Of a DNA stretch of 64,000 nucleotides, positions 1-64,000 are shown piece after piece. The translations under genes and the position numbers were made by a program. Position 1 is the stretch's first letter. Each line of letters begins with the position of its first letter. The notes under the pieces are model-generated. The model worked only from the letters and a program-made list of their open reading frames with translations, was not told where the DNA came from and did not search any database. The DNA is taken from the NCBI RefSeq assembly GCF_018882405.1, contig NZ_JACVOO010000005.1:62001-126000 (forward strand), in the 5' to 3' direction. The DNA is from Polynucleobacter sp. 31A-FELB. GTDB taxonomy: Bacteria; Pseudomonadota; Gammaproteobacteria; Burkholderiales; Burkholderiaceae.

Positions 1-498
1 AGACTGGAGAGTTTCTGGAAATACGCCAGATACCAACTCCTTTTGCCACGCAGCCTGCTGCTCTAATTCTTTTTGCTTGCGCTCGAGTGCAGCTAGACCA
101 GCCTGCAACTGTTCTAGCGGCGCTCTTTGAAAACGTCCGCGCCCTTTACGACGGAAAAATACTGGCGCACCTTGTAAGGCAATCGCTAATGCCGTCTGTT
201 GCGGGATGCTGGCTTGTGCGCCAAAATATTCTTGAGCAACATCTACCAGGCCAAATTCTTCATCAGGCGCACAGTCCCATAAGAACTGCAGATCAATCTC
301 TTTAGATAAAGCATTTGCCTCATCCATTAATGCCTGAGGCTCTGGCTTTTCAAAACGTAGCCAAACTTCTTTGGCCTTTAGTTTGATCTTTTTCCCGGAC
401 AGGCTCGTCGCCTGCCAAGATTCAGCATCTCCAGCGCCCGAGGCAGACTGGACTGTGGCGACCTTGATGTCACCACCCTCTTCATATAAAAGATGCAT
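1..498 (-). CDS. RNB-domain ribonuclease (RNase II/R family), N-terminal part, cut by window edge
   Basis: The frame is open from an ATG at 498 to the window edge (166 codons, no stop). It begins MHLLYEEGGDIKVATV, followed by a region rich in Lys and Glu (residues 30-50) and a Gln/Glu-rich helix near residues 140-155. This start is typical of the betaproteobacterial ribonuclease II-like exonuclease that carries an RNB domain further downstream; such enzymes degrade RNA 3' to 5' in the cytoplasm. The catalytic domain lies outside the window, so the assignment rests on the N-terminus only. The start is 2 nt after the fabG-like stop, so mpl, the fabG-like gene and this gene probably form one transcript. 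Confidence 0.6.
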   Translation of the reverse strand, partial: MHLLYEEGGDIKVATVQSASGAGDAESWQATSLSGKKIKLKAKEVWLRFEKPEPQALMDEANALSKEIDLQFLWDCAPDEEFGLVDVAQEYFGAQASIPQQTALAIALQGAPVFFRRKGRGRFQRAPLEQLQAGLAALERKQKELEQQAAWQKELVSGVFPETLQS

Positions 499-500
499 GC

Positions 501-1234
501 TTAAAGAGAGATCCCGCCGCTGGCCTCAAGTGCTACGCCATTGACATAACTAGCTTCATCGCTCGCTAAGAATAAATACACGTTCGCCATTTCTTCTGGA
601 GTACCTAGGCGACCAAGCCAGCTGCGTCTTTCAATATCTTTCAGAATGTTTTCTGGCATGGCCTTGACCATCTCAGTTGCAATAAAGCCTGGGCACACTG
701 CATTTACCCGAATCCCTTTTGCACCCAATTCACGCGCCCAAGTTTTAGTAAAGCCAATGACACCAAATTTCGTGGCGGAATAATTTGTCTGACCAAAGTT
801 TCCATAGATGCCAACAACGCTTGAAGCATTCACAACGGCACCTTTGCCCGCCTCCAACATGTGCGGCACTACCAACTGCGTGCAATTGAATACACCCTTT
901 AAATTGACATCAATCACCGTATCAAATTGCGCTTCCGTCATTTTGACCAAGCGTGCATCTTGTGTGATGCCAGCATTATTAATCAAGATATCAATGCGCC
1001 CGTGACGCTGCATGATTTGATCAACAGCCGCTTCAATACTCGCGCGATCGGTCACATTCATGACATAGGCTTCTGAGCCTGGAATGAGATCAACCGCGGC
1101 TTTTACCGCCTCAGGATTCACATCCGCAATCATGACTTTCGCACCCTCTTGCGCAAAGCGCTTTGCCGTTGCGAAGCCAATACCTTTTGCTGCCCCAGTA
1201 ATGATGGCTACTTTATCTCTTAGTCTCATATTCA

Positions 1235-1235
<1 letters not shown>
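501..1235 (-). CDS. fabG: SDR-family 3-oxoacyl-ACP/acetoacetyl-CoA reductase (FabG-like)
   Basis: This 244-residue classical short-chain dehydrogenase has the NADP-binding glycine motif TGAAKGIG (13-20), the NNAG motif (87-90), and the catalytic Ser138/139, Tyr152 and Lys156 (YSATK). The family reduces 3-oxoacyl-ACP or acetoacetyl-CoA to the 3-hydroxy form in fatty-acid or polyhydroxyalkanoate synthesis. The sequence does not say which substrate is used, and no acp or fabF lies beside it, so it may not be the main FabG. The ATG at 1235 overlaps the mpl stop by one base (TAATG). A second ATG at 1229 gives [12 protein letters not shown] and is an equally good start. Confidence 0.75.
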
Positions 1236-2641
<1,406 letters not shown>

Positions 2642-2667
2642 TGGGGAATTTTAGCTAAGGAGTAGCA

Positions 2668-3195
2668 ATGAACCGAAGACAGTGGATTAGCATCATCGCG
2701 ATTAGTCTCGCAGCGCTCCTTGCTGGGGTCCTGACTTCGCAATGGATTTACAAAACAGGTCTTGCAAGTGATCCGGCTATCAAAGCCTTTTTTGCCAACC
2801 CGTGGCAAACGCCCGATGGAAAACCAGTCGATACCGAGCAATGGCGCGGAAAAGTCCTAGTAGTGAACTTTTGGGCCTCTTGGTGCCCCCCTTGCGTCGA
2901 AGAAATGCCGACTTTGGACAAATTACAAGCTGAATTTAAGACTCAAAATGTCTTATTTGTCGGCATCGGTATCGATTCACCCTCTAATATTCGCGAATTC
3001 CTTGAAAAAACCCCAGTTTCTTACCCCATCGTGATTGGCGGACTAGAAGGCAGTAATTTATCCAAGCAAATGGGGAATAGCCAAGGCGCTCTTCCGTACA
3101 CCATCATCATTAATGCTCAAGGCAAAGCAACTAGCAGCAAATTAGGGAAGATAAGCGAAGAAGAGCTCAGAAAAGCCATTAAATCAGCTTTATAA
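2668..3195 (+). CDS. TlpA/ResA-type membrane-anchored thioredoxin-like protein
   Basis: The 175-residue protein has one N-terminal membrane segment (about residues 8-26) and then a thioredoxin fold with the redox motif WCPPC (Cys73, Cys76) in the context FWASWCPPCVEEMP. Topology predicts a periplasmic domain. Proteins of this family reduce disulfides of apocytochrome c or copper-delivery proteins, or act as general periplasmic reductants. No ccm gene is adjacent, so the partner cannot be named. A good ribosome-binding site (AAGGAG) lies 5 nt before the ATG. Confidence 0.82.
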   Translation: MNRRQWISIIAISLAALLAGVLTSQWIYKTGLASDPAIKAFFANPWQTPDGKPVDTEQWRGKVLVVNFWASWCPPCVEEMPTLDKLQAEFKTQNVLFVGIGIDSPSNIREFLEKTPVSYPIVIGGLEGSNLSKQMGNSQGALPYTIIINAQGKATSSKLGKISEEELRKAIKSAL

Positions 3196-3338
3196 GGATT
3201 TTTAAAAACTATTCGCTAGCGATCATTTAGGCAGGAATGTGGCATTTCTCACCTGAATTTTGCAATATCTGCTCTTAAAATCATAAAAATTAGCGAATTT
3301 ATCCCCTATTTTTTAGACTTGCCATCAGAGTCTGGGGG

Positions 3339-3445
3339 TATACTTTCCTTGTACTTGGTGAAGAGGATTCTTCATGAAGTAAGCAGTTTTAGAGAAATGC
3401 TTTATTAACGTAATTAAACTTAACTGCCTCTAAAAATATCGATTT
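3339..3445 (+). promoter_or_regulatory. aroQ upstream region: -10-like box and about 100-nt leader with a two-codon ORF
   Basis: Between the tlpA-like stop and aroQ (3196-3445) I see no gene. TATACT at 3339-3344 matches the sigma-70 -10 box at 5 of 6 positions, but no -35 stands at the usual distance; TTGCCA is only 14 nt away. The leader that would follow contains a minimal ORF, ATG AAG TAA, at 3374-3382, preceded by a strong Shine-Dalgarno (GAGG) with 7 nt spacing. It also contains complementary segments TTTTAGAG and CTCTAAAA that could pair just before aroQ. Confidence 0.35.
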
Positions 3446-3895
3446 ATGTCGAAAAATACTTCAATTCTCGTTATCCAAGGCCCCAATCTCAATCTGTTGG
3501 GCACCCGTGAGCCAGAGGTTTATGGCAAAACTACCCTAGAAGATATTCATACAAAGCTTGGCGCAATCGCCAAGACTCACTCAGTCGATCTATCTACCTT
3601 CCAAAGCAATCATGAAGGCGAGCTGATTGACCGAGTTCAAAAGGCTAAACAAGATGGTGTGGATTTCATCATCATCAATCCAGGCGCCTTTACCCATACC
3701 AGCGTTGCCTTGCGTGATGCCTTGGCTGGGGTTGCGATCCCATTCACGGAAGTGCACCTATCCAATATTCATCAGCGCGAAGAATTCCGCAAACATTCCT
3801 ATCTGTCAGATATCGCCACTGGCGTGATCTGTGGACTAGGGGCAATTGGATATGAATTGGCCTTGCAAGCAGCAATCGCACGTTTACAAAAATAA
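3446..3895 (+). CDS. aroQ: 3-dehydroquinate dehydratase, type II
   Basis: At 149 residues this has the normal length for the dodecameric type II enzyme, which converts 3-dehydroquinate to 3-dehydroshikimate in the shikimate pathway (cytoplasm). It shows [18 protein letters not shown] with the catalytic Tyr26 and flexible-loop Arg21, [15 protein letters not shown] with Asn78 and His84, and [17 protein letters not shown] with His104 and Arg115. The ATG gives the canonical short N-terminus. No clear ribosome-binding site precedes it. It is followed after 36 nt by accB, an arrangement common in proteobacteria. Confidence 0.95.
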
Positions 3896-3931
3896 AGATT
3901 AATTAAGAATTACAAGAGAGGAAGCCTTTCC

Positions 3932-4396
3932 ATGGACTTGAGAAAACTAAAAACCCTAATCGACCTCGTTTCTGAATCAGGAATTTCTGAATTAGAAGTG
4001 AATGAAGGTGAAGATCGTGTTCGCATTGTGAATGCCGGATCTCCAGCTCCTGCCGGTCAAGTGGTTTACGCCAATCCAGCACCGGTTCAGGCATTGCAAG
4101 CTGCTCCCGCAGCTGCGCCAACTGTTTCCGCACCAGCTGCTGAAGAAGCGCCTGCTGAAACTGGTTTTGTAGCTCGCTCACCAATGGTGGGAACTTTCTA
4201 TCGCGCACCCAATCCTGAGTCTCCAGACTTTGTGAAAGTTGGCGACACAGTGAAAGTTGGTCAAACGCTGTGCATTATTGAAGCGATGAAGCTGCTTAAT
4301 GAGATTGAATCAGAGCAAGCTGGTGTCATTAAGCAAATTCTGTGTGAAAACGGCCAAGGTGTTGAATTTGACCAGCCGCTATTCATCATCGCTTAA
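3932..4396 (+). CDS. accB: Biotin carboxyl carrier protein of acetyl-CoA carboxylase
   Basis: This 154-residue BCCP starts [17 protein letters not shown], has an Ala/Pro-rich flexible linker (about residues 38-78) and a C-terminal biotinyl domain with the attachment motif EAMKL (biotin on Lys120). It carries the carboxyl group between AccC and the carboxyltransferase in the first step of fatty-acid synthesis. Ribosome-binding site GAGAGGAAG precedes the ATG. It is followed by accC after 52 nt, which contain a hairpin. Confidence 0.96.
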
Positions 4397-4417
4397 TAGA
4401 TCTCTCTTAGATCTATT
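4395..4417 (+). promoter_or_regulatory. Hairpin between accB and accC
   Basis: A perfect 9-bp inverted repeat, AATAGATCT and AGATCTATT with loop CTCTT, begins at the accB stop codon. No T-tract follows, so it is unlikely to be a simple terminator. It could protect the accB 3' end or alter the accB:accC ratio; this role is inferred. Confidence 0.5.
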
Positions 4418-4448
4418 CCAATCCACCGTTACTTAACTCAGAGCCGAC

Positions 4449-5819
4449 ATGTTCGATAAGATTCTGATTGCCAATCGCGGAGAAATTGCTCTCCGTATCC
4501 AACGCGCATGTCGCGAGTTGGGAATTAAAACTGTAGTGGTCTATTCGACTGCAGACAAAGAAGCTAAATACGTGAAGCTTGCAGATGAAGCTGTTTGTAT
4601 TGGACCTGCTCCGTCACCACTCAGCTATCTCAATATGCCAGCCATTATTTCGGCGGCAGAAGTGACTGATGCTGAGGCGATCCATCCAGGCTATGGCTTT
4701 CTCTCTGAGAATGCTGACTTTGCTGAACGTGTTGAGAAATCAGGCTTTGCATTCATTGGCCCAACTGCCGCTTCAATTCGCCTGATGGGCGATAAGGTTT
4801 CGGCCAAGCGCGCCATGATTAAAGCGGGTGTTCCTTGCGTTCCTGGATCTGAAGGCGCATTGCCTGACAATCCAAAAGAAATTATTACTACAGCAAAGCG
4901 TGTTGGCTATCCAGTCATCATTAAAGCTGCTGGTGGCGGTGGTGGTCGCGGTATGCGCGTAGTGCATACCGAAGCCGCTCTTCTAAATGCAGTCAATATG
5001 ACCAAAGAAGAGGCTGGCCGCGCTTTTGGTAACCCAGAAGTCTATATGGAGAAGTTTTTAGAGAAACCTCGCCACGTAGAGATTCAAATTTTGGCCGATA
5101 CCCATGGCAATGCTATTTGGTTGGGCGAGCGTGATTGCTCAATGCAACGTCGCCACCAAAAAGTGATCGAAGAAGCTCCAGCACCAGGCATCGATCGTCG
5201 CTTGATTGCAAAGATTGGTGAGCGCTGTGCAGAAGCCTGTAGAAAAATTGGGTACCGTGGTGCTGGTACTTTCGAATTCTTGTACGAAGACGGGGAATTC
5301 TTCTTTATTGAAATGAATACCCGCGTTCAAGTAGAGCACCCAGTCACTGAAATGATTACTGGCGTTGATATCGTTCAGGAACAAATTCGTATTGCTGCAG
5401 GCTTAAAACTCAGTTATCGCCAGAAAGACATTGTTTTCCGTGGTCACGCCATTGAATGCCGTCTGAATGCGGAAGATCCCTTTAAGTTCACACCAAGCCC
5501 AGGCAAAATTGGTTCATTCCACATGCCAGGCGGTCCTGGCATTCGTGTTGACTCACATGCCTACAGTGGCTACGTTGTGCCATCCAATTACGATTCGATG
5601 ATCGGCAAGCTGATTTCTTACGGCAATACTCGCGAACAAGCGATTCGTCGCATGCAAATTGCGCTTTCTGAAATGGTGATTGACGGCATTACAACGAACG
5701 TACCTCTGCATCGTGAACTCATGCTCGACCCGAACTTCATGGAAGGCGGAACCAGTATTCACTATCTAGAGCATCGCCTCGAAGAGCAAGCCGCTAGTCG
5801 CGGCAACCCGAAGTCCTAG
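4449..5819 (+). CDS. accC: Biotin carboxylase subunit of acetyl-CoA carboxylase
   Basis: The 456-residue ATP-grasp enzyme begins [16 protein letters not shown]. It has the glycine-rich ATP loop GGGGRGMR, the [15 protein letters not shown] segment and [13 protein letters not shown] near the active site. It carboxylates biotin on AccB using bicarbonate and ATP. Length and motifs match the free-standing bacterial subunit, without fused biotinyl or carboxyltransferase domains. It is co-transcribed with accB; prmA follows after 27 nt. Confidence 0.97.
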
Positions 5820-5846
5820 GTCAATTGATGTCCGTTTGGAGTCAAC

Positions 5847-7394
5847 ATGTCCTATCGTGAACTCATTTTCACGGTACCAGCAGAAATTGCAGAGCCTTTG
5901 GGTGATGCATTGCTGGAAGTGGGCGCACTCTCCGTCACCGTTGAAGATGATGCTGCAGGTGGTTACGATGAAAATCCACTTTATGGCGAGCCAGGGCTTT
6001 CACCTGAAGTTCAAGCCTGGGATCGCTCTTCAGTAACTGCACTCTTTAATCCAGAGATTGATGACTCGGACGCAGTGAACTTTATCCCCGAGCTCCTCGC
6101 ATCTCTTAAGGAAGCAGGCTTCAATCTTCCAGCTCCGCAAGAAAAGATTGTTGAGGAACAAGACTGGGTTCGCTTAACGCAAAGTCAATTTGCCCCAATT
6201 CAAATTGGTGAACGTATTTGGGTAGTGCCTTCCTGGCATGAAGCACCTGCTGACCCGAACGCAATTTGCCTGGCGGTAGATCCAGGTCTCGCATTTGGTA
6301 CCGGCAGCCACCCTACCACCCATCTTTGCTTGCTTTGGCTTGAACAAAATACGCAACTTTCGAATCAAAGTTTGCTCGATTACGGTTGTGGATCTGGAAT
6401 TCTGGCTATTGCCGCCGCAAAACTGGGATGCATACCAGTTGTGGGGACTGATATTGATCCTCAAGCGATGGTTGCAGCTCGCAGCAATGCAGAAATCAAC
6501 AATACGACTATTCGCTTTGTTCTGCCCAATGAAAATGCGCCAGAACTCGCTGCAGAAACCAAATACGACATCGTGATGGCGAATATTTTGGCCAATCCAC
6601 TGCAAGTTTTAGCGCCTGCCTTAGTAAACAAGATGCGTCCAGGGGGAAAAATTGTTCTCTCAGGTGTTCTTGCTCGCCAAGCAGAGGAAGTCATTGCAAC
6701 TTATAGCCAGTGGTTAACTCTTTCCGTTTGGAAAGAAAGTGAAGGCTGGGTCTGTTTACATGGAACGCTACCTCCGCAAGGTGATAAAGCGAGCGTGAAC
6801 GTCAAAAACACAAACACTTCGGTGCCGGCTCAAAAAAAAAGTCCTAAATTAATTCTTCTTAGTCTTTTTTTCCTCCTGCTTATTATTTTTGGCGAGCATC
6901 TTTCTAGAAATTCCTTACTGCCAACACTAGCAACGCGCGTGGATGGCAGCTCTTCCGCGATTGCAACAAGTAGTTTTTCTCTTTTACAGAAGTTGGATGA
7001 GCAATTGTGTCGTGCACTAGGATGCGTAAATCGCTCTGTAAGCAATTTTGCGGCTTGGAAAATAACTTCGGTCACCCTTTCACCTGAAAACGCGCGAGAG
7101 GGCCTTAAAAACGTTTTAAATCAATCTGTACTGCAAGTTGAAATACAAAATCGTCTTGCAATACCCGTTTTATTCCCAAATTTAGAAATTTCTCTCACCG
7201 ATGCAGAGGAATCGGAGATTAAAACGATTCAGTTTTCTCCACAAGAATGGTTGCCAACTGCTTGGCAAGAGTCGCATCCGGATTTTTTGCGTCATGGCGC
7301 TCCTTCCGGTGAAATCTTTGCGTCCGCGTTACCGATTTCCCTCCCGCAAAATGCTGCTGGCTATCGCGTCAGAATTTTTTATCCTGAAAAATAG
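5847..7394 (+). CDS. prmA: Ribosomal protein L11 methyltransferase fused to a membrane-anchored DUF3426 domain
   Basis: Residues 1 to about 310 are a complete PrmA: MSYRELIFTVP start, FGTGSHPTT, the SAM-binding loop LDYGCGSGILAIAA and the NILANPL motif. PrmA trimethylates L11 in the cytoplasm. The frame then continues through a short polar linker (about 311-334) into one membrane segment (335-351, LILLSLFFLLLIIFG) and a DUF3426 region (about 395-505, with LCRALGCVNRSV and a beta-rich C-terminus), 515 residues in all. In related bacteria, as I recall, DUF3426 is a separate gene after prmA with an N-terminal MJ0042 zinc ribbon. No zinc ribbon is visible here. The junction holds an A9 tract (6832-6840) at residues 329-332. 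Confidence 0.85.
   Translation: MSYRELIFTVPAEIAEPLGDALLEVGALSVTVEDDAAGGYDENPLYGEPGLSPEVQAWDRSSVTALFNPEIDDSDAVNFIPELLASLKEAGFNLPAPQEKIVEEQDWVRLTQSQFAPIQIGERIWVVPSWHEAPADPNAICLAVDPGLAFGTGSHPTTHLCLLWLEQNTQLSNQSLLDYGCGSGILAIAAAKLGCIPVVGTDIDPQAMVAARSNAEINNTTIRFVLPNENAPELAAETKYDIVMANILANPLQVLAPALVNKMRPGGKIVLSGVLARQAEEVIATYSQWLTLSVWKESEGWVCLHGTLPPQGDKASVNVKNTNTSVPAQKKSPKLILLSLFFLLLIIFGEHLSRNSLLPTLATRVDGSSSAIATSSFSLLQKLDEQLCRALGCVNRSVSNFAAWKITSVTLSPENAREGLKNVLNQSVLQVEIQNRLAIPVLFPNLEISLTDAEESEIKTIQFSPQEWLPTAWQESHPDFLRHGAPSGEIFASALPISLPQNAAGYRVRIFYPEK
6832..6840 (+). other. A9 homopolymer at the PrmA/DUF3426 junction (possible slippage site)
   Basis: Codons run GCT CAA AAA AAA AGT CCT AAA. With one extra A the frame reads CAA AAA AAA AAG TCC TAA and stops. 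With one A fewer it reads CAA AAA AAA GTC CTA AAT TAA and stops. Either shift therefore gives a PrmA of normal length with no membrane part. A runs of nine or more are known sites of RNA polymerase slippage; use of this one is inferred. Confidence 0.5.
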
Positions 7395-7451
7395 ACTGCA
7401 AACTCTAATTCACACTTATTCCAATTGATTTTTATTAGAAAGTAATTATTT

Positions 7452-8411
7452 ATGGCCAGCTTGATCTGCGGTTCTATCGCTTACGACACCATCATGAACT
7501 TTGAAGGCAAATTTGCCGATCAAATCCTGCCAGAGCAGATTCACATTCTCAATGTCGCCTTCCTCGTACCTACAATGCGTCGCGAATTCGGTGGCTGTGC
7601 AGGCAATATTGCTTACAACCTAAGCCTACTTGGTGGAGACCCTATCATCATGGCAACGGTAGGTGGTGATGCAGCCCCATATCTTGATCGCCTCAAACAA
7701 CTCAAGATTGATGCAACGCACATCCGTCAAATTGAACAAGCATTCACTGCGCAGGCAATGATCACTACCGATCAAGCCAATAATCAAATTACCGCTTTTC
7801 ATCCTGGCGCAATGGGTGAATCTCACCTAAACCAAGTTTCTACTGTGGTTGCAGAACGTAGCAAGAATGGCAAAGGTGCAGCAAAATTCGGCATCGTTGC
7901 CCCAGATGGTCGCCAAGGAATGTGGGAGCACTGTCATCAACTGGCTGAAGCAGGCATTTCATTTGTATTTGATCCAGGCCAGGGCCTGCCCATGTTCAAT
8001 GGTCCAGAACTGCTAGAGCTCGTAGATATTGCAAGCTACCTAGCCGTAAATGACTATGAAGGCGAAATGCTTTCCCAAAGAACAGGTCTGAGCTTGGCAA
8101 AAGTAGCTGAAAGAGTGAAAGCGTTGATTGTTACCAAGGGTGCTGAAGGTGCAGATATCTACTTTGAAGGTAAATGCATCGCAATTCCACCGGTGCCAGC
8201 GGCTAAAGTAGTTGATCCTACTGGTTGCGGCGATGCATTCCGGGGTGGATTACTCTTTGGACTGGAAAATGGCATGGACTGGGAAACTACTGGCCGATTA
8301 GCCAGCTTAATGGGTTCAATCAAAATTACCCACCAGGGACCACAAAATCACCAAATGAGCAAAGATGAAATCGCCGCTCAATTCAAATCCGCGTTTGGAT
8401 TCGCCCTCTAA
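7452..8411 (+). CDS. PfkB-family sugar/nucleoside kinase (adenosine kinase-like)
   Basis: This 319-residue ribokinase-fold protein has the N-terminal Gly-rich signature EFGGCAGNIAYNLSLLGG and the C-terminal PfkB signature DPTGCGDAFRGG with catalytic Asp261. The family phosphorylates sugars or nucleosides with ATP. It resembles the carbohydrate kinases often annotated as adenosine kinase-like in Burkholderiales. The substrate cannot be fixed from sequence. It stands alone after the prmA fusion and ends at a terminator shared with the convergent H1-like gene. Confidence 0.8.
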   Translation: MASLICGSIAYDTIMNFEGKFADQILPEQIHILNVAFLVPTMRREFGGCAGNIAYNLSLLGGDPIIMATVGGDAAPYLDRLKQLKIDATHIRQIEQAFTAQAMITTDQANNQITAFHPGAMGESHLNQVSTVVAERSKNGKGAAKFGIVAPDGRQGMWEHCHQLAEAGISFVFDPGQGLPMFNGPELLELVDIASYLAVNDYEGEMLSQRTGLSLAKVAERVKALIVTKGAEGADIYFEGKCIAIPPVPAAKVVDPTGCGDAFRGGLLFGLENGMDWETTGRLASLMGSIKITHQGPQNHQMSKDEIAAQFKSAFGFAL

Positions 8412-8435
8412 GTCCAATAATTCCTGGAAGTGGCA

Positions 8436-8465
8436 ATAAAAAAGGGATCTCGTGAGAGATCCCTT
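8436..8465 (-). terminator. Rho-independent terminator between the kinase and H1-like genes
   Basis: A 10-bp perfect stem AAGGGATCTC/GAGATCCCTT (8442-8451 and 8456-8465, loop GTGA) is followed on the minus strand by TTTTTTATT. This makes it a strong terminator for the H1-like gene. On the plus strand the hairpin is the same but the T-tract is poor. Confidence 0.85.
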
Positions 8466-8492
8466 TGAACTTCACACGTCTACAAGCAGAGC

Positions 8493-8914
8493 TTATGGGC
8501 GTGTGCCAGTTGGGAAGGGCCAAGCAGCAGCAGGATTCAACGTTGTTGAAGCAGCAGCTTTTTTAGCCACGGGCTTTTTTACAGCCTTGCCCGCTTTCTT
8601 CGCAGCAGGCTTACTTACTTTTTTTTTGCTACTTTACGAGCTACTTTTTTAGCAGCAGGCTTCTTAGCAGCAGCTTTTTTAGCTACTTTCTTAGCAGCAG
8701 GCTTCTTAGCAGCAGCTTTTTTAGCTACTTTCTTAGCAGCAGGCTTCTTAGCAGCAGCTTTTTTAGCTACTTTCTTAGCAGCAGGCTTCTTAGCAGCTAC
8801 TTTTTTAGCAGCAGGCTTCTTCTTAGCTACTTTTTTAGCAGCAGGCTTCTTAGCAGCTACTTTTTTCTTAGCAGCTGGTTTCTTTGCAGCAACTTTTTTC
8901 TTGGCGATTGCCAT
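8493..8914 (-). CDS. Histone H1-like Lys/Ala-rich DNA-binding protein, frameshifted at an A9 run
   Basis: The frame opens at an ATG (8914) with ribosome-binding site AAGGAG, beginning MAIAKKKVAAKKPAAKK. It consists of KKPAAKK-type repeats, as in bacterial H1-like (Hc-like) nucleoid proteins that bind DNA through positive charge. As written it stops after 99 residues at 8615. At the A9 run (8619-8627) one additional A would continue the frame for 41 more residues with the same composition and the tail TTLNPAAAWPFPTGTRP, ending at 8493 just before the terminator. From memory, a LNPAAAWPFPTG tail is usual in betaproteobacterial homologues. The full gene (140 residues) is therefore annotated with a frameshift, due to sequence error, mutation or slippage. 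Confidence 0.85.
8645..8770 (-). repeat. Three 42-bp tandem repeats inside the H1-like gene
   Basis: The 14-residue unit VAKKAAAKKPAAKK is repeated three times (residues 49-90), with almost identical DNA. Shorter 10-residue units (VAAKKPAAKK and variants) precede it. Such repeats expand and contract easily, so length is likely to vary among strains. Confidence 0.9.
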
Positions 8915-9069
8915 AGTAATGCTCCTTCACGTGAGGATTAATACAAACTACCGATTAAGAAGACCCGACCATTCATTTCCGCCTGGTTTTGCAACCGCTT
9001 GGAGCCGACGAGCGAGCCATTCATCGGCGCGCGGCTTGATACTAAGTGCTGCACGCTAATGAATCCTGG

Positions 9070-9100
9070 AAAAAAAGCCGTGGCCCCAAAGGACAACGGC
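9070..9100 (-). terminator. Probable terminator downstream of nrdB
   Basis: On the minus strand GCCGTTGTCC and GGCCACGGC form an imperfect stem around TTTGG, followed by seven T residues (9076-9070). The position, about 150 nt past the nrdB stop, fits the end of the nrdAB transcript. Confidence 0.7.
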
Positions 9101-9135
9101 TTCTTAAATTTGCTGGAAAAAATAGAGAGAATAGC

Positions 9136-9175
9136 CCAGACACCCTTGGACAAGGGTTTTCGGATTTGAGTCTGG
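9136..9175 (-). other. Nested hairpin in the nrdB 3' region
   Basis: An inner perfect stem ACCCTTG/CAAGGGT (9142-9148, 9151-9157, loop GA) sits within an outer stem CCAGAC/GTCTGG (9136-9141, 9170-9175). Both arms read equally on either strand. It may be a 3' UTR structure or part of a small RNA; no function can be assigned. Confidence 0.4.
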
Positions 9176-9248
9176 TTTTGCTGACTTTTAAAACTATCCA
9201 ACCGTCTAATCTCCTATTTAGCCGGCCATGCGCTTTTTAATTAACTTC

Positions 9249-10436
9249 TTATTCCCAACTTAGCGCACCGCCAGTTTGATACTCAATAACGCGTGTCTCA
9301 AAAAAGTTTCTCTCTTTTTTCAGATCAATCATTTCTGACATCCATGGGAATGGATTCTCTTCATTTGGGAACATCGCGTCAAGTCCTATTTGCAAACATC
9401 TGCGATTACAGATGTATCTTAGGTATCCTTTGAACATCGGCGCGTTCAATCCGAGTACTCCGCGAGGCATCGTATCCTCTGCATAGCGGTACTCTAATTC
9501 AACTGCTTTTTCGAAGATGGATTTGATCTCGTCTTTGAACGCAGAAGTCCATAACTGCGGGTTCTCCAGCTTGATTTGATTAATTAAATCAATACCAAAA
9601 TTGCAGTGCATAGACTCATCGCGAAGGATGTATTGATACTGTTCAGCAGCACCCGTCATTTTGTTTTGACGACCCATTGCAAGTATTTGCGTAAAACCAA
9701 CATAAAAGAACAAACCTTCCATCACACAAGCAAAAACAATCAGTGATCGCAGCAATGTTTGGTCAGCTTCCAATGTCCCAGTTTTGAAATTTGGGTTAGT
9801 CAACACATCAATATAAGGAATTAAGAACTCATCTTTAGCGCGAATTGACTCGATTTCGTTGTACGCATTAAAGATTTCGCTCTGGTCTAATCCCAAAGAT
9901 TCCACAATATATTGGTATGCGTGAGTGTGAATTGCCTCTTCAAATGCCTGGCGCAATAGATATTGACGGCATTCTGGGGCGGTAATGTGACGATAAGTAC
10001 CCAAAACAATATTATTTGCCGCTAAAGAATCTGCTGTAGTGAAGAAACCAAGATTGCGCTTAATGATGCGGCGCTCATCTTCAGTTAAGCCATTAGGATC
10101 TTTCCAAAGCGCGATATCGCGATTCATATTGATCTCTTGTGGCATCCAATGGTTTGCACAACCAGCCAGATATTTCTCCCAAGCCCACTTATATTTAAAT
10201 GGGACTAACTGATTTACGTCAGTCTTGGCATTAATCACGCGCTTATCGGCAGCGTTCACACGCAATGCTGCGCCACCAGCCAATGAAGCAGCTTGCACAG
10301 GTGCAGGCGCAACATTTTGAGGTGCTGCAATTGCAACTTGATCTGGCTGCGGACGCTGTGGCTCAGCTACTACCGGTTGCGGTGCCAGACCAGCTTTTGC
10401 TAGCGCAGGAGCAACTTCTTCTTCCCAATTCAACAT
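9249..10436 (-). CDS. nrdB: Class Ia ribonucleotide reductase, beta subunit
   Basis: This 395-residue R2 protein has the diiron region with [15 protein letters not shown] and the C-terminal half conserved in the family. It holds the tyrosyl radical used by NrdA to make deoxyribonucleotides. A Tyr (Tyr148, in GTYRHIT) stands where the related Chlamydia-type class Ic enzyme has Phe, so this should be a tyrosyl-radical enzyme. The N-terminus carries a Pro/Ala/Gln-rich linker (about residues 18-60) not needed for the fold. It follows nrdA by 45 nt with ribosome-binding site AGGAGAGAG, and should share the NrdR-type control at 13.5 kb. Confidence 0.95.
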
Positions 10437-10481
10437 AACTCTCTCCTAATTCTTATTTTTCTAAATCAGTTAGCAAATAGC

Positions 10482-13448
10482 TTACTGACATGCTTCACAT
10501 TCTTCAAAGCCAGCATCGCCTGGGCGCATTGTGCAAACTGGACCATCAGCTTCTTGTGCAGCTGCAGCATCAGTACCATTCACACCACCACCACTGGATA
10601 CAGCGTTTAACTGACCGCTTGTAACGGTTGACTTCTCAACGTGGGTTGCAGCCATTGTGCGGAGGTAGTACGTAGTTTTTAGACCGCGCAACCAAGCCAA
10701 CTTGTATGTGTCATCCAATTTCTTACCAGATGCGCCACCCATGTAAATGTTGAGTGACTGCGCTTGGTCAATCCACTTTTGACGACGTGAAGCAGCTTCA
10801 ACCAACCAGCTTGGCTCCACTTCAAATGCAGTGGCGTACAAATCACGCAAATCTTGTGGAACACGATCAATCTTGGACAAAGTACCGTCAAAGTACTTCA
10901 AGTCAGCAATCATGACCTCATCCCAAAGGCCGCGATCTTTCAAATCACGCACCAAATACTCATTTACTACGGTGAACTCACCTGAGAGGTTAGATTTCAC
11001 GAATAAGTTCTGGAATGTAGGCTCGATACAAGCTGAAACACCAATGATGTTAGAAATCGTTGCAGTCGGTGCAATCGCCACACAGTTTGAGTTACGCATA
11101 CCGAACTGCTTGATGCGGGCACGTAAACCATCCCAATTCATTGTGGAAGAGCTATCTACTTCAAGGTAACCACCGCGCTCGGCCGCCAACAAGGCTACTG
11201 AATCTTGCGGAAGAATGCCGCGATCCCACAATGAGCCCTTGTATGTGCTGTAAACGCCACGCTCTTCAGCTAATTCATTGGATGCTTGGTAAGCGTAGTA
11301 GCAGACTGCTTCCATAGATGAATCCGCAAACTTCACTGCCTCATCGCTAGCGTAAGGAATACGTTGCATATGCAAGCAATCCTGGAAGCCCATGATGCCC
11401 ATGCCGACTGGACGATGCTTCAAGTTTGAGTTACGCGCTTTAGCAACAGCGTAGTAGTTGATATCAATCACGTTGTCCAACATGCGCATTGCAGTGCGAA
11501 TTGTTTTCTGAAGCTTCTCGTGATCCAAAATCATCTTGCCAGACGCATCTGTAGTCATGTGCGCTGTCAAGTTCACAGAACCTAAGTTACATACCGCTAT
11601 TTCGCTCTCGTTTGTGTTCAGAGTAATTTCAGTACACAAGTTAGAAGAGTGAACTACGCCGATGTGTTGTTGTGGGCTACGAATGTTGCAAGGATCTTTA
11701 AATGTGATCCATGGGTGGCCAGTTTCGAACAACATACCCAACATCTTGCGCCACAATTGCTGCGCAGGAATACGACGGAATGGTTTCAATTCACCAGCAT
11801 CCGCTTTTTTCTCATAGGCAACATACGCCTCTTCAAAAGCCTTACCGAATTTGTCATGCAAGTCAGGAGTATTTGAAGGAGAGAACAATGTCCACTCTCC
11901 ACCTTCCATTACGCGCTTCATAAACAAGTCTGGAATCCAGTTGGATGTATTCATGTCGTGCGTACGGCGACGATCATCACCCGTGTTTTTGCGCAACTCG
12001 AGGAACTCTTCAATATCCAAGTGCCATGTTTCTAAATATGCACAAACTGCACCTTTACGTTTACCACCTTGATTCACGGCAACCGCTGTATCGTTCACCA
12101 CTTTTAAGAAAGGCACAACACCTTGTGACTTGCCGTTAGTGCCTTTGATATGACTTCCCAAGGCGCGAACGTTAGTCCAGTCATTACCCAAACCACCGGC
12201 AAACTTAGACAAGAGTGCATTCTCTTTTAACGCTTCGTAGATACCGTCAAGATCATCATCTACTGTTGTTAGGTAGCAGCTTGATAACTGTGGACGTGTC
12301 GTCGCTGAGTTAAACAAGGTTGGCGTGCTGGACATGAAATCAAATGTAGACAGGATTTCATAGAACTCGATGGCACGACGCTCACGGTCAAGCTCATTCA
12401 AAGACAAGCCCATTGCAACACGCATAAAGAAAGCTTGTGGCATTTCAATACGGCGATCTTCAATGTGCAAGAAATAACGGTCATACAAAGTTTGCAAACC
12501 GAGATAGTTGAACTGCAAGTCACGGCTGGCATTCAAAGCGGCAGCTAAGCGCGGGAGATCAAACTCACGCATACGTGGATCTAACAACTCAGCAGAAATA
12601 CCTTCGTTGATGTACTTGGCGAAATAAGTGCCGTACTCAGCTTGCATATCACCTTGCAATACTTCGCGACCTAGAATTTCTTTACGAATCACGTGCATCA
12701 AGATGCGTGCAGTTACCTGGCTGTAGGCAGGATCTTTTTCAATCAAAGTACGTGAGGCCAAAATTGCAGAGTCGTACACCTGAGCCATTGGAACGCCATC
12801 GTATAAATTCTTGATGGTTTCAGTGATGATTGGACTTGCATCGATGTTGTTGCCGAGACCTTCACATGCCGCCTCAATAATGGTGCGCAAGGCAGCCATG
12901 TCCAACCACTTCTCTACACCGTTGTCAGTTACCTTGATGCCAGACTCACCAGCTTGAGTTGCGGTTTGAGTCTCCTGAGCAATGCCTTGTTGTGCTGCAC
13001 GTTCTTGATTACGTTTCTCACGATAAAGAACATAGGCACGAGCAACGTTGTGCTCACCACTTCGCATCAACGCCAACTCAACCTGATCTTGAATATCTTC
13101 AATATGGAAAGTGCCGCCATTTGGGCGACTACGCAACAAGGCGCGCACTACTGAGTGAGTTAATTGCTCTACTTGTTCGCGAACGCGTGCGGAAGCTGCA
13201 CCCTGACCACCGTTAACCGCTAAAAACGCTTTTGTAACTGCAATAGCGATTTTGGATGGCTCAAATGCCACCACTGAACCATTGCGGCGAATAATTTTGT
13301 AGTCAGATAACTGGGTGGCTTGGCCGCCACCTACTCCACCAGCTACAAAGCCAGCAGATGGGGCCTGGTTCATAGCTTCCGAAGGATTCATTCCTGGGTT
13401 GTTTGTGCCGGCAGTCTGTCCTGCTGTCTGGGGGTTGGCATATGTCAT
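10482..13448 (-). CDS. nrdA: Class Ia ribonucleotide reductase, alpha subunit
   Basis: The 988-residue R1 protein reduces ribonucleoside diphosphates. After a low-complexity Gly/Gln/Ala N-terminus (1-46) comes an ATP-cone (about 50-145, beginning YKIIRRNGSVVAFEP) for allosteric control. The catalytic barrel follows, with SSCYL, CNLGSVNLT, the Cys-containing loop and the PTATISNIIG segment. The C-terminal tail ends CEACQ, giving the shuttle cysteines Cys984 and Cys987. It is the first gene of nrdA-nrdB and lies behind tandem NrdR-box-like sites. Confidence 0.96.
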   Translation of the reverse strand: MTYANPQTAGQTAGTNNPGMNPSEAMNQAPSAGFVAGGVGGGQATQLSDYKIIRRNGSVVAFEPSKIAIAVTKAFLAVNGGQGAASARVREQVEQLTHSVVRALLRSRPNGGTFHIEDIQDQVELALMRSGEHNVARAYVLYREKRNQERAAQQGIAQETQTATQAGESGIKVTDNGVEKWLDMAALRTIIEAACEGLGNNIDASPIITETIKNLYDGVPMAQVYDSAILASRTLIEKDPAYSQVTARILMHVIRKEILGREVLQGDMQAEYGTYFAKYINEGISAELLDPRMREFDLPRLAAALNASRDLQFNYLGLQTLYDRYFLHIEDRRIEMPQAFFMRVAMGLSLNELDRERRAIEFYEILSTFDFMSSTPTLFNSATTRPQLSSCYLTTVDDDLDGIYEALKENALLSKFAGGLGNDWTNVRALGSHIKGTNGKSQGVVPFLKVVNDTAVAVNQGGKRKGAVCAYLETWHLDIEEFLELRKNTGDDRRRTHDMNTSNWIPDLFMKRVMEGGEWTLFSPSNTPDLHDKFGKAFEEAYVAYEKKADAGELKPFRRIPAQQLWRKMLGMLFETGHPWITFKDPCNIRSPQQHIGVVHSSNLCTEITLNTNESEIAVCNLGSVNLTAHMTTDASGKMILDHEKLQKTIRTAMRMLDNVIDINYYAVAKARNSNLKHRPVGMGIMGFQDCLHMQRIPYASDEAVKFADSSMEAVCYYAYQASNELAEERGVYSTYKGSLWDRGILPQDSVALLAAERGGYLEVDSSSTMNWDGLRARIKQFGMRNSNCVAIAPTATISNIIGVSACIEPTFQNLFVKSNLSGEFTVVNEYLVRDLKDRGLWDEVMIADLKYFDGTLSKIDRVPQDLRDLYATAFEVEPSWLVEAASRRQKWIDQAQSLNIYMGGASGKKLDDTYKLAWLRGLKTTYYLRTMAATHVEKSTVTSGQLNAVSSGGGVNGTDAAAAQEADGPVCTMRPGDAGFEECEACQ

Positions 13449-13519
13449 ATTTCTCCTGCTTATATATAGTTATTTGGGCAAAAAATCGTTAAAAAACAAT
13501 AGGGTATTGCTGTATTCAA

Positions 13520-13535
13520 ACACTACATCTAGTGT
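13520..13535 (-). promoter_or_regulatory. NrdR box, proximal
   Basis: ACACTACATCTAGTGT matches the published NrdR-box consensus (acaCwAtATaTwGtgt) at 14 of 16 positions and is nearly palindromic. It lies 72 nt upstream of nrdA, just downstream of the proposed transcription start. NrdR represses ribonucleotide reductase genes; its gene is not in this window. Confidence 0.82.
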
Positions 13536-13550
13536 TTCGAAGCGCATTTG

Positions 13551-13566
13551 CTACTAAGTATAGGGA
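13551..13566 (-). promoter_or_regulatory. NrdR box, distal (degenerate)
   Basis: CTACTAAGTATAGGGA keeps the core CTA....TAG of the NrdR box. Its centre is 31 bp from the first box, that is three helical turns, which is a spacing typical of paired NrdR sites. It overlaps the proposed -10 element, as expected for a repressor site. Confidence 0.65.
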
Positions 13567-13585
13567 AATATTCTGAATTTAGTAA
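13557..13585 (-). promoter_or_regulatory. Putative sigma-70 promoter of nrdAB
   Basis: Read on the minus strand: -35 TTACTA (13585-13580, 4 of 6 matches), 17-nt spacer, -10 TATACT (13562-13557, 5 of 6). The -10 is inside the distal NrdR box. The predicted start is near 13550, giving a leader of about 100 nt before nrdA. The rest of the gap (13586-13690) is AT-rich with no gene. Confidence 0.6.
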
Positions 13586-13684
13586 GACATTTCTGACGAA
13601 TATTTATAAGTATTTTTCCTAAGTTTTACAGTAATTTAGGGGCTATTTTGGTGCGAAATTTACAGCCCTTTTTAGGCAAAGGGC

Positions 13685-13706
13685 AAGAAAGTGAGCGTGT
13701 GCTCAC
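13685..13706 (-). terminator. Possible terminator after the ampD fusion gene
   Basis: A perfect stem GTGAGC/GCTCAC with loop ACAC (13691-13706) is followed on the minus strand by TTTCTT, 17 nt past the stop codon. The stem is short and the T-tract weak. A second stem GCCCTTT/AAAGGGC (about 13665-13684) follows. Confidence 0.45.
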
Positions 13707-13722
13707 ATACTACTTTAGAGAC

Positions 13723-14589
13723 CTATCTTGGGTCTAAACCAAAGGGTAGTTTTTTGGCCGAAATGCCAGTTTTTGCCTGGAACTTTTGCCAACTAAATTG
13801 AATGCCGGGATCTATTTTTCTACCAGGAGCAATATCACTATGCCCAGCAAATTGAAGATTGGGGTAAACAGCGCTTAATTGAGAGCTTAATTTAGCAAGA
13901 GCCGAATACTGAATATCCTCAAAAGGATGGTCACTATCACCTTCTAGCTCAATGCCGATAGAGAAATCATTACACTTTTCACGACCTAAGAAGGATGAAA
14001 CGCCAGCATGCCAGGCTTTGTTTTGGGTAGAAACAAACTGAAAAACCTCACCACTGCGTGAAATCAAGAAATGACTAGATACCTTTTGATCGGCAATCTC
14101 TTCAAAATAAGGGTGCAGCGATGAATCCAGTTTGTTTTGAAAAAAATCCACAATAAATTGGGTGGAACGGCGATCCACAAAAACGCTAGGTGGCAAGCTG
14201 ATGTGATGAATCACGACCAAATCCGGCGCAATGCCTTCTGGTCGAATATCTTGATTGGGTGAGCTTCGCCAAGCGGAAGAGCCCAACCAACCCTGAGCAT
14301 CCAAACAATCAAGATGATCACTCGAGCAATAGAAGCGATCCTCTTGTTTTATTGCCTCAGACTTTGGAAGATGTACTGAACAATGCTGGCACTGGACAAT
14401 CACCTCTGGCTCGGCAACCTTGCTGTGTTCAGCCTTGATCTTGGCAGCCTCATCCGTGTTGAGCTTTGCCTGCTTTTTCCCTTTTATCCAAAGGTACAAA
14501 ACACCTGCGCCAGCAAATAGTAGAAGCCACTTAATCAAAAGGTCATGCTCTCTGAAGAATGACTTCCAAAACAAATCTACTGCCGACAT
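13723..14589 (-). CDS. ampD: Membrane-anchored PP0621-like domain fused to an AmpD-type N-acetylmuramoyl-L-alanine amidase
   Basis: The protein has 288 residues. Residues about 19-35 form one membrane segment. Residues 60-98 carry Cys67/Cys70 (CQHC) and Cys88/Cys95 in a PP0621-like zinc-binding pattern. Residues from about 120 on are an amidase_2 domain with zinc ligands His128 or His129 (VVIHHIS), His250 and Asp260 (AGHSDIAPGRKIDPG), Glu215 and Lys258. AmpD removes the peptide from anhydro-muropeptides during murein recycling. In related species, from memory, the two parts are adjacent separate genes. The start overlaps the upstream ypjD-like gene by 47 nt. If the membrane segment is used as N-in, the amidase would face the periplasm, unlike normal cytoplasmic AmpD; topology is unproven. 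Confidence 0.82.
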   Translation of the reverse strand: MSAVDLFWKSFFREHDLLIKWLLLFAGAGVLYLWIKGKKQAKLNTDEAAKIKAEHSKVAEPEVIVQCQHCSVHLPKSEAIKQEDRFYCSSDHLDCLDAQGWLGSSAWRSSPNQDIRPEGIAPDLVVIHHISLPPSVFVDRRSTQFIVDFFQNKLDSSLHPYFEEIADQKVSSHFLISRSGEVFQFVSTQNKAWHAGVSSFLGREKCNDFSIGIELEGDSDHPFEDIQYSALAKLSSQLSAVYPNLQFAGHSDIAPGRKIDPGIQFSWQKFQAKTGISAKKLPFGLDPR

Positions 14590-15391
14590 AGGCCAGGAGC
14601 AAGGCGGTATAAGCGCTCAAGACCCAACGAACGGCTACGCGCCCACGCAAGCCAACCCGCCAACGCGCTATTAGAAGACCGGAAAATAAGAACCAGGAAA
14701 TCAATGCGAAAATGGTTTTGTGATCAAAAACAAGCGGCTTACCAAATAATGTTTGCGAAAAGAGCAGCCCAGAAAATACGGTCAAGGTGAGAAGTGCAAC
14801 ACCCACGTAAAGCAAATTAAACAGTAAGCTTTCCATTGTCATTAAGGGCGGCAAATCCTCTAGCCAATGTGCAATCCGGCTATTTGGGATGATGGCCAAC
14901 TGACGATGCAACGCTCGATCCTGAATACTCATCAACATGGCATGCATCGCAGCCAAGCTCAACAGCCCCACCGAAATAGTGGCAACAATAAAGTGCCCCT
15001 TAAACCAAGGGTCAGAGACAGCCTTTGGAGAAATCAGGGTGCCAGAGAAAATGGCGGGTAAAGCGGAACAAATCAGCGCAAAACACAAAACCAGCCAGCG
15101 CAAACTGGAGATGGGTAAAAACCAAGACTGAAACCAATAAAAAGCGAGGCCAACCCAAGCAATTAGCGACAGGTCCTGAGCAAAACCAAAAACAAACCCC
15201 TCGGGCGTAAAGACCGAGTCGTGCAACTGAATTCCATGTACCAGCAAAATCAATAGGATGAATGCCTGAACCAAGCCTGTAAAAGCTGGGGATTCAATTT
15301 TTCCCTTTGGCCGCGAACCTAAAAAGACCAAAAGAATTAAATAAAGTGCAGATGGGAGCCATCCCGAGCCTGAGTAACCTAAAATATCCAT
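14543..15391 (-). CDS. YpjD/CcsA-like cytochrome c assembly-family membrane protein
   Basis: This 282-residue protein has about eight hydrophobic segments and ends in the pattern typical of the cytochrome c assembly (CcmC/CcsA-like) family, including FDHKTIFALISWFLFSGLL and GLRGRVAVRWVLSAY. The homologue YpjD in E. coli also lies next to ffh. Its function is not established; heme handling is a family-level guess. The gene is divergent from ffh with a 20-nt gap and overlaps the ampD fusion at its 3' end, suggesting co-transcription. Confidence 0.78.
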   Translation of the reverse strand: MDILGYSGSGWLPSALYLILLVFLGSRPKGKIESPAFTGLVQAFILLILLVHGIQLHDSVFTPEGFVFGFAQDLSLIAWVGLAFYWFQSWFLPISSLRWLVLCFALICSALPAIFSGTLISPKAVSDPWFKGHFIVATISVGLLSLAAMHAMLMSIQDRALHRQLAIIPNSRIAHWLEDLPPLMTMESLLFNLLYVGVALLTLTVFSGLLFSQTLFGKPLVFDHKTIFALISWFLFSGLLIARWRVGLRGRVAVRWVLSAYTALLLAYVGSRFVLEVILQRA

Positions 15392-15411
15392 CTGGAAAGT
15401 CTAATCGATAA

Positions 15412-16794
15412 ATGCTAGAGAATCTCACCGACCGCCTATCTCGTGTTGTTAAAACAATGCGGGGGCAAGCTCGCCTCACCGAAGCAAACACCACTGAAAT
15501 GCTGCGGGAGATACGTCTGGCCTTATTGGAGGCTGACGTTGCGCTTCCAGTAGTTAAATCTTTACTAGAACAAATTAAATTTAAAGCCCTTGGCGAAGAA
15601 GTGGTTGGCAGCCTCAGTCCAGGCCAAGCGCTAGTCGGTGTTGTCCAGCGTGAACTTGCTCAAGTCATGCGTGGCGACACCTCCCAAAGCGGCGAACTGA
15701 ATCTAGCCACCCAACCCCCAGCGGTAATCCTCATGGCGGGTCTACAGGGTGCAGGTAAAACTACCTCTGTCGGTAAGTTGGCTAAGTTTTTGCAAGAGAA
15801 GAAGAAAAAGAAAGTCCTCACTGTTTCTTGTGACGTCTACCGTCCAGCCGCTATCGAGCAGCTAGAAACCGTCAGCAAACAAGTGGGCGCTGAATTCTTC
15901 CCAAGCAATATCAATCAAAAACCAAGTGAGATTGCAGCTGCGGCTTTAGATTGGGCGCGTCGTCATTATTTTGATGTGCTCTTAGTGGATACAGCAGGCC
16001 GTCTCGGTATTGATGAAGCGCTCATGCAAGAAATCAAAACCTTGCATGCTAATCTCAATCCGATTGAAACCTTGTTTGTGGTTGATGCCATGCTAGGTCA
16101 AGATGCCGTCAATACAGCCAAAGCTTTCCATGAAGCACTACCTCTTACTGGTGTAATCCTTACCAAACTTGATGGTGATTCACGCGGTGGTGCTGCACTC
16201 TCCGTGCGTCAAGTTACGGGTGTGCCACTCAAATTCATTGGTGTTGCCGAAAAGATGGATGGCCTCGAAGCATTCGATGCCGAGAGAATGGCAAGCCGCA
16301 TTTTGGGTATGGGCGATATTCTTGCCTTAGTTGAACAAGCCCAACAAAACGTCGACGTTGCTAAGGCAGAAAAACTAGCGAGCAAGATTTCTAAAGGCGG
16401 ATTTGATCTAGGTGATTTCCGAGATCAGTTGGCACAGATGCAACAAATGGGTGGTATGGCTAGCTTGATGGATAAGTTGCCAAGTCAGATGGCACAAGCC
16501 GCATCAAAAACCAATTTAAGCGCTGCCGACAAACAAACAAAACGCATGCGCGGGATCATCGATAGCATGACCCCAAAAGAGCGTGCGAAGCCGGAGTTAC
16601 TAAAAGCCACTCGCAAACGTCGCATTGCTGCTGGTGCTGGGGTCGAAGTTCAAGAGGTCAATCGCCTATTGGCGCAGTTTGAACAGATGCAAACCATGAT
16701 GAAACAGTTCAAAGGCGGCAAGATGGCGCGCACCATGGCATCCATGGCAGCTAAAGGAGCCGCCAAAGGTATTGGCGGACTCTTTAAAAAATAA
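15412..16794 (+). CDS. ffh: Signal recognition particle protein Ffh
   Basis: The 460-residue SRP54 homologue has the N domain (1-90), the GTPase domain with GLQGAGKTT, DTAGR and TKLDGDSRGG, and a C-terminal Met-rich M domain (MRGIIDSMTPKER, then MMKQFKGGKM). It binds 4.5S RNA and signal peptides of membrane proteins on the ribosome. The ATG at 15412 gives the usual MLENLTDRLS N-terminus. Confidence 0.97.
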   Translation: MLENLTDRLSRVVKTMRGQARLTEANTTEMLREIRLALLEADVALPVVKSLLEQIKFKALGEEVVGSLSPGQALVGVVQRELAQVMRGDTSQSGELNLATQPPAVILMAGLQGAGKTTSVGKLAKFLQEKKKKKVLTVSCDVYRPAAIEQLETVSKQVGAEFFPSNINQKPSEIAAAALDWARRHYFDVLLVDTAGRLGIDEALMQEIKTLHANLNPIETLFVVDAMLGQDAVNTAKAFHEALPLTGVILTKLDGDSRGGAALSVRQVTGVPLKFIGVAEKMDGLEAFDAERMASRILGMGDILALVEQAQQNVDVAKAEKLASKISKGGFDLGDFRDQLAQMQQMGGMASLMDKLPSQMAQAASKTNLSAADKQTKRMRGIIDSMTPKERAKPELLKATRKRRIAAGAGVEVQEVNRLLAQFEQMQTMMKQFKGGKMARTMASMAAKGAAKGIGGLFKK

Positions 16795-16813
16795 TAGTTA
16801 AAAGATTTTTAAC

Positions 16814-18556
16814 TTAAGAAACCAGTTTCTTAGCAGCATCAACCGCGGCAATCACTTTTGCCTTGATTTCTGCCAACGGAATATTTTCTGATTCAGCATC
16901 AGTACGACCTTTAAATTCCACTTGAGCATCTGCAAGACCGCGATCACCGATCACAACGCGGAATGGAACGCCAATCAATTCCCAGTCAGCAAACATCGCG
17001 CCAGGTCTTTCTCCACGATCATCAAGTACTACATCTACTCCAGTAGCTAGCAATTCATCATGTAATTGATCGGCGGCAGCTTTGACAGCTTCGGATTTGT
17101 CGTAACCCATTGGGCAGATTACCACTTCAAATGGCGCCATAGAAATCGGCCAAATAATTCCACGCTCGTCATTGCCTTGCTCAATTGCAGCGCCTAACAA
17201 ACGAGTGACGCCAATGCCATAACAACCCATTACCATCGGCTGTGCTTTGCCTTGTTGATCTAAGTATGTACAGTCCATTGCCTCGGAGTAACGCGTACCC
17301 AATTGGAATACATGACCCACCTCAATACCACGGCAGATATCGACAACACCCTTACCATCAGGAGAAGGATCGCCGATTACAGCATTACGCAAATCCATCA
17401 CTAAAGGCTCTGGCAAGTCACGGCCCCAGTTCACGCCAGTTAAGTGATGACCAGCATCATTGGCACCGCATACAAAGTCAGCCATATTGGCAACAGTACG
17501 ATCTGCAACTATGGTTACATCAGCAGCAATTCCGACAGGGCCCAAGTAGCCTGCCGGTGCATTACAGGCTTGTTTAATCTCAGACTCACTTGCGAAGCGA
17601 GATTCAGCCATACCTGGAATCTTGCTTGCTTTAATTTCATTGAGCTCATGGTCACCACGAACCAGCACCATAAATAATTTAGCTGGGCCATTCTCTTGAT
17701 CAGCAGCAAATAGTAATGACTTCACAGTTTGCTCTAGTGGTAATTTTAAAAACTTTGCCACATCAGCACAGTTTGTTTGATCTGGTGTTGTGACCTTTGC
17801 CATTGCTTGAGTTGCGGCGCCGCGTGCTGCAATCAATGAGATTGATTCAGCAGCCTCTAGATTGGCCGCGTAATCCGAGCTCGGGCAATACACAATCGCG
17901 TCTTCGCCAGTATCAGCAATCACATGAAACTCTTGGCTACCCGATCCACCAATGGCGCCGTTATCTGCTGTCACTGCACGGAACTTCAAACCCATACGCT
18001 TGAAGATACGAGTGTAAGCATCAAACATAATTTGGTAAGACTTCTTTAATCCTTCGGTATCGCGATCGAATGAATAAGCATCTTTCATACTAAACTCGCG
18101 CCCACGCATAATTCCAAACCGTGGACGACGTTCATCTCGGAACTTCGTCTGAATTTGATAGAAATTAACCGGCAACTGTTTGTAACTCTTGATTTCATTA
18201 CGCGCTAAATCAGTCACCACTTCCTCAGAAGTAGGTTGAATTAAAAAGTCACGGTCATGGCGATCTTTAATGCGGAGTAACTCTGGTCCCATCTTTTCCC
18301 AGCGACCTGTTTCTTGCCATAATTCTGCAGGCTGAATCATTGGCATGAGCAACTCAATGGCGCCAGCGCGATTCATTTCCTCGCGGATGATGTTTTCCAC
18401 CTTACGAATGGACTTCAAACCCAAAGGCAAATAGTTGTAGATGCCAGCACTGAGCTTGCGAATTAAACCGGCACGCACCATAAGTTTGTGCGAAACCACC
18501 TCAGCGTCGGAGGGGGCTTCTTTTAGCGTGGCGAGAAATGACTGTGAAGCTTTCAT
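16814..18556 (-). CDS. proS: Prolyl-tRNA synthetase (bacterial type with editing insertion)
   Basis: At 580 residues this is the long bacterial form. The class II catalytic core begins [15 protein letters not shown] with motif 2 around [21 protein letters not shown]. The YbaK-like editing domain (about residues 225-385) removes mischarged alanine. A C-terminal anticodon-binding domain closes the protein. It charges tRNA-Pro. It is convergent with ffh (19-nt gap) and divergent from rppH (50-nt gap). Confidence 0.96.
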
Positions 18557-18563
18557 GTATGGA

Positions 18564-18569
18564 TATAAT
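18564..18569 (+). promoter_or_regulatory. -10 element for rppH
   Basis: A perfect TATAAT lies 37 nt before the rppH ATG, in the 50-nt gap between the divergent proS and rppH. The hexamer at the -35 distance (ACTGTG) is poor and falls inside proS. The predicted start near 18576 leaves a 31-nt leader containing GAGG ahead of the ATG. Confidence 0.55.
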
Positions 18570-18606
18570 CAAATCATTGATTTTAAAGGATTTGAGGCAC
18601 GATCTC

Positions 18607-19206
18607 ATGCTTGACCGTGAAGGGTATCGACCCAATGTCGGCATAGTCCTCCTCAACAGCCATAACGAGGTTTTCTGGGGAAAACGCGTTGGGCAGCATT
18701 CGTGGCAGTTCCCGCAGGGCGGGATTCAGCATGGTGAGAGCCCAGAGCAGGCCATGTACCGCGAATTGCATGAGGAAGTTGGCTTGCTACCGGAACATGT
18801 CCAAATTATTGGACGAACCAGGGACTGGCTTCGTTACGACGTCCCTGAGGAGTTCTTGCGTCGGCAACATACCTCCAAAAACCATCGCGCAAGTTATCGC
18901 GGCCAAAAGCAAATCTGGTTTTTACTGCGTTTGGTGGGCCTAGATAGCGATATTCAGTTACGCGCTACTGAACATCCAGAATTTGACGCCTGGCGCTGGG
19001 TTCCTTTTTGGATTCAACTGGACTCCGTTATTGATTTCAAGCGCGAAGTCTACCAATTAGCCCTTTCCGAACTTGCGCGTTACCTGTCTCGCGGCATGCG
19101 AATGCAGCAACTTGCCTGGGGATCTCCACTCGATCTATTTCAATCCCTGTATGGTGGGGGCGAGGAAGACGAATCCAAAGAAACAAAACCTACTGGTAAG
19201 CCATGA
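18607..19206 (+). CDS. rppH: RNA pyrophosphohydrolase (Nudix)
   Basis: The 199-residue protein starts [17 protein letters not shown], the canonical RppH N-terminus, so I chose the ATG at 18607 and not the upstream ATG at 18538 that would overlap proS. The Nudix box runs from GGIQHGE to REx2EEVGL. RppH removes pyrophosphate from the 5' end of mRNAs and starts their decay. The stop overlaps the next gene start (ATGA). Confidence 0.94.
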
Positions 19207-19772
19207 TGAAACTCTCTATTTGCAGCTCTCGACTTTCCATCCTCGCTCTGGCCTTGAGTTTAGGGTTAGCAGGGTGTGCTGGTGACCCCTTAGAAAGTGG
19301 AGTCGATCCTTTTGCGCCAATGATTTTCAAAGAGGGTGCAACGGCAATGCCACTGAACCCTCCTAATCAGGCAACTATTCAACCTTTTTATGTCTCTCAA
19401 CAAACTATTTTTAAGTTTGCAGTAGATACAGACTCGATTTTGATTGGAAACGATGGTATTACTCGGTACATAGTAATAATCACGAGCCCAAACGGCAATA
19501 ACCAAACCCAATACGAAGGCATTCGTTGCGACTCTTTCCAGTGGCGCCTCTACGGGACCTTTGAAAATGAAGCCTGGAAAGAAAACCCCTTGTCTAGCTG
19601 GAATCCCATCAAAGATCACGCCCCAAATCGCTATCAAGCCGCTTTAGCCCAAGGCGCATTCTGCAGCTTCAACACCCAAGAGAAGAACATCAAAAATATT
19701 ATTCAGTCACTAAATCCAAATGGATTTACTGGCGGCACAAAGCCTACCAATTCTTTTGGTCAAATGCTCTAA
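19203..19772 (+). CDS. CNP1-like family lipoprotein
   Basis: This 189-residue protein has a lipoprotein signal peptide: hydrophobic residues 8-22 and lipobox LAGC with Cys25, followed by an Asp at +3. The mature part, with DSFQWRLYG and [14 protein letters not shown], resembles the CNP1-like family of unknown function in Burkholderiales. Two conserved Cys (in GIRCDSF and GAFCSF) might form a disulfide in the periplasm. The ATG overlaps the rppH stop, so it is translated with rppH. Confidence 0.7.
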
Positions 19773-19777
19773 CAACT

Positions 19778-20566
19778 TTAATAAGTTCTTGGGGTTAAAC
19801 GCGTTCCGATAGCCTCACCAGCCAAAAGACGAGGTAGAACTTGAGGCTCTCGCCCGGAAGCAATAACGGTTGTAGCATCAGTTTGAGCTGCAACTTTCGC
19901 AGCCAGCACTTTGGTCAGCATGCCACCCTTACTGAGTTCACTAGCAGCGCCACCAGCCATTTTTTCCAAAGCAGGATCGCCAGCAATGGCATCACTCAAA
20001 AGAGTGGCAGATGCATCTTGACGCGGATCAGCAGTAAACAATCCACCTTGATCAGTCAGAATTACCAATAAATCTGCATGAATTAAGTTGGTAACCAAAG
20101 CAGCCAAGCTGTCGTTATCTCCGAATTTAATTTCATCTGTAACAACGGTATCGTTTTCATTAATGATTGGAACTACACCGAGCTTTAACAAGGTATCTAA
20201 AGTCGCCTTAGCGTTAGCATTGCGCTCAGCATGCGCTAAGTCTGCATTAGTCAAGAGCACTTGGGCGCTACGTAAATTAAAGCGCGCAAAACAACTTTCA
20301 TAAACCTGCACTAAGCCCATTTGGCCAACTGCAGCCGCAGCTTGCAGTTGATGAATTTCCGTTGGGCGTTTGCTCCAGCCGAGACGTTGCATACCCTCAG
20401 CAATCGCACCGGAACTGACCATCAATACCTCATGGCCAGCAGCTAACAAGGCAGCCATTTGCTCTGCCCACATACCGATTGCAGCACGATCCAGGCCTTC
20501 ACCATTATTAGTGACCAGACTTGAACCTACCTTCACTACGATTCGTTTAGCTTTCTGAGTATTCAT
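19778..20566 (-). CDS. proB: Glutamate 5-kinase, short form without PUA domain
   Basis: The amino-acid kinase domain is complete: [29 protein letters not shown], the NENDTV motif, [11 protein letters not shown] and GGMLTKV. It makes gamma-glutamyl phosphate, the first step of proline synthesis. The protein ends at [16 protein letters not shown] (262 residues). The usual C-terminal PUA domain (about 100 residues) is absent. The convergent CNP1-like gene ends 5 nt away, leaving no room for it. A TTG at 20584 would add six residues; the ATG at 20566 fits the family better. It lies downstream of obgE. proA is not next to it. Confidence 0.9.
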
Positions 20567-20595
20567 ATCAAACACGGATCCCAAATGACTATTGC

Positions 20596-21690
20596 TTAAT
20601 CTGGAGTTTTATCTTCTGGCTGAGCTTGCTCTTGATAACGTGGATCAGCAGCACGCTCATCCTCATCATCCCTATCCTTGCGAATAGAGTCTAAGTAATC
20701 CTGCAATGAGTAGCACAACTTATCGCAACCTAAACCTGTTAAAGCGGAGATCTCAAAAACAGGTCCCTTCCACTTAAACCGTTTAATAAAGTCCGCAACT
20801 ACTTGCTTGCGATCTTCCTCAGGAATCATGTCGACTTTATTCAGCACCAACCAACGTGGCTTTTCAACCAGAGCTTCATCGTACTTACGTAATTCATTCA
20901 CGATAGCAACAGCATCTGCCACCGGATCAATATTCTCATCGAATGGAGCAATATCGACTAAATGCAAAAGTACGCCAGTGCGCTGCAAGTGTCTTAAGAA
21001 GCGATGACCCAAGCCCGCACCTTCTGCAGCACCCTCAATCAAGCCTGGAATATCGGCAATCACAAAGCTACGCTCAGCACCTACACGCACCACACCCAAA
21101 TTTGGATGCAAGGTTGTAAACGGATAGTCTGCAATCTTTGGACGCGCATTAGACACAGCGGTAATCAAAGTCGATTTACCCGCATTAGGCATGCCTAACA
21201 AACCAACGTCAGCCAATACTTTTAATTCGAGCTTGAGCTTACGACGCTCGCCCTCTTTACCATTCGTCTTCTGGCGAGGAGCGCGGTTCGTACTGCTTTT
21301 GAAATGAATATTTCCCCAACCACCAACACCGCCCTGCGCTAAACAAAGACGTTCACCGTGGGTAGTTAAGTCAGCAATTGGTTCACCAGTTTCGTAATCA
21401 GAAATGATGGTGCCAACTGGCATACGCAATTCAATATCGTCGCCTGCGCGACCATAGCAATCAGCGCCACGACCAGGCTCACCATTTTTTGCAGTGTGCG
21501 TTTTAGCGTAGCGATAGTCAATCAATGTGTTGATGTTGCGATCAGCAGTAGCCCAAACGCTTCCGCCTTTACCGCCGTCACCACCATCGGGGCCACCGAA
21601 TTCGATAAACTTTTCGCGGCGCATGGAGGCACTCCCGGCGCCACCTTGGCCAGCTATGACTTCAATACGAGCTTCGTCTATAAATTTCAT
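20596..21690 (-). CDS. obgE: Obg family GTPase
   Basis: The 364-residue protein has the glycine-rich Obg fold (1-158, with many GG repeats in [12 protein letters not shown]) and a GTPase domain with [18 protein letters not shown] and NKVD. It ends in an acidic, charged tail ([15 protein letters not shown]). It acts in large ribosomal subunit maturation and the stringent response. It follows rplU-rpmA as usual, but a strong terminator sits between. Confidence 0.96.
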
Positions 21691-21693
21691 GAA

Positions 21694-21720
21694 TAAAAAA
21701 GGCCTCGCTTAGCGAGGCCT
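21694..21720 (-). terminator. Rho-independent terminator between rpmA and obgE
   Basis: A 9-bp perfect stem AGGCCTCGC/GCGAGGCCT with loop TAA is followed on the minus strand by TTTTTTATT. It should end most rplU-rpmA transcripts, so obgE-proB must depend on read-through or on a promoter in the 57 nt between (not recognised). Confidence 0.9.
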
Positions 21721-21777
21721 GTTCCTAAGAGTTAAATTCGGAATAAATCTGAATCAAACGTGTCTCAGTCAGGCGTC

Positions 21778-22038
21778 TTATGAACGCGGGAGAACTGAAA
21801 CCTGGGCCTTCTTCAAAGCACCCTTAACGCCAAATTCCACTTGTCCGTCAACTAAGGCAAACAAAGTGTGATCTTTACCAATACCAACGTTCATACCCGG
21901 ATGTACTCGTGTACCACGTTGACGAATGATGATGCTACCAGCGTTGATTTGCTCGCCGCCAAAAACTTTAACGCCTAAGCGTTTCGATTCTGAGTCGCGG
22001 CCATTTCGTGTCGAGCCGCCGCCTTTTTTCTGTGCCAT
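21778..22038 (-). CDS. rpmA: 50S ribosomal protein L27
   Basis: The 86-residue protein begins [19 protein letters not shown] and has [22 protein letters not shown], diagnostic of L27. The N-terminus reaches the peptidyl-transferase centre. The protein starts directly at the MAQKK sequence, so no N-terminal cleavage of the Firmicutes type is needed. It lies 33 nt after rplU with ribosome-binding site CAGGAGAAAG. Confidence 0.98.
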
Positions 22039-22071
22039 ATCTTTCTCCTGCTATTTAGCCGTTAGCCTAAA

Positions 22072-22383
22072 TTAGGCTTTAATCGTGTTAATCAGAATTT
22101 CTGTGTAATTCTGACGATGGCCTTGGTGCTTTTGATAATGCTTGCGACGGCGCATCTTAAAGATTGTCACTTTATCGTGACGTCCCTGGGAGACGACAGT
22201 GGCCATCACAGCTGCACCATTAACCAATGGATCACCCAATTTGAGTGAAGCGCCTTCGCCTACGGCTAAGACTTGGTCAAGAGTGATTTCGCTGCCGATT
22301 TCCGCTGGTATCTGTTCTATTTTCAATTTTTCGCCTGCAGCAACTTTATACTGTTTGCCACCGGTTTTTATGACCGCGTACAT
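22072..22383 (-). CDS. rplU: 50S ribosomal protein L21
   Basis: The 103-residue protein starts [20 protein letters not shown] at 22383, the universal L21 N-terminus, preceded by a GAGG-type ribosome-binding site. An in-frame upstream ATG at 22398 is rejected. The segment [16 protein letters not shown] binds 23S rRNA. It is first in the rplU-rpmA operon, behind a perfect consensus promoter. Confidence 0.98.
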
Positions 22384-22414
22384 GGTTTGAAACCTCAATT
22401 AATATCTACATTTA

Positions 22415-22437
22415 AGCTAATCCACCCTGGATGAGCT
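22415..22437 (-). other. Hairpin at the 5' end of the rplU leader
   Basis: AGCTAATCC and GGATGAGCT pair at 8 of 9 positions around loop ACCCT. The structure begins a few nucleotides after the predicted transcription start (near 22440) and ends about 30 nt before the rplU ATG. It may stabilise the 5' end or serve in control by a ribosomal protein; both are guesses. Confidence 0.45.
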
Positions 22438-22446
22438 AAGCGGATT

Positions 22447-22475
22447 ATTATATCTTGCATGACGAGCACTGTCAA
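22447..22475 (-). promoter_or_regulatory. Perfect sigma-70 consensus promoter of rplU-rpmA
   Basis: On the minus strand: TTGACA (22475-22470), 17-nt spacer, TATAAT (22452-22447). Both hexamers match the consensus exactly. The -35 and much of the spacer lie inside the first codons of the divergent ispB gene, whose ATG is at 22459. Confidence 0.9.
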
Positions 22476-23463
22476 AACCAATGAATTAAGCCAAATTTTG
22501 GCCCCAATAGCCTTAGATTTCAAGGCCTTAGATGAGGTTATTCGCCTACGATTAGCCTCAAAAGTGGCTTTAATTGACCAAATCTCCACTTACATCATCC
22601 AGGCGGGCGGAAAACGGGTTCGGCCAGCCCTTTTGCTCCTAGTAAGCAAAGCCTTAGCCAACGGTAAAGAAACCCCCCATGCCCTAGAACTGGCGGCCGT
22701 AGTGGAATTTATCCATACAGCCACCCTCCTGCATGATGACGTTGTAGACGAATCGACCCTGAGAAGGGGTCGTGAGACTGCTAACGCTGCTTTTGGTAAT
22801 GCAGCAAGCGTATTGGTGGGCGATTTTCTGTATTCCAGAGCCTTTCAGATGATGGTTGGGCCCAACGACCTGCGGGTAATGGAAATCCTGTCTGATGCAA
22901 CCAATACGATTGCCGAGGGAGAGGTTTTACAGCTCCTCAATATGAACGACCCCGAAGTAGACGAAGAAAGCTATTTGCGGGTGATTCGCTATAAAACTGC
23001 TAAGTTATTTGAAGCATCTACAGAACTTGGGGCAATTTTGGCTGGGACTGATGTCAAGCAGAGAGAGCAGTCCGCAGCATTTGGGCGCCATATTGGCACC
23101 GCCTTCCAATTAATGGATGACCTTCTGGACTACACCGCCGACGCATCCCAAATGGGGAAAAATGCTGGCGACGATTTAAGGGAAGGCAAACCTACCCTTC
23201 CATTGATTTACCTTCTTGAAAATGGCAGTATTGAAGAACGCTTACTGGTTCGCGCCGCAATCGAACAAAATCAAGATTTACCAGATGATGTGTTCCAGCA
23301 GATTCTGAGCGCAGTTCAAAATTCCGGGGCTTTGGATTACACCCAAGCTGCTGCGAAACAAGAAGTTGACTTGGCGCTCGAATGTCTCAAAGACTTCCCT
23401 ACAAATGAGGCCACTTCAGCGTTACACGCCTTGTGTAAGTACTCTTTATCTAGACAGGCCTAA
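22459..23463 (+). CDS. ispB: Polyprenyl (octaprenyl) diphosphate synthase
   Basis: This 334-residue trans-prenyltransferase has both Asp-rich motifs, LLHDDVVDES and LMDDLLDYT, plus GGKRVRPALLLL and GDFLYSRAF. It lengthens isoprenoid chains, here probably the octaprenyl side chain of ubiquinone. Divergent placement from rplU-rpmA is common in proteobacteria. No ribosome-binding site precedes the ATG; a TATTAT sequence ends 8 nt before it, so the mRNA may be leaderless. Confidence 0.92.
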   Translation: MTSTVKTNELSQILAPIALDFKALDEVIRLRLASKVALIDQISTYIIQAGGKRVRPALLLLVSKALANGKETPHALELAAVVEFIHTATLLHDDVVDESTLRRGRETANAAFGNAASVLVGDFLYSRAFQMMVGPNDLRVMEILSDATNTIAEGEVLQLLNMNDPEVDEESYLRVIRYKTAKLFEASTELGAILAGTDVKQREQSAAFGRHIGTAFQLMDDLLDYTADASQMGKNAGDDLREGKPTLPLIYLLENGSIEERLLVRAAIEQNQDLPDDVFQQILSAVQNSGALDYTQAAAKQEVDLALECLKDFPTNEATSALHALCKYSLSRQA

Positions 23464-24398
23464 GCGCCAACACTCTTTAGCCTGATATCGCGCGCAGTGA
23501 TGCGCGCTTTTTCTGCCTCATCACGCAGGCGCACAATTTCCTCAGCGGTAAGTCGTTCAAGATTGGAATAATCTAGTTTCCATGCAGGATCAGAATCCCA
23601 AACCAAAGGGGACTGCACTGTTGTTCTTGGTCCTGGCGCGCCCGCAAGTAAACGCAGAGCCAATTCAAAATTGGAGTCTTGCGATTCAATGTTATTGGGT
23701 AGTGCTGCGGCATTACCAAGCGGGAAGTCGCTAAAGAGCAAGCGTGGCACACCGCAATACTCCACAATATCTTTCGCTGCGCCCATGACGACTGTTGGAA
23801 TACCGGCAGCCTCCAAATAACGCGCCAATAAACTTTGGCTCTGGTGACAGATAGGGCAATTCGGAATCAATACAGCAACATCAACCTGATCTGTGCGCAT
23901 CTTGCCGAGGATCAACGGCGCATCAATCTCGAGGGTATGGCGTTGACTGCGATTGGTTGGTAGCCCGTAAAAATGTTTCGATAGAGATTGAATACGGCCC
24001 TTTGCAACAGCGCGTTTCGCTGCATCCAATGGAAACCAACAATTGCTGTCCTGCATGTCAGCATTACGCCTATCAATACCAACATGCGCAATACGTAAGT
24101 CTGCATCCTCATCTATAGAGCGAGCATAGGGGTCGTAAAACTTGGCAGCAGCGTTGTACGCTGCGCCAGGCCCCTGGGGTCCTTTGTTTGCGTCATAGGG
24201 CACTGCGGTAGTGATCAAACCTAGGATCGATTGATTGAGGGGCTTTTGCAGCGCGGCAAAAGGCACATCAATGTAATGCGCCCAAACATACGGCGTCTCA
24301 TACCCCAATCCAAGATAGTAATTACGAGTGCGGTCAATATAGCGAACTGGCTGGTCCAATTCAGGCGCAAATAGCAATTCAGAATTCTTGGTCATCAA
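23460..24398 (-). CDS. Glycine/sarcosine/betaine/D-proline reductase selenoprotein B-like protein (Cys form)
   Basis: The 312-residue protein shows a central CPICH motif (NCPICHQSQSLLARYL, near residue 185), then GIPTVVMGAAKDIVEYCGVPR and LLFSDFPLGNAAALP. This is the pattern of GrdB/PrdB-family reductases, where anaerobes use selenocysteine. Here both motif positions are ordinary Cys. The rest of a glycine reductase complex is absent, so the substrate is unknown. Its C-terminus is charged and helical (LTAEEIVRLRDEAEKAR). It overlaps the ispB stop by 4 nt on the opposite strand and diverges from the FAH-family gene. Confidence 0.5.
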   Translation of the reverse strand: MMTKNSELLFAPELDQPVRYIDRTRNYYLGLGYETPYVWAHYIDVPFAALQKPLNQSILGLITTAVPYDANKGPQGPGAAYNAAAKFYDPYARSIDEDADLRIAHVGIDRRNADMQDSNCWFPLDAAKRAVAKGRIQSLSKHFYGLPTNRSQRHTLEIDAPLILGKMRTDQVDVAVLIPNCPICHQSQSLLARYLEAAGIPTVVMGAAKDIVEYCGVPRLLFSDFPLGNAAALPNNIESQDSNFELALRLLAGAPGPRTTVQSPLVWDSDPAWKLDYSNLERLTAEEIVRLRDEAEKARITARDIRLKSVGA

Positions 24399-24451
24399 TC
24401 TGTCCCTGTAAGATATTGCTTATCAAATATTAACTATCAGGAGAATTCATT

Positions 24452-25219
24452 ATGGCTCAATGGCTCAGGTTTCAACATCAAGGCAAATCCGGTTTAGGTC
24501 AAGTACAGGGTGATCAGATTGCCGTCTACACCGGCGATCTATTTAATGATCCAAAAGCCACTGGCGAGACATTAAAACTATCCAATGTCACCATCGATAT
24601 CCCATGCACCCCATCCAAAATGGTTGCCATGGTGGATAACTTTCATGCACTTGTCACCAAGCTTGAGCATGCAGTACCAGCTGAGCCTTTGTATTTTCTA
24701 AAAGGTAACAACTCTTTCTTGGCAGCCAATCAAGTGATTCGGACGCCAAAGTCCTACTCTGGAAAAGTCGTTTATGAAGGCGAACTCGGAATTGTTATCG
24801 GCAAAGCATGTCATGAAGTAGATGAATCACAAGCAGCCGCTGCAATTTTTGGTTACACCTGCATTAACGATGTCACTGCAATTGAGATTTTGAATCGCGA
24901 CCCTGGATATGCGCAGTGGACACGCTCTAAGAGCTTTAATACCTTTGGTGTCTTTGGTCCCTACATCACTACCGACGTAGATCCAAGCAAACTAACAATT
25001 AAAACCATTTTGAATGATCAAGAGCGCCAAAACTATCCCATTGCTGACATGATTTTCCCGCCAGCGAAATTGGTCAGCTTAATTTCTCAGGATGTACCTC
25101 TACAAGCTGGCGACATCATCGCTTGCGGAACTTCTGTTGGTGTTGGCTCAATGAAACCTGGCAGCAATGTCAGCATCATCATTGATGGCGTTGGACGTTT
25201 AGATAATCTTTTTGAATAA
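24452..25219 (+). CDS. Fumarylacetoacetate hydrolase-family enzyme
   Basis: The 255-residue protein has the FAH core: YEGELGIVIGKACHEV with the metal-binding Glu residues, IFGYTCINDVTAIE, KSFNTFGVFGPYI, and the closing GDIIACGTSVGVGSMKPGSNVSIIIDGVG. Members hydrolyse C-C bonds, or hydrate or decarboxylate 2-oxo acids, in catabolism of aromatics and sugar acids. The substrate cannot be told. Ribosome-binding site AGGAGAA precedes the ATG. Confidence 0.82.
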   Translation: MAQWLRFQHQGKSGLGQVQGDQIAVYTGDLFNDPKATGETLKLSNVTIDIPCTPSKMVAMVDNFHALVTKLEHAVPAEPLYFLKGNNSFLAANQVIRTPKSYSGKVVYEGELGIVIGKACHEVDESQAAAAIFGYTCINDVTAIEILNRDPGYAQWTRSKSFNTFGVFGPYITTDVDPSKLTIKTILNDQERQNYPIADMIFPPAKLVSLISQDVPLQAGDIIACGTSVGVGSMKPGSNVSIIIDGVGRLDNLFE

Positions 25220-25260
25220 GCTATCTAATTCGTAACTCTAAAACTAGACCCTTAAAACAA

Positions 25261-25294
25261 AAACCCTCACCATAATTAGTGGTGAGGGTTTTTT
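25261..25294 (+). terminator. Bidirectional rho-independent terminator
   Basis: A 12-bp perfect stem, AAACCCTCACCA/TGGTGAGGGTTT with loop TAATTAG, has T6 on the plus side and TTTTTGTTTT on the minus side. It separates the convergent FAH-family and panE-like genes. Confidence 0.95.
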
Positions 25295-25315
25295 AATACT
25301 CAAAACTGCAGATAC

Positions 25316-26335
25316 TTAGTAACCAGAAACGGATGGCAAAGCCAAGCTACCTTTAGAAGCCTGGACATTTTCATCAAGATACTTCGTCAACGCAAAGACT
25401 GTATTGAGGCAAGGTGTTGGAGTTTCTGTAATCTTGCCAAGCTCAATCACGGAACCCAATAAGGCATCAATCTCTAAGCTACGGCCCGCTTCCAAGTCTT
25501 GCAACATCGATGTTTTGTGTTTGCCAACTTTTTCAGCACCTGCAATACGACGCTCAATATCCACACGGAAAGTCACACCCAATTTCTCGGCAATCGTTTG
25601 AGCCTCAGCCATCATGTTGCGAGCTAACTCTTTAGTAAGTGGATATTGGCAAATGCCTTCTAATGTTCCATGAGTCAAAGAGCTGATTGGATTGAAGGTC
25701 ATATTGCCCCACAATTTCAACCAAATTTCAGAACGAATATCTTCCAAGATTGGTGACTTAAATCCGGCAGCCGACATCATCTCAGACATCTTCTGAATGC
25801 GCTCGGTCTGCTTGCCATCCAACTCACCCAATGGGAAACGATTGCCTTCAACGTGACGAATCACGCCAGGCGCTTGGGTGAAGGTAGCTGGATACACTAC
25901 GCAACCAATAATGTTGTTTGGATTAATTGCATTCTTCGCAACACCACCAGCATCAACTGTTTCAACCGAGTGATCTTGATAGTCGCCACCCAACTTCTGG
26001 AAGTACCACCAAGGAATTCCGTTTTGCATCGGAATCAAAATAGTTTCTGGTCCCATGATTGCAGCGAGATCTTCAATGATCGGCTCAACCTGATGCGCCT
26101 TCACAGCCAAGATCACAACATCAGGAGTTTCCGCATCCCGAATTTTTTCAACTGCTTTTACCTGCGCCACTAAAGGCTCAGGTTGGTCATCCATAATTAA
26201 TGCGAGGCCACGCTCTTTAATCGCAGCTAATGTAGCACCACGCGCTACAACCGTGACGTCATTGCCAGCTCGCGCCAACATGACAGCAAGGTAACCGCCA
26301 ATTGCGCCCCCTCCACCGATCACACAGATTTTCAT
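25316..26335 (-). CDS. 2-dehydropantoate 2-reductase-like (PanE/ApbA family)
   Basis: The 339-residue protein begins MKICVIGGGGAIGGYLAVMLARAG, an NAD(P) Rossmann loop. It has AVKAHQVEPI, PMQNGIPWW, a central KLWGNMTFNPISSL segment with the catalytic Lys, and a helical ApbA C-terminus. PanE makes D-pantoate for coenzyme A. Proteobacteria have several paralogues of this length that act on other 2-oxo acids, so the pantoate role is not certain. It stands alone between the terminator and the damaged symporter gene. Confidence 0.75.
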   Translation of the reverse strand: MKICVIGGGGAIGGYLAVMLARAGNDVTVVARGATLAAIKERGLALIMDDQPEPLVAQVKAVEKIRDAETPDVVILAVKAHQVEPIIEDLAAIMGPETILIPMQNGIPWWYFQKLGGDYQDHSVETVDAGGVAKNAINPNNIIGCVVYPATFTQAPGVIRHVEGNRFPLGELDGKQTERIQKMSEMMSAAGFKSPILEDIRSEIWLKLWGNMTFNPISSLTHGTLEGICQYPLTKELARNMMAEAQTIAEKLGVTFRVDIERRIAGAEKVGKHKTSMLQDLEAGRSLEIDALLGSVIELGKITETPTPCLNTVFALTKYLDENVQASKGSLALPSVSGY

Positions 26336-26436
26336 AAGAACTCCATAAAGATAAGAAATTTTGAATTAGTGTCATTTTAGAGGTGAATATTTTGCGGTGC
26401 AACAAGATATTATGCTTAATATTTAAGCAATTTAAA

Positions 26437-27853
26437 TTAACTCGCAATCAATCTGGCGCGTGGCACCAATCCACCCAAAAGCATGCCAATAATGCTCGCT
26501 ATAAGGCCTGCCAATTGAGGGGGGAGAATAGCCTGAGGGGCAAGAACCTCACAGCTAATCCAAACAGTCAGGCCACCAACTACAGCCAATAGACCACCCA
26601 AAGAATTGGCTTTTGACCAATACACCCCGAAAGCCAGTGGTACAAAAGCAGCAACCAAAGTTACTTTATAGGCATTCTCGACCATCTTAAAAATAGACAA
26701 ATGGGAGTTAATCGCAAAGAAAGTAACCACTACCGCAAAACAAAGCACAGTGATTCTCATCACTTTTAACAAGTCCTTATCGGACAAGTGCTTAAAGAAA
26801 CCTCTGACAATATTTTCAGCAAAGGTGACGGACGGGGCAAGCAAGGTTGCACTAGCGCAACTCTTAATAGCCGAAAGTAAGGCTCCGAAAAACATTACCT
26901 GCGCAATCAGCGGAGCGTGGTTCAGTATCAGCTTAGGCAAAATCATTTGCGGGTCTGTATCAAGATATTGCTTCACTAAATCCGGACTGATGATGGTTGC
27001 TGAATAGGCTAGATACAAGGGAACAAATGCAAATATGAAATACAGCACACCACCCAATAAGGCTGCCTGCACCGCAATATTGACATTTTTAGAGGAGGTA
27101 ATCCGTTGAAATACATCTTGCTGCGGGATAGAGCCCAGCATCATGGTGCATAAGGCAGCCACAAATCCCAAGATGGAAGCAAGATTCATATCCGGCCAGA
27201 AATTGGAGAACTGTCCAGCAGCAGCGGCATGCTCCAAGACAACGCCAACACCGCCAGTTTGGACGGTCATCTCACCACCAATGTAGAGCATGCCCACAAC
27301 AATGATGATCATCTGAATGAAGTCGGTAATAGCTACAGACCACATGCCGCCAAATAGCGTATAGATCAGCACACTGCCAGCACCAATTAACATGCCGCCT
27401 GTTTGAGAAATGCTGCCTTCAGATACGACATTAAAGACAAGTCCCAAAGCTTTAATCTGCGCTGCCACCCAACCCAAATAGGAAACCACAATGCAAAGGG
27501 TTACTAAAACCTCAACAGTACGGCCATACTTTTCTCTAAAGAAATCACCAATCGTGAGCATGCGGCGGTTGTAGAGATGCCGGGCAAAAAAGAGTCCCAC
27601 CAAAATCAGGCACATGGAAGATCCAAAAGGATCGGATACTATTCCACCGATCCCCCTCTTTCAAGAAAGTGGCTGGGATACCTAAAACCGTTTCAGATCC
27701 AAACCAGGTGGCAAATACCGTAGCAGTAACAATAGGCAAAGGGAGGCTATGACCAGCCGCAGCAAAGTCAGCGGTATTTTTGACCCGTAGCGCAGCCCAA
27801 AGACCAATACCTACAGATACCACCCAATAGATGATGACAAACCAAATCAACAT
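26437..27853 (-). pseudogene. Sodium:solute symporter (SSS/PutP-like family), frameshifted
   Basis: Two overlapping frames make one protein. The first (from the ATG at 27853) gives MLIWFVIIYWVVSVGIGLW through FATWFGSETVLGIPATFLKEG. The second continues IGGIVSDPFGSSMCLILVGL to residue 471, with about twelve membrane segments and the motifs NRRMLTIGDFF and FGGMWSVAITDFIQMII. They join exactly if one C is removed from the C5 run at 27652-27656. As written the protein ends after 102 residues. Transporters of this family import organic solutes with sodium. This is a recent mutation or a sequencing error; the rest of the gene is intact. Confidence 0.85.
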
Positions 27854-27961
27854 CGCCCAATTTCTCCTTCAGGAATTTGGTCAAATTATATGGCCTTGTT
27901 ACTTATGGCATTTAATCAATAAGAACCAAATTTGGGCGGTCTGGTCTGACATAATTCATGG

Positions 27962-28939
27962 GTGAATTCCAGCGCACACCTTAATCAGAACTCCAACAGC
28001 GATCTAGCCTATCAAAAGGCGATTTTGAGTTCTGTATCGCGTACTTTTGCACTCACCATCCCCCTCCTACCCCCAGCAATTGAGGTAGTAGTTGGCAACA
28101 CCTATTTACTGTGTCGAATTGTCGACACTATCGAAGATGCGGCCGAACTCAGTCCAACAGACAAGCAAGGCTTATCTAAACTATTTTTAGAGGCAGTTCT
28201 AGGCGCAATTCCGGTGGAAGATTTTGTAAGTCCCTGCCTAGTTGCGCTGAAGGGCTACTCCAATGTCGATGAGCTCGATTTAATTGCGCATACCCCTACC
28301 GTTCTTCGCATTCTGCATACCTTCCCTGATAAAGATCAGGCGGCTATTAGTCGTTGCGTTTCAATTATGTCCGATGGCATGTCTTATTTCCATGGCAAAC
28401 AAACTCAGGAGGGGCTAAAAGACCTCGCAGAATTTGAGAAGTACTGCTATGTGGTTGCTGGCGTAGTTGGAGAACTGCTCACCAGCATCTTTAGTAATTA
28501 CTCCGCTGGGTTTGCCAAGCAGATTCAAGGGCATGAGCAGCTGGCCATCGCCTTTGGTCAGGCCTTACAAATGACCAATATTCTGAAAGACTCGCCAGAA
28601 GATCGTGCACGCGGGGTCTCCTGGAAACCTGCATCAATGAGTCAAGGCGAGCTACTCAAGATTGCCTACGAAAAACTACAAGACTCTATGAGCTACATTC
28701 TTCTGATCCCAGCAAATGAAGTGGGTATGAGACGCTTCTGCTTTCTTGCTTTTGGCCTTGCGGTCATGACGCTTGAAAAAATTGCTACTAGAAAAGAATT
28801 TAGCAATAAATCTGAAGTGAAGCTCTCTAGAAATACCGTTTGGGTGTTCTATGCCTTTACGAAGATTGCGGCAAGTAATCCATTTCTGATGAAAGCGTTC
28901 TTTTACTTAACATCTAAGCAACTCAGAAAACTTACATAA
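27962..28939 (+). CDS. Squalene/phytoene synthase family protein
   Basis: This 325-residue prenyl-head-to-head synthase shows SVSRTFALTIPLLP, the first Asp-rich motif DTIEDA (normally DTIEDD), YCYVVAGVVGE and the second motif NILKDSPEDRARG. It condenses two farnesyl or geranylgeranyl diphosphates. It is closer in pattern to single-gene squalene synthases than to CrtB, but I cannot separate these for certain. No desaturase or cyclase gene is adjacent. The start is a GTG with no ribosome-binding site. A CATAAT box ends 6 nt before it. Confidence 0.82.
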   Translation: MNSSAHLNQNSNSDLAYQKAILSSVSRTFALTIPLLPPAIEVVVGNTYLLCRIVDTIEDAAELSPTDKQGLSKLFLEAVLGAIPVEDFVSPCLVALKGYSNVDELDLIAHTPTVLRILHTFPDKDQAAISRCVSIMSDGMSYFHGKQTQEGLKDLAEFEKYCYVVAGVVGELLTSIFSNYSAGFAKQIQGHEQLAIAFGQALQMTNILKDSPEDRARGVSWKPASMSQGELLKIAYEKLQDSMSYILLIPANEVGMRRFCFLAFGLAVMTLEKIATRKEFSNKSEVKLSRNTVWVFYAFTKIAASNPFLMKAFFYLTSKQLRKLT

Positions 28940-28946
28940 AGCATCT

Positions 28947-29441
28947 TTAAAGCGCGCCCTCGTGCTTCAAGAGCCAAATCTTGATCTGGCGATAAAAACC
29001 AGGGGCATCTTCCTTCATAAAACCCCCAAGACCTTGCGCTGAAATAATCCGATGGCATGGTGTAACCAAGGGATATGGGTTTGCACCGCAAGCGGTCCCA
29101 ACTGCACGCGGGCCACTCTTAATCATTTTTGCGATCTCACCATAGGTACTTGTCTCACCCACTCCAATACCTTGAGTGGCATTCCATACCTTTTGCTGGT
29201 GAACTGTTCCTGCAGGCTTTAGTGGGACATCAAAAATTGATGAAGCGTCTTTGAAGTACTGCTCGCACTGTTTTGAGAATGCTTTAGCCAAAGCATTTCT
29301 TGGGGAAATTAAAGCGGTATCCGGAGGCAAGTAATCAATTTTCGAGATCATCAAACTACCGTCGACTAACTCCGTTTGCACGCCTAGGCACCCAAAAGGG
29401 GCTGATATCACGCAATACTCAGTGGATGTAGGGGTGGGCAT
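28947..29441 (-). CDS. ogt: Methylated-DNA-protein-cysteine methyltransferase
   Basis: At 164 residues this has the length of Ogt. The active-site motif PCHRII (Cys129) and the upstream STYGEIAKMI and RAVGTACGANP segments are intact. It removes O6-methyl groups from guanine in DNA, using itself up. It lacks the Ada regulatory domain. It is convergent with the squalene/phytoene synthase gene, with 7 nt between stops. Confidence 0.93.
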   Translation of the reverse strand: MPTPTSTEYCVISAPFGCLGVQTELVDGSLMISKIDYLPPDTALISPRNALAKAFSKQCEQYFKDASSIFDVPLKPAGTVHQQKVWNATQGIGVGETSTYGEIAKMIKSGPRAVGTACGANPYPLVTPCHRIISAQGLGGFMKEDAPGFYRQIKIWLLKHEGAL

Positions 29442-29498
29442 GAAGAAGATTCTGACACAGATTGAAGGATAAATTCAGGCAGGATTCTGAACTGGCTA

Positions 29499-29527
29499 TA
29501 GCTAGTGAAATGGCACTTTGCTATATT
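29499..29527 (+). promoter_or_regulatory. Possible promoter of the CorC/HlyC-like gene
   Basis: TATATT (29522-29527) matches the -10 box at 5 of 6 positions; TAGCTA at a 17-nt spacing is a weak -35. The start would lie about 25 nt before the ATG at 29559. Confidence 0.3.
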
Positions 29528-29558
29528 GGTTGTTCCTTATTCTTTGCAGGCATAACTG

Positions 29559-30848
29559 ATGGACACCTTTTTTGATGATTGGCCCTTTATTAGCCAAGTC
29601 GCATTAGTCCTATTTTTACTCGCACTATCCGGCTTCTTTTCAATGGCCGAAACCAGCATGCTGTCCTCCAATCGCCATCGCCTGCGTGCAATGGCTAATA
29701 GCGGGAACGCTGGAGCCGCCCTTGCTGAAAGACTGTTGAAGCGCATTGATTCACTGCTTTCAGCGCTACTGATCTCTAACAACCTCATCAATACGATCTT
29801 GCCGATCTTGGTTACCGGCATCGCCTTACATATTTTTGGTGATAGCGGGCTGGTGCTATCGATTGCCACTTTGGTCGTGGCGCTACTCATCATTATTTTT
29901 AGTGAGATCACACCGAAAGTGATCGGCGCAGCCTTTCCTGAAAAAATTGCCAGCAATGTTGGCTGGTTCATTCTTCCTCTTACCTTCATTCTTAAGCCGC
30001 TACTTTGGTTCATTAATAGTTTTGTATCGGGCCTAATGAAAGTCTCTGGACTACAAGCCTCAACTGACAACCGGGTAATGAGCAAAGAAGAATTGCGTAG
30101 CTTAGTTCTGGAATCCAACCGATTTGTTTCCGCCCATCATCGCAATATCTTGCTCAATCTTTTCAATCTCGAAAATATCTTGGTTGACGATGTGATGACG
30201 CCTCGCTCCAAGATTGAAGTATTAGACCTCTCAAGACCTATTGATGAGGTAGTTGAACAATTAGAAACCTGCTATCACAATAAATTGCCGGTATGCGATG
30301 GCGACTCTGAGCGCATTGTTGGCATTTTGTCTGTTAAAAAAGCACTCTCTTTACTTGGCAATGCAGAGCTTCATCACGAAGACTTCAGATCATTGTTAAA
30401 TGAGCCCTATTTCATTCCGAGTGGAACGCCTGTTCTACAGCAGATGCAATTTTTCCAAGACAATCAACAGCGCTTAAGTCTGGTTGTGAATGAGTATGGT
30501 GAAGTACTCGGTCTAGTCACCTTTGAAGACATTGTTGAGGAGCTGATTGGTGAGTTCACCACCTCATTCTCCAATCTTTCCAATGAGCCTCATTGGCTTG
30601 CTGATGGCACTTACCTTGCAAGCGGTACCGCATCATTGCGGGATTTAAATCGATTACTGAAGCTAGATCTTCCACTCGATGGACCGCGGACCCTGAATGG
30701 CCTCATTTTAGAGAAACTTGAGGCAATTCCTGATTACGATGTCAGCATTCGGATTGCTGGTGTGGTGATGGAAATTGTTCAGTTTGATGAGCATGGCGTA
30801 AAAACAGTGAAGTTATACCGCCCCCTCACTCAAGAAAATCAAGATTGA
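29559..30848 (+). CDS. HlyC/CorC-family (DUF21-CBS) membrane protein
   Basis: The 429-residue protein has a DUF21/CNNM membrane domain (about residues 8-190, four hydrophobic segments, FFSMAETSMLSSN near the start). A CBS pair follows (about 205-330, VMTPRSKIEVLDL and LVVNEYGEVLGLVTFEDIVEELIGE), then a C-terminal CorC/HlyC domain (about 345-425). Relatives are linked to magnesium or cobalt efflux; CBS pairs sense adenine nucleotides. It overlaps the pilB start by 4 nt (TTGA), so the two are translated together although the functions seem unrelated. Confidence 0.85.
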   Translation: MDTFFDDWPFISQVALVLFLLALSGFFSMAETSMLSSNRHRLRAMANSGNAGAALAERLLKRIDSLLSALLISNNLINTILPILVTGIALHIFGDSGLVLSIATLVVALLIIIFSEITPKVIGAAFPEKIASNVGWFILPLTFILKPLLWFINSFVSGLMKVSGLQASTDNRVMSKEELRSLVLESNRFVSAHHRNILLNLFNLENILVDDVMTPRSKIEVLDLSRPIDEVVEQLETCYHNKLPVCDGDSERIVGILSVKKALSLLGNAELHHEDFRSLLNEPYFIPSGTPVLQQMQFFQDNQQRLSLVVNEYGEVLGLVTFEDIVEELIGEFTTSFSNLSNEPHWLADGTYLASGTASLRDLNRLLKLDLPLDGPRTLNGLILEKLEAIPDYDVSIRIAGVVMEIVQFDEHGVKTVKLYRPLTQENQD

Positions 30849-31915
30849 GTGAACTGCTGCATGACTCTCACATTATTCGAACCTGGCATGAAATTGCTGT
30901 TAATGCATTAAATACACGGTCTACGGATATTCATATTGAGGCAAGACCTCAAGAGACCGTAGTGCGTACCAGAATAGATGGTCGCCTCACATTACAAAAC
31001 CAATACCCCATTGATCTGCATGAGCGATTAATTACGCGCATCAAAATATTGGCACGTCTTGATATTGCAGAAAAACGCGTACCTCAAGATGGGCGACTTG
31101 CTATTGGCCATGACTTTAGTCATCCCAATATTGATTGTCGAGTATCGATTCTTCCTACTTTGTATGGTGAAAAAGCAGTTATCCGTATTTTGCCAAGCCG
31201 CCTCGAAGAGTTGGCTTTAGACCAGCTTGGCCTGTTACCAGATCAACTAGAAATACTTAAAGAAGCCATTAGCCAAACCAATGGCTTGATTCTAGTAACG
31301 GGACCGACTGGCAGTGGTAAGACACGAACCTTATATAGCTGCTTGAGCGCACTAAACCAAGTGCAACGCAATATTTGCTCAGTTGAAGATCCTATTGAGA
31401 TCCGACTTCCTGGAGTCAATCAAGTGGCTTATCACCCAAAGGCGGGATTGGACTTTCCTACAATCATTCGCGCCCTTCTGCGCCAAGATCCAGATGTCAT
31501 CATGATTGGTGAAATTCGTGATTCTGCTAGCGCACTACTTGCCATACAGGCCGCACAAACCGGGCACTTAGTGCTAAGCACCCTTCATACCCGCAATGCC
31601 ATTGGTGCCTTATGTCGGCTTAAAAGTCTCGGCATCGATCAAGAGTCCATTGAATCCTGTCTTCGTTGCGTCAGCTCTCAAAGATTAGTTCGAAAACTCT
31701 GCAAAGAGTGCTATCGAATTCCAGCCAAAAAATCTTGCGAACTTTGCAAGGGGGCTGGATATTTTGGTCGCATCGGTGTCCATGAAGTTTTGGGAAGCGA
31801 GCACTTGTTTAATTCAACTCAAGCATTAGATATCTACTCAGCAGGAATGCAATTACTGAATACCGGCCTAATAGATCAGATATCACTAGATTCTGAGCTT
31901 GGCACTTGGCATTAG
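30845..31915 (+). CDS. pilB: Type IV pilus assembly / type II secretion ATPase, short form
   Basis: This is a GspE/PilB-family ATPase of 356 residues. It has Walker A GPTGSGKT (153-160), the Asp box around residue 182, Walker B-like VIMIGEIRD (218-226), the His box and a zinc tetracysteine (Cys286, 289, 298, 301). Usual PilB proteins have about 570 residues. The N-terminal MshEN/N1 domain that binds the inner-membrane platform or c-di-GMP is missing. The start is a TTG overlapping the previous stop. It powers pilus extension or DNA-uptake pseudopilus assembly together with PilC. Confidence 0.85.
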   Translation: MSELLHDSHIIRTWHEIAVNALNTRSTDIHIEARPQETVVRTRIDGRLTLQNQYPIDLHERLITRIKILARLDIAEKRVPQDGRLAIGHDFSHPNIDCRVSILPTLYGEKAVIRILPSRLEELALDQLGLLPDQLEILKEAISQTNGLILVTGPTGSGKTRTLYSCLSALNQVQRNICSVEDPIEIRLPGVNQVAYHPKAGLDFPTIIRALLRQDPDVIMIGEIRDSASALLAIQAAQTGHLVLSTLHTRNAIGALCRLKSLGIDQESIESCLRCVSSQRLVRKLCKECYRIPAKKSCELCKGAGYFGRIGVHEVLGSEHLFNSTQALDIYSAGMQLLNTGLIDQISLDSELGTWH

Positions 31916-32979
31916 CCCAAATGCTCATAAACAGAAAACTCAGTAAATCTGAGCAATTGCATTTTGCACAACAAATGCTCGCCCTCCTTCAGGCTGGACT
32001 TCCCTTGCTCAACGCTATTCAGCTATTAATCCAGTCCGCGCCAATATCCTGGAAAATTTGGCTGGAAGATATTCGCAAGCAGCTTCAAAAAGGTAATAGC
32101 TTTTCTTTTTGCCTCAGCGCACAAGACGGAAAATTTTCCCCAGAGTTTTCCAACCTCATCAGGGTGAGCGAGAGAACGGGCGACCTCAGCTTAGCACTTC
32201 GCACAATCTCACAGCAGCTGGAAGCTCAGATTGAGCTTCGAAGAAAAGTGCAGCAGTCACTAACCTACCCTGCAATCACTTTAGCCACTTCTTTTCTACT
32301 CGTCTTGGTAATGATGATTTGGGTTGTGCCTGTATTCAAAGAGGTCTTTGGGCACTTTAACGCGGAACTTCCAGCGCCAACTAGAATGCTCATCTCCATT
32401 TCCACAGGTGTCCAAAACTACTGTCTAGAGATAGCACTAGGCATGCTTGTGATTGCCGCAAGCTTTATATACACCTGGTTCAAATCCACCGCACTCCAAA
32501 AATACTGTGATGTATTCCTGTTACGCATTCCGTTTTTTGGCAATCTATTTAGACTGGCAACACTCAGTCATTGGTGTCGAACTTTAGGACATCTTCTAGA
32601 GACAGGTTTACCACTTCCAGATGCACTAAGAGTGACCGCGCAATCATCCAATCACTGGGTGAGTCACGACTTTAGTGCTGAAATATTTAAACACCTCACT
32701 CGGGGCTGGCCTTTAGGTGAATCACTTAAGCGAGCAGACCCTAAATCAAGAATTCTTGATGTGGAGACTCTATTACTGCTGCACATTGGTGCTGAAAGTG
32801 GCACATTGGCTGAGATGTTAAATAAGCGCTCTACTACCCTAGGCTCACAGTTAAGCAGTCAACTCAATGCACTGAGCCAAAATTTGGAGCCTGTACTGAT
32901 TCTTCTTGTTGGCGCCATTATTGGTAGCTTAGTCATAATCCTATATCTACCCATCTTTAATTTAGGACAAATCGTTTAG
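31906..32979 (+). CDS. pilC: Type IV pilus inner-membrane platform protein
   Basis: The 357-residue GspF/PilC-family protein has two copies of the T2SSF domain, each with a helical cytoplasmic part and membrane segments (about residues 125-150, 175-190 and 325-350). Typical motifs are AGLPLLNAIQLL, GTLAEML and LEPVLILLVGAIIGSLVI. It is somewhat shorter than usual (about 400) because the N-terminal tail is missing. It overlaps pilB by 10 nt. Confidence 0.88.
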   Translation: MALAQMLINRKLSKSEQLHFAQQMLALLQAGLPLLNAIQLLIQSAPISWKIWLEDIRKQLQKGNSFSFCLSAQDGKFSPEFSNLIRVSERTGDLSLALRTISQQLEAQIELRRKVQQSLTYPAITLATSFLLVLVMMIWVVPVFKEVFGHFNAELPAPTRMLISISTGVQNYCLEIALGMLVIAASFIYTWFKSTALQKYCDVFLLRIPFFGNLFRLATLSHWCRTLGHLLETGLPLPDALRVTAQSSNHWVSHDFSAEIFKHLTRGWPLGESLKRADPKSRILDVETLLLLHIGAESGTLAEMLNKRSTTLGSQLSSQLNALSQNLEPVLILLVGAIIGSLVIILYLPIFNLGQIV

Positions 32980-33479
32980 TGGATCCCAAAATAAGTATCT
33001 GGATCATTAAATCCCTACTGATTCTGGCTTTGATTTACTTAGCCTATATTGATTGGCGCACTCTCCGCCTTCCGAACGCCATTACATTCCCCTTGATTGT
33101 TTTTGGTATTACTTTTAATTGGGTCTCAGACTTGCGCTTGACTGCTCTAAGCTCGGCACTCCTTGGGGCTCTCCTAGGATATGTATCACTGTGGGCATTG
33201 AATGCAGGCTATCGTCTTCTACAAAACCGAAATGGCATTGGCATGGGTGATGCCAAGCTCTTGGCAGCGCTGGGCGCCTGGTTAGGGTGGAGCTCTTTAC
33301 CCAGTATTCTCTTAATAGCCTCGGTTACAGGAATTGCGGGTGGCATTATCTGGCTCAAATGGCGGGGTCATCAACTGCAACAGGCTTTTCCTTTTGGCCC
33401 CTTTTTAGTGATTGCTGGCATTATTGAATTGTTATGGCCTCAACTCATTCCAACCTTGATTCTGTCCAAGCTGGTTTAA
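32979..33479 (+). CDS. pilD: Prepilin peptidase, A24 domain only
   Basis: The 166-residue membrane protein keeps the two catalytic aspartates of A24 peptidases: DWRTLRLPN (near residue 25) and GMGDAKL (near 87). The N-terminal cytoplasmic domain with zinc-binding Cys and the N-methyltransferase motif is absent (PilD is normally about 280 residues). It should cleave prepilins but probably cannot methylate them. The GTG start overlaps the pilC stop by one base, and its 3' end overlaps coaE by 46 nt. Confidence 0.85.
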   Translation: MDPKISIWIIKSLLILALIYLAYIDWRTLRLPNAITFPLIVFGITFNWVSDLRLTALSSALLGALLGYVSLWALNAGYRLLQNRNGIGMGDAKLLAALGAWLGWSSLPSILLIASVTGIAGGIIWLKWRGHQLQQAFPFGPFLVIAGIIELLWPQLIPTLILSKLV

Positions 33480-34096
33480 AAGCCTTAAAGGGGGCGATTC
33501 CCTTAATTGGCTTAACTGGCGGGATTGGCTCTGGCAAAACTGCAGTCAGCGATATGCTGGGCGAGCTTGGAGCTGGGATTATTGATACAGACCTGATTTC
33601 CCATCAAATCACCGCCCCCGGTGGAAAAGCCATTCCATTGATTGCAAAAGCATTCGGGGCCGACTTTATTGATGCCCAGGGCGCCCTTATTCGCCCCAAA
33701 ATGCGGACCGTAGTCTTCGAAAATCCCGGTGCTCGCAAGGTTCTAGAGCAAATCACCCACCCCTTAATTCAAGAAGAAACTAGCAAGCAAGCTATCGAGC
33801 TGGCTAAATCCGGAGCGCCCTATCTTGTTTTTGTGGTCCCCCTGCTCATTGAATCTGGCTCTTGGGCAAAGCTAATAGACTATCTTGTAGTAGTTGATTG
33901 CCCAGAGGAAACCCAAATCCAAAGAGTGATGCAGCGCAACAATATGACCCGCTCAGACGTGGAAAATGTTCTGAAAGCACAAACCAGCCGCAATGCCCGT
34001 CTAGCAGCAGCTAACGCTGTTATTGAAAATCAGGGTGGCCTAGATGAACTTAAATCAGAAGTTCTAAAGCTGCACCAACAATTGCTCAAAATTTAG
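33434..34096 (+). CDS. coaE: Dephospho-CoA kinase
   Basis: The 220-residue kinase has the P-loop GLTGGIGSGKTAVSD, DTDLISHQI, and VVPLLIESG followed by VVDCPEETQIQRVMQR. It phosphorylates dephospho-CoA in the last step of coenzyme A synthesis. The ATG at 33434 gives an N-terminal extension of about 20 residues; there is no ATG, GTG or TTG codon between it and the P-loop, so the 46-nt overlap with pilD appears real. Confidence 0.95.
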   Translation: MASTHSNLDSVQAGLKALKGAIPLIGLTGGIGSGKTAVSDMLGELGAGIIDTDLISHQITAPGGKAIPLIAKAFGADFIDAQGALIRPKMRTVVFENPGARKVLEQITHPLIQEETSKQAIELAKSGAPYLVFVVPLLIESGSWAKLIDYLVVVDCPEETQIQRVMQRNNMTRSDVENVLKAQTSRNARLAAANAVIENQGGLDELKSEVLKLHQQLLKI

Positions 34097-34131
34097 GGTG
34101 AACCCCTGAGTTCGTCATAGAATATAGGCTT

Positions 34132-34884
34132 GTGATTGTCTACGAATACCCCTTCAATGAACTAGTTCGAAGCATGCTTCGACTGGAGTACTTGTTCGCC
34201 CGCTTTAATCACTTCATTCGATCCGATGATCCTGAGCTACACCATAATGCAATTGCGATGTTGTTTGATTTAGGGGATATTGGTTCTCGGGGTGATATCA
34301 AATCTCTATTACTCAAAGAATTTGAGCGTCAGAAATATGCCCTGAACGGTTTAAAGTCTTCCCAGAAAGTAGACCAAGAAGCGCTGACACAAACACTGTC
34401 TGAAATTGATAAGGCTGCACTAAATATTAATCAGTCGATGGGCAAGCCAAATTCAGTAATTACTGAGAGTGAATGGCTCAATGCTATTCGCACACGATTG
34501 AGTATTCCTGGTGGAACTAGTCCAATTGATTTGCCAAGCTACCATGCCTGGAAAAACACTCCCTCATCTCAACGTAGAGAGTTGCTAGAAAAATATGTTG
34601 CACCACTTTTGCCATGGCATGAAGCTTGCCAAATTTTCTTGAGATTGTTGCGACAGTCTGGTGAAGCAAAAGATGTTGTTGCGCATCAAGGCTCTTATCA
34701 ACAAGCGCCGTCTGGCAAGGTTTATCAATTGATGCGCATTACTGTAGAAGATGATTCTCTCTTCTCAGAAATCAGTGCTAATAAATATTTATTGTCGATT
34801 CGTTTTTTAAAGGCGGATGGAGATAAAAAGCCTCAGCTCATTAATGAGGATGTGCCCTTTAGACTCAACCTCTGCCAGCTCTAA
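34132..34884 (+). CDS. zapD: Cell division protein ZapD
   Basis: The 250-residue protein (DUF1342) begins MIVYEYPFNELVRSMLRLEYLF and ends with VPFRLNLCQL, both diagnostic of ZapD, which bundles FtsZ filaments. The start is GTG at 34132; a TAGAAT box ends 8 nt before it. The zinc protein gene yacG, often next, is absent; mutT follows on the other strand, overlapping by 4 nt. Confidence 0.93.
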   Translation: MIVYEYPFNELVRSMLRLEYLFARFNHFIRSDDPELHHNAIAMLFDLGDIGSRGDIKSLLLKEFERQKYALNGLKSSQKVDQEALTQTLSEIDKAALNINQSMGKPNSVITESEWLNAIRTRLSIPGGTSPIDLPSYHAWKNTPSSQRRELLEKYVAPLLPWHEACQIFLRLLRQSGEAKDVVAHQGSYQQAPSGKVYQLMRITVEDDSLFSEISANKYLLSIRFLKADGDKKPQLINEDVPFRLNLCQL

Positions 34885-35297
34885 AGCCTTACTAGCTTAA
34901 GTTTTTCCAGCATGGGCCATGCGGCTGGCAACAAAGGCTCTACCGTTGGAAGTGCGTCACTGAGCTGTTGCCAAGACAATGCCTGACCCTCACACCCCTT
35001 AGGTATTCCAGTCCATTTGCGAATAATGCTCACATGCAAGCGGACGTAAGCATGTGGATAGTCATGTTCTAAAACAACTAACTCTTCGCTAGACTCAATA
35101 TCAATTCCAAGCTCTTCTTGTAATTCGCGTTTCAGTGCTGCGAAAACCGATTCACCAGCTTCTATCTTTCCGCCCGGAACTTCCCAGTAACCTGCATAAG
35201 GCTTTCCTTCTGGTCGCTGCCCCAGAAGATAGCGTCCTTCTGAATCCAATAAGATTCCAGCCGCAACTTCTGTAACAGGGCGATTTGAGTCACTCAT
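34881..35297 (-). CDS. mutT: 8-oxo-dGTP diphosphatase (MutT, Nudix)
   Basis: The 138-residue protein has a complete Nudix box (GGKIEAGES through RELQEELGI) and the MutT context AAGILLDSEGRYLLGQRPEGKPYAGYWEVPGG (quoted residues 11-19, 20-30 and 31-42 in order). It hydrolyses oxidised GTP precursors and so prevents A:T to C:G mutations. The gene lies in the conserved argJ-ATPase-mutT group. Confidence 0.85.
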   Translation of the reverse strand: MSDSNRPVTEVAAGILLDSEGRYLLGQRPEGKPYAGYWEVPGGKIEAGESVFAALKRELQEELGIDIESSEELVVLEHDYPHAYVRLHVSIIRKWTGIPKGCEGQALSWQQLSDALPTVEPLLPAAWPMLEKLKLVRL

Positions 35298-35310
35298 GAG
35301 TCGTCAATGA

Positions 35311-36171
35311 TTAAGCGGTATGTGAGCCTGCCCAGTGCTTAGCAAACTGCCAAGCTACACGACCAGAGCGTGAGCCGCGCTCTAAGGCCCAAACTAATGC
35401 TTCAGCTCTAGCTCCATCAATCTGTGCGTCACTTAAACCAAAATGACGCAGCCAATGAGCAACAATTTCTAGATACTCATCTTGCTTTGGCGGGTAGAAA
35501 GAAAGCCATAAACCAAAACGCTCTGAGAGAGAAATTTTTTCCTCAACCACCTCTCCTGGATGAATTTCTCCATCATCACCATGAACATAGCCCTCGTTGT
35601 CCTTCATATATTCAGGTAAGAGATGGCGTCGATTGGAGGTAGCGTAAATCAAGATATTGTCGACCTGAGCCGATACAGAGCCGTCTAGTGCAGACTTCAT
35701 CGCTTTATAACCAGACTCACCATCTTCAAATGAGAGATCATCACAAAAAACAATAAAGCGCTCAGGCCGGTCAGCCAATAAATCCGTAATGTCAGCCAAG
35801 TCAGCCAAATGCTCTTTTTCAACTTCAACTAAGCGCAAGCCCTGGCTAGCAAACTCATGCAAACTCGCTTTAATGAGTGATGACTTTCCTGTGCCGCGTG
35901 CGCCCGTTAGCAAAATATTATTAGCAGGCTTTTTTTGGATGAAATTTTTTGTATTGTCGCGAATCGCATCACGTTGACGATCGATATTCTTGAGATCCTC
36001 AAAAGAAATATCGGCAACATGTTTAACTGGCTGTAAAAAACCAATGCTTCCAAAAATACTATCGCGACGACGCCATCTAAAAGCGGTCGAGGATTTCCAC
36101 TGCTCTTCAGTTAGCTGCTTCGGCAAAAAAGTTTCAAGATGATTTAAGAGCTGCTCTAATTTTTCGTTCAT
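35311..36171 (-). CDS. AAA-family ATPase, DUF815
   Basis: The 286-residue protein has Walker A GARGTGKSS (near residue 90), Walker B IVFCDDLSFE, a sensor IYATSNRRHLLPEYM and the closing ARAEALVWALERGSRSGRVAWQFAKHW (last two helices). It belongs to the DUF815 P-loop family whose role is unknown. The gene is always near mutT and argJ in Burkholderiales, from memory. It is preceded by argJ with a 11-nt gap and is likely in the same operon. Confidence 0.82.
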   Translation of the reverse strand: MNEKLEQLLNHLETFLPKQLTEEQWKSSTAFRWRRRDSIFGSIGFLQPVKHVADISFEDLKNIDRQRDAIRDNTKNFIQKKPANNILLTGARGTGKSSLIKASLHEFASQGLRLVEVEKEHLADLADITDLLADRPERFIVFCDDLSFEDGESGYKAMKSALDGSVSAQVDNILIYATSNRRHLLPEYMKDNEGYVHGDDGEIHPGEVVEEKISLSERFGLWLSFYPPKQDEYLEIVAHWLRHFGLSDAQIDGARAEALVWALERGSRSGRVAWQFAKHWAGSHTA

Positions 36172-36182
36172 GTAACGCGTTC

Positions 36183-37418
36183 CTATGAGCGGTAATCAGC
36201 ATTAATGGAAACGTAGTCATGCGATAAGTCGCAAGTCCACATCGTCTGCTGCGCTGATCCACGACCCAAATCAATCTTGATGGTAATTTCTGGAGCCTGC
36301 ATAACCCTTTGTCCGTCAGCCTCTTGGTAATCAGGGTTACGACCACCATTCTTAGCAACCCACACGTCTCCAAGCCACATTTGTACTTTATTAACATCAA
36401 GGTCGGCAATGCCGGCATAGCCAATCGCGGCCAAGATGCGGCCTAGGTTAGGGTCGCTAGCAAAAAAAGCCGTTTTTACTAAAGGTGAGTGGGCAATCGC
36501 CTCTGCAACTAGACGGCACTCTTGTTCAGTCTTGCCGCCTTGCACATCAATCGTAATAAATTTTGTTGCTCCCTCGCCGTCTCTCACAATCATTTGCGCA
36601 AGCTTGCGCGAGAGATCTATTAGTGCGGACCGAACTAAACCATAACTAGCGTCACTAGTTGATTTAATCTGTACCGCTGACTGGCCAGTCGCCATGATGA
36701 TGAATGAATCATTCGTCGAGGTATCACCATCAATCGTAATAGCGTTAAATGACTGATCAGCAATTTCTTGAGTTAATGTAGAGAGCAAACCAGGTGCAAA
36801 ACCAGCATCCGTTGCAATGAATCCCAACATGGTCGCCATATTCGGATGAATCATTCCGGCACCCTTGCAAATACCAGTGATCGTCACAAGCCCAGCAGGA
36901 GTCTCTACCGTCATGGATGTAGCTTTAGGCTGCGTATCCGTAGTCATGATGGCTTCTGCAGCATCCAACCAATGGTCCTCGCCTAGATTGGCTACTGCTT
37001 TCGGTAAAGCAGAAATTAATTTATCAATTGGAAGTGGCTCTAGAATCACGCCAGTGGAAAACGGCAAAATTTGTTCTGGATTGAGCTTGAGCTCTTTTGC
37101 TAACTCAGCGCATGTTGCTAAGGCATCCTGCATGCCTCGCTCACCAGTCCCTGCATTAGCATTACCAGTATTGACCACCAAAGCGCGAATCTCACCCTTG
37201 GAGCCATCTAGAACTAAATGCTCACGGCAAACCTGAACCGGTGCAGCGCAGAAACGATTTAAAGTAAAAACACCGGCAACTTGTGAGCCAGGGGCCAAAG
37301 TCATCACCAATAAATCTTTGCGATTGGCTTTTTTAATTCCAGCTTCGGCGATACCCATCTGAAAACCTTTAACAGGCTTTAGCTGATCTTTTTGGGGGAG
37401 TGGCAAATTAACGGTCAT
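36183..37418 (-). CDS. argJ: Bifunctional ornithine acetyltransferase / N-acetylglutamate synthase
   Basis: The 411-residue protein contains the autocleavage motif around [13 protein letters not shown], where Thr becomes the new N-terminus of the beta chain, and the closing NADYRS. It moves the acetyl group from N-acetylornithine to glutamate in arginine synthesis. In related genomes argJ follows secA; here the AOR operon separates them. No ribosome-binding site or clear promoter is seen in the 38 nt before the ATG. Confidence 0.95.
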
Positions 37419-37456
37419 ATAAGCATTTAAATCAAAAGGTATTAATAGGAAAGGCG

Positions 37457-37768
37457 TTATCCGCCACCTCTCCGAGTATAAAGATCAAAGCGAGTTAGGA
37501 TTGACTGAATGTGTTCGGCCGAAAATGATGCATCAAATATGATTTCAAGCTCAAGCACCGGAATCAGTAAAAGGGCAATTTTGCGACTTCTTAAGGCGGC
37601 TCCGTGCATCAGAATCCTAGCAGGCTCCCCAGCAAGAAGCTTCTGATCATCAACTATAAGCGAAGTTTGTGGGTATAAATCCCCTAAAGCTTTGGGCAGC
37701 CAGCGCAGCAAATCTTCTGGAGTGCACCCCATTTCCCGCCTGACCGCGAAAATTTCACTACCAGCCAA
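37457..37768 (-). CDS. Unrecognised 103-residue protein ending in Gly-Gly-Gly, last gene of the AOR operon
   Basis: I do not recognise this family. The protein has an amphipathic helix ([17 protein letters not shown]), two beta-rich stretches ([20 protein letters not shown], then LELEIIFD) and ends [10 protein letters not shown]. The start is a TTG at 37768, 4 nt after the MoaD-like stop, or an ATG at 37732. Its position corresponds to the small accessory genes that follow aorABC in tungsten AOR operons of Aromatoleum, as I recall them. The exposed GGG tail beside a MoaD-like protein with a GG tail suggests a role in sulfur transfer or cofactor maturation, but this is inference only. Confidence 0.6.
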
Positions 37769-37772
37769 GGGA

Positions 37773-38027
37773 TTAGCCGCCTGCTACTGGCGGGCAAATA
37801 GCTAGAGCATCATTTTCCTTGAGAACATATGAAAAACGCTGATCTGGATTTATATAAACCCCATTGACCATAACCAAATGAGCTGATTTGCTGGGGATTT
37901 TGTAAAGCTCAATCATGTCCCCAATAGTACTTCCCTGAGGAACAACAATATCAGCTTCAATCCCATTCTTTTTAGAGGGCGGTAGATAACTTGCCAAACT
38001 GGCAAACAACTTCAAGGTAATTTGCAT
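37773..38027 (-). CDS. MoaD/ThiS-family sulfur carrier protein
   Basis: This 84-residue beta-grasp protein begins MQITLKLFASLASYLPP, has LVMVNGVYINPDQRFSYVLKENDALAICPP and ends VAGG. The C-terminal GG is thiocarboxylated in this family, giving the sulfur atoms of the pterin dithiolene. Placement in the AOR operon suggests a dedicated carrier for the tungsten pterin cofactor. It is 9 nt after the FAD subunit gene. Confidence 0.85.
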   Translation of the reverse strand: MQITLKLFASLASYLPPSKKNGIEADIVVPQGSTIGDMIELYKIPSKSAHLVMVNGVYINPDQRFSYVLKENDALAICPPVAGG

Positions 38028-38036
38028 GCGTAAAGC

Positions 38037-39293
38037 TTAATTCATCCAAGCCGATTGTGCTTGCCCTTTTGCTAAGTAAGCTTCCATTACTTGTGTGGGG
38101 TCACGTAATAAATGTGACTTCCATTCGCCTAGTCGAGTCTTTGATTGAATGAGTCCGCGCAACACGCCAATGTGATCAGTATTCCCAACGCAAGTAGCTC
38201 CAACCAATACATCTCCCAAAAACTCCAATCGGAGATATTTGAAGTGCTCACGATCTACGATTTCTACATGCTCGCCATCTTTTGCGCCAGCCCACAATCC
38301 AAAAGAAGAGGAAATGAGTCCCAGCGTATCCAGTACGTTAATTTGGAGCGCCCCTAGGCTTTCAGCATCTCCGCCAGTCATCGCAATACCAGCGATTCGA
38401 GCTTGATCTGCTGCATTAGGCTGAATAGCATTAACAATTCGCTGTCCTGTTGAAAAATCGATACTCTCAGCAACATCTCCTGCAGCATATACATCTGGAT
38501 GGGATGTTTGCATGCGCTCATTTACTAAAACGCCAGTCAATAAATCAAGGCCTGAATTTTGAAGACATCCAATATTTGGCTTGACTCCCGTTGCAGAAAT
38601 CACGAGGTCTACCTCTAGGACTTTGTCATTAGATAGCTTGACACTGAGAGCCGAGCCAGAGGAAGAGATCTCCTCAACTCGAGTGCCAGTAAAAACATCA
38701 ACACCCTTGGACTGAACCCATTCTTTGATCATTCCACCCGCCAGCCCAGTCATCATTCTGGGCACCATGCGATCACCCATTTCCACTACAGTAAGTCTCA
38801 CATCACGGCTAGCTAGAGCTTCCAAAATAATGCAGCCAATAAAACCAGCTCCCATCTGAAGCACCCGAGTACCTGGCTTAGCAAGGGACGCAATAGCCCT
38901 AGCATCGCTCATAGTCCAGCAAGAATGTACTCCCGGCAATTGAATGCCTGGAATTGGCGGCTGCACGGGGACGGAGCCAGTTGCAATCAACAGCTTATCG
39001 AAAGAAACTCGAGCACCGCCTTGAAGGAGCAACTCTTTAGCCTTGCAATCAACAGAATCTACGTGGCCGTGTACCTGCTCAATCTTTAATTTATCAAAAT
39101 GCTGAGGGTCTTTGCGTAAATAGGTTCCTGATTCTTGGATATTCCCCATTAACAAATAAGGAATTGCCATCCTTGAATAGGGAGGCACGTCCTCCGAACC
39201 AATCATGATAATTTGATCGGAAGGAGAACGTTTGCGAATAGTCTCCGCAGCAATCACTCCTGCAGGTCCGTTACCTAAGATGACGTGCTTCAT
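38037..39293 (-). CDS. aorC: FAD/NAD(P)H oxidoreductase subunit of the AOR complex
   Basis: The 418-residue flavoprotein has the FAD motif VILGNGPAGVIAAE at the N-terminus, a second dinucleotide site GTRVLQMGAGFIGCIILEAL (near residue 145), and the third FAD motif VYAAGDVAES. The pattern resembles the NirB/rubredoxin reductase group. In AOR complexes of Aromatoleum the AorC subunit passes electrons between the Fe-S subunit and NAD+. It lacks an extra bfd-type [2Fe-2S] domain. Confidence 0.82.
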   Translation of the reverse strand: MKHVILGNGPAGVIAAETIRKRSPSDQIIMIGSEDVPPYSRMAIPYLLMGNIQESGTYLRKDPQHFDKLKIEQVHGHVDSVDCKAKELLLQGGARVSFDKLLIATGSVPVQPPIPGIQLPGVHSCWTMSDARAIASLAKPGTRVLQMGAGFIGCIILEALASRDVRLTVVEMGDRMVPRMMTGLAGGMIKEWVQSKGVDVFTGTRVEEISSSGSALSVKLSNDKVLEVDLVISATGVKPNIGCLQNSGLDLLTGVLVNERMQTSHPDVYAAGDVAESIDFSTGQRIVNAIQPNAADQARIAGIAMTGGDAESLGALQINVLDTLGLISSSFGLWAGAKDGEHVEIVDREHFKYLRLEFLGDVLVGATCVGNTDHIGVLRGLIQSKTRLGEWKSHLLRDPTQVMEAYLAKGQAQSAWMN

Positions 39294-39303
39294 CTAAAGA
39301 ATC

Positions 39304-41151
39304 TTAAAGGCCAAGACGTTTAAGTGTTTCTGCACTCGGACGACCCTCAGGATCCCAGCCTCGAATCTTGTAATATTCGGGCAACATTTTGTCCAGACCA
39401 CTCACAGCGCCTTTACCAGGGCCAGTTTTTGCCGCTTCTGTCATGAGGCGCTTCGGTAATTTATCGTCCTTGTTCGTGAAGCCCGCACGGTTATTAAAGT
39501 CGCGCTCCATATTCCAAATACGCTCGCCAATCGTAGTCAAGTTCTCCACAGTAAACTCGTCTCCACATGCGGCTTGTAGCTGCGGCGCCACATCAGCAAG
39601 TGTCCAAGCAAAGCTCGTAAAAATACAAATCCCTGCCGAGTCAAATGCAGCAGTTGCATCTTGGAATGCTTTCACTAACTCTGGCTTGCCTTGTGTGTCA
39701 GCTGGTTCAGTCTTCACTGGAATGCCCAATACTTCAGACGCAATGGTATATCCACGTAAGTGACATGCCCCCCGGTTTGAGGTTGCATATGCCAAGCCAA
39801 TACCTTGAATCACTCGACCGTCATAGGCTGGAAATTCTTGACCCTTAACACTCATGGAGAGATCAGGCTGACCATATTTTTTGGTCAAGCGAGCAGAACC
39901 AAGTCCGAGCTCTTTTCCAAAGCCAACACCATTTGCAGTAATTTCTGCGAAGTAGCAAAGTGCTTTAGCGGAGCCAAATGGAGCCTCAATACCTAACTGC
40001 TCTTTAGTTAGGACGCCCATCTCATACATCTCCATGACGGCACCTACGGTTGCGCCAAAAGAAATAGGGTCAAAGCCGTCTTCATTGCACAACATGTTGG
40101 CAAACTGCAAAGCCTCCAAGTCATTCACACCATTTGCCGCACCTAAAGCCCAAGCAGCCTCATACTCCAGGCCACCCGAGGCATTCATATACTGCGGTTT
40201 ATTTTCAATTGAGAAATGTGTGTCATCAATCTTTGAGATTCGACCGCATGCAATGGTGCATGCAAAACACGCCTGATTCGTTACTAGCTGAGCCTTGCCA
40301 TCAGATGCACGCGGCGTCGCCATTGCTTCAGCAGAAATATCCTTGGCCCCATCAAACTGAACATCCTGGTGATTACGAGTGGGTAATGCACCAACCTCAT
40401 TAATCACATTCATCAATACTTGAGTGCCGTACGTTGGTAAACCCTCTCCAGTCACACCATTGCCAGCCAACACTGCCTTACCCGCGCGGGTTGCCTCCAT
40501 AAAGGCTTTAGGATTCTTAATATTGCCGACACCTTTTGTGCCTCGAACTGCAACTGCTTTTAAGTTTTTACTGCCCATCACTGCGCCTACGCCTGAGCGT
40601 CCAGCCGCACGATGCAAGTCATTCACGATTGCAGCGTAAAGCACTTCATTTTCACCGGCGCGTCCAATACAGGACACCCTAATTTGCGGGTCTTGATGTT
40701 TAGTTTTAATTGCAGGTTCTGTTTCCCAAACAGTTTTTCCCCATAGCTCAGAAGCATCTATAAGCTCGGCATTGTCATTCTCAATAAATAAATAAACTGG
40801 CTTAGGTGATTTGCCTTCGACAATCACCATATCCCAACCAGCCATCTTCAGCTCTGCGCCCCAATATCCACCGGAGTTAGAGCAGGCAATGGCTCCAGTC
40901 AGTGGACCCTTGGTCACCACCGTATAACGGCCACCAGTTGATGCCATCGTGCCAGTCAGAGGGCCGGTCGCCCAAATCATTTTATTTTCAGCAGAAAGTG
41001 GATCTACCTTGGGATCCAATTCTTCAACTAAATACTTTGATGCCAAGCCTCGTGAGCCCAAATATTCTTTAGCCCACTTCATATTGATTGGCTCTGAGAC
41101 ACAAGTGCCCGCAGTTAAATTAACGCGTAGTAATTTTCCAGCCCATGACAT
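39304..41151 (-). CDS. aorB: Tungsten-type aldehyde:ferredoxin oxidoreductase, large subunit
   Basis: The 615-residue protein starts MSWAGKLLRVNLTAG and has the AOR N-terminal domain with GPLTGTMASTGGRYTVVTKGPLTG (pterin contacts; two segments). The cluster-binding cysteines CFACTIACG (near residue 300) and a fourth Cys in SAGICIF (near 512) match the four Cys ligands of archaeal AOR. This family holds a W-bis-pterin and one [4Fe-4S] cluster and oxidises aldehydes to acids, or reduces acids in reverse. Tungstate transport and pterin genes are not in the window, so metal identity is inferred from the family. Confidence 0.92.
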   Translation of the reverse strand: MSWAGKLLRVNLTAGTCVSEPINMKWAKEYLGSRGLASKYLVEELDPKVDPLSAENKMIWATGPLTGTMASTGGRYTVVTKGPLTGAIACSNSGGYWGAELKMAGWDMVIVEGKSPKPVYLFIENDNAELIDASELWGKTVWETEPAIKTKHQDPQIRVSCIGRAGENEVLYAAIVNDLHRAAGRSGVGAVMGSKNLKAVAVRGTKGVGNIKNPKAFMEATRAGKAVLAGNGVTGEGLPTYGTQVLMNVINEVGALPTRNHQDVQFDGAKDISAEAMATPRASDGKAQLVTNQACFACTIACGRISKIDDTHFSIENKPQYMNASGGLEYEAAWALGAANGVNDLEALQFANMLCNEDGFDPISFGATVGAVMEMYEMGVLTKEQLGIEAPFGSAKALCYFAEITANGVGFGKELGLGSARLTKKYGQPDLSMSVKGQEFPAYDGRVIQGIGLAYATSNRGACHLRGYTIASEVLGIPVKTEPADTQGKPELVKAFQDATAAFDSAGICIFTSFAWTLADVAPQLQAACGDEFTVENLTTIGERIWNMERDFNNRAGFTNKDDKLPKRLMTEAAKTGPGKGAVSGLDKMLPEYYKIRGWDPEGRPSAETLKRLGL

Positions 41152-41169
41152 GATTTTTTCCTATGCTAT

Positions 41170-41646
41170 TTAATTGGAGCTATTTTGATTGCCGAGCTTG
41201 TCTGCCCATTCACGCATTTTGTCTAAACCTGTCCAATCGGCATCTACATAGGTAATAGCCTGGGTTGGACAAGCAGTTGCACAGGCTGGATCACCACCAC
41301 ATAAGTCACACTTCTGAACCTTGCCAGTGTCTTGAACATAATTAATTGTTCCAAAAGGGCAAGAGATCGTGCAAACCTTGCAACCCACACAAGTGTCATC
41401 AGAAACGACTTTAGCTCCAGTAAGGATGTCTAAACTAATCGCATCTACTGGACAAGCTTGAAGGCACCAAGCCTCAGAGCACTGTGTGCAGGTATAGGGA
41501 ACTTTTTTACCCGTATCATGAAATTCAAATACCTTGATTCGGGACTTAGAGGTATTGAATACTCCATAGTGCTCATAACTGCAAGCCATCTCACACTGAA
41601 GACAGCCTGTGCATTTATCTGCATTGATGTGCAGGGACTTTTGCAT
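41170..41646 (-). CDS. aorA: Ferredoxin-like electron transfer subunit with four [4Fe-4S] sites
   Basis: The 158-residue protein has exactly 16 cysteines in four groups: CTGCLQCEMAC, CTQC with CLQACP, CVGCKVCTISCP, and CDLC with CATACP. This is the HycB/DmsB-like arrangement, able to carry four [4Fe-4S] clusters. It should wire the AOR catalytic subunit to the flavoprotein. First gene of the operon; ribosome-binding site AAAGGAA precedes its ATG. Confidence 0.92.
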   Translation of the reverse strand: MQKSLHINADKCTGCLQCEMACSYEHYGVFNTSKSRIKVFEFHDTGKKVPYTCTQCSEAWCLQACPVDAISLDILTGAKVVSDDTCVGCKVCTISCPFGTINYVQDTGKVQKCDLCGGDPACATACPTQAITYVDADWTGLDKMREWADKLGNQNSSN

Positions 41647-41668
41647 ACCGGTTCCTTTTACCTATAAC

Positions 41669-41682
41669 TGCAATTTCTTGCA
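41669..41682 (-). promoter_or_regulatory. Inverted repeat before the AOR operon (possible operator)
   Basis: TGCAATTTCTTGCA is a perfect 5-bp inverted repeat with a 4-nt centre, 23 nt before the aorA ATG. A second palindrome, CTAGGG AAAG CCCTAG (41724-41739), with CATCTAG/CTAGATG as an alternative outer pairing (41713-41742), lies further upstream. I find no regulator gene here and no strong -35/-10 pair. Confidence 0.35.
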
Positions 41683-41751
41683 TATAAGAAAACATCATCA
41701 GCGATCTTAGAGCATCTAGATAGCTAGGGAAAGCCCTAGATGGTGAACCGA

Positions 41752-41778
41752 ATAAAAATGGAGGCCTAAGCCCCCATT
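41752..41778 (-). terminator. Rho-independent terminator of secA
   Basis: On the minus strand ATGGGGGC and GCCTCCAT pair (8 bp including one G-U) around TTAG, followed by TTTTTATT. It is about 30 nt past the secA stop and separates secA from the AOR operon. Confidence 0.85.
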
Positions 41779-41808
41779 CAATTTGAATGCTGCAGGATTA
41801 CAAGCTAC

Positions 41809-44574
41809 TTAAGCCAAAGCCCCGCAGCAGTTCTTGTATTTCTTACCGCTACCGCAGGTGCAGGGATCATTGCGACCGACTTTAGGACCAGCGCGCATCG
41901 GGGCAGGAGCAATTTCAATCGCTGCACCGCGGTCCCCAGTTGAACCAGCGACCTCAAGGTCTGCATCAGCATGCTGATACTGCACATCTGAGAGCTTAGC
42001 CAAATCTTCATTCATCGACTCAGAAGCTTCGTCCAACTCACTTGCACTACGAATCTGTACAGTCATGATGCTTTTCACAACATCATTCTTGATGACACTA
42101 AGCAATTCACCATAGAGCTCGAATGCTTCGCGGCGATATTCTTGTTTTGGATCCTTTTGAGCATAGCCACGTAAATGGATGCCTTGACGCAAATGATCCA
42201 AAGCAGCTAAATGTTCACGCCAATGCGTATCTAAGCTGTAGAGTAAAACTGAGCGCTCAAATCCTGCAAATGATGCACGTCCAGAAAGCTCTACTTTTGC
42301 ATCGTAAGTTTCTTTTGCAGCCTCTAATACACGATCAACAATCTGCTCATCGTCCATGGATGCAGCATTTTCAACCCAATTTTTCAGGTCAACTGTTAAG
42401 CCCCAGTCGCTGGCCAATACATTCTCCAAGCCAACTAGGTCCCACTGCTCTTCCATCGATTCCAGGGGAACGTATAAACCACAAATGCCACGCAAAACAT
42501 CTTCACGCAAATTGGCAATCAACTCACCAACATCGGCACTTTCAAGAACTTGATTTCTTAAGCGATAAGTCTCTTTGCGCTGATCGTTGGCGACATCGTC
42601 ATATTCCAACAATTGCTTACGAATATCAAAGTTACGACCCTCAACCTTACGCTGAGCAGACTCAATTGAGCGAGTCACCATACCAGCTTCAATTGGTTCG
42701 CCATCCGGCATCTTGAGACGATCCATGACTGCACGCAAACGATCCCCAGCAAAAATACGCAAGAGAGAGTCATCTAAAGAAAGATAAAAACGGGAGGAGC
42801 CTGAATCACCTTGACGGCCAGCACGACCGCGAAGCTGATTATCAATACGACGGCTCTCGTGACGCTCTGTACCAATAATGTGTAAACCACCCGCAGCTAA
42901 TACTTGATCATGCAAGCTTTGCCACTCATCCTGCAAGGTCTTAATCTTGGCTGCTTTCTCTACATCAGATAAAGCGGCATCCGCTTCTATTAAAGAAGAT
43001 TGTTTGCCAACGTTTCCGCCCAAAACAATATCTGTTCCACGACCAGCCATATTGGTGGCAATGGTGATCATCTTTGGTCTACCAGCTTGAGCAATGATCT
43101 CTGCTTCGCGAGCATGCTGTTTCGCATTCAATACTTGATGCGGCAATTGACGCTTATCTAGTAAACCAGCAATTAATTCTGAATTCTCAATCGAGGTTGT
43201 ACCAACCAAGACAGGTTGACCGCGTTTGTAGCAATCCTCAATATCTTTAATTACCGCATCGTAGCGCTCACGCGATGTCTTATAGATCTGATCTTGACGA
43301 TCTTTTCTTTGGCTGATGCGATTAGGGGGGATAACTACAGTCTCAAGGTTGTAAATCTCCTTGAACTCATACGCTTCGGTATCCGCAGTACCAGTCATAC
43401 CGGCCAACTTACCGTACATACGGAAGTAGTTCTGGAAAGTAATTGTGGCTAGTGTCTGATTCTCATTCTGAATCTGCACACCCTCTTTAGCCTCAACAGC
43501 TTGATGCAAACCATCAGACCAACGACGACCCTGCATTAGACGCCCTGTGAACTCATCAACAATAATGACTTCACCATTCTGAACAACATATTGTTGATCA
43601 CGGTTGTACAGAGTATGCGCACGTAATGCGGCATACACGTGATGCATCAGAGTAATATTTTGCGGGGCATACAAAGAGTCACCATCATTCAAAGCGCCAA
43701 GCTCAACTAAAACTGTTTCAGCTTTGTCATGACCACGCTCTGTTAAATAAACCTGCTGGGACTTTTCATCAACCCAATAATCACCTGGCTTTTCAACACC
43801 AGTGCCGTCTGCTTTTTCTTCACCAATTTGACGTTCTAAGTAAGCAGGCAATGCATTGATCTTGATATACAAATCGGTGTGGTCTTCAGCCTGACCAGAA
43901 ATAATCAATGGGGTGCGAGCCTCATCAATCAGAATGGAATCAACCTCATCAACAATCGCATAAGCTAGGCCACGCTGAACACGTTGACCCAAGTCTTGCA
44001 CCATGTTGTCGCGAAGGTAATCAAAACCAAACTCATTATTAGTACCGTAGGTGATATCAGCTGCATAAGCTTCTTGCTTAGTGGTGTGATCCATCTGAGA
44101 TAGATTGACACCAACCTTCATACCTAAGAAGTTATAGAGTGTTGACATCCACTCAGCATCACGCTGAGCCAAGTAGTCATTTACCGTAATAACGTGAACA
44201 CCTTTACCTGTTAAGGCATTCAAATACACAGGAAGCGTAGCGGTTAAGGTTTTACCTTCGCCCGTTCCCATTTCAGCAATCTTGCCTTGATGTAATGCAA
44301 GGCCACCCATCATCTGCGCATCAAAGTGGCGCATCTTCATCACTCGTGAACTTGCCTCACGAACTACCGCAAAAGCCTCAGGAGCAATATCATCTAATGA
44401 CTCACCCGCAGCCAAACGCGACTTGAACTCAGCAGTTTTTGCTTGCAGTGCGGCATCATCCAAAGCTTGCAGGCTAGGCTCGAAAGCGCTAACTTTGGCA
44501 ACTACTTTGCGATACTGTTTTAAGAGGCGGTCATTACGACTGCCGACCAGGGTTTTAAGAAGACCGATTACCAT
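41809..44574 (-). CDS. secA: Preprotein translocase ATPase SecA
   Basis: The 921-residue protein has Walker [10 protein letters not shown], the DEAD-like motor domains with [17 protein letters not shown] and [15 protein letters not shown], and a C-terminal zinc-binding tail [14 protein letters not shown]. SecA drives unfolded proteins through SecYEG. The Zn tail also binds SecB. It starts 25-55 nt from the divergent dciA-like gene. Confidence 0.98.
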
Positions 44575-44628
44575 GGGATATTGAAGTAAATTAAGACCTT
44601 GAGTTTATCACCCGCACCCTCTTTTTAT

Positions 44629-45132
44629 ATGAACTTCGCCCCGAAACCCGTCCGCACGAAAGCCGCCCATGAGTGGCTAGAGTATTTGCGTGACTCTGAG
44701 GGCTTGGGCGGAATTTTGGCAAAGACAGAAGATCTGGCCAAACTCAAAATTGCCTTGAAAGCGGCCCTATTCGAGCTGGATTTAGATAACTTAGCGCCCA
44801 AAATTGAGGCTGGCTGGCGTTCCGGCGGTCAGAATGAATTGTTTTTACTGGTGAATGGGGCAAGTATCGCCACCCGTCTTCAACAGGTTTTACCTAGTCT
44901 AATCAATGAGTTAGCTAAAAAAGGGGTCATTTGTGCCAGTATTAAGGTACGCCTAAAACCAGCGCCACCCACCTGGGAAATTAAACCCCGTGAAGGTCAG
45001 CAGGTCAGCCAGAAGCCAAAAGGCTTTAATGCCGTAGCGAGGGCTTCTTGGGAATCCTTATTGGAGAAATTGGCGCCAGACTCTGATCTGCGTAAGGCGG
45101 TTGAACGCCTACTTCAAAGCAAGCCCAAATAA
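44629..45132 (+). CDS. DUF721 / DciA-like protein
   Basis: The 167-residue protein (from the ATG at 44629) contains the DUF721 region (NELFLLVNGASIATRLQQVLPSLINEL in three helices and strands). A TTG at 44599 would add ten residues. DciA proteins load the DnaB helicase in bacteria without DnaC; this short form between lpxC and secA is the usual betaproteobacterial DUF721 gene. Function is inferred from the family. Confidence 0.7.
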   Translation: MNFAPKPVRTKAAHEWLEYLRDSEGLGGILAKTEDLAKLKIALKAALFELDLDNLAPKIEAGWRSGGQNELFLLVNGASIATRLQQVLPSLINELAKKGVICASIKVRLKPAPPTWEIKPREGQQVSQKPKGFNAVARASWESLLEKLAPDSDLRKAVERLLQSKPK

Positions 45133-45134
45133 AC

Positions 45135-46049
45135 CTAGAAAAAGAGGGGTTGACTCTCTTTGGAATAGGCAGCGGGAGCCTTATTTTCTGGAAAACTACT
45201 GATTTCGTAAGAGCTAGGGTCTTCCAAAAGCTTACGCAAAAGCGCGTTATTCAGAGCATGTCCTGATTTTTCAGCGACATAAGAACCCACAATCGGATGG
45301 CCAACTAAATACAGATCGCCGATAGCGTCCAAAATTTTGTGGCGAACAAACTCATCTTCATAACGTAACTCTTCGTTATTCAGAATGCGATGCTCATCAA
45401 GCACGATCGCATTATCTAAACTTCCGCCACGAGCTAATCCCATTTCTCGCAAAGCTTCAACTTCATGTGCAAAGCCAAAAGTGCGCGCACGGCCAATCTC
45501 GCTTCGATATGCATGTTCTGCAAAATCCACTACAAAGCGCTGACCAGTTTTATCTACTGCCGGATGCTTAAAGTCGATTGTGAAATCTAACTTATAGCCA
45601 AAGAAAGGTTCTAGACGCGCGAGCTTGTCACCCTCTCTCACCTCTATAGGCTTCTTAATAACTACAAACTGTCTTGGCGCATCTTGCTCAGCAATACCAG
45701 CTGATTCCATCAGAAATAAGAATGAGGCTGCGCTGCCATCCATGATGGGAACTTCTTCCCCATCAAGCTCAATCAATAAGTTATCAAGCCCTAGGCCTGC
45801 ACAAGCTGAAAGTAAATGCTCCACGGTGGAAACACGTACTCCATCTTTTTGAATCACTGAGGCGAGGCGAGTATCACAAACCGCCAGAGCAGTAGCTGGA
45901 ACAACCGATTGCTCTGGGGTGTCTACACGTACAAATAAGATTCCTGAATTTATCGGAGCAGGCTTAATAGATAAGGTCACCTTGCGCCCAGAGTGCAAGC
46001 CAATCCCCACGGTTTTAATCGGGGTGGCGATTGTGCGTTGCTTCATCAT
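45135..46049 (-). CDS. lpxC: UDP-3-O-acyl-N-acetylglucosamine deacetylase
   Basis: The 304-residue protein has the zinc motifs [10 protein letters not shown] (His78) and [11 protein letters not shown] with the His and Asp ligands, plus the IGIHSG-like [10 protein letters not shown] near the N-terminus. It performs the committed step of lipid A synthesis. It confirms a Gram-negative outer membrane. It is convergent with dciA, with only 2 nt between stops. Confidence 0.97.
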
Positions 46050-46077
46050 GGTTTTATCTAAATTCAGGAATGATTTC

Positions 46078-46578
46078 TTACAGCTTTTTCAAAATTGAAG
46101 CAGCGTCGCTCACTTCAAACTTACCAGGTGCTTCACGATCTAAAGTTGTCACTACACCGTCTTCAACAATCATGGCATAACGATCTGAACGAACACCCAA
46201 ACCTCGCGAAGTCAAATCTAATTCGAGGCCAAGTTTCTTAGTAAATTCAGCACTACCATCGCCCAACATGCGGATCTTTTTTCCAACTTTTTGATCACGT
46301 CCCCAAGCACCCATTACAAATGGATCATTAACTGAAATACACCAGATCTCATCAACACCTTTTGCTTTGATTGCATCAAAGTGCTCAACGTAGCTAGGAA
46401 CGTGCTTTGCTGAACAAGTCGGAGTAAATGCACCAGGCAAAGCAAAGATCACAATCTTCTTGCCGGCAGTGAGTTTTTCAACTTCGAATGCGTTTGGGCC
46501 AATAGCGCAACCTTCGCTAGCTTCATCTAAAAACTCATAAAGAGTAGCGTTTGGTAATTTTTGTCCGACTGCGATCAT
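46078..46578 (-). CDS. Peroxiredoxin (Prx5/AhpE-like)
   Basis: The 166-residue protein has the peroxidatic site [19 protein letters not shown] (Cys near residue 55) and the [11 protein letters not shown] segment of Prx5-type enzymes. It reduces peroxides with thioredoxin or glutaredoxin. In Burkholderiales it is regularly found between ftsZ and lpxC. No glutaredoxin domain is fused. Confidence 0.88.
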
Positions 46579-46608
46579 AAGATCTCCAATGAAATAGTTG
46601 TCATGAGT

Positions 46609-46659
46609 ATGCCAACGCTAGCGCGGGATTCGTCGTCCGGAGGGGCGCCGCGCTGGCAT
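46609..46659 (-). other. GC-rich bulged hairpin between ftsZ and the peroxiredoxin gene
   Basis: On the plus strand ATGCC and AGCGCGG (with AACGCT between them) pair with CCGCGCT and GGCAT. This makes 12 bp with a 6-nt bulge and a 21-nt loop. It is far richer in GC than its flanks. There is no T-tract, so it is not a normal rho-independent terminator. It may block transcription or nucleases at the end of the dcw transcript, or be a repeat-type element. Confidence 0.55.
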
Positions 46660-46690
46660 TCTGCAACTACATATTGTATTGAGCAGTGGT

Positions 46691-48031
46691 TTAGTCTGCT
46701 TGCTTACGTAAAAAGGCTGGGATTTCGTAGTAATCAGCCCCTTTATCCAACATGGTTTTTGCCTGTGGTGAGCTATCAGCACCTAATGTAGGAGCTGGTG
46801 TAGCTTCACGTGAACTACGGAATACCCGTGGCAAATCATATTGGCTGTAATCGACTCCGCTAGTTGCTGGTTGAGCAGCCATCGAAGGCGCACTACCCGC
46901 ACCTGTCATCGCCAAACCAGCGCTAGTGCTTAAAGCTGAATCAAGACTTACCTTGCTCATTGCTGCTGAAGCACTTGCTGGAGCAAAGCTATTCAAGTCA
47001 GCCATTGTTGGCATCGCATCATGCGTACCAGTAGCTTGTCTCCAAACTACTTCTGGTTGATGATGTTGACGTGCTTGTGGATTATTCAAGCCAGTAGCCA
47101 CTACAGTAACGCGCAAGGCATCACCTAGGCTCTCGTCATATACAGTACCAAAGATCACAGTAGCATCATCTGCAGCATAGCCACGGATCGCTGCCATCAC
47201 TTCACGAGTCTCAGACAACTTCAATGAACGGCTAGCAGTGATATTTACCAATACGCCACGCGCACCAGACAAATCAACACCTTCGAGTAATGGTGATGCA
47301 ACCGCAGCTTCAGCGGCCAAGCGTGCACGATCCATGCCAGAAACTGTTGCAGTTCCCATCATCGCCTTACCTTGCTCGCCCATTACTGTTTTCACGTCCT
47401 CAAAGTCGACGTTGATCAAACCTTGTACGTTAATGATTTCTGCAATACCTGAAACAGCGTTATGCAATACATCATCTGCGCATGCGAATGCCTTATCAAA
47501 CTCAGCATCCTCACCCATCACTTCGAATAGTTTCTCATTGAGAACTACGATCAATGAATCTACATATGACTCAAGCTCAGCTGCACCATTTTCTGCAACC
47601 TTCAAACGCTTCACGCCTTCAAAGTCAAATGGTTTGCTAATAACGCCCACAGTCAAAATACCCATCTCTTTAGCAACTTGAGCAACGATTGGCGCTGCAC
47701 CAGTACCTGTGCCACCACCCATACCAGCAGTGATAAACACCATATGTGCACCTTGCAATGTATCTGCAATACGAGCACGCGCCTCTTCAGCAGAAGCTGC
47801 ACCGATTTCAGGCTTTGCGCCAGCACCGAGTCCGCTAGAGCCTAGTTGCAAATTCACAGATGCCTCAGAACGCTGTAAAGCGCCAGCATCGGTGTTCATG
47901 CAAATAAACTCTACGCCATTAACACCGCGACGAATCATGTGCTGAACTGCATTACCACCTGCACCACCAACTCCAACCACTTTAATAATGGTTTTGCCGG
48001 CTGTTTCTTGATCTAACATTTCAAATTCCAT
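46691..48031 (-). CDS. ftsZ: Cell division GTPase FtsZ
   Basis: The 446-residue tubulin homologue has the signature [17 protein letters not shown] near the N-terminus and the C-terminal conserved peptide [13 protein letters not shown] for binding FtsA, ZipA and others. A Ala/Ser-rich linker (about 330-425) connects core and tail. It forms the Z ring. Ribosome-binding site TAGGAGGG precedes the ATG. An ATG at 48019 (MLDQET) is an alternative start. Confidence 0.98.
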
Positions 48032-48076
48032 ATACCCTCCTAGGTAATAAGTACTACGTTGACGACGACGAAAAAC

Positions 48077-49312
48077 TTAAAAATTTCCTGCGAACCATTC
48101 CTTCATGCGCGAAATCACACTTTGCAACGCGCCTGACTGAGATACTCGACGGCCACGCAACAACTGCGCCTGACCTTCCATTAATAAACCGATGCTGGTA
48201 GCAAAACGTGGGCTACGCAAAACTTCATGCAGATGGCCCCGGTACTCAGGGGTGCCGATACGTGCTGGACGTAAAAACACTTGCTCAGCAAGCTCAACCA
48301 TGCCTGGCATTAAAGAAGTTCCACCAGTCAGCACGATCCCTGAAGACACCATATCTTCGTAACCTGAATCTCGAACTACACCACGCACCAAGGTAAATAA
48401 CTCTTCTACACGCGGCTCAATAACGGCTGCTAAAGCCTGCTTAGACATTGGACGTGGCTCGCGATCTCCAACTCCGGGCACATCAATCATGGTGGTTGGA
48501 TCTGCCATATCTTGACGAGCAATGCCATATTGAATCTTGAGATCTTCCGCATCAATCGTCGGCGTACGCAATGCCATCGCAATGTCATTAGTAATTTGAT
48601 CGCCTGCAATCGGAATCACAGCAGTATGTCGAATAGAGCCCTGGCAATAGATAGCGATATCAGTTGTGCCGCCACCAATATCAACTAAGACAACGCCCAA
48701 CTCTTTTTCATCTTCTGTTAGCACAGCCAAGCTCGATGCTAGCGGCTGCAAAATAAGATCATTCACTTCCAAGCCACAGCGACGCACACACTTCACAATA
48801 TTTTGCGCAGCACTAACAGCGCCAGTGACAATGTGCACTTTCACTTCTAGGCGCAAACCACTCATACCGATTGGCTCACGCACATCTTCTTGCCCATCAA
48901 TAATGAATTCTTGAACAAGGATGTGAAGGATTTGCTGATCTGTAGGGATGTTGATTGCTTTGGCAGTTTCCAGGACGCGCTCAACATCTCCAGCGCTAAC
49001 CTCTTTATCGCGAATGGCCACCATACCGCTAGAGTTAAAACTCACAATGTGATTTCCAGCGATACCAGTAAAGACTTGAACGATCTGGCGATCTGCCATG
49101 ACCTCAGCTTCTTCTAGCGCCTTTTGAATGGATTGGACAGTAGCTTCAATATTGACAACTACGCCTTTCTTCAGGCCTTTAGATGCAGTTTGGCCAACGC
49201 CAACGACATTAAATTGGCCATCCGGCGCCAATTCAGCAACCAAAGCAACCACCTTGGAGGTCCCAATATCTAATCCGACCAATAAATCGCGGTTGTCTTT
49301 ACTCATTCTCAT
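48077..49312 (-). CDS. ftsA: Cell division protein FtsA
   Basis: The 411-residue actin-like protein has LLVGLDIGTSKVVALV, VVLVDIGGGTTDIAIY, and a C-terminal amphipathic helix (VISRMKEWFAGNF) that anchors it to the membrane. It tethers FtsZ to the inner membrane. The ATG at 49306 (MSKDNRD) may be used instead of 49312. Gap to ftsQ is 3 nt. Confidence 0.97.
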   Translation of the reverse strand: MRMSKDNRDLLVGLDIGTSKVVALVAELAPDGQFNVVGVGQTASKGLKKGVVVNIEATVQSIQKALEEAEVMADRQIVQVFTGIAGNHIVSFNSSGMVAIRDKEVSAGDVERVLETAKAINIPTDQQILHILVQEFIIDGQEDVREPIGMSGLRLEVKVHIVTGAVSAAQNIVKCVRRCGLEVNDLILQPLASSLAVLTEDEKELGVVLVDIGGGTTDIAIYCQGSIRHTAVIPIAGDQITNDIAMALRTPTIDAEDLKIQYGIARQDMADPTTMIDVPGVGDREPRPMSKQALAAVIEPRVEELFTLVRGVVRDSGYEDMVSSGIVLTGGTSLMPGMVELAEQVFLRPARIGTPEYRGHLHEVLRSPRFATSIGLLMEGQAQLLRGRRVSQSGALQSVISRMKEWFAGNF

Positions 49313-49315
49313 TCC

Positions 49316-50182
49316 TCATTGCTTCTGCTCACTTTTCTTGCCATCTGCTTCATTCTTTTTCAAACTTGCCGAAGCAAGATGCACTGCAAAACCATTTGCA
49401 TAGCGCAAATCAATTGCGTCTACGCGATTAGCCCATTTCTCTTGAACTTGCGGCCAGTATTTAAAGAGTCGCGCTACACGATCCTCGGTTAATGTTTTGT
49501 CGGAGTTCTCTTCATCCCTACCGAACTCCACCTTCATACCGTTGGATAACCTCACATGCCAGGCATAGCGCTCAGAGAGGGTTAAGCTTTTTACTTCTGC
49601 ACTCCAAGGCTTAAACCAAGCGTTCGCTTTTTCATACAAGCGCATCACTTCTTTGCTTGCATCTTCTGGTCCAGAGAAATCAATCAACTGAATTCCGTCT
49701 CCCACATCAGAAACACGACCAGCAAATAGCTCACCATGGGTATTCATTAAGGTATGGCTATCGACTCCACCCCAAGTACCAAATGGCTTTTGCTCTTCAA
49801 TGCTCACAATTAATCCGTTGGGCCAGACTCTACGAACATTGGCATGACGCACCCATGGCATAGACTCGAAACCACGCTTCACATCTTCCAATCTCACGCT
49901 AAAGAAGTTTCCCTGGACCGTCTCTAAGACTTGTTGCTTCACTACAGGCTTATTAATATGCTTCAGCGTTTGTCCAGCTACCGGCTCAATCACTATTTGG
50001 CGCAATGCAAAGACGGGTCGTTGACTCAACCACACTAAAATTCCAACGCAAACCATGACCGCGAAACAGCGCATCAAGAAACGGCTCAGCTTTTGCATCC
50101 GCTCGGGATGATTCCAAAGCGGAGACGCCAGTGAAGCAAATACTTCACCGAAGCCATTTAAGAAGGCGCTCATCCGACTCAT
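49316..50182 (-). CDS. ftsQ: Cell division protein FtsQ
   Basis: The 288-residue bitopic protein has a cytoplasmic N-terminus, one membrane segment (about 35-55), a POTRA domain (about 60-130, [19 protein letters not shown] near its start) and the beta domain. It joins FtsL and FtsB in the divisome. The C-terminal 15 residues are Lys-rich. It overlaps ddlB by 4 nt. Confidence 0.94.
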
Positions 50183-51192
50183 GCTTGCGCAGCCCCCTTG
50201 GTATTTAAGGTTTGGCTAATGACCCAGAGAACTAATTCAGCATATTCAACACCGGCTGCTTTGGCGGCCATTGGAACTAAAGAATGCGAAGTCATACCTG
50301 GAGATGTATTCATCTCCAAGAGATAGGGTTTGCCGGTTTTTTGATCCAACATCACATCAGCACGCCCCCAGGTTTTACAGCCAAGGGTGCGATAAGCAGC
50401 TAAAGCTAAATCTTGAACCGCTTTATTTACTTCTGGCGCTAAGCCAGTTGGGCACAAGTATTTAGTCTCATCAGAGAAATACTTATTATGGAAATCGTAA
50501 TTGGCTTCTGGTGGAATGATTTTGATTACAGGCAATGCCTCGGCATTTTCTCCAAATCCAACCAATGGGCAAGTTAACTCATCACCAACAATACAAGTTT
50601 CAGCAATCACCTTTTTATCCATCCCTGCAGCTAACTTATAGGCCGCAGGCAACTCTTCGACAGATTTCACTTTAGTAAGACCAAGTGAAGAGCCTTCATG
50701 CGCTGGCTTGACAATCAATGGCAAACCTAAGTGCTTCACCACTGCATTCCAATCACTATCAGCTTTTAGCTCCTGAAACTCTGGAGTTGAAAGACCGCTA
50801 CTGAGCCAGACAAGCTTAGTAGCAATTTTGTCGATCGCTAGTGCAGATGCCAGTACACCGCTACCGGTATAAGGCAAACCTAAAAGCTCAAGCAATCCTT
50901 GGATCGTGCCATCTTCACCGTAGCGTCCATGTAAGGAAATAAAGATACGGTCAAATTTTTCATTTGCTAATTCAGTTGGGCAACGTAATCCTGGATCAAA
51001 TGGATGCGCATCCACCCCTTTAGAGAGTAGCGCTTCTAATACGCCATTACCCGACATCAAGGAAATCTCACGCTCGCCAGAACGACCGCCAAGCAATACA
51101 CCGACCCGACCAAGCGATTTGACATCTAGATTTGCGAGCTCTTGCTTCACTCGCTCACCCCAAGAAAGCAATTGTTGATTTTGCTTAGACAT
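50179..51192 (-). CDS. ddlB: D-alanine--D-alanine ligase
   Basis: The ATP-grasp ligase has [38 protein letters not shown], and [16 protein letters not shown]. It makes the D-Ala-D-Ala dipeptide for the stem peptide. The ATG at 51192 (MSKQNQQLL, 337 residues, 8-nt overlap with murC) fits better than the upstream frame to 51240, which would overlap murC by 56 nt. Confidence 0.96.
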
Positions 51193-52621
51193 GTTTTGCC
51201 TCCGCCAATACATGAGGCAAGCCAGAGATAGAGCCTGCACCCATCGTGATTAAGACATCACCATCACGCAATAAGCTGCTGAGCTTTTCTGGCATCTCAG
51301 TAACGCTCGGGGCAAAGGCCACAGCCGCACCATCCAAAGAGCCCTTCAAATTTTGATCAGTCGTAAGCGCCGCCTTCATGAGGCTTTGACCATCAGCGCC
51401 TGGAATCTTAGCTTCGCCAGCTGGGTAAACCTCGGTTAACACGAGAGCATCAAAGTTTTTGAGTACTTGCACAAACTCACCAAAACAATCACGCGTTCTT
51501 GTAAAGCGATGGGGTTGGAATGCCAATACCAAGCGTCGATCAGGATAAGCCCCACGTGCTGCAGATAAAGTGGCCGCCATTTCAACAGGATGATGTCCGT
51601 AGTCATCTATCAATGTGAAACTTCCACCCGATGCCAAAGGAATTTCTCCGTATCTTTGAAAGCGTCGACCAACACCACTAAATTCAGATAAAGCCTTCAC
51701 AATAGCTTCATTACCCACTCCAAGCTCTGTCGCAATACCAATCGCCGCCAAGGCATTACGTACATTATGTAAGCCCGGTAAATTTAATTGCACTTCAAGT
51801 CGACCTGGCTTATTGCCATGACGGCGTACAGTTTTACGATCAACCGTAAAGTGCATGCGAGTACCTTCAGCGCGCACATTACTTGCACGAATATCTGCAT
51901 CTTCAGATAAGCCGTAGCGCAATACCGGTTGAGATACAAACGGAATAATGTCGCGAACATTCGCATCATCAATACAAAGCACTGCAACGCCATAAAAAGG
52001 CATGCGCTGAATAAATTGGACAAATGCTTGCTTCAACCTTGCCATGTCATGCTGATAGGTATCCATGTGATCAGCATCAATATTGGTGACCACTTCCATC
52101 GCTGGAAATAATTGGAGGAAAGAGGCGTCAGACTCATCCGCTTCAACCACAATAAAGTCACCCTGACCTAAGCGCGCATTAGCACCTGCGGAATTTAACT
52201 TGCCACCAATCACAAAGGTTGGATCTAAACCACCTTCGGCCAAGACTGAGGCAACCAAACTAGTTGTTGTTGTTTTGCCATGAGTGCCAGCAATCGCAAT
52301 GCCCTGCTTTAGGCGCATGAGCTCGCCGAGCATGACAGCACGTTGAATCACAGGCACCTTAGCTGCGCGAGCAGCCAGTACCTCAGGATTGTTTCCTGCA
52401 ACTGCAGTAGAAATCACTACCGCTTCTGCGGTGCCAATATTTTTAGGGTCATGCCCAATGTGAATGACCGCACCCAAATCCTTTAAGCGCTTAGTAGCAG
52501 CGCCTTCCGCTAAGTCAGATCCGGATACTTGATAACCCAGATTCAGGAGCACTTCGGCAATACCGCTCATGCCTGCGCCGCCAATGCCAACAAAATGTAT
52601 TTGCTGAACGATATGTTTCAT
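51185..52621 (-). CDS. murC: UDP-N-acetylmuramate--L-alanine ligase
   Basis: From the ATG at 52621 the protein is 478 residues: [23 protein letters not shown] loop [11 protein letters not shown], and [10 protein letters not shown]. It adds the first amino acid to UDP-MurNAc. The ATG overlaps the murG stop (ATGA). A start at 52648 would add nine residues inside murG and is less likely. Confidence 0.97.
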
Positions 52622-53691
52622 ATACCAACTCCTGCACAGTCTGCACATATCTCGGCTACCCGCTGAGTTGCATGGGGCTTAGCTAAAGTATGGGCACGCT
52701 CAGCCATCACCTGTAAATCTTGGCGGCTAAAGTTTTGAATCATGGATGCGAGATCCTGTGGATTGAGATCTTGTTGTGGGAGCAGAATTGCTGCGTCTGA
52801 ATCTGACAAGAAGCGTGCATTCGCCGTCTGATGATCATCAATCGCATAGGGGAATGGGATCAAGCAGGATGCAACACCGCAAGCCGCGATTTCTGAAACA
52901 GTCATCGCGCCAGAACGGCAGATAACGAGATCCGCTTGAGCATAGGCGCTTGGCATGTCGTCAATGAAAGGACGAATGTCTGCATTAACGCCTAAGTCGG
53001 CATAGCGCTGCTGTAAATCTGCGAGATGTTTATCGCCCGCCTGATGGATCACATGTGGACGTGCGTCTTTATCCATCAATGCCAGGGCCGCTGGAATTGC
53101 TTCATTTAAAGCAGCCGCACCTAAGCTGCCACCAACTACCAATATCGACAAAGGTCCAGTGCGCGCTTCATATCGTTTTGCTGGCGCGCCCACAGCTTCA
53201 AACTCTTCACGGATTGGATTGCCAACCCATTCAGCATGGGCCATCGTATCTGGGAAGCCAGTCAATGTACGCATAGCAATTTTGGCTAGGGCACGATTAG
53301 CGCTTCCCGCCACAGAATTAGCCTCATGCAGAACCAATGGCCTCTTCAAAAACTTCGTCATCAAGCCGCCGGGAAATGTAATGTATCCGCCCATACCTAA
53401 AACGACATTTGGCTTAATACGGCGCATGATCTTCAGACTCTGAAAGCTCGCTCTTGCAAGATTGAATGGCAACATCAATTTTGCTTTGATGCCTTTGCCA
53501 CGTAAGCCGCCAAACTCAACTGCCTCAAATGGGAAGTCACATGCTTTTACCAGGCGATATTCCATGCCACTTTGATTACCAAGCCAAAAAACTTTCCAGC
53601 CACAGATGCGTAGATATTCAGCAACAGCTAAGCCTGGGAAAATATGCCCCCCAGTACCGCCGGCCATAATCAAGATGGATGGCTTGGTCAT
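52618..53691 (-). CDS. murG: Undecaprenyldiphospho-muramoylpentapeptide N-acetylglucosaminyltransferase
   Basis: The 357-residue GT-B enzyme has the N-terminal [17 protein letters not shown] loop and the C-terminal [17 protein letters not shown] donor site. It adds GlcNAc to lipid I to give lipid II at the inner face of the membrane. It overlaps ftsW by 4 nt and murC by 4 nt. Confidence 0.97.
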
Positions 53692-54959
53692 AGCTTGCCA
53701 CCCCGCATCAAGATTCGGTTCTCATAATCAATACGCAGGAGCATGGCGACTGCCACTGCATTCATCAAAATTCCTGAACCGCCATAACTGACTAAAGGAA
53801 GAGTCAAGCCTTTGGTAGGAAGTAGGCCTAAGTTCACGCCCATATTGATAAATGCCTGCCAACCAATCCATATCGCAACACCTTTAGCAGCAAGGCCAGC
53901 AAAACTACGATCCAATTGCAAAGCAGTACGACCAATCAAGAATGCACGACGTACGATCCAATAGAACAAGAAGATCATCACCACTACGCCAACGAATCCA
54001 AGCTCTTCACCAATCACAGCCATGATGAAATCAGTATGCGCTTCAGGAAGGTAATGTAATTTTTCAACACTACCGCCTAGACCCAAACCAAACCATTCGC
54101 CACGGCCGAATGCCATGAGTGAATGAGTTAATTGATAACCTTTATTTGCTGCATTGTCGACTTGCCATGGATCCATAAACGCCAGCATGCGACCGCGACG
54201 GAATGGAGAAAGAGCAATCATCGTGGCACCGCTCATCAAGCCAACCAAGATCAAGCCGCCAAACAACTTAGCGTTAATGCCGCCTAAGAACAAAATTCCA
54301 AAAGCAATTAAAGCTACCACCACGAATGCGCCCATGTCAGGTTCAGCCATCAGTAGGCCGCCAACTAAGGCAACAGCGATACCCATGGGCAACATGCCCT
54401 TAACAAATGAGTGGAGATACTCTTGACGCTGCACTGTGTAGCTTGCGGCAAAAATCACTGCAGCAAATTTCATTAATTCAGATGGCTGGAAGTTCATCAG
54501 ACCCAATGGAATCCAACGCTTCGCACCGTTTACGCCCTTGCCTACGCCAGGGATGAGAACAGCAATCAAGAGTAAAACCGTAAAGCCAAAAATGACCGGT
54601 GAATAACGATCCCAAACTTTTGTTGGAATCTTGAATGCCCAAATACCAACACCGATGGCAATTGCCAATGAAATGCAATGCCGAATTAAGAAGAAGTTGC
54701 TGCTGTAATTTGCATACTTAGGACCATCAGCCAAAGTAATGGATGCGGAGTAGACCATGACTAAACCGATCAAGGCTAAAGACAGTACCGCCCAAACTAA
54801 CAATTGGTCGTAGTCCATCATGCGTGAGCGAGTTTGCTCAACACCAGATACTGCATCTCTCAAGCCACTGCGGAAATTGTCTATCCCACCTCTGGAGAAA
54901 TTCCAGAAGCGGCCAAGGCCCAAACGATTCTCAGGAAAAAGTTTTTCCTTCAAACTCAT
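53688..54959 (-). CDS. ftsW: SEDS peptidoglycan polymerase FtsW
   Basis: The 423-residue protein has about ten membrane segments, the SEDS motifs GVNGAKRWI and LPLVSYGGSG, and AEPDMGAFVV with the catalytic Asp. It polymerises septal glycan with FtsI (62.5 kb). The N-terminal cytoplasmic extension (about 45 residues) is longer than in many homologues. Confidence 0.96.
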   Translation of the reverse strand: MSLKEKLFPENRLGLGRFWNFSRGGIDNFRSGLRDAVSGVEQTRSRMMDYDQLLVWAVLSLALIGLVMVYSASITLADGPKYANYSSNFFLIRHCISLAIAIGVGIWAFKIPTKVWDRYSPVIFGFTVLLLIAVLIPGVGKGVNGAKRWIPLGLMNFQPSELMKFAAVIFAASYTVQRQEYLHSFVKGMLPMGIAVALVGGLLMAEPDMGAFVVVALIAFGILFLGGINAKLFGGLILVGLMSGATMIALSPFRRGRMLAFMDPWQVDNAANKGYQLTHSLMAFGRGEWFGLGLGGSVEKLHYLPEAHTDFIMAVIGEELGFVGVVVMIFLFYWIVRRAFLIGRTALQLDRSFAGLAAKGVAIWIGWQAFINMGVNLGLLPTKGLTLPLVSYGGSGILMNAVAVAMLLRIDYENRILMRGGKL

Positions 54960-56575
54960 GCATGGACTCCTTCGAATTGCATTCCCAATTCTTGAACTTC
55001 AGCAACGAATGCTTCAGCTCGTGCTACGTAATCGCTGAACTGATCAAAGCTAGCGCAAGCTGGTGAGAGTAAAACGATGTCACCAGACTGAGCTTGTTTT
55101 GCAGCTTCTGCCACTGCACTTTGGAGGGTCTCACTCATGACGCACGGCACTGCATCAGCTAAAGCCTCAGCAATAATTGGGGCGTCTTTACCAATCAGGA
55201 AAACACCTTTTACAAAGCGCAATGCAGGATCACGTAAAGGACTAAAGTCCTGGCCTTTTCCTTCACCACCAGCAATCAACCAGATCCGCTTGCCAGCCTC
55301 ATTGGCACTTAAACCATTGAGCGCAGCTACAGTGGCACCCACATTGGTGCCTTTACTGTCATCCACATACTCAACATTCGACACAATCGAAACACTTTGA
55401 ACGCGATGCGGTTCACCGTGGTAGTCACGCAAACCATGTAAAAGCATATTCATTGGCAAACCAGCTGCGCGCGCCAAGGCCAATGAAGCTAATGCATTCA
55501 AGGCATTGTGGCGACCACGAATGCGTAAAGCATCAGCAGGTATTAAACGCTTTAGTCTTAACGGCTCTTCCTCTACAGCGGCTGCTTTACGACGACGCTT
55601 AGGTTGAGGCTCAAGATCTTCATCTACCTCAGCCCAAACTAGCCAATCAATTCCACCGGCACGTAGATCATGCTCGATTCCAAAGGCACCCTGCTCATCA
55701 GGTCGGCCTGCGCCAAAAGTAATAACGGATTTATTTGCTTTTTGCTCGTCAGTCAGTAAATTCATTGCTAATGAATCATCACGATTCAGAATGCAAATAG
55801 TGTCTTGCCCAAAAATATTCGCTTTTGCATCAACATAGGCCTGCATATCACCGTGCCAATCTAAGTGATCTTGCGTAATATTTAATACAGTTGCTGCTGT
55901 TGCATTAAAGGTACTTGTGTAAACCAATTGGAAGCTAGAGAGTTCCAACACCCAAATCTCAGGCATATCTACAACTTGATCAGACTCATCCAAGCAAGAC
56001 ATCAACTTATCTAAAGCCGCTGGGCTGATATTTCCAGCAACAGCAACTCTCTTGCCAGCACGCTCACACAACTGTCCTGTCAGTGCAGTCGTAGTTGTCT
56101 TTCCATTGGTTCCAGTAATTGCCAATAAGGCCGGCTTGTATTGAGACGCTGCGACTTGGGCCATGCGATCTAATGCAGCAATAGCTCTGGCAAAGAATTC
56201 CAATTCCCCCCAGATATCAATATTGGATTCTTGCGCCTTAGCCAAGAATGAAGCTGTTGGTTCTTGAAGTGGAGATAAGCCAGGGCTAATTCCGATGACA
56301 TCAATATTCTTTAAATTAATGTCGTCAAGAGGTCCAAAGAAAGCATCCTGAAGCCCTGCAAATTCAAGATCAGCCAACCAGGCTTTTTGTCGCTCATTCA
56401 GCTTTTCGCGATCACGTGTATCAGCCAGACTAACCTTAGCAGCATTTCGCAAACACCACTTAGCCATTGCATATCCAGACTCTCCCAATCCTAAGATTAA
56501 GAAATGTTGAGGTGCTTGATAACCCTCATCTGCGATGAGAGCTGGGTTAGCGAAGGCTTGGTCTAAGTTATGCAT
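54956..56575 (-). CDS. murD: UDP-N-acetylmuramoyl-L-alanine--D-glutamate ligase
   Basis: The Mur ligase has the ATP loop ITGTNGKTTTTALTG, SSFQLVYT, NITQDHLDWHG and DDSKGTNVGAT. It adds D-glutamate. At 539 residues it is longer than the usual 440-500. Much of the excess is a charged insertion around residues 318-350 (EPQPKRRRKAAAVEEEPLRL) between the central and C-terminal regions. Confidence 0.95.
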   Translation of the reverse strand: MHNLDQAFANPALIADEGYQAPQHFLILGLGESGYAMAKWCLRNAAKVSLADTRDREKLNERQKAWLADLEFAGLQDAFFGPLDDINLKNIDVIGISPGLSPLQEPTASFLAKAQESNIDIWGELEFFARAIAALDRMAQVAASQYKPALLAITGTNGKTTTTALTGQLCERAGKRVAVAGNISPAALDKLMSCLDESDQVVDMPEIWVLELSSFQLVYTSTFNATAATVLNITQDHLDWHGDMQAYVDAKANIFGQDTICILNRDDSLAMNLLTDEQKANKSVITFGAGRPDEQGAFGIEHDLRAGGIDWLVWAEVDEDLEPQPKRRRKAAAVEEEPLRLKRLIPADALRIRGRHNALNALASLALARAAGLPMNMLLHGLRDYHGEPHRVQSVSIVSNVEYVDDSKGTNVGATVAALNGLSANEAGKRIWLIAGGEGKGQDFSPLRDPALRFVKGVFLIGKDAPIIAEALADAVPCVMSETLQSAVAEAAKQAQSGDIVLLSPACASFDQFSDYVARAEAFVAEVQELGMQFEGVHA

Positions 56576-56585
56576 ATTCTTTGGC

Positions 56586-57755
56586 TTACCGTAATTTCAG
56601 GCTGGAGAGGCCAATGAGAACTAATAAAATGGTGATGATCCAGAAGCGAACAACTACCTGTGTTTCGCGCCAGCCACCCAACTCAAAATGGTGATGTAGT
56701 GGCGCCATCCTAAAAATACGACGACCCTCACCAAAACGCTTCTTGGTAAATTTGAACCAAAATACTTGCAGCATTACTGACAGTGTTTCTGCCACAAAAA
56801 TTCCGCCCATGACAAAGAGCACAATTTCCTGGCGAACAATCACGGCAATAGTACCGAGTGCACCACCTAATGCGAGCGCACCAACATCACCCATAAATAC
56901 TTGAGCAGGATGTGTGTTGTACCAAAGGAATGCCAGCCCCGCACCACCCATAGCGCCACAGAAAATCATTAGCTCACCTGCGCCAGGAATATATGGGAAC
57001 AATAAATACTTTGCATAAATTGCATTACCCATCACATAAGCAAAAGCACCTAGAGCGGCACCAACCAATATCACCGGCATGATGACTAAGCCATCAAGAC
57101 CATCAGTTAAGTTCACGGCATTACTACTACCAACAATCACCAAGTAACTCAAAATAATGAAGCCCATTACTCCCAAGGGGTAGCTCACCTCTTTCATAAA
57201 AGGAATCAGCAAGTTTGATTTTGCTGGTAGATCCAAAGCGAAGCCGCTTTTGAGCCAATCAAAGAACAACTGCAAGACCTTGAGGTTATTTACTTCGGAT
57301 ACAGAGAAAGCTAAATAAATAGCGGCAAATAATCCAATCAAAGTCTGCCAAAAGAATTTTTCTCGTGAGGCCATTCCTTTAGGATCTTTGCGGGCTACTT
57401 TTCGATAGTCATCAACCCAACCCACCAAACCAAATCCAAAAGTCACAATCATCACAATCCAAATAAAGCGATTGCTTAAATCAGCCCACAACATGCAGGA
57501 TATAAAAATACCCAAAAGGATCAGTACACCACCCATTGTTGGGGTGCCTGATTTCACTAAATGGGTTTGTGGGCCATCCGTACGAACCGCTTGACCCATC
57601 TTCAATGCAGTCAGCTTCCGAATAACCCATGGACCAGCCGCCAAGCCAATTAGCAAAGCAGTCACTGTTGCCATTACCGCTCTAAAAGTGATGTAGTTAA
57701 AGACTCGGAAAAATCCAAAATCATCCTGTAACCATTGTGCCAATATCAAGAGCAT
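56586..57755 (-). CDS. mraY: Phospho-N-acetylmuramoyl-pentapeptide transferase
   Basis: The 389-residue membrane enzyme has ten predicted segments and the Asp motifs DDYRK and NLTDGLDGL, plus MAPLHHHFE near the end. It makes lipid I from UDP-MurNAc-pentapeptide and undecaprenyl phosphate. It overlaps murF by 10 nt. Confidence 0.97.
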
Positions 57756-59194
57756 GTTTTAGCCTCCTCTAATAAGGCCTGTACTACACGCTCCATACGC
57801 ATAAAACGAGATCCCTTAACCAAAATATCTAAGTGCAACTGCTTGCTTGACTCTTGATCCGCTAGTGCCACATTGAGCTCGTCAAGCAACTGATCCAGTT
57901 TGGTGAAGTGCTTAGCACTGCTAGCAAGCTGAGTCTTTTGTGAATCATTAAAGCCCTGCACTGCAAATTTGCACTGCTCTCCGAGCGCAAATAACTTGCT
58001 GATGCCCTGCTCGGCAGCATAGGCACCAACTTCCTCGTGGAACGCAGGACCTTGATCACCTACCTCGCCCATATCACCCAACACCATCCAGGAAGTATTT
58101 CCAGACTGTTTAAGCGCATCAATAGCAGCTCTTACGGAATCAGGGTTCGCGTTATAACTATCGTCAATCAGGGTGCGACCTGCATTTAAAGGCTTTGCTT
58201 GCATGCGTCCATTTACCGGAATAAAAGATTCCAGACCGACCTTGATTTGCTCCAAACTTAATCCAGCACCCAAAGCTACTGCGCTAGCCGCTAGAGCATT
58301 ACGCACATTGTGATTTCCTAAGGTATTGAGCTGAACCTCAACTCTGCCAAATTCAGTTGAAATCTCAATTTTTCCGCTAGCTAATAACTTTCCAGTCACT
58401 GAGGCTTTGACTAACGCCGATTCAGTAGATAAAGCAAAGTCAATTACCTTGCGTCCTGCGGCAGCTTGATGCCAAACCGAAGAGAACTCAGAATCCGCCG
58501 GAAACACTGCAACACCATCTGCAGGAAGTGCGGTCAAGGCAGTTGCATGTTCTTTTGCAACTGCTTCTACAGTCGCCATAAATTCTTGATGCTCACGCTG
58601 GGCATTGTTAATCAGAGCGATATTGGCTTGAGCAATCAGGGCTAGTTCTGCTGTTTCGCCAGGATGATTCATCCCCAACTCAATCACTGCTAAGCGATCG
58701 GTTGATCGCATGCGTAGCAAAGTTAAGGGTAGGCCAATATCATTATTGAAATTGCCTTTAGTTACCAAAGTGCACTCTTCACCGGCAGCAGCCTTGAAGA
58801 TCGAAGCAATCATCTCTTTTACAGTGGTCTTGCCATTAGATCCCGTTACCAAAGCCACCGGGATAGAAAATTGTGCACGCCATGCCTTTGCCAACTCGCC
58901 CAAACCCTGTTTAACATCCTGGACACATACTGCAGGTAAGTTTGTAGGGCATTTTTCTTTATGACTAATAAGTGCCGCGCTTGCGCCCGATGTTGCCACA
59001 TCGCTCAAGAAGTCATGCGCATCGAAACGATCGCCCGACAAAGCAATAAATAATTCGCCAGACTGAATCTGACGACTATCGCTGCCAACATGAGAAATGG
59101 AAATTGCTTCAGCAGACTTTGCATCAGCATGAATCAACTGACTGCCTGGCAACATGGCATGCACTTGGGCGAGAGTAGTCATAGGCGTACTCAT
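57746..59194 (-). CDS. murF: UDP-N-acetylmuramoyl-tripeptide--D-alanyl-D-alanine ligase
   Basis: The 482-residue Mur ligase has ATP loop [28 protein letters not shown] and [11 protein letters not shown], all MurF markers. It adds the D-Ala-D-Ala dipeptide. It overlaps murE by 4 nt (ATGA-type). Confidence 0.97.
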
Positions 59195-60744
59195 ACGCTA
59201 CCCCCCGCAGCCAAACGAATATGTTCTTGATCAGAAAAATCAAATTTCTTGCCATTGATCTCTTGAGTAGACTCATGCCCTTTGCCAGCAACTAGAACAA
59301 TATCGTTGATATCGGCATGTCGTACTGCAGCCATAATGGCAGCCGCTCTATCAGGTAGTGCTTGCACATTCGATAGGTCGCCTGACATACCAGCTTGAAT
59401 CATGGCAATAATAGAAACAGGATCTTCCGATCTAGAGTTGTCACTTGTAATCACAATATGATCGGCAAACTCTTGTGCTGCACGACCCATTTGTGGACGC
59501 TTACCGGAATCTCGATCACCGCCGCAACCAAAGACACACCATACTTTTCCGTTACGTTGATTTGCAATGGGGCGCAATGCATTCAATGCTTTAGTGAGGG
59601 CATCTGGTGTATGTGCATAGTCCACAACAATTAGTGGCCCCTCAGTTCTCTGCGTTTTATTTAAGCGAATCAACTCCATCCGCCCTGGAACAGCAGTCAA
59701 CTTGCTCATGCGCTTAGAGGCCTCGCTCGGGCTCAAGCCTTGAGACAACAGAACCGTCCAAACAGCAAGACAATTACTTAAATTAAATTCGCCCAATACT
59801 GCAAGCCGAACATCGCTTGAACCTGACGCATCACAGTTAAATTGAGAGTCATAGCCAGCAGCTGTAAACAGGGTGTTTTCTGCATAGGTGCGTTTCAATC
59901 GATCGCCAAATTTTTCAAATCCGGCAAATGCATTGCTGCTGAATGCATAACCCCACACTTGAGGGCCGTCGACAGCGAGGAGCTTCATTGCTAATTCGCG
60001 CCCAAATGCATCGTCAAAATTGATGATGGCATTTTCAAGCTGAGGTAGTTTGAACAGCTTAGCTTTTGCCTCAGCGTATTCACCCATCGTACCGTGGTAA
60101 TCCAAGTGATCTTGAGTCAAATTAGTAAATACCGCAGTACGCACATCCAAACCAGAAATGCGATTTTGATCGAGTGCATGAGAAGAAATCTCTATGGCCA
60201 CCTGCTGAGCACCTACATTCAATAATTCTTTTAATTGAGTCTGTAAACGTGGTGCATCGGGTGTGGTGTAGCCAGTCTCGATCAATGCACCCGGGAAACC
60301 GGTACCCAAAGTACCTAAAACTGCAGCGCGTTGATTAGGCCCATCCAATGCCTGTGCCAGCCACTGCGTAATGCTAGTTTTGCCATTGGTGCCGGTAACG
60401 CCGATAACGTTCAGCTTTTTACTTGGGTAGCCATACCACTCAGCACAGAGTTCTCCAGCTAAGTTAGCTAAATTATCAATAGCAAAACAGTCTGAGCGAT
60501 CTAAGTACTCGTTAGCAACACCATCTGCCGGATCAAATACAACTGCTGCTGCACCATTTGCTAAGGCAGCCGCAATGTAATCACGACCGTCACGTAGGGC
60601 ATTGCCATGACCAACAGGGTATGCAAAGAAGATGTCACCAGATTGGATTTGACGGCTATCAGCAGTTACTTTTGCATCTGCAGAAGTGAGATCACGTAAA
60701 TGCGAGATCAAGAGATGGGGTTCAATATTAATCATTGCCATCAT
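59191..60744 (-). CDS. murE: UDP-N-acetylmuramoyl-L-alanyl-D-glutamate--2,6-diaminopimelate ligase
   Basis: The 517-residue Mur ligase has ATP loop VTGTNGKTSITQW, TTPDAPRLQ, SSHALDQNR and VVDYAHTPDAL. The residues that choose meso-DAP, usually DNPR, read DNSR here (SDNSRSEDP). The Arg is kept, so DAP specificity is still expected, in accord with mpl and a Gram-negative envelope. Confidence 0.95.
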   Translation of the reverse strand: MMAMINIEPHLLISHLRDLTSADAKVTADSRQIQSGDIFFAYPVGHGNALRDGRDYIAAALANGAAAVVFDPADGVANEYLDRSDCFAIDNLANLAGELCAEWYGYPSKKLNVIGVTGTNGKTSITQWLAQALDGPNQRAAVLGTLGTGFPGALIETGYTTPDAPRLQTQLKELLNVGAQQVAIEISSHALDQNRISGLDVRTAVFTNLTQDHLDYHGTMGEYAEAKAKLFKLPQLENAIINFDDAFGRELAMKLLAVDGPQVWGYAFSSNAFAGFEKFGDRLKRTYAENTLFTAAGYDSQFNCDASGSSDVRLAVLGEFNLSNCLAVWTVLLSQGLSPSEASKRMSKLTAVPGRMELIRLNKTQRTEGPLIVVDYAHTPDALTKALNALRPIANQRNGKVWCVFGCGGDRDSGKRPQMGRAAQEFADHIVITSDNSRSEDPVSIIAMIQAGMSGDLSNVQALPDRAAAIMAAVRHADINDIVLVAGKGHESTQEINGKKFDFSDQEHIRLAAGGSV

Positions 60745-62513
60745 CTTTTTAAAACCGCTGTATTTGTTTTGACTGCGGCACTCTGTATTTGTGCGGGACT
60801 TTGATCCTGCATTGCTTTTTGCTTCAGAGGGCTATCTGGCAAGACATTCAAGGTGCGCAAAGTCTCACTCACGATAGTAGAAAACACTGGCGCTGCAACA
60901 TCTCCACCGTAGTGGCTGCCGCCAGTCGGCTCATCAATCATGACGGCCACCACAATGCGTGGCGCACTAATGGGTGCCAAGCCTGCAAAGTAAGCGCGGT
61001 ATTTATTGCCATACCCCTTACCTACTAATTTATGGGCTGTTCCTGTTTTTCCACCAACACGATAACCTTCAGCTTGCGCTTTAATGGCGGTGCCACCTGG
61101 CTCTGTTACTGACTCCATCATGCTGCGCATCTCAATGGCCGTCTTAGCAGAAATGACGTGTGTACCAGGCTTAAATTCCGGACTACGCTCAATCGTGAGC
61201 GGCACCAATTCACCATCACGCGCGAAGATCGTATAAGCGCGTGCCACCTGAAAGAGTGAACCTGAAATACCATAACCAAACGCAATCCGCGCTTGATCCG
61301 TTGGCATCCATTTTTTATAAGGATGCACAGTGCCAGCCACAGCACCAGGAAAACCAATCTTCGGCGCCTGACCTAAACCAACTGACGTATAGAAATTCCA
61401 CATCTCTTCTGCGGATAGATTATTCATTGCAATTTTGGCCGTACCAATATTGCTCGATTTTTGAATAATTTGTGCAACAGTGAGATTGCCGTAAGGGTGT
61501 GTATCTGTAATCGGCTTTGGACCAACCAAATATTTGGCACCAATTGCCATATTGGTACTCGGAGTAATTACACCCTTCTCCAATGCAATAGCAACCGTTA
61601 ATGGCTTCATCGTTGAGCCAGGTTCAAAGGTGTCAGTTAAAACGCGATTACGCAACTGCTCACCCGTCAGCTTCTTACGATCATTCGGGTTGTAACTTGG
61701 ATAATTTGCTAATGCTAAGATCTCGCCAGTTTGGGTATCCAACACGACTGCGCCACCAGCGCTTGCATGATGCTGTTCGACTGCATTTTTAACGGCGTTG
61801 TAAGCCAGGAACTGAATCTTGCTATCAATAGAAAGTTGTAAGTCTTTACCGTTTTGCGGCAACTGCAAAATTGCAACATCTTCAACAACGCGACCGAGGC
61901 GATCCACAACCACGCGACGAGCACCTGGATGTCCGGCCAGCTCTTTTTCCCGAGAGAGTTCCATACCCTCTTGACCACGATCTTCCACATTAGTAAAGCC
62001 AACGACGTGCGCCATCGCTTCACCCTCAGGATAGAAGCGACGATATTCATTATTCAAGCCAATGCCCGGGATTTCTAATTGCTTAATCTGTTGCGCCACT
62101 TCTGGGTCTACTTGGCGCTTCAAGAAAATCTGTTTACGTTCTTCTCTTAATTTTTTACGTAATTCCGCTTCGCTAATCTGCAAAAGACTTGCCAATTTCT
62201 GCACTCTATCTGCAGCCAAATCATCAGGAACAGTGTCGTTATAGGCGATCACCGACTTTGCTTCCAAGCTGGTAGCAATCACTTGACCATTGCGATCCAA
62301 TATTTTTCCACGGGAAGCAGGCAACTCCAACTCACGCTGAGTACCGCGCACACCTTTAGCTTCATAGAAAGCATTTCCCGGACCTTGAATCCAGAAGGCG
62401 CGAATTAAGAGCAACATGAAGACGAAGAACAACATGAACAGCATCAGGCGTGACCGCCACATTGGCAGACGCAATACTAAATTTGGCGTAGTTGAAAAAC
62501 CTACCGGCCTCAT
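60741..62513 (-). CDS. ftsI: Peptidoglycan D,D-transpeptidase FtsI (PBP3)
   Basis: The 590-residue class B PBP has one N-terminal membrane segment (about 22-44), the pedestal domain with ASRGKILDRNG, and a transpeptidase domain. The catalytic motifs are EPGSTMK (SxxK), SSN (SxN) and KTGTAHK (KTG). It cross-links septal peptidoglycan. It overlaps murE and ftsL by 4 nt each. Confidence 0.97.
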   Translation of the reverse strand: MRPVGFSTTPNLVLRLPMWRSRLMLFMLFFVFMLLLIRAFWIQGPGNAFYEAKGVRGTQRELELPASRGKILDRNGQVIATSLEAKSVIAYNDTVPDDLAADRVQKLASLLQISEAELRKKLREERKQIFLKRQVDPEVAQQIKQLEIPGIGLNNEYRRFYPEGEAMAHVVGFTNVEDRGQEGMELSREKELAGHPGARRVVVDRLGRVVEDVAILQLPQNGKDLQLSIDSKIQFLAYNAVKNAVEQHHASAGGAVVLDTQTGEILALANYPSYNPNDRKKLTGEQLRNRVLTDTFEPGSTMKPLTVAIALEKGVITPSTNMAIGAKYLVGPKPITDTHPYGNLTVAQIIQKSSNIGTAKIAMNNLSAEEMWNFYTSVGLGQAPKIGFPGAVAGTVHPYKKWMPTDQARIAFGYGISGSLFQVARAYTIFARDGELVPLTIERSPEFKPGTHVISAKTAIEMRSMMESVTEPGGTAIKAQAEGYRVGGKTGTAHKLVGKGYGNKYRAYFAGLAPISAPRIVVAVMIDEPTGGSHYGGDVAAPVFSTIVSETLRTLNVLPDSPLKQKAMQDQSPAQIQSAAVKTNTAVLKR

Positions 62514-62776
62514 CTAGCCTCCTTCAAGTACAAAGTACGCTCTGGAGAGATGGGAACCATGTGTAACTGATTACGAGCAACATCACGAATACGTGCAGAC
62601 TTGGAAAGGTTGCGCTGCTCATACTCTAGACGCAACCAATCTTGATTGAGTTTGCGCTCTTCAATTTGTGCACGCTCTAAGGAGATAAATAATTTACGTG
62701 CACGCTGCTGTGCCGCAACCAAAGAGAGGGCGCAAACCAACAGCAAAACAAGTAAGGTCAGCGTAGCGCGATTCAA
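62510..62776 (-). CDS. ftsL: Cell division protein FtsL
   Basis: The 88-residue bitopic protein has a membrane segment at about residues 5-23 and a coiled-coil-like helix ([20 protein letters not shown], then [13 protein letters not shown]) in the periplasm. It ends [17 protein letters not shown], typical of FtsL. It forms a complex with FtsB and FtsQ. Position between rsmH and ftsI supports the call. Confidence 0.93.
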
Positions 62777-63723
62777 GCTAGCACTCCCGCACGTTTTTCA
62801 GCAACTCGCATGATGGCTGAACGAGCACGAGGATTCTCTCGAACCTCTTCATCACTTGGCTTAACGCGTCCAATAATCTCTAGAGCACTTTGAGGCAAAT
62901 CACGATCGCGGACCGGCAAACCACGAGGTACTTCAACCTTTGCATGTGACTGCAAAAATTGCTTAACGATACGATCTTCTAGCGAATGAAAACTAATCAC
63001 TGCTAAGCGCGCGCCTGGCTTTAATAAATTGAGCGCGGCCTTTAATCCAAGCTCTAAATCTTCTAACTCGCGATTAATAAAAATACGTAAGGCCTGAAAA
63101 GTTCTCGTAGCTGGATCTTGTCCAACTTCTCTTGTGCGAACGACGCTGGCAACCAAGCTTGCTAATTGCAAAGTTGTTTTTGGCGACAGCCCCTCTTCTC
63201 GCTTAGCTACGATAGCTTTTGCGATCTGAAATGCAAAACGTTCTTCACCATAAGTCTTAATCACGCGCGTGATGTCCTCTTGTGATGCTTGCTCTAACCA
63301 TTCTGCCGCTGTCAAACCATGATCCGTGTTCATACGCATATCGAGTGGGCCATCCTTGCGAAAGGAAAAGCCGCGATGTGCCTCGTCCACCTGTGGAGAG
63401 CTGATGCCGAGATCTAACAAAATGCCATCGACTGATTCTGACTCTGCGTATTGATCCATCTGCGCAAAACTGTCGTGCACGATTCGTAAACGCGGATCGT
63501 TGATTTTTTCCGCTACTGCGATCGCATCTAAATCCTTGTCGAAGGAAATCATTCGCGCGCTCGAAGGCAGTTGTGAAAGCAGTGCTTGCGTATGACCGCC
63601 ACGCCCAAAGGTTCCATCGATCAAGAGTAGATTTTTTGATGCCTCGGGAGAAGTAATGCGCGGGCCACTGATCAGCGCCGTCACCGCCTCGGCCAGTAAT
63701 ACTGGGCGATGAGTTATGTTCAT
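62773..63723 (-). CDS. rsmH: 16S rRNA (cytosine(1402)-N(4))-methyltransferase
   Basis: The 316-residue SAM-dependent enzyme begins [17 protein letters not shown] and has [28 protein letters not shown] and [14 protein letters not shown]. It methylates C1402 in the ribosomal P site. It is preceded by mraZ (12-nt gap) and overlaps ftsL by 4 nt. Confidence 0.97.
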
Positions 63724-63735
63724 GGCACCCTGTCA

Positions 63736-64000
63736 TCAAAAATTAAATTGCTTCAGGGCTTCAGGCATACCTTGTGCAATGGCAGCCTGTTCTTTTGCGG
63801 CGTAAGTAGCGGCGTCCCACAACTCCAGATGACTACCCATACCGAGTAGCATCACTTCCTTTTCAATGCCAGCAGCTGATCGCAACTCTGGGCTCACCAA
63901 AATTCTTCCTGCGCTGTCCAAATCTACTTCTGCAGCATTACCTAGGAAGATTCGGCGCCACCAATGGGCATCCATGGGCAATTGCGCGACACGTGATCGA
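63736..64000 (-). CDS. mraZ: Transcriptional regulator MraZ, C-terminal part, cut by window edge
   Basis: The frame is open through the window edge, so the protein is truncated here. The visible 87 residues contain [19 protein letters not shown] followed by [11 protein letters not shown] and [14 protein letters not shown], the second SpoVT/AbrB-like half of MraZ. MraZ binds repeats upstream of its own operon and controls the dcw cluster. The start, the promoter and the MraZ boxes lie outside the window. The codon at 63981 is TTG within the gene and should not be taken as its start. Confidence 0.92.

Follow-up and report, generated by a model that had tools for sequence, protein, structure and literature searches.

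A run of nine adenines (A9) in a Polynucleobacter gene that joins PrmA, the methyltransferase of ribosomal protein L11, to a membrane helix and a DUF3426 domain is probably a programmed −1 slippage site with RNA polymerase as its agent, as judged from comparison of sequences across the genus. The gene belongs to Polynucleobacter sp. 31A-FELB and lies in the 64,000-nucleotide stretch analysed here (the window), together with a second A9 at the end of a histone H1-like gene. RNA polymerase would stutter at the first A9 and give some transcripts an additional A, so that unslipped mRNA would yield PrmA tethered to the membrane via its DUF3426 anchor, and slipped mRNA, ending two codons later, would yield soluble, anchorless PrmA. 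In the ancestor the two genes would have been separate, and the slip would have let the fusion keep free PrmA. We infer in this that slippage occurs, by what agent and at what rate, what the two products are used for, and in which order the events took place. The features concerned are the following.

5847 to 7394, + strand: PrmA-linker-transmembrane-DUF3426 fusion open reading frame (ORF), 515 aa in a single frame
5853 to 6767, + strand: PrmA (ribosomal protein L11 methyltransferase) domain, Pfam PF06325, modelled as helices and strands
6832 to 6840, + strand: candidate A9 slippage tract, CAA AAA AAA AGT, from sequence and genus conservation
6845 to 6847, + strand: TAA in the −1 frame, reached if one A is gained or the ribosome shifts by −1
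6850 to 6852, + strand: TAA in the +1 frame, reached via loss of one A
6846 to 6929, + strand: predicted membrane helix, residues 334-361, hydrophobic LILLSLFFLLLIIFG; a helix in the model, its place in the membrane suggested by sequence
6939 to 7373, + strand: DUF3426 domain, Pfam PF11906, modelled mostly as strands
8615 to 8914, − strand: histone H1-like gene, Ala/Lys/Pro-rich and named by composition, 99 aa, ending KKK-TAA
8619 to 8627, − strand: second A9 tract, GCA AAA AAA AAG TAA
8493 to 8618, − strand: −1-frame tail of the histone (VSKPAAKKAGKAVKKPVAKKAAASTTLNPAAAWPFPTGTRP), stop at 8493-8495; in other genera it shares its frame with a histone-like body

Both domains of the fusion are clear in Pfam searches, PrmA at residues 3-307 (PF06325; E 1.4e-84, 284.5 bits against a curated cut-off of 22) and DUF3426 at residues 365-509 (PF11906; E 8.1e-13, 49.1 bits against a curated cut-off of 27.7). 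In an AlphaFold2 model of the whole protein (mean pLDDT 76.8, pTM 0.43, from an alignment of 25 rows), residues 313-332 form a linker with pLDDT below 50, residues 334-361 a long helix, and the C-terminal part mostly strands; the model would thus place A9 in the low-confidence linker, directly N-terminal of the presumed membrane helix. The run, preceded by C and followed by GTCCTAAATTAA, is read in the zero frame as CAA AAA AAA AGT CCT. Gain of one A turns this into AAA AAG TCC TAA, with a stop two codons on and a predicted product of 333 aa and 35.8 kDa, and loss of one A into AAA GTC CTA AAT TAA, with a stop three codons on and a predicted product of 334 aa and 35.9 kDa; the unslipped fusion product has a computed mass of 55.9 kDa. 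An A9 at the fusion junction with nearby stops in both other frames, as reported in the initial annotation, is therefore confirmed from the sequence, and its long form of about 56 kDa stands. Its placing of the run exactly at the junction is right as regards the linker before the helix but not the end of the Pfam PrmA domain, which lies about 22 residues earlier, and its short form of 33 kDa, described as of normal length, comes out somewhat larger, at 333 aa as against 308-313 aa in 15 unfused PrmA proteins of the genus. Rfam gave no match within 5500-8000 at E up to 1, and no sigma-70 promoter-like site was found within 5700-7600.

Conservation was followed through 186 genomes of the genus, one per species, of which 185 had a match and 178 loci served for junction counts; left out were G052 (no match), G134, G140, G158, G168 and G173 (partial or weak matches), G049 (masked), and G153. 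With 15 separate genes (L164-L178) and the cut-off L160 set aside, 162 loci have the junction, including the contig-cut L158, L116, and the shortened L105. An A9 is found at the junction in 135 of them and an A10 in one (136/162 in total), and 133 of these 136 continue in one frame, eroded L128 and shortened L105 included, the other three being L161-L163. The 26 loci that have no run of nine comprise 24 fusions with a shorter run or none and two eroded genes, L129 and L130. Given the 24 fused relatives A9 is not universal, but their spread over several clades, with eight changes required on the tree, does not undo conservation elsewhere. All three codon phases are occupied by A9 (122, 7, and 6 loci), with position and phase shifted between clades, and in the main lineage the linker preceding the run is hypervariable while the run is kept. 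By frequency of the commonest codon, the three run codons of that lineage rank 4th, 9th, and 18th among 490 codon columns; many of the remaining highly ranked columns come from DUF3426, so strong codon conservation is not peculiar to the run. The fusion is broken in L128, L129, and L130, of which L129 has A8 at the run and one (G031) also lacks the histone run.

Within the main lineage, 109 of 116 aligned fusions have A9. The codon that follows the lysines (n = 116) is AGT in 85, AGA in 12, AGC in five, ACT in three, and ACG in one, so that the residue varies while its leading A is constant; codons starting with G belong to the clade with shortened runs. When codons were resampled from pooled usage with amino acids fixed, only 17.6 of the 109 A9 loci (about 16%) were expected to have A9, and a −1 stop within at most three codons, observed in 101/109, was expected in 34.6, counts that do not amount to independent draws because the groups were picked for A9 and the genomes are related. 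A +1 stop within at most four codons is present in 79/109 against 66.8 expected, an excess so weak that the stops speak for the −1 direction and not for both. Over all 133 fused A9/A10 loci, 114 have a −1 stop within at most three codons and 111 a +1 stop within at most six. Outside the main lineage, −1 stops number 6/6 against 3.4 expected in the phase-2 clade and 2/4 against 0.2 at phase-0 loci, with no enrichment in a deep clade (3/11 against 4.6; A9 in 11 against 5.7 expected). The changing of neighbouring residues around constant A's and the constant T of NNT AAR would not readily be explained by descent alone, and the run appears to be held by selection at the nucleotide level. As for the initial annotation, its idea of a programmed slip giving soluble and tethered PrmA gains strong comparative support from the run, the −1 stop, the frame-swapped sister species, and the second site described below; of the two out-of-frame stops to which it gave meaning, the −1 stop is enriched and the +1 stop weakly so; and the conservation in relatives that it proposed as a check holds for the 136 loci and fails in the 24 fusions, which partly bear out the refuting observation that it named.

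The sister species are three (L161, L162, and L163), which form one clade (support 94) and have the frames swapped. Their prmA reads CTC AAA AAA AAA CTC... and ends LKKKLLN-stop right after A9, giving 304 aa, while a −1 reading of the same A9 (CAA AAA AAA ACT) leads into their DUF3426, open for 200 codons. In these species plain PrmA would be the zero-frame product and the fusion the slip product. The three pairwise dN/dS values for their DUF3426 are 0.108, 0.132, and 0.204, with dS above 2, and hence saturated, in the first two. Between run and membrane helix there is no ATG, GTG, or TTG start common to all three; upstream of the run they share a TTG in the DUF3426 frame, its letters set by PrmA, which could in principle start DUF3426 separately. 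L150, the sister of this clade, has A10 there, and its two parts form an in-frame fusion. G049 had been considered as a further split gene and was dropped, as it is N-masked and its run context is that of L138, which is fused but has no A9. The 15 unfused PrmA proteins of the genus (L164-L178) are each accompanied by a separate DUF3426 gene, and PrmA from other genera (15 loci, L192-L206) has 298-300 aa. The gene downstream of prmA in L194 begins, by eye, with a CxxC zinc ribbon and ends DUF3426-like; among those listed, the unfused DUF3426 genes of the large-genome Polynucleobacter group start near the membrane helix and by eye have no CxxC ribbon.

The second A9, 1.8 kb downstream of the prmA run on the opposite strand and at the stop codon of the histone H1-like gene, is a candidate second slippage site, which would work in reverse: the zero frame stops, and a slip would add an ancestral tail. 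The −1-frame tail, with the peptide stretch LNPAAAWPFPTGTRP and the genus-conserved part LNPAAAWPFPTG, ends WPFPTGTRP-stop. Among 100 distinct tail-bearing histone sequences, 84 combine A9 with a −1-frame tail; the other 16 have A8 with a −1 tail (nine), A10 with a −1 tail (one), A8 with a +1 tail (two), or the tail in frame (L157 and L261), or were left unassigned by the script (L025 and L153). L260 is one long histone locus without the tail motif. The codon ahead of KKK (n = 93) is GCA in 74, GTA in 10, and GCT in nine, and GCA accounts for only 136 of 2,577 Ala codons elsewhere in the gene; this run, too, appears to be held by selection at the nucleotide level. The tail was matched in 65 of 80 genomes of the family, the other 15 giving no match. 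At 17 of 19 loci outside the genus it belongs to a single open frame 174 to 259 aa long, the remaining two, from small genomes, having 80 and 74 aa. In the large-genome Polynucleobacter group the histone run has ten A (A11 in G133), and 11 of 12 assessed loci read into the tail without a frame change, the twelfth ending at its contig. Both genes seem to keep such a run while the frame that is joined across it swaps between lineages. After the histone run, from 8618 downwards on the − strand, arms of the form GCGGGC..GCCCGC can be seen by eye, either a stimulator or a by-product of repeats; in L263 they read GCGAGC..GCTCGC, which amounts to one compensatory change.

Rarity adds less. A9 occurs six times on the two strands of the 2,236,093-base (2.24 Mb) genome, where scaling the shuffle expectation gives about 120; the window alone, with two against 3.46 in dinucleotide shuffles, does not reveal a deficit. 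Two of the six lie in genes (ORFs of at least 60 aa), namely the prmA fusion and the end of the histone-like gene, and four outside such ORFs, two of which adjoin terminator-like inverted repeats (by eye). Counts of overlapping A9 matches range from 3 to 49 per genome in 41 genomes of the genus, among them that of the window, and the run is rare in most. It is chiefly conservation that speaks against chance.

Whether the two runs travel together can be read in 124 genomes, of which 99 have at least nine A at both sites, 15 at neither, five at the histone alone, and five at prmA alone. Eight of the 15 form a run-less clade (L136, L138, L140, L142, L144-L146, and L159; its members L141 and L143 fall outside the count), and in the other seven (L084, L087, L089, L094, and L099-L101) both runs are shortened, to A6-A8 at prmA and A8 at the histone. 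Co-loss as proof of a shared agent was rejected, the independent-pairs test being not significant with too few pairs, and is thus only a hint. A slippage-controlled gene set in Polynucleobacter, in which the two genic A9 runs would set the doses of tethered and free PrmA and of tailed and tailless histone H1, is a doubtful proposal. Since both genes would rely on the slipperiness of one RNA polymerase, a change in it (through growth state, NTP pools, or polymerase evolution) would, if the proposal were true, shift ribosomal-protein methylation and nucleoid packing jointly, and one clade run-less at both sites and another shortened at both are in line with this.

The same two products would arise from a homogeneous mRNA by −1 programmed ribosomal frameshifting on A_AAA_AAA or A_AAA_AAG, both of them ribosomal slip sites, an explanation that we regard as unlikely and yet as the most serious competitor. 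The heptamer is in frame at the prmA and histone sites alike, it is the −1 stop that exceeds expectation, and A_AAA_AAG persists in the clade whose runs are shortened, with CAA AAA AAG at prmA in 5/7 and GCT AAA AAA AAG TAA at the histone. The 50 nt past the histone run fold at −11.6 to −18.5 kcal/mol, as single sequences without shuffle control, the arms seen by eye downstream of that run have their compensatory change in L263, and strong folds follow the prmA run in L024 and L016. Yet such a heptamer requires seven bases and nine are kept, the ninth A lying outside it as the first base of AGY, AGA, or ACN at prmA and the last of GCA or GTA at the histone. The prmA run is followed by no conserved fold (mean z −0.56 over 33 loci, L024 and L016 alone being below −4), consensus folding around it gave nothing, and an SD-like tetramer stands upstream in 1/135 loci; consensus folding after the histone run, on an automatic alignment, likewise gave no fold (z 0.42) and did not recover the arms seen by eye. 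In E. coli dnaX, −1 ribosomal frameshifting takes place on an A-rich heptamer with an SD-like element and a hairpin, and the short product ends just past the shift; heptamer and direction are alike at prmA, but SD-like element and hairpin are not conserved there. Bacterial −1 frameshift sites without stimulators do exist. Set against what defines each process, prmA has, for programmed transcriptional slippage, a coding-strand homopolymer of at least nine A and predicted defined products in alternative frames, and, for −1 frameshifting, an in-frame X_XXY_YYZ heptamer (A_AAA_AAA) but no conserved SD-like or hairpin stimulator. Transcriptional slippage of the Thermus dnaX type is more likely than ribosomal slippage because a conserved fold and SD are lacking, the ninth A outside the heptamer is kept, the run has the nine-A length of Baranov, and tssM1, discussed below, manages without such signals. 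According to the available part of Baranov et al. (PMC1088944), selection against slippage shows itself in many genomes at a run length of nine.

That the run is kept for its peptide, a Gln-Lys-Lys positive-inside anchor, or for a pause on lysine AAA codons before membrane insertion, with no second product, is quite improbable. The model does put QKK immediately before the helix, and lysine-rich ends ahead of a helix are common; against this, codon choice is far off what the peptide would lead one to expect (A9 in 109 against 17.6, −1 stop in 101 against 34.6), and neither the frame-swapped species nor a histone site at a stop codon is explained. Even less probable is a phase-variable (contingency) tract that would turn the fusion on and off through DNA replication slippage: a homopolymer in a coding region, and the A10 of L150 beside the A9 of its sisters, would suit it, but among one-frame genes with runs of at least nine 132/133 have exactly nine and one (L150) ten, all of them in frame, and an out-of-frame run of eight is met only in eroded L129, though such loci should often be caught out of frame. 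Between species, at one genome per species, no frequent length variants or out-of-frame alleles were seen. An ordinary gene fusion with the A run as a chance relic retained by descent can practically be dismissed, for although all genomes are of one genus and some clades lost the run and kept the fusion, synonymous sites elsewhere vary (the excess same-codon score averages 0.24 on a scale from 0, random, to 1, identical), the run stands at shifted positions and phases across clades, and A9 is rare in most of the 41 genomes.

Programmed transcriptional slippage is a known phenomenon, and the probable case here stands out for its history, a gene fusion followed across lineages by swapped frames, and for a second site that was not expected. 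In Thermus thermophilus dnaX, the source of tau and gamma, an A9 with a nearby stop leaves half of the product short, as far as the available text of PMC1088944 describes; the likeness to prmA lies in a sense-strand A9 at which the zero frame gives the long product and other lengths meet close stops and give the short one. The prmA fusion differs in that the predicted slip drops a membrane anchor, sister species have the frames swapped, and a second, histone-like site lies nearby. Citrobacter rodentium tssM1 (A11) is similar in that poly-A yields two length variants with no SD or hairpin nearby, going by the part of PMC4256274 that was at hand, and L161-L163 would resemble it in having a short zero-frame and a predicted long slip product; the same part of that paper names a single other tssM gene with such a run (PMC4256274), as against 136/162 prmA loci of the genus. 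For the anchor the parallel is Caulobacter ZitP, whose DUF3426, according to the accessible portion of PMC5182063, follows a single transmembrane helix, is predicted to be periplasmic, and is required for partner recruitment; there the N-terminus is a zinc ribbon, in whose place the prmA fusion has PrmA. This role of DUF3426 in ZitP would fit anchoring here, with the long product holding PrmA at the membrane and the short product freeing it, as we infer from the predicted layout. In the non-subscription literature no publication was found that pairs prmA with DUF3426 or an L11 methyltransferase with both frameshifting and slippage; among the matches listed there on slippage in Polynucleobacter, the one looked into was not relevant, and of those listed on histone H1-like frameshifting in Betaproteobacteria none was relevant by title. 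The main text of PMC3711429 contains neither "prmA" nor "L11", and "prmA" does not appear in the available part of PMC5009743.

If the slippage reading is true, programmed slippage would be near genus-wide in housekeeping genes that belong to neither mobile elements nor secretion systems, and a gene fusion could arise without loss of the unfused protein, the slip keeping both. Single-frame annotation would then miss the second product of each gene. Species with the frames swapped, the run intact, or the run lost offer a natural series that bears on the need for each product and on the link to polymerase slipperiness.

Farther along the fusion gene, codons 386-460 of DUF3426 (7002-7226, + strand, with a peak at 7080-7154) are strongly conserved at the synonymous level in 116 genomes, and this extends to rare ATA codons. 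An overlapping ORF behind it was rejected, as no alternative frame is open in all 116. The stretch also has weak consensus stems, with z −5.5 for codons 396-440 on the + strand and z −4.6 for codons 386-425 on the − strand.
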